DNA of 30,002 nucleotides, taken from positions 1 through 30,002 of IMG/VR virus record IMGVR_UViG_3300008259_000113; one strand, 5' to 3'. The notes beneath the pieces are model-generated. The model saw nothing but the letters and a program-made list of their open reading frames with translations. It did not search any database and was not told where the DNA came from. Below are positions 1 through 30,002 of this stretch, piece after piece (the stretch's first letter is position 1; each line of letters opens with the position of its first letter). Made by a program: the position numbers and the translations under genes. The stretch is from a virus.

Positions 1-53
1 AATGAGAGACCAATTCATAAGGATAGCGATGGCGCAACTGCGCCCCGCTTATC
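1..53. repeat. Terminal direct repeat, left copy
   Basis: The first 53 bases are identical to bases 29950-30002. A gene starting at base 2 reads through this copy, and the other copy holds the start of the same gene. This is what a circular or circularly permuted genome looks like when assembled into a linear contig. A true short terminal repeat of a linear virion DNA cannot be excluded, but the repeat cuts through a coding sequence without special structure, so an assembly overlap is more likely. Confidence 0.95.
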
Positions 54-157
54 CGTTCCGACCCCAACGTAACGCAGTAGCTGCAAAGATGTGGGTGCGC
101 TTCCTTGAGCGCAAGGCGATGGCTCAATGGTTCAAAGACCAAGAAGCGAATGTATAG
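2..157 (+). CDS. Small basic hypothetical protein (51 aa)
   Basis: I do not recognise this protein. It starts MRDQFIRIAM, is rich in Arg, Lys, Gln and aromatic residues, has no Cys and no membrane segment, and ends in QEANV before TAG. Across the circular junction its leader reads AACACCAAAGAGAA directly before the ATG at 29951, which resembles the AC-rich leaders of other early genes here. On the circle it follows the small Cys-rich gene at 29746 and precedes the glycosyltransferase at 223 after a 65-base gap. Function unknown; coding is supported by the ATG placement and compact context only. Confidence 0.55.
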   Translation: MRDQFIRIAMAQLRPAYPFRPQRNAVAAKMWVRFLERKAMAQWFKDQEANV

Positions 158-222
158 GTTTGACCCCTTGTGCTTGCCTTCTACAAAAATGTATATCTAT
201 TTTTTAATATAAACGAACTGCG

Positions 223-750
223 ATGCTTTACATAGTAACGCCCTGCTCAAGACCTCAAAACCTTGTAAGGATAAAACACGGCATCCCGGAGTACGCTACT
301 TGGGTGGTAATGGTGGATGCATCTACCGATTTCAAGGGAGCAACAGGCGCATCCATCACTCACTACTCTACACGCTCCGGCTCTTGGGGACATCCCCTAC
401 GCAATGAGTTCCTTGAATTGCACAGAGACTCCTTTACCAAAGAGGATTGGGTATACTATCTGGATGATGATAACATCCTGCACCCAAAATTTATCGAAGA
501 GTGGGGCAACCTGCATAACCTCGACTGCTCTATTGTGACGTGGGGACAAGTTGGAAGGCTACGCCCTACCGACCAACCAAGAGTCGGCAACATAGACACC
601 GCCTGCTATATGTTTAAGCCGTATGACCTACCGAACCTCCGCTTTGAAACGAGCTACGAGGCCGATGGTATCTTCGCAATGGAGGCAGCAAGGATTGGAT
701 CACTTATCTGCGTAGATCAGCCCCTCTGCTACTACAATGCGTTAAGGTGA
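223..750 (+). CDS. GT-A fold glycosyltransferase (family 2-like)
   Basis: A 175-aa protein that probably transfers a sugar from a nucleotide-sugar donor to a phage target. The N-terminus MLYIVTPCSRPQNL is the first beta strand and donor-binding loop typical of GT-A enzymes, and YYLDDDNILHP (residues 78-88) holds the DDD metal-binding motif. It is shorter than most family 2 enzymes, so it is a minimal catalytic domain without a membrane anchor. Its TGA is shared with the GTG start of the HNH gene (GTGA overlap), so the two are probably co-translated. Acceptor unknown: it could be modified DNA, given the ParB-like and Mom-like genes just downstream, or a virion or host surface component. Fold assignment is firm; acceptor is inference. 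Confidence 0.8.
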   Translation: MLYIVTPCSRPQNLVRIKHGIPEYATWVVMVDASTDFKGATGASITHYSTRSGSWGHPLRNEFLELHRDSFTKEDWVYYLDDDNILHPKFIEEWGNLHNLDCSIVTWGQVGRLRPTDQPRVGNIDTACYMFKPYDLPNLRFETSYEADGIFAMEAARIGSLICVDQPLCYYNALR

Positions 751-1010
751 AAAACCATACGAAGGTCTATCTAAAGGCATTTAACTACACCACAACTGAC
801 TTCATAGCCTGCGAGGTATGTGGAGCGCAAGCGCAGGACATCCACCATATAGAACCCAGAGGGATGGGAGGGAGCAAGATCCGGGATAACATCGAGAATC
901 TTATGGCATTATGCAGGACTTGCCATCACGAGGCTGACTTCGGAACCAATCTAAAGAAAGACTACCTTTACGAGGTTCACAACCACCATCTATCAAAAAG
1001 AGTTATTTAG
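747..1010 (+). CDS. HNH endonuclease
   Basis: An 87-aa HNH protein. Cys22 and Cys25 with Cys56 and Cys59 form a structural zinc site. The active-site block is DIHHIEPRGMGGS (H33, H34), followed by the conserved N at 51 in ENLMALC and His60 in CRTCHH. It starts with GTG inside the stop of the upstream glycosyltransferase and ends two bases before the ParB-like gene. In phages such single-domain HNH proteins often sit near the terminase and help DNA packaging; a homing or restriction-like role is also possible. Here four genes separate it from the large terminase. It is complete, with all metal ligands present. Confidence 0.85.
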   Translation: MKNHTKVYLKAFNYTTTDFIACEVCGAQAQDIHHIEPRGMGGSKIRDNIENLMALCRTCHHEADFGTNLKKDYLYEVHNHHLSKRVI

Positions 1011-1012
1011 TT

Positions 1013-1546
1013 ATGCAAAGAGCAGCAATCGGTACAATACTACTAAACCCGAGTAATCCCAGAATCATTAAGGATGACAAGTTTAAGAAGCTGGTCAAGT
1101 CAATACAGGAGTTCCCACAGATGCTTGAGCTTCGACCTATCGTAGTAGATAGCAATATGGTAGTGCTTGGTGGGAATATGCGCCTTAAAGCCTGTATTGC
1201 CGCAGGACTGAAGGAAGTACCCATCATTGTAGCGGATCAGCTTACGGATGCACAGAAGGGGGAGTTCATTATCAAGGACAACGTAGGGTTCGGAGAATGG
1301 GATTGGGACTTACTCGCCAACGAATGGGAACCCGATGCTCTTATCGACTGGGGATTAGACCTCCCTATTTTAATGGATGAGCCTTCATACGATGAATTGA
1401 TAGGGGATGAAAAGGGAAATCCTCCTACTATGAAAATAACCTTCGATAGTCCGGAGCAGTTACAAAAAGCGGAGATAGACATACAAGAGCTTTTAGATAG
1501 AAAATATCAAGGGGCTTATTTTTCAGTTAGCGCAGGGGGGATATGA
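1013..1546 (+). CDS. ParB/Srx-fold nuclease-like protein
   Basis: A 177-aa protein with a ParB-like N-terminal domain. Residues 39-57 (ELRPIVVD...VVLGGNMR) give the ParB strand and the GGNMR box that corresponds to the nucleotide-binding GERR box of ParB. KDNVGFGEWDWDLLANEW after residue 88 is the signature of the phage subfamily usually found beside DNA methyltransferases. There is no helix-turn-helix or partition partner, so plasmid-type partition is unlikely. It overlaps the Mom-like gene by ATGA, which suggests a shared DNA-modification role. The leader is TTATTTA-gtt-ATG, a pattern repeated before other genes in this genome. Biochemical activity is not known for this subfamily as far as I can tell. 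Confidence 0.75.
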   Translation: MQRAAIGTILLNPSNPRIIKDDKFKKLVKSIQEFPQMLELRPIVVDSNMVVLGGNMRLKACIAAGLKEVPIIVADQLTDAQKGEFIIKDNVGFGEWDWDLLANEWEPDALIDWGLDLPILMDEPSYDELIGDEKGNPPTMKITFDSPEQLQKAEIDIQELLDRKYQGAYFSVSAGGI

Positions 1547-2172
1547 GATTAGAGATTGCCTCAAGTAAGGCGATTAAATACGCTTGTCTGAACTTTCATT
1601 ATGCAAAAGTTTGCCCGGTTGTCGGAATTGCTTTTTCTGTTTTTAACGATAAAGAGGAATGGTGCGGAGTTATTACTTTCGGATATGGGGCATCAGCTAA
1701 TATGGGTAAACCATATAAACTAAATCACGGGCAATACCTCGAGCTTACTCGTATGGCCCTAAATTCTAAACAAGAGAGTACGAGCAAAGCAATGTCGATA
1801 GCAATGCGCTTAATCAAAAAGCTTTGCCCGACAGTAAAACTTTTAATATCGTATGCCGACAAAGGACAGAATCACAAGGGTATTATTTATCAAGCGACAA
1901 ATTGGTTTTTAGTAGATGAATCCGAATCAAGCGGTTTTGAGGTATGGTATAAAGGAAAGTGGGTACACGACCGGGGGCCAAACACGCTACCTAAAGAGCA
2001 AAGAAAAAAATTAACCTACCGCAAAAAGAGCGGAAAGTATAAATATGTTTATCCGATTGATAAGGCGTTAGTCGATATGTGCAAGAAGTTGTCTAAACCA
2101 TACCCTAAAAAAGAAACCCCGACAAGCGGGGCTACTTTGAGCGAGGGGGTCGAATCGAACGCCACTTCTTAA
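1543..2172 (+). CDS. Mom-like DNA adenine modification protein
   Basis: A 209-aa protein resembling the Mom family of phage Mu, acetyltransferase-fold enzymes that change adenine in DNA to a bulky derivative that blocks host restriction. Matching features are the start with a short Ala/Cys-rich strand, the segment NHGQYLELTRMALNS (61-75) followed by an SxAMSIAMRLIKK helix, and SYADKGQNHKGIIYQATNW (103-121). The C-terminal part is Lys-rich, fitting DNA binding. It overlaps the ParB-like gene by ATGA. The gene is clearly more AT-rich than its surroundings: 1861-1920 has 19 G/C in 60 bases, while 2941-3000 has 32, a sign of separate acquisition. The last 11 codons run into the antisense tRNA-like element, so the extreme C-terminus may not be conserved. 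Confidence 0.72.
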   Translation: MRLEIASSKAIKYACLNFHYAKVCPVVGIAFSVFNDKEEWCGVITFGYGASANMGKPYKLNHGQYLELTRMALNSKQESTSKAMSIAMRLIKKLCPTVKLLISYADKGQNHKGIIYQATNWFLVDESESSGFEVWYKGKWVHDRGPNTLPKEQRKKLTYRKKSGKYKYVYPIDKALVDMCKKLSKPYPKKETPTSGATLSEGVESNATS

Positions 2173-2210
2173 TTGGAATACTAAGTGTGCAACCATAACA
2201 CTTCCCTCGC
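2140..2210 (-). tRNA. Degenerate tRNA-like element (Gly-TCC-like)
   Basis: Read on the minus strand, the acceptor stem GCGAGGG/CCCTCGC is a perfect seven base pairs. A D-arm GTGT...ACAC encloses TATGGTTGC, and a T-loop GTTCGATTC is present. The discriminator is T, as usual for glycine tRNAs; CCA is not encoded. The anticodon region TATTCCAA sits between CTTAG and TTAAG, which pair only if the loop has eight bases; read as TCC the tRNA would be glycine, but CCA (Trp) cannot be excluded. The T-stem has two mismatches, and the total of 71 bases is short. It may be a remnant or an unusual tRNA. It overlaps the 3' end of the Mom-like gene in antisense and is the only minus-strand element I accept. 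Confidence 0.45.
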
Positions 2211-2236
2211 AAGTTAAAGATACAACAAACAAACAA

Positions 2237-2575
2237 ATGGACAAAACGGAACAACATAAAAAGGCGATGCTCGATGCTTTGGAGAAATCTTTAGGCGTAG
2301 TTACCTCTGCCTGCAAGACGGTGGGCGTAGGTCGTACTACGCACTACCTCTGGATGCAGGAGGATAAAGAATACAAAGCAGCAGTCGATGAACTATCAGA
2401 CGTAGCAATTGACTTTGCAGAGAGCCAACTACATAAGCAGATAAAGGAGGGCAACTCAACTGCTACTATCTTTTTTCTAAAGACCAAGGGCAAGAAGCGT
2501 GGATACATAGAGAGGCAAGAGGTAGATATCCAGACCCCGAAGCTATTTCAGATAGAGGTGCTTGGCGAAGATTGA
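2237..2575 (+). CDS. terS: Terminase small subunit
   Basis: A 112-aa protein that would recognise phage DNA and recruit the large terminase for packaging. The N-terminal half is a helix-turn-helix: HKKAMLDALEKSLGVVTSAC, then KTVGVGRTTHYLWMQEDKEY, the usual form in phage small terminases of the HTH type. This is followed by a helical segment (ELSDVAIDFAESQLHKQI) for oligomer formation and a C-terminal tail ending FQIEVLGED. Length is at the low end for the family. The terminase large subunit overlaps its 3' end by 14 bases. The start ATG lies in an A-rich leader (ACAAACAAACAA-ATG) with no Shine-Dalgarno site. Confidence 0.8.
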   Translation: MDKTEQHKKAMLDALEKSLGVVTSACKTVGVGRTTHYLWMQEDKEYKAAVDELSDVAIDFAESQLHKQIKEGNSTATIFFLKTKGKKRGYIERQEVDIQTPKLFQIEVLGED

Positions 2576-3719
2576 GACCAATAAGGTATTTGGCCACCTA
2601 AAGCGAAGCACTAAAAAGATAGTAGTCGAGCAGGGCGGTACCCGTAGCGGAAAGACATACAATATCCTGCTATGGATCATATTCCATTACACGGATAAGA
2701 ACGAAGGCAAGACCATCACGATCTGCCGTAAGACGTTCCCTGCGCTCCGGGCTTCTGTTATGCGGGACTTCTTTGAGATCCTCCGGAACCACGACATATA
2801 CAATGAGATCTACCACAACAGGTCGAATAGCGAGTACTACCTAAATGGGAACCTTGTGGAGTTTATCAGCCTTGACCAACCCCAGAAGATAAGGGGGCGC
2901 AAGCGCAACCTCCTGTACATTAACGAAGCCAATGAGCTGACGTACGAGGACTGGCAGCAGCTCATAATGAGGACCGAGGATCGTGCGATACTTGACTACA
3001 ACCCTTCGGATGCGTTCCATTGGATTTATGATAAGGTCGTACCGAGGGATGACTGCGACTTTTTTCAGACCACGTACCTCGACAATATGTTTTTAGATCA
3101 GAGCATCAAGGATGAAATCCTACGGCTCAAGGATACGGATAACGACTACTGGCGTATCTATGGTCTGGGGGAAAGGGGTATGAGTAGAGCCACGATATTC
3201 CAGTACGGGCAGTCCGAGATACCAACGGATGCAAAGCTCTTATCATTTGGCCTTGACTTCGGGTACACGAATGATCCCAGCGCACTGGTTGCAGTATATG
3301 AGGCAAACGGAAGCCTTTACTTTGATGAACTGCTATACCGCACGGGGATGACCAATAACGATATCGCAAATATCTTTACCTCCATCGGTATCGATAGGCG
3401 CAGCGAGGTATATGCTGATAGCGCAGAGCCCAAGTCAATCGAGGAACTATACCGAAGGGGCTACAATGTAAAGCCCACGACCAAAGGCCCCGACTCGGTG
3501 AACGCAGGAATCGATATAATGAAACGCTACAAACTATTTATCACTCCCCGGAGCATCAATCTTGAAAAGGAGATGCGTAACTACAAATGGACGGAGGATA
3601 AAAATGGAAACCTCCTTAATAAGCCTATCGATGCTTTTAACCACGCAATCGATGCTGCGAGGTATGCTATCTTTAGCAAGAAAAATAATCCTAACTTTGG
3701 CAGATATTCTGTAAGATGA
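2562..3719 (+). CDS. terL: Terminase large subunit (PBSX-type)
   Basis: The 385-aa packaging motor and nuclease. Walker A is GGTRSGKT (25-32), and the Walker B region is LLYINEANE (117-125). The C-terminal RNase H-fold nuclease has D232 in FGLDFGYTNDPSAL, D286 in YADSAEPKSIEEL and the final acidic site in DAFNHAIDAARY (357-368). The start must be the TTG at 2562, because the next in-frame ATG lies after Walker A; this start gives a 14-base overlap with the small subunit. The next gene begins inside its stop (ATGA). It is a complete, slightly compact member of the family, and the best marker for placing this phage in a tree. Confidence 0.95.
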   Translation: MAKIETNKVFGHLKRSTKKIVVEQGGTRSGKTYNILLWIIFHYTDKNEGKTITICRKTFPALRASVMRDFFEILRNHDIYNEIYHNRSNSEYYLNGNLVEFISLDQPQKIRGRKRNLLYINEANELTYEDWQQLIMRTEDRAILDYNPSDAFHWIYDKVVPRDDCDFFQTTYLDNMFLDQSIKDEILRLKDTDNDYWRIYGLGERGMSRATIFQYGQSEIPTDAKLLSFGLDFGYTNDPSALVAVYEANGSLYFDELLYRTGMTNNDIANIFTSIGIDRRSEVYADSAEPKSIEELYRRGYNVKPTTKGPDSVNAGIDIMKRYKLFITPRSINLEKEMRNYKWTEDKNGNLLNKPIDAFNHAIDAARYAIFSKKNNPNFGRYSVR

Positions 3720-4636
3720 TATACGTAGCAGGACAACCGGGTGGGGTTTACTACCACCGCCTCCAGATACCATACGAGGACTTGCTGATGCGAGGCTACC
3801 TAATTAAGTTTGGAACAATACAGGAACTCGATAAGTATAAGGATGCAATCACGCACCTTGTGGTAAACCGAGGGCTTGCGACAAAGAATCACAAGGCGTT
3901 CCGGTATATGCTGGATAAGAACAATATAAAGCTTATCCTCGACCTCGATGACTGGTGGATGCTACCGAGGCATCACGCTAATTATAGCACACAGAAAACG
4001 CAGGATATCTTAATGACTATCAAGATAGCCGATGAGATCCATACGACCAATGAATACCTTGCGAGCAAGATCCAAAAAGAAAATCCCTACGTACCTATCT
4101 GGGTACTGCCTAATGCGATAGACCCACGCAGATCTCAATGGGAGGACATAGAAAAGGTAGAGGGCTTCAATGTCGGGTATATGGGTGCTTTGCATCACGA
4201 TGAAGACTTGGCGTATAACCGCATCAATTTAGAGGGACTTAATGCTTACACCATTGAGTACTATAAAGAGTCGCTAAAGGCTTCTAATGCGTTCCAGAGG
4301 GCTGACTACTTAGACTACGGCAAACTATATAAGAACATCCACGTCAGTATCGCCCCACTTTCACCGAGTGCCTTTAACAGATGCAAGTCAAACCTAAAGG
4401 CTCTGGAGGCTGGCTTTACCAAGACGTGCATCATAGCTCAAGATATGCATCCCTATACCCCGTTGCTGAATAAGAGCAACTCTATCCTCTGCAAGGGGCC
4501 GGGGCATTGGGAAGAGGAACTACGGAACCTCGACCCTCAGAGGTGCGCTGACCTTGCAGAGAAACTTTATGAGGACGTACAATTTTTTCACATTACGAAT
4601 ATCAACGATACACGCCAGCAATGCTTCGCACAATAA
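3716..4636 (+). CDS. GT-B fold glycosyltransferase
   Basis: A 306-aa glycosyltransferase of the GT-B type. The N-terminal half has a nucleotide-fold start (MIYVAGQPGGVYYHR) and the strand LILDLDDWWMLP. The C-terminal donor domain shows VGYMGALHHDED and the motif VSIAPLSPSAFNRCKSNLK, then ALEAGFTKTCIIAQDMHPY, where the family usually binds the sugar nucleotide; the EAG turn is the classic E-x7-E region in a degenerate form. The C-terminus is shorter than in cellular GT4 enzymes. It sits directly behind the large terminase with an ATGA overlap and is followed by the tail chaperone with a 16-base overlap, so it is expressed with structural genes. It may decorate virion proteins; with the first glycosyltransferase it could also act on modified DNA. 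Confidence 0.78.
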   Translation: MIYVAGQPGGVYYHRLQIPYEDLLMRGYLIKFGTIQELDKYKDAITHLVVNRGLATKNHKAFRYMLDKNNIKLILDLDDWWMLPRHHANYSTQKTQDILMTIKIADEIHTTNEYLASKIQKENPYVPIWVLPNAIDPRRSQWEDIEKVEGFNVGYMGALHHDEDLAYNRINLEGLNAYTIEYYKESLKASNAFQRADYLDYGKLYKNIHVSIAPLSPSAFNRCKSNLKALEAGFTKTCIIAQDMHPYTPLLNKSNSILCKGPGHWEEELRNLDPQRCADLAEKLYEDVQFFHITNINDTRQQCFAQ

Positions 4637-5268
4637 AAGTACCCACGATCTGGGCTGACCTCAGCCTAAAGGACTTCCAGAGGTTTATGGGGGCTAACCC
4701 TACGGATGAAACGGCAGAGGACTTGGCTCTCTCTATATTCTGTGGAATCGATAAGGATGAGCAGGACTCGTTCCCGGTAAAAGAGCTGGAGGATATCAAG
4801 ACAATAATTGCTGGGGTATTCACGGAGAACCCACCCCTGCATCGGTTCGTACATATCAATGGCGTAAAGTATGGATTCCACCCTAAGCTGGAGAACATCT
4901 CGCTTGGTGAGTTTGTGGATCTCGAAGAGTATATGAAAGACCCCATAAAAAATGCACAGAAGTGGATGGGGGTGCTATACCGCCCCGTTACGAAGGAGGC
5001 CTTCGGGAGGCACGAGATAGAAAAATACCATCCAGATAAGCACGATGGATCAGCATTCGAGGCCATTACAATGGACATAGTGCAGGGTGCGCTGCTTTTT
5101 TTTTATCGTTTAGAACTCGGACTGCAGATATCTTCGCTGACCTATTTGAGGCAAGTGGCGAAACAAGGGAAATCCTCGACTCCAGAACCGCCTTCGGTAA
5201 ACGATGGGGATGGTATGCAATCCTCCATCAACTCGCTGCGGGGTCTATACAAAACCTTGACCAGATAA
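4621..5268 (+). CDS. Tail assembly chaperone, short form
   Basis: A 215-aa protein with the pattern of gp26-like and gpG-like tail/baseplate chaperones in Bacteroidota phages: FHPKLENISLGEFVDLEEYM (about 86-105), then a WMGVLYRPV block, then IVQGALLFFYRLELGLQ. Such proteins coat the tape measure before tail tube assembly. It starts 16 bases before the end of the GT-B gene. A run of nine T at 5096-5104 falls in codons 159-162 (CTT TTT TTT TAT). In the -1 frame after this run there is a long protein-like extension to 5363, so this frame is probably the unshifted product of a gpG/gpGT-type pair. The in-frame tail after the run still matches the FF-x-x-L pattern of the family, so both products may be real. 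Confidence 0.72.
   Translation: MLRTIKVPTIWADLSLKDFQRFMGANPTDETAEDLALSIFCGIDKDEQDSFPVKELEDIKTIIAGVFTENPPLHRFVHINGVKYGFHPKLENISLGEFVDLEEYMKDPIKNAQKWMGVLYRPVTKEAFGRHEIEKYHPDKHDGSAFEAITMDIVQGALLFFYRLELGLQISSLTYLRQVAKQGKSSTPEPPSVNDGDGMQSSINSLRGLYKTLTR
5096..5104 (+). promoter_or_regulatory. T9 slippery site for -1 frameshift
   Basis: Nine consecutive T follow GCTGC, read as CTT TTT TTT T in the zero frame. Any in-frame T_TTT_TTT heptamer lets both tRNAs re-pair after a -1 slip. The -1 frame then stays open for 86 codons with convincing protein content. Tail chaperone genes of long-tailed phages are a classic place for such shifts. A homopolymer sequencing error is the main alternative; in that case the true gene would be one continuous frame. 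Confidence 0.6.
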
Positions 5269-5363
5269 CGGAGCTACCGCTTTACCAATGCTTGATGTGG
5301 GTAACGTACGAGGCTGACAAGTCACGCCTTGAGGCGCAGATGGCTCGGCAGAATACCCGATAA
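5103..5363 (+). CDS. Tail chaperone -1 frame extension (gpGT-like)
   Basis: Entered by a -1 slip at the T9 run, this 86-codon frame reads LSFRTRTADIFADLF at its start, contains AFGKRWGWYAILHQLAAG and LPLYQCLMWVTYEADKSRLE, and ends at TAA 5361-5363. The pattern W-G-W-Y, then L-A-x-G, then LP-x-x-x-CL is what I know from C-terminal domains of tail chaperones in this phage group. The only ATG in the frame is late, and I see no GTG or TTG start that would keep the WGWY block, so independent translation is unlikely. The fused product would be about 247 aa against 215 for the short form. The two frames overlap from 5103 to 5268. Confidence 0.62.
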   Translation, partial: LSFRTRTADIFADLFEASGETREILDSRTAFGKRWGWYAILHQLAAGSIQNLDQITELPLYQCLMWVTYEADKSRLEAQMARQNTR

Positions 5364-5377
5364 AGGGTTCTTTATTT

Positions 5378-5845
5378 ATGAAGTACGGATACTATCAAAT
5401 CTGCGAGGCTCTGCAATCAGCAGCCGACAACTCATCCTATGTAAACTCCGTAACGTGGGGCAACATCTTTGATGTCGATATGCGGAAGATGACCCTCTTC
5501 CCTTTGTGCCATATCCTTACGGGAACGGCTGAGGTATTGGAGCGAACCGTGATCTATTCAATCGATGTTCTGGTAATGGATGCGATGGACTATTCCAAGC
5601 AAGATCCGAATGTAACGCCCTACTCTTACGAGGGAGTAGCACAGAAACAAGACATATACCATAGAAGCCTATTCTCGATGCAGGAGATGATCGCAAGCCT
5701 CCGTAGGGGTGATCTATATACGGACGGGTTTAGGCTCGTTAATGACCCTCTATGCGAGCCCTTCGATGAGGACTTCGAGTCCACCGTCTGCGGATGGAAG
5801 GCAACGCTCCAGATAGAGACTCCGAACCCCACGATTATCTGCTAA
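5378..5845 (+). CDS. Tail terminator/completion-like protein
   Basis: A 155-aa protein matching a pattern common in Bacteroidota siphophages at the tail-completion position: YYQICEALQSAADNSSYVNS, then VTWGNIFDVDMRKMTLFPLC, a beta-rich middle (VIYSIDVLVMDAMDYSKQD), the LRRGDL turn and a C-terminal GWKATLQIETPNPTIIC. In my judgement this is a head-tail or tail-terminator protein, but I recognise it by pattern and position rather than a named domain. The ATG follows TTATTT directly, like other late genes here. Its TAA shares one base with the ATG of the next gene (TAATG), pointing to coupled translation of a neck/tail-completion pair. Confidence 0.55.
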   Translation: MKYGYYQICEALQSAADNSSYVNSVTWGNIFDVDMRKMTLFPLCHILTGTAEVLERTVIYSIDVLVMDAMDYSKQDPNVTPYSYEGVAQKQDIYHRSLFSMQEMIASLRRGDLYTDGFRLVNDPLCEPFDEDFESTVCGWKATLQIETPNPTIIC

Positions 5846-6354
5846 TGGCTTCCGGGAATCCAGATCTAAAGAAAGCGGAGAACACCCGACTTGCTCTTGA
5901 TAAGTTCGGCAAGTATCTGGTTGCGGAGAGCCGTAAGAATCTCACCCGTAAAAAAAAGAATGTAACAAATACGTTATACAACTCCCTCGACTATGAAATT
6001 ATCACGGGGCCGAATAGTCTGGAGTTCGACTTCCTTATGGCTGAGTATGGCGAATGGGTAGATAAGGGTAGAAAAAAGGGCAAGATGCCTCCCTTTGGGC
6101 CGATCTATGCGTGGGCTGCTCGAAGGCGTTTGCAGTTTAAGGATAACAAGGGCAAGTTCCTATCGTATGCAGATACGGCTCGGCTGGTAATGATTAAGAT
6201 CAAAGCCAAGGGCATTGAGCCTTCGGACTTTTATACGAGGCCTTTTAACTTGGGCTTTGCCAAACTGCCTAATGAGATAGTGGAAGCGTATGGTATTGAC
6301 GTTGAGAACTTTATCGAATTCACATTAAAGAAATTGAACCAAAAATATAAGTAA
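5845..6354 (+). CDS. HK97 gp10-like head-tail joining protein
   Basis: A 169-aa basic protein. I place the start at the ATG at 5845, which overlaps the upstream TAA by one base, rather than an upstream in-frame ATG at 5794 that would lie 52 bases inside the previous gene. The N-terminal helix ALDKFGKYLVAESRKNLTRK, then the LYNSLDYEI strand and LMAEYGEWVDKGRKKGKMPP, fit the HK97 gp10/minor tail-completion family, where the Y-G-xx-x-DKG turn is typical. The C-terminus (IEPSDFYTRPF) is also usual for the Bacteroidota variants. It ends in TAATG with the next gene. Role: probably closes the head-tail interface. Confidence 0.6.
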   Translation: MASGNPDLKKAENTRLALDKFGKYLVAESRKNLTRKKKNVTNTLYNSLDYEIITGPNSLEFDFLMAEYGEWVDKGRKKGKMPPFGPIYAWAARRRLQFKDNKGKFLSYADTARLVMIKIKAKGIEPSDFYTRPFNLGFAKLPNEIVEAYGIDVENFIEFTLKKLNQKYK

Positions 6355-7625
6355 TGGCAATCACTATAACGCAGCAGGCACCGACTCGCTCCTTCGCTGG
6401 CAGCCCTATGGTCTATTCTGTAAGCAGTAACAATTCCGGTAACGCAGGATTTAAGTACGTTGCGGATGTGTTTATCTGGTTTGGATCAAGCAGCTCCGTA
6501 CCGGGGACTTATGCCTATCGCCTTATCAAGCCGAAGGAAAGCATCAGCAATCTTTACGGCTACTTTGATATCAGCAATATCGTAAGCTCGTACCTATCGC
6601 AGACCAATATCGACCACGCTGCAGGAACGGCTACTGATAACGATCAGAGCGTATGCAATGTGCAGGTGAAGTTCCGGGAGTACACGACCGCTGGAGGCAT
6701 CGCTGCAGTTACCGCAACATCCAATACAATCAATGCCTACGATGGCTATACGGAGTTCGTGGATGGGGTAAATGGAACGACCACCACGGGAGTAATGACA
6801 AGCGGTAGCAGCATCCAATATATCCAACTCGACCAAGCCCTTACGATAGGGGTAGTGCCTGCTCTGGTAAATGGTATGAGGGTAGATTATAGCGATGGAC
6901 AATCTGCTATGATTGACATAGCGGACTTCGGTGCGGTGGATTCGGTGAACTCTACCAATAAACTATTTTACCTTCCTGCTGGAGTTGCTAACCTTAACGA
7001 TTCAGTAATCGACCCTAAACCACAGGATGTCGCAGACCTTCTATACTACGACCTATCGCTGGGAGTATTCCAGAGCGTAGCGTATAGCAGAAGGGTAGAG
7101 ACCGATGGTGGCGTATGCGAGGCATTGACTTGTCTGGAGGCTGCATTGCAGGAACTCGGAGAAAACGATGCTGCATACACGACTCGCTTTACCCCTACGT
7201 GCGAGGTAACGTATAGCCCGATTACAATCGCCTACCAGAATAAGTACGCAGCGTGGGATTATATCGTGGCATTCAAGAGATCCACTAACTCTACATCGAC
7301 CAGCAAGGATCAGTTTGAGACTAACGTAGGCACGCTCGGCTCGAGTACCTTTACCTACAATCCTGCGACTGCATCACCGACCAAGACCTTTAACAATTTC
7401 GGAAGGGATAGCATTAGCGTGAACACGGGGTTCTTGAACGATGGCTACAATCAAATGGTAAAAGAAATGCTACTATCCAACATCCTTTATTTCGTGGAGG
7501 AAGAGAGATACGTTACGCTTAAAAATACTTCGCAGGAGTACAAGACAAGCCTCAACGATAACCTCGTGCAGTACACCTTCAATTTCGATTACGCAGCACA
7601 AGTTAAAAACAGGGTATGGCTCTAA
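6354..7625 (+). CDS. Phage tail structural protein
   Basis: A 423-aa, Ser/Thr/Asn/Gly-rich, beta-type protein with no signal peptide or membrane segment. YGYFDISNIVSSYLSQ (68-83) resembles the start of tail/baseplate proteins in Bacteroidota phages. Residues 247-269 carry RVETDGGVCEALTCLEAAL, a Cys motif that returns in the small gene at 18505. The gene is coupled by TAATG to the gp10-like gene upstream and overlaps the next by 10 bases. Position before a larger tail protein and the tape measure suggests a distal-tail or baseplate subunit; I cannot assign a more exact role. Confidence 0.6.
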   Translation: MAITITQQAPTRSFAGSPMVYSVSSNNSGNAGFKYVADVFIWFGSSSSVPGTYAYRLIKPKESISNLYGYFDISNIVSSYLSQTNIDHAAGTATDNDQSVCNVQVKFREYTTAGGIAAVTATSNTINAYDGYTEFVDGVNGTTTTGVMTSGSSIQYIQLDQALTIGVVPALVNGMRVDYSDGQSAMIDIADFGAVDSVNSTNKLFYLPAGVANLNDSVIDPKPQDVADLLYYDLSLGVFQSVAYSRRVETDGGVCEALTCLEAALQELGENDAAYTTRFTPTCEVTYSPITIAYQNKYAAWDYIVAFKRSTNSTSTSKDQFETNVGTLGSSTFTYNPATASPTKTFNNFGRDSISVNTGFLNDGYNQMVKEMLLSNILYFVEEERYVTLKNTSQEYKTSLNDNLVQYTFNFDYAAQVKNRVWL

Positions 7626-10183
7626 CGCTGCAAACCACTACGGGGTATCTCGATTTATTTAGCGATGAAAGTATCAGCGTAGATTACAATCTTGCTGACC
7701 TCAGAGATCCTGCTGCTATATTCAGCCCGATATCGAAGAGCTTTAGCGTTCCGGCAACGGATGTAAATAATCAGTTCTTTAAGCATTACTACGATGTAAG
7801 TATTAGCGGAGGGTTTAATCCGTATGCAAAGCAGGACGTTACGCTTTATAGCGATGACCTTATTATGATTAGCGGCTACCTTCAGTTGCTTGACGTATCG
7901 CTTGAGAACACAATGCCGAAGCAGTACCAAGTTCTGGTCGCTGGAGAGAACGCAAGGTTCGCACGAAACGTAGGTGAAAAGGAACTGCGAGAGCTTGATC
8001 TGGAGTCGTATGTCCATACTTTTAACTACGAGAACATCGTAGGTAGCTGGAACGGAGATCTATTCGATGGGGATATAGTTTATGCTCCTGTAGATACCCG
8101 TGTCTTTGCGAGCGACACGCTATTCTCACCGCAGCAGGCGCTCACCCCTTTACGTGAGACGGATTTTTTTCCTGCGATAAAAGCCACAATTATATTCCAG
8201 CAGATATTTACAGAGGCAGGATACACGATAGAGTCCGCAACGGGGATCTTTGCGAATCCTAAGTTCACGGATATGCTGCTGCTTGGGTATAACAAAGAGG
8301 GGCTTGTACCCTTGGAGGCATCCTTTAATAGCAGACTGGCGCAGGTCTATTCAAGTGCGAGCTTGGCGATTCCGGAACTCACGGCTACCACCCCGAGCAT
8401 AATCCGATTCAACACGGAGGTCTATGATAACGGGAACAACTACAATACCGGAACTTGGCGGTATGAGGTGCCTATTATCGGGGAGTACAAGTTCAACGTG
8501 CAGGGCGTGATAACCTCGCCATCGGGGAACTATATGTACCAAATCACGATGTACTTGGGTAACACCGCAATCCAGACAAAGGATGTCGTGACGGCTGGTG
8601 CTTTCTCGATTGACTTTGTGCATTTCTTTAGGGACTTGACTGCAAGCAACCTTGTATCGTTTCGCATAGGGGGTATCGACTCCGGGGGTACTCTTGCATC
8701 CAGTTGCCAGATGACCGTGATCAATGCACCGGACTACCCTACGGGGATGGATGTAGATCCTTCGATGTTCCTGCCTAAGATGAAGCAGAAGGACTTTATC
8801 GCTGGAATCGCTAAGATGTTTAACCTCGTATTCGTACCGAGCAAGAACATCCCGGATATGATAAGCATCTACGCTTATGATGCGTGGATAGCCCTTGGCG
8901 CAGTAAGGAACTGGCAAGAGGTCGTGGATGTAAACCAACCCATTACGATAAAGCCTACTACGGAACTGCAGGGCAAGACCATAAAGCTGCTAATGGCAAA
9001 TGGTAACTCTATTCTCGACAACGCATACGTATCCTCTTTTGGAATCCCTCACGGAAGCGTTGAGGTCGATGACACGGGAAATCAATTTGCAGAGAGCGAG
9101 ATTACAATCGATGCTCCCTTTGCTGCGACAATCACGAATCGGATAAATTCAAATACCACGTTTGACGTAATCCAGATGTTCGATGCGGAGGGAAAGGCTA
9201 TCGATTCCCCACCTCGCTTGCTTTATTTTAATGGCCTTAATGGGACATCGGACTACTATATCTTCCGGAGTGCGGATGGTGCTTTTTTAGTTCAGAACGA
9301 GTACCCGGTATTTAATGTAACCTACGGAGGTACGTTTACCGCAACATTCGGAATACCACAGGTAGAGGGCACGAAACCCCCAAAGAATAACCTACTGACT
9401 GACTTCTACGCCACGTATCTTTTGGAGCTATATGCTACGGATGCGGTGATGCTGGAGGTATCGATAGTCTTGGAGCCTTCGGAGTTATTCCTGCTGAACC
9501 TCAACGATCAGATATACTACGATGGCGAGTACTGGAGAATCAATAAGATAAACGGGTACGATCTGGATAAGATGACTGCACGGGTAGAGTTATTTCGGGC
9601 TTCGTTTGTAAACTCTTCGATCTGCGCAAGCACTATCACGGCTTTGAATAACAACGGAACCGTGAGCTTTAGCGGAAGCGCAACGCAGCAATGCTGCGAG
9701 TTCTACGGGTATAAGTGGAGCGACAATACGTGCTACTGGCGTACGAGTAGGTTTGTGAAAACAAAAAGCGCAGGGCTTGTCGGTCTGGAGAAATCAGCAA
9801 TCGCTAATGTCAGCACCAATACCTCACGACCTACGAATACGATGTACTGGTATGAGGTCACTTCGGACTTGGAAGCCACAAGCTTCCGGTGTGTGGCATT
9901 ACACAATTATGCTACGCCTTTGTTTGATCTTGCCGTAGGGCAGCATCAGATCGTGAGAATCACTTTCACTTGCGAGACTTACTCCTATCAGTCGGATTAC
10001 ACGATAGTACGGGGAGCAGCAGGCGATACAATCCACGGCCTGCATAATGTGATAAGCGATAGGTATGTTTTAACAATTCAAAAGGTAAACGGCTTTGCTT
10101 CGTTTTTGCAGTTAGACCACCAAGGAGGTACAGAGGTTGCAGAAACGTGGAGCGTAGTGGCAGAAAGAACGCAACTATTATGA
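7616..10183 (+). CDS. Large tail/baseplate protein
   Basis: An 855-aa virion protein and the largest in the genome. The N-terminal 110 residues (including SPISKSFSVPATDVNNQFF and VTLYSDDLIMISGYLQLLDV) look like the N-terminal ring domain of distal-tail or hub proteins in Bacteroidota phages. The middle has a jelly-roll-like stretch (TGTWRYEVPIIGEYKFNVQG), then MKQKDFIAGIAKMFNLVFVP and DQIYYDGEYWRINKINGYDL, both of hub type. The C-terminal 180 residues (starting FRASFVNSSICASTI) are a separate, Ser/Thr-rich domain that may face outward. Its stop overlaps the next small gene by ATGA. I favour baseplate hub or tail-tip protein; the tail-fibre role belongs more likely to the gene at 18825. Confidence 0.62.
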   Translation: MALTLQTTTGYLDLFSDESISVDYNLADLRDPAAIFSPISKSFSVPATDVNNQFFKHYYDVSISGGFNPYAKQDVTLYSDDLIMISGYLQLLDVSLENTMPKQYQVLVAGENARFARNVGEKELRELDLESYVHTFNYENIVGSWNGDLFDGDIVYAPVDTRVFASDTLFSPQQALTPLRETDFFPAIKATIIFQQIFTEAGYTIESATGIFANPKFTDMLLLGYNKEGLVPLEASFNSRLAQVYSSASLAIPELTATTPSIIRFNTEVYDNGNNYNTGTWRYEVPIIGEYKFNVQGVITSPSGNYMYQITMYLGNTAIQTKDVVTAGAFSIDFVHFFRDLTASNLVSFRIGGIDSGGTLASSCQMTVINAPDYPTGMDVDPSMFLPKMKQKDFIAGIAKMFNLVFVPSKNIPDMISIYAYDAWIALGAVRNWQEVVDVNQPITIKPTTELQGKTIKLLMANGNSILDNAYVSSFGIPHGSVEVDDTGNQFAESEITIDAPFAATITNRINSNTTFDVIQMFDAEGKAIDSPPRLLYFNGLNGTSDYYIFRSADGAFLVQNEYPVFNVTYGGTFTATFGIPQVEGTKPPKNNLLTDFYATYLLELYATDAVMLEVSIVLEPSELFLLNLNDQIYYDGEYWRINKINGYDLDKMTARVELFRASFVNSSICASTITALNNNGTVSFSGSATQQCCEFYGYKWSDNTCYWRTSRFVKTKSAGLVGLEKSAIANVSTNTSRPTNTMYWYEVTSDLEATSFRCVALHNYATPLFDLAVGQHQIVRITFTCETYSYQSDYTIVRGAAGDTIHGLHNVISDRYVLTIQKVNGFASFLQLDHQGGTEVAETWSVVAERTQLL

Positions 10184-10332
10184 ATATAGGTTTTTTAATT
10201 ACTGAGCTTAAAGGGGATCACTACGGCATCTGCAACGAGATAGAGATATCCAAAGGCAAGTGGGAGATAGTTGAAAGCTGGTCAGAGGCGAAGCAACAAA
10301 TCAAGAGGCAATGGCAGTCGAGAAAGTTATAA
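10180..10332 (+). CDS. Small hypothetical protein (50 aa)
   Basis: I take the ATG at 10180, inside the stop of the upstream tail gene (ATGA), as the start; an in-frame ATG 33 bases further upstream lies wholly inside that gene. The protein begins MNIGFLITELKGDHYGIC and ends KQQIKRQWQSRKL: a short beta-hairpin-like N-terminus and a basic, amphipathic C-terminal helix. Its last 22 bases overlap the tape-measure start. No family recognised. The position between tail-tip and tape-measure genes suggests a small assembly factor, but this is inference. Confidence 0.5.
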   Translation: MNIGFLITELKGDHYGICNEIEISKGKWEIVESWSEAKQQIKRQWQSRKL

Positions 10333-12047
10333 AGCTAAAGGTTGAGAATGGCGAGGCTATTCTAAACGTGCAGGAGCTTAACAAGGCTTTAAGCGACACC
10401 AATAAGCAGGCCGATGGACTAAGTAGCACGATGGCTAACGCCACGGAAGCAATCGATAAGTACACGGGTGGCGCAGCTTCTGGGTTTAAGGCCTTAGTCG
10501 GTGGGGTAAAGAGCTTTGTCGTGGGGATGAACTCCGTAAAGGGTGCGCTTATATCCACAGGCCTCGGAGCCTTTGTCGTTGTACTTGGATCTTTATTCGC
10601 TTACTTCACGCAGACCTCAAGAGGTGCGGATAAATTAGCTGAGGCAATGGGTGGCCTTGGGGCTGCAGTAAAGGTCGTAATCGACAGATTCGTTGGCTTA
10701 GGCGAGTCGCTGGTAAAGTTCTTTACTGGTGATTTCAAGGGAGCAGTCAAGGGCATTAAGGATGCTTTTGCCGGATTGGGGGATGAGATTACCAGAGAAA
10801 CAAAAGCAGGCTCAGCGTTAGCCAAGCAGCTTGATGATATCGAAGACCGAGAGCGAGACCTTATCAAGATGCGAGCAGCAGCCAATGTTCAACTCACAGA
10901 AGCTCGACTAATTGCTGATGACCAAACTAAGAGTGTAGAGGAACGTGAGAAAGCGGTTCGAAGAGTTAATGAGCTGGAGACTAAAGTAGCAAAAGCTGAG
11001 CAAGCAAATGCACAAGCGTATGTCAAATACCTAAAAGAGAAAAAAAGACTTGGAGAAACTACCGATGCAGATCTGCTTGCCCTTGCAGAAGCGGAGGCTA
11101 AGGTTGATGAAATGCGTTCCGAGTCGCTACGCAGACAGAAAAAACTACAAAACGAACTCAAGTCGTTAGCCTCTGAGCGTAAACAACAAGAAGCGGAAAC
11201 CTTAAGCAATATAAAAAAATTAACTGAGGAAGAGCAAAAACTTGCCGACTTACGAAAGCAGTGGGCTACTGAGGACTCTGCAGCGGCTGCTAAAAAGGCC
11301 GAGACTGATAAAGTATTAAGGGGGCAAAACGTAGCAGCATACAACGATATGCTGGCTCAGATGCGTGGTTCGAGTGGGACTGCAGAACAGCAAGAACTTG
11401 CGGCAGCAGAGCAGCAGTACCTTGCCCTTACGACTTTAGCGATAAAGGCTGGCAAGAGCACGGTGGAGGCTACTCAGATATACGAGGAGAAAAAGAAACA
11501 AATAAAAAAGAAGTATGCGGATGAAGATCGGGCGAATGAACTTGCCAATGCTGCTGCTTCTGTTCAGCTTGCAGGGCAGGCCTTCGGTGCTTTAGCGCAG
11601 CTCTCTGAGGCTCTGGGGAAGGATAACGAAAAGAATGCGGAGAAAACATTTAAGATCACAAAAGCCCTTCGGATAGGGGAGGCAATCGCAAGTACGGCTG
11701 CTGCTATTATGATGCAGTTCGCAGTACCGCAGGATGCTCTTACGGGGGCTAATTTCGTAAAGGCTGGAATCGTTGCAGCAACGGGAGCAGCACAGATAGC
11801 AACAATCGCTTCTGCTAAGTTCCAACCTTCCGGGGGCGGTGGAGGCAATAAGCCATCCAGTCCTTCGATACCTACGGCAGGGGCTTCTGCTCAACCTATG
11901 ACACCGAACATATCCTTCAACAATACGGAGAACCAACTTGCTGGGATGCTGGGTCGGCCTATGAGGGCGTACGTCATAAACCAAGACATTACAAATGCTA
12001 ATCAGTTGGAACGCAGAATACGCTCCAGCGCAACAATCGGAGGATGA
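10311..12047 (+). CDS. Tail tape measure protein
   Basis: A 578-aa protein that sets tail length. It has an N-terminal helix (QELNKALSDTNKQADGLSS), a long hydrophobic segment at about 77-99 (ALISTGLGAFVVVLGSLFAY) typical of tape measures, and long charged coiled coils at about 165-330 rich in Ala, Glu, Lys and Arg. A second Ala-rich helical part follows (ASVQLAGQAFGALAQLSEAL), and there is a Gly/Ser/Pro hinge near 505-525 (SGGGGGNKPSSPS). At 0.15 nm per residue the tail would be roughly 85-90 nm. It overlaps the upstream 50-aa gene by 22 bases and the protease gene by ATGA. Antisense open frames over the coiled coil are artefacts of composition. Confidence 0.85.
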   Translation: MAVEKVIKLKVENGEAILNVQELNKALSDTNKQADGLSSTMANATEAIDKYTGGAASGFKALVGGVKSFVVGMNSVKGALISTGLGAFVVVLGSLFAYFTQTSRGADKLAEAMGGLGAAVKVVIDRFVGLGESLVKFFTGDFKGAVKGIKDAFAGLGDEITRETKAGSALAKQLDDIEDRERDLIKMRAAANVQLTEARLIADDQTKSVEEREKAVRRVNELETKVAKAEQANAQAYVKYLKEKKRLGETTDADLLALAEAEAKVDEMRSESLRRQKKLQNELKSLASERKQQEAETLSNIKKLTEEEQKLADLRKQWATEDSAAAAKKAETDKVLRGQNVAAYNDMLAQMRGSSGTAEQQELAAAEQQYLALTTLAIKAGKSTVEATQIYEEKKKQIKKKYADEDRANELANAAASVQLAGQAFGALAQLSEALGKDNEKNAEKTFKITKALRIGEAIASTAAAIMMQFAVPQDALTGANFVKAGIVAATGAAQIATIASAKFQPSGGGGGNKPSSPSIPTAGASAQPMTPNISFNNTENQLAGMLGRPMRAYVINQDITNANQLERRIRSSATIGG

Positions 12048-13000
12048 AGATATACGAACTAATTTTAGAGGATGACCAACTTATGGGGGTCGATGCTATC
12101 AGCATAGTGGAGAACCCTGCAATCGATGAGCAGTTTATCGCCCTATCGAAGCAGGTGCAGTTCAAGGTGCAGGATGAAGATAAGAGAATCCTTATCGGAG
12201 CAGCACTCGTTCCTAACAAGCCCATCTACCGATACGATGACAAGACCGGGGAAGAGTACTACGTATATTTTTCTATCGATACCATCCGCAAAGCTGCGGA
12301 ATTGTATATGATTAAGGGCAACCAGAACAACGCAACGCTGGAACACTCGGAGGACTTGAGTGGCTTATCGGTTGTAGAGTCGTGGATTATCGAGGATGAA
12401 TCTATGGATAAGTCCAAGACCTACGGGCTCGAGTATCCTGCTGGAACTTGGGTCGTAATGATGAAGGTAAACAACGAGGCTATCTGGACGGAGTACGTCA
12501 AGGAGGGCAAAGTAAAAGGATTTAGCATCGAGGGATGGTTTGCCCAGCGTGAAAAGATCCGGTCAGAGGATCTGCAGGAGGCACTTGCTCAGATCGAGAT
12601 GGCAGAGGCAGAGCATATCGCAGAGCAGTATATCTTCGGATCAGTAAACGCTATCATAAAAAGCGACAAGCGTAGGTCTGGAGGCAAGAGGCTGGAGATG
12701 GAATCATACGCTGACTATCCGGATGCGGTTAAGAACAATGCAAAGCGTGGTATTGAGGCCAATGATAAGGTGAACAATAAGTGCGCTACTCCTGTGGGCA
12801 AAGTAAGAGCGCAGCAGTTAGCACAAGGCAAACCCCTATCGGTAGAGACAATCACACGGATGTATTCGTACCTATCGAGAGCCGAGGAGTACTACGATGA
12901 AAAAAACCCCGAAGCCTGCGGTACAATATCCTTCCTGCTATGGGGAGGCCTTGCAGGAAAGCGGTGGGCAGAATCTAAACTTAAAGAACTTAATAAATAA
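12044..13000 (+). CDS. XkdF-like prohead serine protease with C-terminal extension
   Basis: A 318-aa protein. The N-terminal 170 residues match XkdF-type prohead proteases: MKIYELILEDDQLMGVDAIS at the start, a conserved ENPAI turn, then His101 in NATLEHSEDLSG and Ser161 in VKGFSIEGWF as likely catalytic residues. These proteases mature the capsid by cutting scaffold and capsid proteins. Residues 220-316 form a second domain (YPDAVKNNAKRGIEAND, CATPVGKVRAQQLAQGK, TITRMYSYLSRAEEYY, CGTISFLLWGG) that I know from Bacteroidota phage head genes, sometimes alone; its role is not known to me. It follows the tape measure by ATGA and ends TAATG with a Cys-rich peptide gene. Confidence 0.75.
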   Translation: MKIYELILEDDQLMGVDAISIVENPAIDEQFIALSKQVQFKVQDEDKRILIGAALVPNKPIYRYDDKTGEEYYVYFSIDTIRKAAELYMIKGNQNNATLEHSEDLSGLSVVESWIIEDESMDKSKTYGLEYPAGTWVVMMKVNNEAIWTEYVKEGKVKGFSIEGWFAQREKIRSEDLQEALAQIEMAEAEHIAEQYIFGSVNAIIKSDKRRSGGKRLEMESYADYPDAVKNNAKRGIEANDKVNNKCATPVGKVRAQQLAQGKPLSVETITRMYSYLSRAEEYYDEKNPEACGTISFLLWGGLAGKRWAESKLKELNK

Positions 13001-13152
13001 TGAAAGGATTTAACCAAGGGCCAAAGCCCCCAGTACCACAAAACTCAAATAGGGCGTGTTTATGCCCCGATGGAAAGACTTACTCTCGCAAATGCTGCGA
13101 TAAGAACGATATGCAAGCACAAGGCATAGGTTTTATCGGTGGCAAAGGGTAG
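13000..13152 (+). CDS. Small Cys-rich protein (50 aa)
   Basis: Starts at the ATG in the TAATG junction with the protease gene and ends TAG. Four Cys sit in RACLCPDGKTYSRKCCDK, spaced like a tiny metal-binding or disulfide knuckle, followed by a Gly-rich tail (QAQGIGFIGGKG). Similar short proteins with CLC-x-DG-xYS-xKCC occur in Bacteroidota phages near head or tail genes, as far as I recall. No function can be given; its coupling to protease and scaffold suggests expression with the head genes, possibly as a virion component. Confidence 0.6.
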   Translation: MKGFNQGPKPPVPQNSNRACLCPDGKTYSRKCCDKNDMQAQGIGFIGGKG

Positions 13153-13192
13153 GAGTAAAATACCCAATTTTAACTAAAACAATTATTTACTT

Positions 13193-13741
13193 ATGAATCT
13201 GCAAGATGTTTTCAAGAAAATCGAGCTGGCTCTTACTCCCGAAAGAGTAGAGCTTGCCTCAATGCTGCTGGTTGATGGTACTAAGGTCGAGGCCGAAGTA
13301 TTTGAGGCTGGTGCAAATGTATTCCTTATCGGTGGGGATGGCGAGCAAATCGCTGCACCCGTTGGTGAGCATAAGCTGGAAGATGGTCGCATCCTCGTTA
13401 TCGAGGAAGAGGGCATTATCAAAGAGCTAAAGGCTGAAGAGCCTACAATCGAAGTCGAGATCGAGGCTGCTGCCGAGGAAGAGAAGGAGATGACTATGAC
13501 TGAAGTTATGGAGATGGTTTCTGCCCTTCGGGAAGAGGTCGAGATGATGAAGCAAGAGATGGGCAAAAAACAAGAGATGGCTGAGATCATTGAAGAGCCC
13601 AAGGCGGTAGAGGTAACAATGGCTGCTCAGAAGCCTATCGTTGCTGCACCCGTAGAGAAAAAACACGAACTGAAATTTCACATCGGTGCAGAGCGTGTTG
13701 TTAATACCCAAGACCGAGTGTTTTCTAAACTTTTCAAATAA
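13193..13741 (+). CDS. Capsid scaffold candidate
   Basis: A 182-aa, Glu-rich protein just upstream of the major capsid protein. The first 80 residues form a small beta domain (VELASMLLVDGTKVEAEVFE, then GEHKLEDGRILVIEEEGIIK). Residues 80-130 are strongly acidic and Met-rich and predicted coiled coil (TEVMEMVSALREEVEMMKQE). The C-terminus KFHIGAERVVNTQDRVFSKL is basic and could bind the capsid protein. This order (beta domain, acidic coiled coil, basic tail) is typical of scaffolding proteins, and the next gene is the capsid. The leader is TTATTTA-ctt-ATG. Alternative: a capsid decoration protein. Confidence 0.65.
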   Translation: MNLQDVFKKIELALTPERVELASMLLVDGTKVEAEVFEAGANVFLIGGDGEQIAAPVGEHKLEDGRILVIEEEGIIKELKAEEPTIEVEIEAAAEEEKEMTMTEVMEMVSALREEVEMMKQEMGKKQEMAEIIEEPKAVEVTMAAQKPIVAAPVEKKHELKFHIGAERVVNTQDRVFSKLFK

Positions 13742-13751
13742 ATAAAGCGAA

Positions 13752-14684
13752 ATGGCCACAACTACTTCAATGACCACAACGTATGCCGGTGAATTTGCCG
13801 GACGTTATATCTCTGCTGCCCTTTTATCTGGCGATACTATCGCCAAAGGAGGCATCGAGGTAATCCCTAACATCAAGTACAAGCAAGTCCTCAAGAGGGT
13901 TGCTTTGAACGATATCGTTAAAGACCAGACCTGTGACTTCACAGATACTTCTACTTTGACTTTGAACGAGGCTATCCTTCAGCCAGAGTTCCTGCAGGTA
14001 AACCTTCAGCTTTGTAAGACTAATTTTGAGTCTGATTGGGAAGCTATCCAGATGGGTTACTCTGCATTTGATACTATGCCTACGAACTTCGTAGATTACT
14101 TCATCGGCTACAACGCTGCTAAAGTATCTGAGTGGATCGAGTCTAAGATCTGGACTGGAGCAACTGCAAGTGCTGGTGAGTTCAACGGATTCCAAGCTCT
14201 CCTCGCTGCTGATACCACCGTTATCGATGTAACTGCTATCACTGGCACTATCGATGCTTCTAACGTCATTACGGAGATGGGTCGTGTACTTGATGCATCA
14301 CCGAACGCAGTATATGGTAAGGATGACCTTTACCTATATGTTCCTACGAGCATTTTCAAAGCCTATGTCCGTGCCCTTGGTGGTTTCGGTGCCTCTGGCC
14401 TTGGTGCTAATGGTGTTGACAATAAGGGTACTACTTGGTTCGCTGGGCAAGACTTGTTCTTTGATGGCGTTCGTGTATTCCACGCTCCGGGTCTTGGCAC
14501 TAAGAAAATGGTATTGGCTCAGAAGTCAAACCTATACTTCGGTTGCGGGCTTTTGAACGATACCAACGAAGTGAAGGTTCTTGACATGCAAGACCTTGAT
14601 GGAAGCAAAAACGTACGTTTCGTAATGCGATTTACTGCAGGAGTGCAAGTAGGTTTCGGTGCAGACGTGGTTTACTACGCTTAA
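13752..14684 (+). CDS. Major capsid protein (HK97-fold candidate)
   Basis: A 310-aa protein placed between the scaffold candidate and a strong terminator, as expected for the most abundant virion protein. It starts MATTTSMTTTYAGEFAGRYI, with a helix and the strand IEVIPNIKYKQVLKRV. It continues with an SDWEAIQMGYSAFDTMPTNF helix, the spine-helix-like region AAKVSEWIESKIWTGATAS, and a C-terminal P/A-domain-like part ending VRFVMRFTAGVQVGFGADVV. The ATG follows AAAGCGAA. Codon choice is regular and GC-moderate, consistent with high expression. Identification is by position, length and composition plus resemblance to Bacteroidota phage capsid proteins. Confidence 0.82.
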   Translation: MATTTSMTTTYAGEFAGRYISAALLSGDTIAKGGIEVIPNIKYKQVLKRVALNDIVKDQTCDFTDTSTLTLNEAILQPEFLQVNLQLCKTNFESDWEAIQMGYSAFDTMPTNFVDYFIGYNAAKVSEWIESKIWTGATASAGEFNGFQALLAADTTVIDVTAITGTIDASNVITEMGRVLDASPNAVYGKDDLYLYVPTSIFKAYVRALGGFGASGLGANGVDNKGTTWFAGQDLFFDGVRVFHAPGLGTKKMVLAQKSNLYFGCGLLNDTNEVKVLDMQDLDGSKNVRFVMRFTAGVQVGFGADVVYYA

Positions 14685-14709
14685 TCTAAGTTTAATAAAT
14701 AAACAATAA

Positions 14710-14742
14710 GGGGGGCCGGGCATTGCCCTCGCCCCCTTTTTT
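14710..14742 (+). terminator. Rho-independent terminator after capsid gene
   Basis: A two-part hairpin, GGGGGC-C-GGGC-ATT-GCCC-TC-GCCCCC, followed by six T. It lies 26 bases after the capsid stop and before the next ATG at 14757, so it probably ends or attenuates the capsid transcript and sets its level apart from the downstream genes. Confidence 0.88.
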
Positions 14743-14756
14743 AATTCAATAAAAAA

Positions 14757-15311
14757 ATGCCTTGTAATTTTACCCTCGGTCGCATAGAGCCGTGCAAAGA
14801 CCAAGTTGGTGGTCTGAACAAAGTTTACTTCATCAACTCAATTAACATTGCCAATGTCGCTTATGATACCGCTAACACGGATGTCATTTCGCAACTTGCT
14901 ACTGCAGCAGTTTCTGCTTATGTATATGACCTCAAAGGCACTTCTAACTTTGAGCAAGCAATCACTTCAAGCCGTGATAACGGCACCACGTTCTTTGAGC
15001 AGGTGCTTAACATTGTTCTCAAAACGCAAAATGCGGAAACGCATAAGCAGATCAAGCTATTGGCTTGGGCACGGCCTATTATCGTGGTTGAGGATAACAA
15101 CGGCAATTCCTTCCTTATGGGATTGGAGCACGGAGCAGAGGTAACTGGTGGATCTATCGTAACGGGTGCTGCGTATGCTGACCTAACGGGATACAACGTA
15201 ACCTTCACAGGCCAAGAGCGTGTGCCTGCTAACTTCCTAAAGGGTGCGTTACCTAATGATCCCTTCGCAGGATTGTCTGGAACCAAGCCCACGATGGTAT
15301 TTGGAGCATAA
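14757..15311 (+). CDS. Tail tube-like major structural protein
   Basis: A 184-aa protein with two N-terminal Cys (MPCNFTLGRIEPCKDQVGGL) and a beta-rich body (NKVYFINSINIANVAY, TTFFEQVLNIVLKTQ, LLAWARPIIVVEDNNGNSFL, LTGYNVTFTGQERVPANFL). This pattern is very common in Bacteroidota siphophages; I interpret it as the major tail tube protein. It stands alone between two strong terminators (14710 and 15334), which suggests its own high-level transcription or read-through control, fitting a tube subunit made in many copies. The start lies in an A-rich leader (AATAAAAAA-ATG). Alternative: a capsid decoration or neck protein. Confidence 0.6.
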   Translation: MPCNFTLGRIEPCKDQVGGLNKVYFINSINIANVAYDTANTDVISQLATAAVSAYVYDLKGTSNFEQAITSSRDNGTTFFEQVLNIVLKTQNAETHKQIKLLAWARPIIVVEDNNGNSFLMGLEHGAEVTGGSIVTGAAYADLTGYNVTFTGQERVPANFLKGALPNDPFAGLSGTKPTMVFGA

Positions 15312-15333
15312 TTATCCAATGGATAAAGATAAA

Positions 15334-15357
15334 GGGGAGGCTTCGGCCTCCTTTTTT
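15334..15357 (+). terminator. Rho-independent terminator with cUUCGg loop
   Basis: GGAGGC-TTCG-GCCTCC gives a six-pair stem closed by the very stable C(UUCG)G tetraloop, directly followed by six T. It lies 23 bases after the stop of the tube-like gene. Confidence 0.92.
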
Positions 15358-15401
15358 GTTGAGGCATATCCCACTTTGTAGCGAGTTGGGGTTATTTAGG
15401 T

Positions 15402-15899
15402 ATGATTTTCTTATCATATAACGCCCAGCAGGATATCACCTTGCCAATCCGTGACTGGAAGTACGGCAACGATGACCTGACGAACTACGGAGACTACTGG
15501 CGAATACAGGCTAAGTTCGTAAATAAAGACACGAGAGAGGTCATTACCTATACTCTGGTGAGCCCGTCTTTTGATGAAGACACAAGGGAGCTTACCTTTG
15601 AGTACAATAGCGCAACACTTGATCCGGAAGTACCATATATTCTACGCCTCGAAGACCAGAGGTATGCAGCAGGAGTCGCTAACCAATACGAGGATAGGGT
15701 GATTGCGGATTCAGGGACAATCGAAGCACTTGGGTGCGTTACGACAGAGCTTACGGCTTTAGGGGTGGATGATGCGAAGGTGCTGACCATTGACAAAATT
15801 TATATGCTGCCGAGTGGTGGCACAATCGATAACTATCAACCTGTGCTGCAGACTACTGAGCGCACTATGAACAATGACTTTGTGATCTATGGCGAATAA
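15402..15899 (+). CDS. Putative virion protein upstream of portal
   Basis: A 165-aa protein without a family I can name. It is beta-rich and acidic: ITLPIRDWKYGNDDLTNYGD near the start, a pair of strands around WRIQAKFVNKDTREVITYTL, then ELTFEYNSATLDPEVPYILR and a C-terminal NNDFVIYGE. No signal peptide or membrane segment. The leader is TTATTTA-ggt-ATG, the same form as in front of the ParB-like and scaffold genes. It overlaps the portal start by 11 bases. Position between the tube-like and portal genes suggests a neck or head decoration protein. Confidence 0.5.
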   Translation: MIFLSYNAQQDITLPIRDWKYGNDDLTNYGDYWRIQAKFVNKDTREVITYTLVSPSFDEDTRELTFEYNSATLDPEVPYILRLEDQRYAAGVANQYEDRVIADSGTIEALGCVTTELTALGVDDAKVLTIDKIYMLPSGGTIDNYQPVLQTTERTMNNDFVIYGE

Positions 15900-17910
15900 T
15901 ATCCGACTAATCAATCTGGCCTCCTATACCACGCCACAAATCAGCGAGAACCCTCGCTTGAGTTGGGTGGAGTATGGCGATGACAATCAGTTTTTCAACT
16001 ACCTTATCGATATGGCTAACGGCTCCCCTACGAATAACGCAGTTATTACGGGGATCGTGGATATTATCTACGGCAAGGGAATCGATGCTTCTAACTCTGA
16101 TGCTAACCCATCCGGGTATATCGAGCTGCGTAGGCTTATCCAGCCGGAACAACTGAAGAGGGTCGTTAATGACTTCTATATGCTTGGCAATGCAGCGTTC
16201 CAGATTATATATACGGCTGACAAGAGCAAGATAGCGGAGGTATATCATATCCCGGTTGAAACGCTGAGGGCAGAGAAGTGCAACGATGAGGGAGAGATCG
16301 AGGCATACTATATGGCGTATGACTGGAGTAAGGTTCGAAATAAGAACCAAGCGGAGCGCATCCCTGCTTTTGGATATGGAGCAGCATCCGACAAGGTAGA
16401 GATCCTTTACATTCGCCCGTATCGGAGTGGCTCATATTACTATTCACCGGTCGATTACCAAGGCGGGCTTCCATATGCAGAAATGGAGCAAGAAATTGCC
16501 AACTACCATATCAATAATATCAAGAACGGAATGGCTCCGTCTATGATTATCAACTTCAATAACGGCATCCCTCCACAGGAAGAGCAGGACAATATCGACT
16601 CTGCCATTAAGTCGAAGTGGAGCGGTAGCAATAACGCAGGCAAGTATATCCTCGCTTTCAATGATGATAGCCAAAAGGCTGCTACTATCGAGCCCGTTAC
16701 TTTATCGGATGCCCATTTGCAGTATGAGTTCCTTAGCAGCGAGAGTACGAGCAAGATTCTGGTATCCCACCGAATCACCTCACCTATGCTCTTCGGGGTA
16801 AAGGATAGCGGTAACGGATTGGGCAGTAATGCGGATGAAATTAAGAATGCTTTTAATTTGCTCGACAACACGGTGATCCGACCTAAGCAGGAGCAGATCG
16901 CTGCTGGTATCGATATGATTCTTGCGTATAACAAAGTAAGCCTTGACCTTTACTTTAGGTCATTGACTCCTGCGGAGTTTGCTGATGTCAAAGAGGTGGG
17001 CGATGAGGTAGTTATTGAAGGGGCTCCGGTTGCAGATGTAAGCGAGGCATCGGAGGATCTTATCAAAAAAGATGCATCCTACAACGGAGCGCAGATCGCA
17101 AGCTCTCTGGATATTATGAGAGCCGTCACGGAGGGAGTGCTTACGCAAGACCAAGCGATTACGTTCTTAGTCCAGATGCTACAATTTGACCCACAGGTAG
17201 CGCAGGCTCTTTTCGTGGGTAACTCTTCTGCCGTTATTACGCAGATGAAATCGCAAAAGGGGGGAAGGGATGGCCTCCCTTTTCTGATGGAGGAGCTTGC
17301 TGCTGAACTGGTAGCAAAGCTTCAAAATATCGGAGAGAGCGAAGAGGAACTGCTTAGCGACTATGATATGGTCGATTCTGAGATAGTCGATAGCGAGGAA
17401 GATGAATACGATGTCGAGGCATACCTAAACTCACGTACTGAACTTGTAGCGCAGGATCCCAGCGAGCAAGATTCGAATAGATATAAGGTACGTTACTTCT
17501 ATGCCGTTGGCGCTATTGCAAATAAAAACCGCAATCCGGGCCCAAGCAGAACCCTATGCCGTAGCCTTATCGCTGCTAAGAGAGTATATCGGATGGAGGA
17601 CATCAAGGAACTAAGCTCTAACGGGGGCGCAGAAGCGCAGGGAGCCTCTTACAGCGTTTGGTTGTACAAGGGTGGGGCTAACTGCTACCATCGCTGGGAA
17701 CGTAGGGTATATCGCAAGAAACTCACGAAGGATGGCGAGATCTATGGAGGGGGCACTTTGAATGGCACGACTATCATTAACGTAAACGAAGCGGTACGTC
17801 AAGGATTCAAGCTACCCAAGAACCCAAAGGAGGTCGCTATCGCACCTATCGATTCGGACTACCAAGGCTATACTCCTGCTTACGCTCAGAGTAAAGGGAT
17901 ACCCAAATAG
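15889..17910 (+). CDS. Portal protein with C-terminal extra domain
   Basis: A 673-aa portal, through which DNA enters and leaves the head. The first ~490 residues have portal features: NPRLSWVEYGDDNQFFNYLI, GIVDIIYGKGIDASNS, a wing region with DFYMLGNAAFQIIYTADKSK, and the stem/crown helices with LSSESTSKILVSHRITSPML and DEIKNAFNLLDNTVIRPKQE. The last ~160 residues, after an acidic linker (DSEEDEYDVEAY), form a separate domain: YKVRYFYAVGAIANKNRNPG, SRTLCRSLIAAKRVYRMEDI, SVWLYKGGANCYHRWERRVY and a final GYTPAYAQSKG. This tail occurs on other Bacteroidota phage portals; its role is unknown to me. The gene follows the capsid here, instead of preceding it as in most siphophages. Confidence 0.82.
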   Translation: MANNIRLINLASYTTPQISENPRLSWVEYGDDNQFFNYLIDMANGSPTNNAVITGIVDIIYGKGIDASNSDANPSGYIELRRLIQPEQLKRVVNDFYMLGNAAFQIIYTADKSKIAEVYHIPVETLRAEKCNDEGEIEAYYMAYDWSKVRNKNQAERIPAFGYGAASDKVEILYIRPYRSGSYYYSPVDYQGGLPYAEMEQEIANYHINNIKNGMAPSMIINFNNGIPPQEEQDNIDSAIKSKWSGSNNAGKYILAFNDDSQKAATIEPVTLSDAHLQYEFLSSESTSKILVSHRITSPMLFGVKDSGNGLGSNADEIKNAFNLLDNTVIRPKQEQIAAGIDMILAYNKVSLDLYFRSLTPAEFADVKEVGDEVVIEGAPVADVSEASEDLIKKDASYNGAQIASSLDIMRAVTEGVLTQDQAITFLVQMLQFDPQVAQALFVGNSSAVITQMKSQKGGRDGLPFLMEELAAELVAKLQNIGESEEELLSDYDMVDSEIVDSEEDEYDVEAYLNSRTELVAQDPSEQDSNRYKVRYFYAVGAIANKNRNPGPSRTLCRSLIAAKRVYRMEDIKELSSNGGAEAQGASYSVWLYKGGANCYHRWERRVYRKKLTKDGEIYGGGTLNGTTIINVNEAVRQGFKLPKNPKEVAIAPIDSDYQGYTPAYAQSKGIPK

Positions 17911-17942
17911 TCGCAATATCCGAGCAATCGGGTTTATTAAAT

Positions 17943-18443
17943 ATGGCATACGCTCTCTTTGTTTCACCCGATGATATCGTAAAGCGTACCGCTATATCCG
18001 GTAACGTAGATCGGGATCAGATGGTGCAGTATATCAAGACCTCGCAGGACATACATATCCAAGCGTTGCTCGGGACTGCGTTGTACGATAAACTAAAGAA
18101 CGATGTGCTGGCAAATACCCTCACGGGCAACTACCTAACCTTGATGAATGACTACGTGCAGGATGTACTGGTACATTACACGATGGTGGAGCTGCTTCCG
18201 TTTTTGACTTACAAAGTAAGCAACGGGGGAGTATTTAAGAAACAGAGCGAGAATAGCGAGAGCATCGACAAGAGCGAGTTGGAGTATTTGATCCAGAAGG
18301 AGCGAGATACGGCAGAGCATTACGGCAGGCGTTTGGTCAATTACTTGACTTTTTACGGCAACCTTACTCCGGAGTACTACGCTAACCAGAACGGGGAGAT
18401 GTATCCTACGGATGGGCAATCATTTCACGGATGGTATTTATGA
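17943..18443 (+). CDS. Head-tail connector protein
   Basis: A 166-aa mainly helical protein downstream of the portal. SPDDIVKRTAISGNVDRDQM, then YIKTSQDIHIQALLGTALYD and LMNDYVQDVLVHYTMVELLP, match the DUF6712/gp6-type connector family, which adds a ring below the portal. The C-terminus ELEYLIQKERDTAEHYGRRL, then LVNYLTFYGNLTPEY, is also typical. The start is at the ATG in TTATTAAATATG. Its TGA overlaps the ATG of a 22-codon frame (ATGA). Role: DNA retention and tail docking, from family knowledge. Confidence 0.65.
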   Translation: MAYALFVSPDDIVKRTAISGNVDRDQMVQYIKTSQDIHIQALLGTALYDKLKNDVLANTLTGNYLTLMNDYVQDVLVHYTMVELLPFLTYKVSNGGVFKKQSENSESIDKSELEYLIQKERDTAEHYGRRLVNYLTFYGNLTPEYYANQNGEMYPTDGQSFHGWYL

Positions 18444-18508
18444 ATAGGTACGGAATCAAAAGGAGCAACATCCAGAAGCTCCGGGTATTTTTAAGCAAAA
18501 AAAAGTGA
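18440..18508 (+). CDS. Tiny basic peptide (22 aa)
   Basis: This 22-codon frame starts in the stop of the connector gene (ATGA) and ends in the start of the next gene (GTGA). It reads MNRYGIKRSNIQKL and then ends in three Lys: about one third Arg/Lys. The double stop-start coupling with exact overlaps is the evidence for translation. It may be a real micro-protein or only a coupling device that carries ribosomes across the 62-base interval. Confidence 0.45.
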   Translation: MNRYGIKRSNIQKLRVFLSKKK

Positions 18509-18825
18509 GCAATTTTATATCGTGGGGAGTAGTGTACTGCTCTACTTGGTTTGGTCAAGTGGATGAGACTACTTTGTCTATCCAGAATCAGTCAGCCCCT
18601 CCGTGCTTCGCTCCTGCTAATGAGATCGTGGAGCAGTTTGAGACTCGGGTGCTGAATGATGGAGGCACGTTTGAGGGCTATGATTGCTTGACTGCTGCCT
18701 TGCAGGACTTGGGTGAGGACACCTACTATGATATTTTTGATACGTATATTCAGCGTATGACCGATGACGGAGCAACATTGGAGGGAGAGGACTGCTTAAT
18801 TGACCAACTATTTATTTTGAACTAA
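18505..18825 (+). CDS. Virion-associated protein with DGG-Cys repeats
   Basis: A 106-aa acidic protein starting with GTG. The first 40 residues contain several aromatic residues and two Cys. Then come two copies of a short motif: RVLNDGGTFEGYDCLTAALQ (48-67) and RMTDDGATLEGEDCLIDQL (84-102). A third copy is in the tail protein at 6354 (RVETDGGVCEALTCLEAAL). The motif occurs in other Bacteroidota phage structural proteins, to my memory, but I know no function. It ends in TAATG with the tail-fibre gene, so it may be a fibre-attachment or adaptor protein. Confidence 0.5.
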   Translation: MSNFISWGVVYCSTWFGQVDETTLSIQNQSAPPCFAPANEIVEQFETRVLNDGGTFEGYDCLTAALQDLGEDTYYDIFDTYIQRMTDDGATLEGEDCLIDQLFILN

Positions 18826-20600
18826 TGAGTACATTTGATTCCGCCAGCTTGGTAATGATTCCTTCGGGATACAAAGACCAAAAGGTTTACTCGGTTAAGC
18901 CGACCGATGGTACGGGCGACCTAACCTTCAGCCGTGCCTCAAGCGCCACCCGTGTGGCAAGTAACGGCCTAATTGAAAAGGTGCGGACTAACCTCTTGCT
19001 GCAAAGCAATACGTTTAATGCTGCGGCTTGGGTTAGCGCTGGCCCGGGCGCAACCGTGACCAGCGGACAATCAGACCCAGATAGTGGTAATTCGGCTTGG
19101 TTGCTTTCTAAATCGGGCACAACTGGTCGTATTGAGCAAACCATTACAACGGCTGCGAGCGAACAAACATTTAGCATTTCAGCTAAAAAGGGAACTGCTA
19201 ATTTTATAACTATAAATGTTTATGATGGAACGACAAATAATGTTGTATATTTTAATCTTAATACTGGAGTCGTTGGCTCACAAAGCAATGGGGTTGGGTC
19301 TATTGTTTCGCTTGGCTCTGGATGGTTTCGCTGCTCGGTAACGTCAACTAACTTATCTGCTTCGGGTGTTATTGAATTATATATCTCTGATACTGATGCT
19401 TCGGTAACTGGCGCAACGGGTAACATTTTTATTTACGAAAGTCAGTTTGAGAACGGAGTAGCAACAGACTACATCGCCACCACCAGCGCAGCGGTATCAG
19501 TTGGCCCCGTTAGCGGTTTACCCCGTTTGGATTATTTGGGGTCTACTTGCCCTCGCTTGTTGCTGGAGCCACAGCGGAGTAATTTAGTGACGTACTCGGA
19601 GCAGTTTGATAATGCGGCTTGGACTAAACTACAAGCGAGCATAACCGCCAATAGCATTGTATCGCCCGATGGTTTTACAAATGCTGACACCTTAACTGCT
19701 GACGGAACAAACAACGAACACCAACTTCGTTCAACTGGAGTAATCACACTCTCAGTTGGGAATACATACACTACCTCAATTTTTGTAAAGGCTGGCACAA
19801 ATAATTTTGTTCAGTTTGTTGGTTCGGGTTCCCTTTATGCAGCCACAACCTACGCAAACTTTAACGTTGCCACTGGCGTTGTTGGTGACGTAGGTGCCTC
19901 AACTACCGCTTCGATAGTTAACTATGGCAATGGCTGGTATCGCTGCTCAATGACCGCAGCGGCAGTTTCCACTACCAATAGCAATACTTTTCTATTCAAT
20001 ATCGTAACCTCAAACACGGCTATTCGTGGTGAGAGCAACACGCTATCTACAAACGTTTATGTTTACGGAGCCACTATTGAAGCGGGAGCCTACGCCACCT
20101 CGTACATCCCCACATTGGGAGCGAGCGTTACAAGGGTTGTTGACAAGGCGGAAAAGACTTCGGCTTCGGCTCTTATCGGACAAACCGAAGGTACTATCTT
20201 TTGGGAAATCCAAATTGACATTCAAAGTGCAAGCGGTAATGAGCAAATCTTTACCATTGACAACGGAAGCACTTACGACAATTCTATTTATTTAGCTAAA
20301 GGAGAAACGGGTTCGCTTGTTGCAGTTATTGTTGTTGGCGCAGTAGTTCAAGCAACATTTAGTGTGAGCAAAACTACTGGTACCTTCAAAATGGCAATAG
20401 GTTATGCAAATAACAATTCAGCGTTTTTTGTTGACGGAGTGCAAGTATCAACGACCGATACTTCGTGCAGTATTCCCGCTTCATTAAGTAGAATTACTTT
20501 AGGTAATACTCCGCTGGGGTCAACCTCTGGAAAGACCGCACAAGTGCTTTTATTCCCGACCCGTCTAACCAACGCCCAACTTGCCGAACTAACCGCATAA
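18825..20600 (+). CDS. Tail fibre / receptor-binding protein
   Basis: A 591-aa Ser/Thr/Gly-rich beta protein. The N-terminus (LTFSRASSATRVASNGLIEK, 33-52) is a known fibre motif. Two tandem carbohydrate-binding-like jelly rolls follow: the first from NLLLQSNTFNAAAW (56-69) through GSGWFRC (164-170) to about 225, the second from NLVTYSEQFDNAAW (253-266) through GNGWYRC (368-374) to about 440. The C-terminal 140 residues are LamG/concanavalin-like (EGTIFWEIQIDIQS; FKMAIGYANNNSAFFVDGVQ). It probably binds cell-surface glycan. G/C content jumps from 41 in 60 bases (19021-19080) to 11 in 60 (19201-19260), a mosaic junction in the first jelly roll, as expected from exchange of receptor-binding parts. 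No self-cleaving chaperone domain is seen. Confidence 0.75.
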   Translation: MSTFDSASLVMIPSGYKDQKVYSVKPTDGTGDLTFSRASSATRVASNGLIEKVRTNLLLQSNTFNAAAWVSAGPGATVTSGQSDPDSGNSAWLLSKSGTTGRIEQTITTAASEQTFSISAKKGTANFITINVYDGTTNNVVYFNLNTGVVGSQSNGVGSIVSLGSGWFRCSVTSTNLSASGVIELYISDTDASVTGATGNIFIYESQFENGVATDYIATTSAAVSVGPVSGLPRLDYLGSTCPRLLLEPQRSNLVTYSEQFDNAAWTKLQASITANSIVSPDGFTNADTLTADGTNNEHQLRSTGVITLSVGNTYTTSIFVKAGTNNFVQFVGSGSLYAATTYANFNVATGVVGDVGASTTASIVNYGNGWYRCSMTAAAVSTTNSNTFLFNIVTSNTAIRGESNTLSTNVYVYGATIEAGAYATSYIPTLGASVTRVVDKAEKTSASALIGQTEGTIFWEIQIDIQSASGNEQIFTIDNGSTYDNSIYLAKGETGSLVAVIVVGAVVQATFSVSKTTGTFKMAIGYANNNSAFFVDGVQVSTTDTSCSIPASLSRITLGNTPLGSTSGKTAQVLLFPTRLTNAQLAELTA

Positions 20601-20611
20601 TTCAACACACG

Positions 20612-20998
20612 ATGAAATTCTTAAAATACGAGTTCACGCCTACCCAATGGGCTACGGCTAAAGCAAAGATTGAGTTAACGGGTACCGACCCCGAAACGTA
20701 CACCTACTACAACCCCGAATTAGTTACTGCGGTAGTAGAACTCGGGCATCTTTGCACCCAATGGGGAACCGATGCCGAAGGCAATAAAGTGTGTGAGGTA
20801 ACGTCACCAAAGTACGCAGTTGACATCCTATGGAATGCGGAGCCTCTGGTTACTTCGTTTGCTGCTTATGTCGTATGGCCTTCGCCTTGCGGAGTTCACA
20901 TCTTCGCTGGATGGGAGCAAGCATACGCAACGGAGTATTGCGTAGCGAACCCCGATGCAGCGTACTGCCAACCGCCAGTACCTCCTGTTGAGCAATGA
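20612..20998 (+). CDS. Small protein downstream of tail fibre
   Basis: A 128-aa protein: MKFLKYEFTPTQWATAKAKI, then AVVELGHLCTQWGTDAEGNK, YAVDILWNAEPLVTSFAAYV and a GVHIFAGWEQAYAT segment, ending in a Pro-rich tail (CQPPVPPVEQ). Four Cys, many Trp/Tyr. I recognise the start and the VVELG segment from genes that follow fibre genes in Bacteroidota phages; a fibre-assembly or fibre-tip accessory role is possible but unproven. It starts 11 bases after the fibre stop, and its TGA overlaps the next ATG. Confidence 0.55.
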   Translation: MKFLKYEFTPTQWATAKAKIELTGTDPETYTYYNPELVTAVVELGHLCTQWGTDAEGNKVCEVTSPKYAVDILWNAEPLVTSFAAYVVWPSPCGVHIFAGWEQAYATEYCVANPDAAYCQPPVPPVEQ

Positions 20999-21165
20999 CA
21001 AAGGAGTCAGCCGATAGCGTTCTAACGTCTTGGTCTCTTACAGGCACAGGGCTGCTTGTAAGTTACGTTCACCAAGCCTTCGGTCTTGCGGTGCTTGTTG
21101 CCTCATTGGGCTACACCCTGTGGAAGTGGCGCAGGGATTATCTGAAGGACAAAGGTGCTAATTGA
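20995..21165 (+). CDS. Small membrane protein, holin candidate (56 aa)
   Basis: Starts in the ATGA overlap with the previous gene. It has a hydrophilic N-terminus (MTKESADSVLTSW), a hydrophobic stretch from about 15 to 43 (including LTGTGLLVSYVHQAF and GLAVLVASLGYTLW) and a basic end (KWRRDYLKDKG). This could be one long or two short membrane helices with the basic tail inside the cell. Together with the next gene it makes a pair of small membrane proteins just before the endolysin, where holin and antiholin are expected. Confidence 0.6.
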   Translation: MTKESADSVLTSWSLTGTGLLVSYVHQAFGLAVLVASLGYTLWKWRRDYLKDKGAN

Positions 21166-21343
21166 GCGCATCTTCGGCAATCCGAAGACTACTCTACTTG
21201 GGCTGATAATCATCGGCCTTTGTTTTGTTTTGGTGTTTTACGAGAAAGCAACGCTCACGGAGATGAGTGCGTTCATGGTAGGTGCGTTCGCACTTATGTT
21301 TTTCAAAGACCCTCAAGATGGCAAAGCAACAGGCGGTAAGTAG
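21155..21343 (+). CDS. Holin-like protein (62 aa)
   Basis: Starts with GTG at 21155, eleven bases inside the previous gene. Two membrane segments are visible: TTLLGLIIIGLCFVLVFY (12-29) and MSAFMVGAFALMFF (37-50), joined by the short turn EKATLTE; the C-terminus is basic and polar (KDPQDGKATGGK). Small two-helix proteins of this layout with an EKATLTE turn are common upstream of endolysins in Bacteroidota phages, and I take it as the most likely holin. The stop lies inside the next small gene (overlap 26 bases). Confidence 0.65.
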   Translation: MLIERIFGNPKTTLLGLIIIGLCFVLVFYEKATLTEMSAFMVGAFALMFFKDPQDGKATGGK

Positions 21344-21446
21344 ACATATCAGCAAAAGCAAGAAGCGAGGCAAGCATTCAAAGAGTGCAAGCAGCAACAA
21401 GGCAAGCAAGAACTACAAGAAGCCTTACGCAAGTCAAGGGCGATGA
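21318..21446 (+). CDS. Highly basic Lys/Ser-rich peptide (42 aa)
   Basis: A 42-codon frame from ATG 21318 to TGA 21444-21446, whose stop overlaps the endolysin start (ATGA). Composition is extreme: about one third Lys/Arg/His plus many Ser, with no acidic residue; SRHISKSKKRGKHSKSASS and the ending NYKKPYASQGR. Small proteins with this KxYKK-x-Y-x-x-QGR ending occur at the same place in related phages, to my recollection. It may bind DNA or cell-wall polymers. The stop/start coupling on the 3' side supports real translation. Confidence 0.6.
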   Translation: MAKQQAVSRHISKSKKRGKHSKSASSNKASKNYKKPYASQGR

Positions 21447-21868
21447 CAAAGAACTTTAGCCTCGCAGAACTGACCGCTACAAAAACAGGGCTTCCTAACG
21501 CTTTACCCAAGCACTTGGAGGGAAACCTCCGTAGCCTTGCAGAAAACGTCTTACAACCTGCGAGAGATGCATTAGGTGCGCTCAAAGTAACGAGTGCGTA
21601 CCGCAGCCCTGCGGTCAATGCCAAAGTAGGGGGAGCAAAGACCTCGCAGCATACGCAAGGACAAGCTGCCGACCTAAAGTTTGATGGAGGTAACGAGGTG
21701 CTTTTTAATTGGATTAAGGACAATTTAGATTTTGACCAGCTTATCTGGGAGTTCGGTACGGACAATGCTCCAAGTTGGGTTCACGTGAGTTATGTAAGTA
21801 GCAAGAACCGAAAACAAATCCTCAAAGCAGTCAAGCATAATGGCAAAACCAAGTACCTCAACTTTTGA
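21443..21868 (+). CDS. Endolysin, peptidase M15 family
   Basis: A 141-aa zinc peptidase that cuts peptidoglycan cross-bridges at lysis. The M15 motif S-x-H-x-x-G-x-A-x-D is SQHTQGQAAD (68-77), with His70 and Asp77 as zinc ligands; the third ligand is His114 in WVHVSY, and Glu103 in IWEFG is the likely catalytic base. The preceding SAYRSPAVNAKVGG is the usual conserved strand-loop. There is no signal peptide or extra wall-binding domain, so export needs the holin. Complete for the M15_3 type. It overlaps the nested 37-aa frame and ends 12 bases before the chosen spanin start. Confidence 0.9.
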   Translation: MTKNFSLAELTATKTGLPNALPKHLEGNLRSLAENVLQPARDALGALKVTSAYRSPAVNAKVGGAKTSQHTQGQAADLKFDGGNEVLFNWIKDNLDFDQLIWEFGTDNAPSWVHVSYVSSKNRKQILKAVKHNGKTKYLNF

Positions 21869-21953
21869 TAACTGGCTCAATGAACTCGAAACTAAACCCC
21901 AACCGACTTGCAATGTGGATAATCCCGATGGCTGCGACTCTTGCGGTTCTTAG
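21840..21953 (+). CDS. Nested small Cys peptide (37 aa)
   Basis: A 37-codon frame from ATG 21840 to TAG 21951, in a third frame between the endolysin end and the spanin start. It reads MAKPSTSTFDNWLNELETKP and then a short Cys cluster, TCNVDNPDGCDSCGS. The FDNWL-NELE helix followed by C-x7-C-x2-C looks designed rather than random, and I have a memory of similar short proteins in Bacteroidota phages. It covers the region encoding the spanin signal peptide in another frame, like the Rz/Rz1 type of nesting. Confidence is moderate because short frames of this length arise by chance. Confidence 0.45.
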   Translation: MAKPSTSTFDNWLNELETKPQPTCNVDNPDGCDSCGS

Positions 21954-22287
21954 CAGTTGCGCTTCTGTGAAACCAGTCCTCGAGAGTGTAGTTGTAAGGG
22001 ACACGGTGATTGTCACGCAGACAAAATACCTAACCGACACGCTGGAACTCTACAAGGACACGACCATCTACCAAGACAAGGTTCGGCTGCAGCTCCAGTA
22101 CATCGATCGAAAGGTATACGTTGAGGCTACGTGCTTACCAGACACCATCCGGGTAACGCAAACCAAGATCCTAACAAAGGAGAGGAAGCAAAGGGGTTGG
22201 ACTCTCGAAGGTGGGCTAACGATGCTTGCCCTTGTTTTGGTCGCTGCGTACTTCGTTAAGCGTTGGATAGATAAACTACTGGAGTAA
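21880..22287 (+). CDS. Unimolecular spanin-like lipoprotein
   Basis: From ATG 21880 the protein has 135 aa. The N-terminus MNSKLNPNRLAMWIIPMAAT carries positive charges and a hydrophobic core, ending in the lipobox LSSC (24-27), so Cys27 would be lipidated and go to the outer membrane. The middle is a polar, beta/coil stretch with repeated V-x-D-T-V patterns (VVVRDTVIVTQTKYLTDTLE; CLPDTIRVTQTKI). The C-terminus has a membrane segment (EGGLTMLALVLVAAYFVKRW) and a basic end for the inner membrane. A lipobox at one end and a membrane helix at the other is the layout of u-spanins such as T1 gp11 (131 aa), which fuse inner and outer membranes after endolysin action. Other in-frame starts are 21865 and 21913; the latter would lack the basic N-region. 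Confidence 0.72.
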   Translation: MNSKLNPNRLAMWIIPMAATLAVLSSCASVKPVLESVVVRDTVIVTQTKYLTDTLELYKDTTIYQDKVRLQLQYIDRKVYVEATCLPDTIRVTQTKILTKERKQRGWTLEGGLTMLALVLVAAYFVKRWIDKLLE

Positions 22288-22340
22288 TTATACCCATAGA
22301 GGGGCATTACATCCGTTTTAAGGAACTTTATATGCGAAAG

Positions 22341-22356
22341 GGTATAGTTCTATACC
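22341..22356 (+). promoter_or_regulatory. Short palindrome GGTATAGTTCTATACC
   Basis: A six-pair stem GGTATA/TATACC (with GTTC in the loop; G-C can add a seventh pair) just after the lysis genes. No T run follows directly, though pyrimidine-rich tracts begin about 30 bases later. It could be a weak terminator or processing site for the late transcript, or an operator half-site pair. Confidence 0.4.
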
Positions 22357-22423
22357 TTGAGGCATTTGAAGCCCGCAAATCAAAGATTCTATTCTTTTTC
22401 TTTATTAAGTTTCTTTTTCTTTT

Positions 22424-22522
22424 AAGTTAGTTGGACAAGTTGTAAGTTGATTAACTACTAACTAAAGTCAAGTTAATAGTTGATTAACTAACTAACTTAA
22501 CTACTCAAGTAACTTAACTTGT
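22424..22522. repeat. AT-rich repeat cluster, origin/control-region candidate
   Basis: This is the heart of the only long gene-free stretch (22288-22631). The 13-mer AGTTGATTAACTA occurs at 22446-22458 and 22479-22491, exactly 33 bases apart (about three helix turns). The 10-mer TAAGTTAGTT at 22424-22433 has its perfect inverted copy AACTAACTTA at 22491-22500, and further AAGTT/AACTT words fill the space to 22522. Pyrimidine tracts (22388-22424) precede and an A-rich tract follows. Iteron-like repeats next to AT-rich DNA at the border of late and replication genes suggest an origin or a regulator binding region. I see no TTATCCACA-type DnaA box. Confidence 0.5.
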
Positions 22523-22619
22523 AAAAAAAACAAAATAAAAATGAGATACGCAAGTACTCTTGCAAATTTGTAATGATTCTAAATAGTGAATGATCATATT
22601 TTTATTTATTGGGACGATG

Positions 22620-22627
22620 TACCTTTG
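22620..22627 (+). promoter_or_regulatory. Bacteroidota -7 element TACCTTTG
   Basis: TACCTTTG fits TAnnTTTG and lies only four bases before the ATG at 22632, so the transcript would be leaderless or nearly so. The -33 TTG is not found at the usual 19-base distance (an AT-rich ATTTTT is there), so the promoter may be weak or need an activator. It would open the early/replication operon. Confidence 0.5.
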
Positions 22628-22631
22628 ACCA

Positions 22632-22892
22632 ATGACACCAAAGTACTACATCGGCAAGACGTTGAAGATAGAGGCGAAGGATGTTGTGATGGACTTCCAA
22701 CCCGATAATTACAATCTGGGTACTGCTCTAACCTACCTAATGAGAGCAGGCAAGAAACCACATAACCCTATCTGTGACGATATCCGGAAGGCAATCGCTC
22801 ACCTACAATTTGAACTTGAACGCCAAAATGAGCAACGATCAGAGAGCGAAGGAAGCCAAACAACAACAGGCAAGTATGCAGTACTATACTAA
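22632..22892 (+). CDS. DUF3310-like protein
   Basis: An 86-aa protein. The core YNLGTALTYLMRAGKKPHNP, then ICDDIRKAIAHLQFELER, is the signature of DUF3310 (L-x-x-A-L-x-Y-L-x-R-A-G-K-K ... D-x-x-K-A-x-x-x-L), small helical phage proteins sometimes called nucleotide kinase-like, without proof. The C-terminal 20 residues are polar and overlap the next gene. It is the first gene after the non-coding region and probably the first early gene. No membrane segment. Confidence 0.7.
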   Translation: MTPKYYIGKTLKIEAKDVVMDFQPDNYNLGTALTYLMRAGKKPHNPICDDIRKAIAHLQFELERQNEQRSESEGSQTTTGKYAVLY

Positions 22893-23076
22893 CCCTGCCA
22901 AACGTAGGAAGATAGACTTCATCTTAGAGGAATGCGCTACGCTGATGGCTAACTGCGAATCCGATTACAACTCACGCCAACAGGCTAAATATAAAGAGCA
23001 GGAACTACTCGGTGAGATTGCCAAGATAGACCTGCACTTCGCCATCCAATGCGGATACTTGATCCCGGACAACTGA
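22828..23076 (+). CDS. Small helical hypothetical protein (82 aa)
   Basis: I choose the ATG at 22828 (MSNDQRAKEAKQQQ), which overlaps the DUF3310-like gene by 65 bases; an alternative start at 22876 (MQYYTNPAKRRKID) would overlap by 17 and may be the real one. The protein is mainly helical with KIDFILEECATLMANCESDY and KEQELLGEIAKIDLHFAIQC and ends GYLIPDN. No family recognised. Its 3' end overlaps the RusA-like gene by 28 bases. It lies among replication genes; function unknown. Confidence 0.5.
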   Translation: MSNDQRAKEAKQQQASMQYYTNPAKRRKIDFILEECATLMANCESDYNSRQQAKYKEQELLGEIAKIDLHFAIQCGYLIPDN

Positions 23077-23429
23077 GCTACAAGATCGTAGTCGGCAAAG
23101 TGCCGAGCCTAAATGCATTTTATGCATCTAAGCATTGGACTGCCCGAGTGAAAGCAAAGGAGTTGGCATCTAAAGAGGTGATGTCGCAGCTTGAGAAGCA
23201 CGACCTGCAAGAGATAAAGGATGTCCACATCCATTGCAAGGTAAACTACCGCTACGATATTGACAATGCGATTATGGCGGTGAAGTTTGCTCTGGATGCT
23301 TTTAAGACTTGGGGAGGGGTAAAGGATGACTCCCGCAAATATGTGCATTCCTTGAAGCTTGTACACGATACAACAATTCCAAAGGACACCGCAGAGATTA
23401 CGTTCACGGGTTTGGTGGTAACAAAATAA
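23049..23429 (+). CDS. rusA: RusA-like Holliday junction resolvase
   Basis: A 126-aa RusA-fold nuclease that resolves branched DNA before packaging. The active-site pattern is present: NYRYDIDN (66-73) with Asp70 and Asp72, MAVKFALDAF (76-85) with Asp83, and GGVKDDSRKYV (89-99) with the Asp pair 93/94. The N-terminal PSLNAFYASKHW is the usual first strand and loop. Length is normal for the family. It starts in the preceding gene and is followed after 36 bases by a new small gene with its own promoter, whose -33 TTG lies inside its last codons. Confidence 0.82.
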   Translation: MRILDPGQLSYKIVVGKVPSLNAFYASKHWTARVKAKELASKEVMSQLEKHDLQEIKDVHIHCKVNYRYDIDNAIMAVKFALDAFKTWGGVKDDSRKYVHSLKLVHDTTIPKDTAEITFTGLVVTK

Positions 23430-23441
23430 TTTGTATCTTTG
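23412..23441 (+). promoter_or_regulatory. Bacteroidota promoter TTG-N19-TATCTTTG
   Basis: TTG at 23412-23414, a 19-base spacer, then TATCTTTG at 23434-23441, a full match to the Bacteroidota consensus. Transcription should begin near 23446, giving a leader of about 20 bases that contains AAAACCAATC (23452-23461) before the ATG at 23466. Confidence 0.8.
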
Positions 23442-23465
23442 TCTGGAACTTAAAACCAATCAGTT

Positions 23466-23606
23466 ATGACTTTATCTTTTTCAGCAGACGTTTACACCGA
23501 AATGGTGCAAGTGCAACAAGCACAAATCCAAGCACTCCAAAACAAGGTAGCAGAGCTTCAAGCTCGTATCGAGGTTCTGGAGCAGCAAGCAATTCTATTT
23601 ATCTAA
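23466..23606 (+). CDS. Small coiled-coil protein (46 aa)
   Basis: Starts ATG 23466 after the leader AAAACCAATC-agtt, ends TAA 23604-23606. After MTLSFSADVYTEMVQ it is a single coiled coil with regular heptads (QIQALQNKVAELQARIEVLE) and ends AILFI. Leu/Ile/Val occupy a and d positions for about four heptads. Such a short zipper would form a dimer or pair with a partner protein. The gene is directly behind a strong early promoter and is followed 14 bases later by the SSB-like gene with a second copy of the leader motif. No family known. Confidence 0.65.
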   Translation: MTLSFSADVYTEMVQVQQAQIQALQNKVAELQARIEVLEQQAILFI

Positions 23607-23614
23607 AACCAATC
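23605..23614 (+). promoter_or_regulatory. AAAACCAATC leader before SSB-like gene
   Basis: AAAACCAATC begins in the stop codon of the coiled-coil gene and ends six bases before the ATG at 23621. There is no promoter of its own here, so the motif works at the RNA level (translation start) or marks internal initiation. Other copies: 23452, 24117 (ACACCAATC), 27544 and 27824. Confidence 0.5.
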
Positions 23615-23620
23615 TATACT

Positions 23621-24040
23621 ATGTCAAAAATTATTTCAATCACCCCAACAGGGCAATGGCAGGATCTCTTCAAATTAGAGGTGAGGTTCGACAATGGCGA
23701 CTTCGGTACTGCCTTTGCCAAATCACAAACCCCTCCCTACAATGTAGGCGATGAGGTAGAGTACACCAAAAATGAAAAGGGCACGGTGAAAATCCAACGC
23801 CCTAACTCTTTTGGAGGTGGATACACACCATCTGCTGCCCCAAAAGGCAACGATGATCGTTCCGCTTCTATCATCCGACAGGTTGCTCTAAAGGCTGCGG
23901 TGGAGTATGCTTGTGCTGCCAAGCACGATGTGAACACGATCCTCGCTAATGCAGAGACCTTTAACGCTTGGATGACTGGTCAGAGCGCAGCCCCTGCCTC
24001 ACATACCGAGCATTTCGCAAATCGTAACGACCCTTTCTGA
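23621..24040 (+). CDS. SSB-like single-stranded DNA-binding protein candidate
   Basis: A 139-aa protein. The first 60 residues look like an OB-type barrel (SITPTGQWQDLFKLEVRFDN, then YNVGDEVEYTKNEKGTVKIQ), followed by a Gly/Pro-rich linker (FGGGYTPSAAPKGNDD), a helical segment (SIIRQVALKAAVEYACAAKH) and a Ser/Ala/His tail ending NRNDPF. The ending D-P-F after an acidic/polar tail resembles the DDDIPF tip of bacterial SSB that recruits replication partners. I therefore propose an SSB role; the IRQ-x-x-x-KAA helix is also seen in phage ssDNA-binding relatives. A terminator follows directly. Confidence 0.55.
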   Translation: MSKIISITPTGQWQDLFKLEVRFDNGDFGTAFAKSQTPPYNVGDEVEYTKNEKGTVKIQRPNSFGGGYTPSAAPKGNDDRSASIIRQVALKAAVEYACAAKHDVNTILANAETFNAWMTGQSAAPASHTEHFANRNDPF

Positions 24041-24066
24041 TTGGTTTTTTAATGGCCGTTACGTGA

Positions 24067-24091
24067 AGCCCCTCTACGGAGGGGTTTTTTT
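24067..24091 (+). terminator. Rho-independent terminator
   Basis: CCCCTC-TACG-GAGGGG stem (24069-24084) followed by seven T. It is 28 bases after the SSB-like stop and closes the short early unit 23446-24040. Confidence 0.92.
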
Positions 24092-24107
24092 ATGTCGATT
24101 ATTTTTC

Positions 24108-24115
24108 TATATTTG
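24108..24115 (+). promoter_or_regulatory. Bacteroidota -7 element TATATTTG
   Basis: TATATTTG at 24108-24115 matches TAnnTTTG. At 19 bases upstream lies the T run of the terminator rather than TTG, so the -33 box is weak. The start site near 24120 would give a leader of about 12 bases including part of ACACCAATC (24117-24125) before the helicase ATG at 24133. Confidence 0.6.
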
Positions 24116-24132
24116 TACACCAATCAGAAATA

Positions 24133-25065
24133 ATGATACATCCAGACCTACTACCTAACGAATCTTCGTTACCCTACCTCCAGAGAGCACTCAAAGGAAA
24201 GTACTACGACACCGGAAAGCTCGGAGTCTATGAAGTAGATCAATGGCTGAGGCTTAAAGATGGGGAGTTCGTAGTCGTGGTCGGCCACGCTAACGTAGGC
24301 AAGACCCATACGCTCCTTTACCTTATGCTGCTGCAGTCGTATAACTTCGGCAAGAAGTGGCTGATCTATTCGGCAGAGAACGAAGTGCCCAGCCTCAAGC
24401 GAAAGCTGATTGAGTTCTTAGTGTGCAAACCAATCCAAGGAATAGATGAAGGGATGATGTTCCGGAAGCTGGATTTTATTAACGAGTACTTCCAGTTCAT
24501 AGATGGCAACAGGCTATTCACCGCCTTTGAACTTCTGGAGGTTATGGATTCTATTAAGAACGAATGGAACTATACCGGGGCACTTATCGATCCATACAAC
24601 TCCCTATCCACGGATCAAAAGAAATTAGGCAAGACTGGGATGCACGAATACCATTACGAGGTAGCCTCTGCGCTCCGGGTATTCGCTCACAAGAATAACG
24701 TAACGACAATCGTAAACGCTCACCCTGTAACAGAGGCAATGCGCAAGGTATTCTATAAAGGCCACCCGTATGAAGGGATGGCGATGCCTCCCAATACCTC
24801 GGACATTGAAGGTGGGGGCAAGTGGGGCAACCGCAGCGACTGCGTAATCGTGATACATCGGTTCGCTGCTCACGAAACAGATTGGATCTACACGCATATC
24901 CACGTACGCAAGATCAAGGAGATGGAGTCTGGAGGACGCATCACGCCCCTCGAAACACCCTTAGTTTTACAGAGCATTCTGGGTAACGTGGGCTTTTGCA
25001 TAAATGGCCGTAACTTGCTCCCGATAAAAACAGATGAAACACCTGCGAGCGATGTACCCTTCTGA
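24133..25065 (+). CDS. RecA-fold helicase/ATPase (DnaB-C or KaiC-like)
   Basis: A 310-aa ATPase, probably the replicative helicase or a recombination ATPase. Walker A is GHANVGKT (51-58); Walker B is ALIDPYNSL (150-158), and NAHPV with the nearby GGGKWGNRSDCVIVIHR matches the sensor and arginine-containing strands of DnaB-type domains. There is no DnaB N-terminal domain or primase. The last residues DETPASDVPF resemble an SSB-type tip (D-x-P-F), unusual for a helicase. It is the first gene of a long unit from 24133 to 27469 and overlaps the next gene by 32 bases. Confidence 0.72.
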   Translation: MIHPDLLPNESSLPYLQRALKGKYYDTGKLGVYEVDQWLRLKDGEFVVVVGHANVGKTHTLLYLMLLQSYNFGKKWLIYSAENEVPSLKRKLIEFLVCKPIQGIDEGMMFRKLDFINEYFQFIDGNRLFTAFELLEVMDSIKNEWNYTGALIDPYNSLSTDQKKLGKTGMHEYHYEVASALRVFAHKNNVTTIVNAHPVTEAMRKVFYKGHPYEGMAMPPNTSDIEGGGKWGNRSDCVIVIHRFAAHETDWIYTHIHVRKIKEMESGGRITPLETPLVLQSILGNVGFCINGRNLLPIKTDETPASDVPF

Positions 25066-25363
25066 CGATAGCCACGACCTGTATATCCGGGAGAAGCAGT
25101 TGATGCTTGCAGGGACTGCGATGTGGCTGGCGAAGCAAGCAGCAGACAAAGCAAACGGCAGAGAGGTACAGGATGACCTGCTCCACCACGTTATGAGCTG
25201 CCATTATGCAGACCTACTCCTGCAGCAGTTCATAGACTACCGCCAGTTCACCGAGGGCAAGATGAACGAGATGTACTTGGCGAACTCAAAACTCCGGGTG
25301 GATGCGGAGCAAATGATATACGAGATACAACGCCTGCAAGGCATAATCGAAGATCAGCTTTGA
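25034..25363 (+). CDS. Helical hypothetical protein (109 aa)
   Basis: Starts at 25034 inside the helicase gene; an ATG at 25052 (MYPSDDSHDLYIRE) would give 103 aa and a smaller overlap and is equally possible. All-helical: LMLAGTAMWLAKQAADKANG, LLHHVMSCHYADLLLQQFID and a C-terminal coiled coil (LRVDAEQMIYEIQRLQGIIE). No known domain. Its stop overlaps the TTG start of the next gene. Its place directly behind the helicase makes a loader or partner role conceivable, but nothing in the sequence proves it. Confidence 0.55.
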   Translation: MKHLRAMYPSDDSHDLYIREKQLMLAGTAMWLAKQAADKANGREVQDDLLHHVMSCHYADLLLQQFIDYRQFTEGKMNEMYLANSKLRVDAEQMIYEIQRLQGIIEDQL

Positions 25364-25590
25364 AACAGATACTCAGCCCCTTCCAGAAGTACGAGTGCTT
25401 TGCAGTCGATGGGGTGGACTATCTGGTAATCGACTACACAATAATCCAAGACCGGGATGACAAATTAGTGGAGTGGGCGAGTGAGATGAAGTTTAAAAGA
25501 CTTAAAGACCATAAGCACTACACTATGCCAATCAGTAAAATAATAACCAATCATAAAGAGGGCAGAGCAAAACTCTGTAAATGCAAATGA
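25360..25590 (+). CDS. Hypothetical protein (76 aa)
   Basis: Starts with TTG in the stop of the upstream gene (TTGA). It has a beta-like first half (KYECFAVDGVDYLVIDYTII) and a basic second half (MKFKRLKDHKHYTMPISKII) ending LCKCK, with three Cys in total. No family recognised. It overlaps the DnaA-like gene by ten bases. Translation is supported by tight coupling on both sides. Confidence 0.5.
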   Translation: MKQILSPFQKYECFAVDGVDYLVIDYTIIQDRDDKLVEWASEMKFKRLKDHKHYTMPISKIITNHKEGRAKLCKCK

Positions 25591-26000
25591 GACCCTTCGA
25601 AATACGCCAACTAAAAGTAAGTAAAGAGCAATACTATGCCCGTCTGGGATTCCAAGACAATGGAAGTAGAGCGCATAAAGAATCAACCGCCCGTGCAGCA
25701 TTCGTATCCGCATTCCGGAACCACGCTACGCTTCACGAACTGGGGGAGGCAATAAACAAAGACCATAGCAGCGTAGCCTATGCCGTAAGGATGCACCAGT
25801 CCCGGTTAATCTACGGAGATTATCAGCATTACTTTAAGGTAGCCTGCGGAGTTCTGGAGGATAACCCTATGGCGTGGGTTGACAAGCCCGACTATGATTC
25901 GATGCAGCAGGAGTTAAATAAACTCAACGAGGTCGTGATGGAGTTATCTAAGTACAAAGAATTGTACATAACCCTAAAGAAAACATTCGATGAGTTTTAA
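25581..26000 (+). CDS. DnaA domain IV-like DNA-binding protein
   Basis: A 139-aa protein whose middle resembles the DNA-binding domain IV of DnaA: ARAAFVSAFRNHATLHELGE (37-56), then INKDHSSVAYAVRMHQSRL (58-76). The block DHSSVAYA corresponds to the DHTTV-x-x-A signature that contacts DnaA boxes. No AAA+ ATPase domain is present. The first 30 residues are basic, and the C-terminal 50 are helical coiled coil (SMQQELNKLNEVVMELSKYK). It could bind the phage origin, or compete with host DnaA. It lies two genes behind the helicase. Family link by motif only, so a general HTH protein is possible. Confidence 0.6.
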   Translation: MQMRPFEIRQLKVSKEQYYARLGFQDNGSRAHKESTARAAFVSAFRNHATLHELGEAINKDHSSVAYAVRMHQSRLIYGDYQHYFKVACGVLEDNPMAWVDKPDYDSMQQELNKLNEVVMELSKYKELYITLKKTFDEF

Positions 26001-26133
26001 CGTAAACATTTGGCCTCTTACTGGATTGCTGCTTGGCGTAAACTACGCCTCGACCACAGATCAAGATGGCGAAGACTTACAACACGAGCTGCAGTTTGCT
26101 CTATTTGTCATAATCGTAGAGCTTGTCTGGTGA
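25990..26133 (+). CDS. Small protein with hydrophobic segments (47 aa)
   Basis: From ATG 25990 to TGA 26131-26133: it begins MSFNVNIWPLTGLLLGVNYA, has an acidic centre (STTDQDGEDLQHELQ) and ends with a hydrophobic stretch (FALFVIIVELVW). N- and C-terminal hydrophobic parts around an acidic turn suggest membrane attachment. I recall short Bacteroidota phage proteins with the same NIWP-x-x-G-L-x-x-G-V-NY start. It overlaps the DnaA-like gene by 11 bases, and its stop overlaps the GTG start of the sigma-like gene, which also fixes that gene's start. Confidence 0.65.
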   Translation: MSFNVNIWPLTGLLLGVNYASTTDQDGEDLQHELQFALFVIIVELVW

Positions 26134-26675
26134 TCGCTGCCTTTTACATAGAGAACCGCTACAAGTTAGCGAACTTTATTAAAGGCTATGCCGGGGATTT
26201 TGAACTGGCAGAAGATGTGGTGCAGGAAGTATTTTTAAGGCTCCTGCTTCTGGAGGCAGAGGGCAAGACTCACTTTGCTCAAGACGGCAAGGTAAACTTT
26301 TTTTTTGTTTACCGGGCTTGCGTAAACCTGTGCATTAAACTATCGACCGCAAAAAAGAAATTTCAGAAGATCAGCTTCGGGGATATCACGGAACTCGATG
26401 AGTGGCTGCAAGCAACAGACGAGCAATACCCCTACGAATTGGATGCCCGGTATGAGGATTTACTTAGTACCTTAAACGATCAAGTCGAAACCTTACGCTG
26501 GTATGATAAGGAAGTACTCAAACTAAGCCTTGAGCATTCCGTGAGCAGCCTCGCTCGGGGCACCACTATATCCAGAGACTCATTACGCAACACCCTAAAA
26601 ATAGCAAAAGATGAAATCAAGCAACGAACAGAGCCCAGCTACAAAGCGTGGAAGGAAGCCGAAGGGCTTGGGTGA
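26130..26675 (+). CDS. Sigma-70 family (ECF-like) RNA polymerase sigma factor
   Basis: A 181-aa protein starting with GTG in the stop of the 47-aa gene (GTGA). A longer frame from TTG 26010 exists, but its first 40 residues are the 47-aa gene read in another frame and are Arg/Cys-rich noise. Region 2 is recognisable: YKLANFIKGYAGDFELAEDV followed by VQEVFLRLLL (11-40). Region 4-like HTH: WYDKEVLKLSLEHSVSSLAR, then GTTISRDSLRNTLKIAKDEI (124-163). Between them is a linker of about 80 residues. It could redirect host RNA polymerase to middle or late phage promoters; this would explain why late genes lack TAnnTTTG boxes. Overlaps the next gene by 65 bases. Confidence 0.7.
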   Translation: MIAAFYIENRYKLANFIKGYAGDFELAEDVVQEVFLRLLLLEAEGKTHFAQDGKVNFFFVYRACVNLCIKLSTAKKKFQKISFGDITELDEWLQATDEQYPYELDARYEDLLSTLNDQVETLRWYDKEVLKLSLEHSVSSLARGTTISRDSLRNTLKIAKDEIKQRTEPSYKAWKEAEGLG

Positions 26676-27012
26676 TGTAGTGGAGTCAATCACTACCGCT
26701 ACGGGGATCAAAGCTGCGGTAGATTGGTTCAGCGAAGCCACGGGGGTGGACTGCGGATGCGATGCTCGTAAGGCAAAGCTCAATAAGATGTTCCCGATTA
26801 ACAATCCGGAGTGCTTGACTAAGGATGAGTACGACCTTATCGGGTCGGTCATAGGAGCGCATCAGCTTACCCACGTTCAGAGGGTGAGGATAGCGGAGAT
26901 CCACGCAAGGGTCTTTAGGCATAAGTTCGTAGTTCCGTGTACCTGCAGCCCTAAACTCTGGGCTAAATGGATCAAGAACCTCACGGAGCTACATACGGCT
27001 TATGAAGTATAA
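26611..27012 (+). CDS. Conserved phage protein with CGC motif (133 aa)
   Basis: Starts at 26611 inside the sigma-like gene. After a basic lead (ATKRGRKPKGLGD) comes SITTATGIKAAVDWF, then GVDCGCDARKAKLNKMFP (45-62), a block I know from Bacteroidota phages and prophages without an assigned function. The second half (CLTKDEYDLIGSVIGAHQLT, HVQRVRIAEIHARVFRHKFV) ends with a C-T-C pair. Four Cys (CGC and CTC) could bind a metal. It overlaps the nuclease gene by 11 bases. Confidence 0.6.
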   Translation: MKSSNEQSPATKRGRKPKGLGDVVESITTATGIKAAVDWFSEATGVDCGCDARKAKLNKMFPINNPECLTKDEYDLIGSVIGAHQLTHVQRVRIAEIHARVFRHKFVVPCTCSPKLWAKWIKNLTELHTAYEV

Positions 27013-27469
27013 CGCCCGGAAGTTTGTCCAAGCATCCTATGATCGTAACGATGACTGGGGCAAAGAGGTCGTTATGCGATGGCTTACCTCCCACGGCAAT
27101 AGGTTCACGATTGTGGATAAGGTGATCGAGGATTACAAGGTTGATATATTGGCTTACGATAGCAAGGCTGGTAAAGAGGTTGGCTTCGAGGTAGAGGTAA
27201 AGCATAAGTACCCGTTCTCGGATGCGGATTCTTTTAAGTTTGATACCGTGAGCTTCTTGGGTAGAAAAAAGAAATACGGGGACTTCTGGTACGTGATCGT
27301 TTGCGGAGAGACGGAGGCTCTGCTTCTGGCGCATAGTTTTGAGATATACAAGGAAGAGTACCGAGAGCTGCAGACTATAAACACCAACGAAAGGAACGGG
27401 CTGGATGAGTTCTATCGAGTTCCAAAAGACAAGTGCTTGTTTTACAAGACTATGAAGGGGGGGCAGTAG
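27002..27469 (+). CDS. PD-(D/E)XK-type nuclease candidate
   Basis: A 155-aa protein with the core YKVDILAYDSKAGKEVGFEV followed by EVKHKY: Asp48 and Glu65-x-Lys67 give the D...ExK pattern of restriction-type nucleases. The first helix (WGKEVVMRWLTSHGNRF) and the strand FWYVIVCGETEALLL after the core fit the fold. The C-terminus (YRVPKDKCLFYKTMKGG) is basic. No partner methylase is nearby, so a role in phage DNA metabolism or host DNA degradation is likely. It ends the long early unit; a terminator overlaps its stop. Confidence 0.6.
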   Translation: MKYNARKFVQASYDRNDDWGKEVVMRWLTSHGNRFTIVDKVIEDYKVDILAYDSKAGKEVGFEVEVKHKYPFSDADSFKFDTVSFLGRKKKYGDFWYVIVCGETEALLLAHSFEIYKEEYRELQTINTNERNGLDEFYRVPKDKCLFYKTMKGGQ

Positions 27470-27483
27470 CCCTCTTTTTTTTA
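27456..27483 (+). terminator. Rho-independent terminator
   Basis: GGGC-AGTA-GCCC with additional G before the stem, then TCTTTTTTTT. It overlaps the last codons and the stop (TAG) of the PD-(D/E)XK gene, ending the transcription unit that began near 24120. The stem is short but very GC-rich. Confidence 0.75.
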
Positions 27484-27503
27484 TTTATTTTTTTATTGAA
27501 TTG

Positions 27504-27533
27504 TTGGTAATTCAAAAAGTTGTATTATATTTG
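27504..27533 (+). promoter_or_regulatory. Bacteroidota promoter TTG-N19-TATATTTG
   Basis: TTG 27504-27506, 19 bases, TATATTTG 27526-27533. Start near 27538; the leader of about 18 bases contains AAAACCAATC (27544-27553), and the ATG follows at 27557. The same distances occur in the 23412 promoter. Confidence 0.85.
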
Positions 27534-27556
27534 GGTATAATTAAAAACCAATCGTT

Positions 27557-27805
27557 ATGAAAAACTCCACTATCTCAAACATCTCTTACAGCATTGTTGT
27601 AGTTCAAAGCACGTCAGTTAATACTCACGCTTATACTTTTGATCAGTTGTTTAACAACAAAATAGAAGATGGCTGCGACTGGGAATTTGTTTATGCTCTT
27701 AATATGATCACAGAAGATATTTTGAAATTATCTAAAGGTGATAGCCTATACTTCAAGTCAAACAGAGATGAAGAGTCAAAGGGAATTATTGTCCGCATCA
27801 GTTAA
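27557..27805 (+). CDS. Hypothetical early protein (82 aa)
   Basis: First gene behind the 27504 promoter. It has an N-terminal beta part (SISYSIVVVQSTSVNTHAYT in approximate form), DQLFNNKIEDGCDWEFVYAL in the middle and a C-terminal LSKGDSLYFKSNRDEESKGI. No family recognised. More AT-rich than the structural genes. Strong promoter and first place in the unit suggest an early host-takeover protein; this is inference. Confidence 0.6.
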   Translation: MKNSTISNISYSIVVVQSTSVNTHAYTFDQLFNNKIEDGCDWEFVYALNMITEDILKLSKGDSLYFKSNRDEESKGIIVRIS

Positions 27806-27823
27806 TAAAAAATCAACAATCTA

Positions 27824-27833
27824 AAAACCAATC
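27824..27833 (+). promoter_or_regulatory. AAAACCAATC leader before 27837 gene
   Basis: AAAACCAATC three bases before the ATG at 27837, with no TAnnTTTG box between the two genes. This copy again argues for a translational rather than transcriptional role. Confidence 0.5.
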
Positions 27834-27836
27834 GCA

Positions 27837-28157
27837 ATGTTTAATAAATATCAATGGCTCAAAGAGCAAAAGGAATCCCTAAAGGAATATATCGTAACGG
27901 AATGGGCTAATGGCAATACTCCAGACTACGGAGAGGTTTGCGAGAAGCTGCAGAATGACATAGACAACGATGTCATTTACTACAATGCTTGCTGGGATAT
28001 CTGCAAGGAGCTTGCTCCCTGTAACGAGTGGGACAAGATGGAATTTGGCCCGGTAACGAACCTTGCTCAACTTGCATACATATCCCTGTATGAATTTGCT
28101 AATGAGAATTTAGATCTGGAGGAATTACTTAACGAAACACTTAACGAAAATGCATAA
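27837..28157 (+). CDS. Acidic hypothetical protein (106 aa)
   Basis: A strongly acidic helical protein: MFNKYQWLKEQKESLKEYIV, then CEKLQNDIDNDVIYYNACWD and a C-terminal LYEFANENLDLEELLNETLN. Three Cys. Acidic, small early phage proteins sometimes inhibit restriction enzymes by mimicking DNA (ArdA, Ocr), but no specific family motif is visible. The next gene starts inside its 3' end. Confidence 0.55.
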   Translation: MFNKYQWLKEQKESLKEYIVTEWANGNTPDYGEVCEKLQNDIDNDVIYYNACWDICKELAPCNEWDKMEFGPVTNLAQLAYISLYEFANENLDLEELLNETLNENA

Positions 28158-28254
28158 TCTAAAAGTTCTTATCGCCAAGACAATCGCCTCTGCTGCGATT
28201 ATCTTTACCCTTATCGGTAGCCTTGCTTTTGTTGAATTTCTAATTAGCTTATAA
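28150..28254 (+). CDS. Single-pass membrane micro-protein (34 aa)
   Basis: From ATG 28150 to TAA 28252-28254, overlapping the previous stop by eight bases. A basic start (MHNLKVLIAKT) is followed by one membrane helix (ASAAIIFTLIGSLAFVEFLI). The next ATG is two bases after its TAA. A short positive N-terminus plus one helix predicts N-inside orientation. The role could be in superinfection exclusion or host membrane change; unknown. Confidence 0.55.
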   Translation: MHNLKVLIAKTIASAAIIFTLIGSLAFVEFLISL

Positions 28255-28255
28255 A

Positions 28256-28582
28256 ATGATCTTTACATACAACGACCTAAAGTTCTGGCTCGAGCAAGCC
28301 GACCTACTCCCACAATCCTACTGGGATGCTCTGGAGGATTACGATCCGGATGAAAAGAATAGCGATGAGATCCTCGCTAAGTGGCTTGGCTTTGTTCACG
28401 TTGCTGACTTCTACGAGTACGAGATGCAAATTACCTACGTAGAGGAATCGTATAACGAGGATGGCTATACCAATACCACCGCCTACCCTACTACGTCTAT
28501 TTACCGAGACGTTCCGGGCCTGGATAAAGACATCTACGCTAAGTGGATGAACTGGGCAACCCAAGTAGCATCCGAGGAATGA
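28256..28582 (+). CDS. Acidic hypothetical protein (108 aa)
   Basis: Very acidic and aromatic: FTYNDLKFWLEQADLLPQSY, then WDALEDYDPDEKNSDEILAK and EMQITYVEESYNEDGYTN. No membrane segment, one of several acidic proteins in a row. Its TGA overlaps the start of the next gene (ATGA). No family recognised; DNA mimicry is possible because of the charge, but also many other roles. Confidence 0.55.
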   Translation: MIFTYNDLKFWLEQADLLPQSYWDALEDYDPDEKNSDEILAKWLGFVHVADFYEYEMQITYVEESYNEDGYTNTTAYPTTSIYRDVPGLDKDIYAKWMNWATQVASEE

Positions 28583-28803
28583 ACAAAGAAATGATATACA
28601 TAGAGCCCGGAGATATATTATCTTACGGGTACAATGCAGACCAACTTGCAGTAATGCTATACTTTAATGGCTTTAGAGCTGGTGCGGATGGCATAGAGGA
28701 ATTTATGATTGACTTCCCGATGCACGAAGATTACTACGATGCAATGAAACACTACTGCAGTCGATACGAAGAATATATGATTAAAAAATTTGCCGAAAAA
28801 TGA
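28579..28803 (+). CDS. Acidic hypothetical protein (74 aa)
   Basis: I use the ATG at 28579 (MNKEMIYIEPGDILSYG) in the ATGA overlap; an in-frame ATG at 28543 would lie well inside the previous gene. The rest is acidic and aromatic (GIEEFMIDFPMHEDYYDAMK) and ends in a helix (YEEYMIKKFAEK). Coupled on both sides by ATGA. Function unknown. Confidence 0.55.
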   Translation: MNKEMIYIEPGDILSYGYNADQLAVMLYFNGFRAGADGIEEFMIDFPMHEDYYDAMKHYCSRYEEYMIKKFAEK

Positions 28804-28982
28804 AATACGAAACTATCTCCCAACTGCTCCGAGAGATGACAACCTGTGGTCTGTCTGAATCAATCCTAAAGGATATCGAAACAATCGAGCAGGTACACCT
28901 ACGCTTCGCCTACCACGATGCTCCGCTTGGTGTTCCGTTCGAGGATTGGTATGCAGCAACATTCAAAACAGAAACAAAATGA
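28800..28982 (+). CDS. Hypothetical protein (60 aa)
   Basis: Starts in the ATGA overlap with the previous gene and ends in the ATGA of the exonuclease gene. MKYETISQLLREMTTCGLSE, then a helix with DIETIEQVHLRFAYHD and a polar end. No domain recognised. It may be a small partner of the exonuclease because of the tight coupling. Confidence 0.5.
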   Translation: MKYETISQLLREMTTCGLSESILKDIETIEQVHLRFAYHDAPLGVPFEDWYAATFKTETK

Positions 28983-29749
28983 AAATAATAGAATTACTGG
29001 ATGGCAGCACTTGGGATATGCAGACTATCCTCGACAAGATGCAGGATGACCAATTCTACTACGGAGATCTGGGAAAGAATGCCCTATCCTCCAGTGCTTG
29101 CAAGCTGCTACTGACATCACCCAAGACCTACCACTACGTTACTAAATACGGAAGCGAGGACTCCGATGCTTTTGCAGTAGGTCGCTTGGTACACTTGATG
29201 GCTCTTGAGCCTCACAAGGTAGCGGACTATGAGGTGATCGAAGTCCAGAGCAAGAACGCAAAGGCTTGGCAGGATGCGAAGGGCAAGCGTAACCTTTGCA
29301 CCCGGAAGGAGTATAACGAAGCCCAGAGGATATCCGATGCGCTCCTGCGCAACGAGAACGTACTGGGTCTTATCACAGGATGCGAGTTTGAAGTACCAAA
29401 AATTGGTATGATTGGAGGCCTGCCCTTTAGGGCAAAGGCTGACATCTACGCAGATGGATTCTTGGCTGACTTAAAAACAACAACCGACCTACGAGCATTC
29501 CCTTACTCCGCAAAGAAATACGGCTACGATGTCCAAGCGTTTATCTACACCCGACTCTTTGGAGTGCCGATTGATAAGTTCTTTTTTGTCGCTATTGACA
29601 AGGCGAGTCTGGATATAGGGATCTACTCTGTGAGTCCGGAGTTTGTGGCAGAGGGAGAACGCAAGACCCTTGAGGCCATAGAATTGTACAAGCAGTTCTT
29701 TATATTAGGGGAGGACTTGGACTCATACACCATAGTAGGCACGTTATGA
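28979..29749 (+). CDS. RecE/Cas4-like exonuclease (PD-(D/E)XK)
   Basis: From ATG 28979 the protein has 256 aa; an upstream in-frame ATG (28946) falls in the previous gene. It matches the phage exonuclease VIII/DUF3799-type PD-(D/E)XK family: LSSSACKLLLTSPKTYHY near the start, GRLVHLMALEP (68 to 78) with His72, CEFEVPKIG with Glu138, RAKADIYADG with Asp155, ADLKTTTD with Asp164 and Lys166, then YGYDVQAFIYT with Tyr181 and Gln186. All catalytic positions are present. It would digest DNA 5'-3' for recombination or replication repair. No Beta/RecT-type annealing protein is visible beside it; the SSB-like protein might take that part. Next gene by ATGA. Confidence 0.82.
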   Translation: MKIIELLDGSTWDMQTILDKMQDDQFYYGDLGKNALSSSACKLLLTSPKTYHYVTKYGSEDSDAFAVGRLVHLMALEPHKVADYEVIEVQSKNAKAWQDAKGKRNLCTRKEYNEAQRISDALLRNENVLGLITGCEFEVPKIGMIGGLPFRAKADIYADGFLADLKTTTDLRAFPYSAKKYGYDVQAFIYTRLFGVPIDKFFFVAIDKASLDIGIYSVSPEFVAEGERKTLEAIELYKQFFILGEDLDSYTIVGTL

Positions 29750-29898
29750 CCGACATCACCAAATGCACAGGAGAGGGCTGCGCCCTCAAAGAAACCTGCT
29801 ACCGCTTTACCGCAACAACAGGAATGTATCAGTCGTTCTTTTTTGAGGTACCAATCAAGAACGGCAAGTGTGAGTACTATTGGAATACTAACCTTTAA
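29746..29898 (+). CDS. Small Cys protein, zinc-knuckle-like (50 aa)
   Basis: Starts in the exonuclease stop (ATGA), ends TAA 29896-29898. Cys at KCTGEGCALKETCYRF and later GKCEYY: C-x4-C-x5-C and a distant fourth Cys, a pattern for one zinc. I recall the start TKCTG-x-x-C-x-LK-x-x-CYR from small proteins of Bacteroidota phages next to nuclease genes. Its stop codon lies inside the first copy of a 15-base direct repeat. Confidence 0.65.
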   Translation: MTDITKCTGEGCALKETCYRFTATTGMYQSFFFEVPIKNGKCEYYWNTNL

Positions 29899-29943
29899 CA
29901 CCATATCGTTGAACCCAACAAAATGGTATAACCTTTAACACCA
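29889..29943. repeat. Direct repeats flanking a hairpin at the module border
   Basis: TAACCTTTAACACCA occurs at 29889-29903 and 29929-29943, 40 bases apart. Between them ACCAT-atc-GTTG-aacc-CAAC-aaa-ATGGT (29900-29927) can fold to a hairpin with a symmetric inner loop. The second copy ends seven bases before the ATG at 29951, so the repeat may be a leader or regulator site. The first copy includes the stop codon of the Cys protein. Confidence 0.6.
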
Positions 29944-29949
29944 AAGAGA

Positions 29950-30002
29950 AATGAGAGACCAATTCATAAGGATAGCGATGGCGCAACTGCGCCCCGCTTA
30001 TC
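29950..30002. repeat. Terminal direct repeat, right copy
   Basis: Exact copy of bases 1-53. It contains the first 17 codons of the small basic gene that continues at base 2 of the left end, so this gene is cut only by the linear drawing of the circle. Confidence 0.95.

Follow-up and report, generated by a model that had tools for sequence, protein, structure and literature searches.

The short motif AAAACCAATC, which recurs immediately before the start codons of early genes in a 30,002-base record of a freshwater, Bacteroidota-type phage, is probably (we would put it at about 0.7) the target of a base-pairing RNA that the phage itself encodes at the 3' end of the mRNA for an SSB-like protein, and that would regulate those early genes. 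Comparison of related genomes gives good support to one part of this proposal, namely that the complementarity between the seed of the putative RNA and the leaders of the genes is specific, and that it has been kept while both sides changed in three types of phage. If the proposal is correct, phages that are recurrent in the viral metagenome collection, and whose gene control is little known, would carry an early-gene control circuit operating by RNA pairing, and the rule relating seed and leader would predict the regulated genes from sequence alone. Moreover, the way in which seed and targets have switched naturally among the phage types A, B and C, described below, would constitute a ready-made compensatory experiment.

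The leader motif in the window

The window, by which we mean the whole 30,002-base stretch of DNA that was analysed, carries a 53-base direct terminal repeat and the genome, of about 29.9 kb, is therefore probably complete. It encodes terminase, portal, tail, helicase, RusA-like and exonuclease VIII-like proteins, together with an HTH-like protein at 25581 and a sigma-like protein at 26010. At the level of blastn, no DNA match of the region to named phage records was found, and the helicase yielded distant matches to named phages (28–33% identity), with Maribacter or Cellulophaga phages in eight of the nine records. These matches, together with the occurrence of the TAnnTTTG box, a promoter box as outlined in PMC9723704, make a Bacteroidota host likely; a host search with the helicase in assembled genome contigs found no relative.

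The leader sites, their genes, the promoter boxes and the proposed seed and terminator all lie on the plus strand. The SSB unit begins with the gene of a 46-aa, coiled-coil-like protein (23466..23606), preceded by a TAnnTTTG box at 23434..23441, and continues with the gene of the SSB-like protein (139 aa; 23621..24040). The gene of a DnaB-like helicase of the primase/helicase family (24133..25065) has a box at 24108..24115 and, further downstream, an 82-aa gene without known family (27557..27805), with a box at 27526..27533, is followed by a 106-aa gene with no assigned function (27837..28157). The three boxes, read by eye, thus lie just upstream from the starts at 23466, 24133 and 27557. The genes at 23621 and 27837 start 14 and 31 nt, respectively, after the preceding stop codon and they lack such a box, in line with an earlier statement, in a preliminary description of this DNA, that they have no promoter of their own.

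The SSB-like protein was modelled with five strands followed by two helices, at moderate confidence (pLDDT 73, pTM 0.39), and a C-terminal PF is present in ten of ten aligned sequences, a tip which we take to be a mark of SSB proteins. A structure search with the model gave no match at E 0.001 (best E 0.084), and the label "SSB-like" is suggested by the beta-rich N-terminal part of the model, the adjoining helicase gene and the C-terminal PF.

Each of the five starts is preceded, at a distance of 3–7 nt, by the motif, which was confirmed at the positions given in the preliminary description, four times as AAAACCAATC and once as ACACCAATC. The sites before the 46-aa gene (23452..23461), the 82-aa gene (27544..27553) and, in an intercistronic position, the 106-aa gene (27824..27833) end 4, 3 and 3 nt, respectively, before the ATG codons at 23466, 27557 and 27837, and each is predicted to form a duplex of −13.0 kcal/mol with the proposed seed. 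The intercistronic site before the SSB-like gene (23605..23614; −11.8 kcal/mol; 6 nt before the ATG at 23621) overlaps the stop codon of the preceding gene, and the helicase leader carries ACACCAATC followed by an A (24117..24125; −10.4 kcal/mol; 7 nt before the ATG at 24133). When the 44 starts of the window were ranked by their predicted seed duplexes, these five genes, all of them early or accessory, took the top five places (−13.0 to −10.4), the sixth start reaching −8.0 and the median of the 44 being −5.6. ACCAATC occurs 12 times in the window, against 3.2 expected, and AAAACCAATC with at most one mismatch occurs nine times, against 2.2; neither count was reached in any of 100 shuffles.

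Proposed seed and leaders in related phages

The exact 10-mer is present only once on the minus strand of the window, at 24039–24048, and this reverse-complement copy, which the preliminary description had noted in passing as lying after the SSB-like stop, would most likely be the seed of the regulator. The proposed seed, UGAUUGGUUUU (24038..24048), starts with the stop codon of the SSB-like gene and is the reverse complement of the leader motif. A linker separates it from an intrinsic terminator, predicted by folding (24065..24091), that consists of a 10-bp stem with a 4-nt loop (24065–24088) and a T run extending to 24091, where the proposed RNA (24038–24091) would end. This RNA of 54 nt gives a predicted fold of −19.6 kcal/mol (z −2.9), and the seed is only partly open in the folds, with a mean unpaired probability of 0.45 in the window and 0.45–0.80 in ten loci.

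A terminator-like structure follows the SSB-like gene in 154 of 165 related loci, against 16 of 638 other genes, and the T run lies 40–59 nt past the SSB stop; in the 120 loci of type A, defined below, the reverse 10-mer was found 86 times at the SSB stop and twice elsewhere. A promoter-like box is absent from the last 77 nt of the SSB-like gene in all of the 165 loci; the sequence therefore predicts no transcript of its own for the RNA, which would derive from the SSB mRNA and, to exist as a separate molecule, would need processing. As in sRNAs derived from 3' UTRs, it would share the terminator of the mRNA and carry its seed at or near its proposed 5' end. No Rfam family exceeded its gathering score, with STnc100 giving a sub-threshold 22.5 bits, against 47, over 24036–24097.

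Helicase similarity supplied 80 close relatives (the best of 268 matches); three more distant loci then served, through their own helicases, to find more, and further related loci, among the matches listed, were added by a pattern search. The set used for enrichment comprised the window, loci found by similarity and the pattern-found loci L112, L156, L175 and L176; removal of copies left 163 of 190 viral loci, with 1.71 Mb and 3638 called genes. A scan near the gene starts of related genomes, of the kind that the preliminary description had proposed, found ACCAATC within 22 nt of a called start in 28 of the 299 protein families of these 163 loci. ACCAATC was also the most enriched 7-mer of the leaders, occurring in 34 of 660 gene groups (one gene per group of 80% identity) against 0.82 expected from dinucleotide frequencies, and the 139 other permutations of its letters averaged 1.4 leaders. 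The leader consensus is AAAACCAATCA, its last A being present in 27 of the 34 leaders, and the spacing between motif and ATG varies from 2 to 7 nt in the related loci. A further sequence, ACACCAACGAGAAATGA, which was considered as a second start-associated sequence, was set aside because inspection by eye showed some of it to belong to the ends of upstream coding sequences.

Both sides of the proposed pairing were found to change together. When 152 SSB-like genes were compared, GATTGG was present downstream of the stop codon, with the motif upstream of the start, in 115; both were absent from 30, and seven had GATTGG alone. These seven carry the G-U variant leader AAAACCAGTC before SSB and, in those displayed, the normal motif before the helicase. 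For the 30 loci lacking both, the SSB 3' end begins with TAGTGTGTGTGTT or TAGGTGTTTCA and the helicase start reads AAACACACA or ATGAAACACC, complementary to the SSB 3' end of the same locus. A perfect complement of at least 8 nt is present in 76 of 77 distinct pairs of SSB 3' end and helicase start, against 2.8% for shuffled 3' ends. Such complementarity at the start region, kept through sequence change, is a property of base-pairing regulatory RNAs.

The sequence at the SSB stop divides the phages into three types, with UGAUUGGUUUU (type A), UAGUGUGUGUGUU (type B) or UAGGUGUUUCA (type C), and the 165 distinct SSB loci comprise 120 of type A, 13 of type B, 31 of type C and one of none. Each type forms one side of a branch in the helicase tree; the type counts are not, therefore, independent events, and the tree requires that seed and leaders have switched at least twice. 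At one divergent locus (L603), the SSB-like gene is present and the seed and leader system is absent.

In a cross test, all called leaders (−25 to −1) were compared with all three seeds, a fit being defined as a complement of at least 8 nt. For the loci found by similarity only (146 of 146 distinct loci; 102 A, 13 B and 31 C), 192 of 1234 type A leaders fitted seed A, with two fitting seed B and one seed C, while the fits to seeds A, B and C were 0, 9 and 0 of 151 for type B leaders and 2, 0 and 17 of 291 for type C leaders. Same-sense copies of any of the seeds occurred in the leaders of these loci once per type. When the listed pattern-found loci were added, the corresponding fits became 305, 2 and 1 of 1712 (type A), 0, 14 and 0 of 183 (type B) and 2, 0 and 19 of 363 (type C). 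The count of a type's own seed was reached by none of 100 shuffled seeds for types A and C, and by three for type B, the seed of which is a TG repeat. Counted as protein families, the fits were 41, 1 and 1 of 234, 0, 6 and 0 of 46, and 2, 0 and 5 of 64 for types A, B and C, respectively; tested against seed A, the family counts yielded p 0.03 for type B and p 0.44 for type C, such that type C alone is not significant. In most type C helicase genes the pairing involves the start codon and not the leader, and when the first codons were included in the test 76 type A starts fitted seed C, a number reduced to one with leaders alone. Five leaders fit a foreign seed; among them only the A leader of L651, a type C phage, is a full exception, and it may have been imported recently.

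Members of three families are targets in two or more phage types, and the helicase is a target in all three types. A small membrane-like protein, with 39 of 42 residues identical between a type A phage (L336) and a type B phage (L677), is preceded by ATTAAAAACCAATCAA in the former and ATTAAACACACACACA in the latter, each leader fitting the seed of its own phage. Within type A, the helicase, SSB and 46-aa families are steadily targeted; their non-exact leaders carry C to T (four) or A to G (five) changes with G-U pairing kept, and four further non-exact leaders look like miscalled starts. Orthologues in three type A families are targeted in part (19 of 43, 9 of 17 and 8 of 13 leaders), and up to nine leaders per locus fit one seed.

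A proposed feedback circuit and its alternatives

We propose that the RNA at 24038–24091, composed of the seed from the SSB stop codon, a short linker and the intrinsic terminator, would pair over 8–11 nt with the leaders, 3–7 nt upstream from the AUG, of five genes: the 46-aa gene, the SSB-like gene, the helicase gene and the accessory genes at 27557 and 27837. Its 3' end may be released by processing, or the whole mRNA may act; either would involve pairing between RNAs in the cell and action in trans on distant genes. The 30S subunit binds at the start region that would be covered by the paired stretch and, since this is where the ribosome must bind, the effect would be repression, probably a block of translation. 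In that case, expression of the SSB unit, of the helicase and of other early genes would be lowered by the SSB message, and because SSB and the gene before it are among the targets, the circuit would constitute negative feedback on replication genes. There may also be, beside the action in trans, a cis effect on RNA that reads through into the helicase. Several observations speak against the proposal: the lack of a promoter-like box at the end of the SSB-like gene, a seed that is only partly open, families with untargeted orthologues, the results for type C, the shuffles of the B seed and the divergent locus L603.

A cis effect could, in principle, be all that there is: on read-through of the SSB terminator, the SSB 3' end would cover the helicase start, such that only helicase transcripts from their own promoter would be translated. 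This reading can draw on the complementarity of the helicase start in each of the three types, on its position about 90–240 nt downstream and, in the window, on the helicase's own promoter box, but it leaves unexplained the leaders upstream from the seed (23452 and 23605), those 3.5 kb downstream (27544 and 27824) and the non-helicase targets in types B and C, and we consider it quite improbable. Rather than an RNA, a phage protein might bind the sequence as double-stranded DNA, at the leaders and at a single inverted site after SSB, with its specificity having changed in types B and C and the sites having followed. This would also predict the reverse-complement copy and the joint change, and the HTH-like and sigma-like proteins of the window are candidates. 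However, the orientation is fixed, with one reverse site that starts in a stop codon and is followed by a terminator, and many sites are intercistronic with no promoter box (194 of 467 motif starts); moreover, where steadily targeted genes depart from the motif, G-U pairing is preserved, although transitions are common anyway. On balance, a DNA-binding protein appears unlikely. Poorest of all is the case for a recombination junction serving phage gene exchange, which we find hardly credible; the same motif-bearing upstream stretch can precede different genes, but upstream clusters joining at least two protein families amount to 3 of 66 with the motif and 31 of 463 without it (p 0.79).

The preliminary description had suggested either a translation enhancer or the binding site of an early regulator. 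The regulator site survives in kind, with the regulator most likely an RNA, while an enhancer read by the host ribosome, through a Kozak-like context or 16S pairing and with the reverse copy incidental, is disfavoured and seems very unlikely. The motif does lie just before the ATG, and Bacteroidota initiation is described as favouring A at −3 and −6 (PMC6847099), but the varied spacing of 2–7 nt implies no fixed −3/−6 register. The enhancer is disfavoured because the reverse copy is conserved and changes along with the leaders, related phages having other leaders, AACACACACA and AAACACCTA, that track their own SSB 3' UTR, and because of the results for host sequences. Of 13 genomes searched for 16S genes, two yielded one, and in neither of these Bacteroidota genes did the comparison with 16S rRNA that had been proposed reveal an exact complement of more than 6 nt to the leader, although the 16S of the host may differ. 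An altered 16S tail acting as an alternative anti-Shine-Dalgarno sequence was also considered and put aside; of the two genes, that of Lacihabitans has the usual CCTCC tail, and the pattern used for the tail gave no informative match in that of Pedobacter.

Nor is the motif a common leader in any of 395 Bacteroidota genomes, a sample that may not include the true host. Copies of AAAACCAATC that have an ATG no more than 8 nt away are present in 322 of the 395, at about 4 per Mb or less, and at up to 5 per Mb among 30 genomes chosen for holding the motif, whereas five virus records of 21–31 kb carry 4, 4, 4, 3 and 5 copies. Equal frequency at random places, which the preliminary description had named as the outcome that would speak against the motif, is thus not what is observed. 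A pattern scan of genome contigs produced at least 117 stretches, many from Bacteroidota, some of them before true ORFs and others inside one recurring coding sequence. Mimicry of a host leader was dropped as a candidate, no genome with frequent copies having been found among 35 records with the motif and the 395 Bacteroidota genomes.

Comparison with other phage RNAs and start-associated sequences

A literature search, outside the reach of which lay most subscription papers, found no publication on the leader motif or on an SSB-derived phage RNA. The proposed RNA would resemble c4 of P1/P7, sar of P22 and OOP of lambda, small phage RNAs that pair with phage messages and of which c4 and sar are described as blocking ant translation (PMC12197685). 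They have one main phage target, in contrast to the several leaders per locus that fit the seed here, and the present seed differs from them in further ways: it is found where a replication gene ends, and it varies by phage type in step with its targets. A further phage RNA, VpdS of vibriophage VP882, is credited with effects in trans on several messages of both phage and host; it is described as Hfq-dependent, and the account of it in PMC12197685 mentions no shared leader that changes with the seed. CisR of Vibrio cholerae provides a parallel for an RNA from an mRNA 3' end that pairs with, and represses, another message but, as summarised in PMC13250501, it is host-encoded and has one named phage message, whereas here the source and the targets would all belong to the phage.

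In layout, the system is similar to the start-associated sequences (SAS) of cluster K mycobacteriophages, the role of which is left open as far as the accounts in PMC3203893, PMC12699233 and PMC11373665 go. The SAS is portrayed as a short asymmetric sequence a few nucleotides before many non-structural starts, in one orientation, often with the upstream stop codon inside it and nearly absent from the host, and several of the phages carry a single reverse copy away from gene starts (PMC3203893). Here, too, a conserved short sequence lies about 3–9 nt from many start codons in one orientation, at non-structural genes (among the 44 window starts), and it is scarce in hosts as judged from the 395 Bacteroidota genomes, perhaps not including that of the host itself. 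The cluster K sequence, GGGATAGGAGCCC, has a Shine-Dalgarno core according to PMC3203893, unlike the present motif; since the latter is AAAACCAATC and not GGGATAGGAGCCC, it is no member of the cluster K family and only the layout is alike. The reverse copy described here differs further from that of cluster K in being tied to a terminator and in changing with the leaders.

It is possible, though we hold the idea tentatively, that SAS as a class are the targets of one phage RNA with a co-evolving seed, forming a switchable RNA regulon of early genes which a gene could join by acquiring the leader, and that cluster K would be a second case. The layout thereby offers a testable answer to the question of why some phages carry start-associated sequences. 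The three cluster K phages Anaya, Angelica and Adephagia each show one reverse SAS copy, with one mismatch, outside annotated genes. In all three folds this copy is placed in the 10-nt loop of a 6-bp stem that is no stabler than shuffles (z −1.0 to −0.2), and each of the three stretches holds 14 forward copies with at most one mismatch.

A possible second start-associated sequence

A possible second sequence of the kind termed start-associated sequence (SAS) in cluster K mycobacteriophages, where such sequences lie just before many gene starts, is (TTTA)ACACCAACGAGAAATGA, which occurs upstream of many different small genes. It is present at 29894-29960 of the window and in the compared viral loci L526, L541, L554, L583 and L627, among others, and the matches listed also include instances before small genes in larger viral contigs. 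The 178 instances among these matches link 100 upstream and 105 downstream clusters in 160 pairs, and the sequence was not found in any of the 395 Bacteroidota genomes searched. Because part of it, read by eye, encodes the C-terminal YYNETFNTNEK of upstream genes, it may mark where a coding region ends and also serve as a junction for gene shuffling.

Reverse copies and the proposed seed region in other phages

The cluster K phages Anaya, Angelica and Adephagia each carry a single reverse copy of their SAS (L698:44871-44883, L699:30635-30647 and L700:30683-30695), where no gene is annotated and where folding places the copy in a hairpin loop. It is a candidate anti-SAS RNA.

In some type C phages (L425, L421 and L409), a tRNA-like stretch was recognised by eye downstream of the SSB 3' end, ahead of the helicase gene. 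The proposed seed, which would pair with the leaders, is retained together with its match at the helicase start, as checked for L425.

Other genes and the genome ends

A protein with a weak match to the DnaA C-terminal HTH (25581-25997) and a weakly sigma-factor-like protein (26010-26672) are candidates for phage transcriptional control. The stretches 1543-2169 and 3716-4633 encode a Mom-like protein of DNA modification along with a glycosyltransferase, which could possibly modify DNA against host defence. The record carries a 53-base direct terminal repeat (1-53 and 29950-30002) and therefore probably represents a complete genome, or one that is circularly permuted, with a length of about 29.9 kb.
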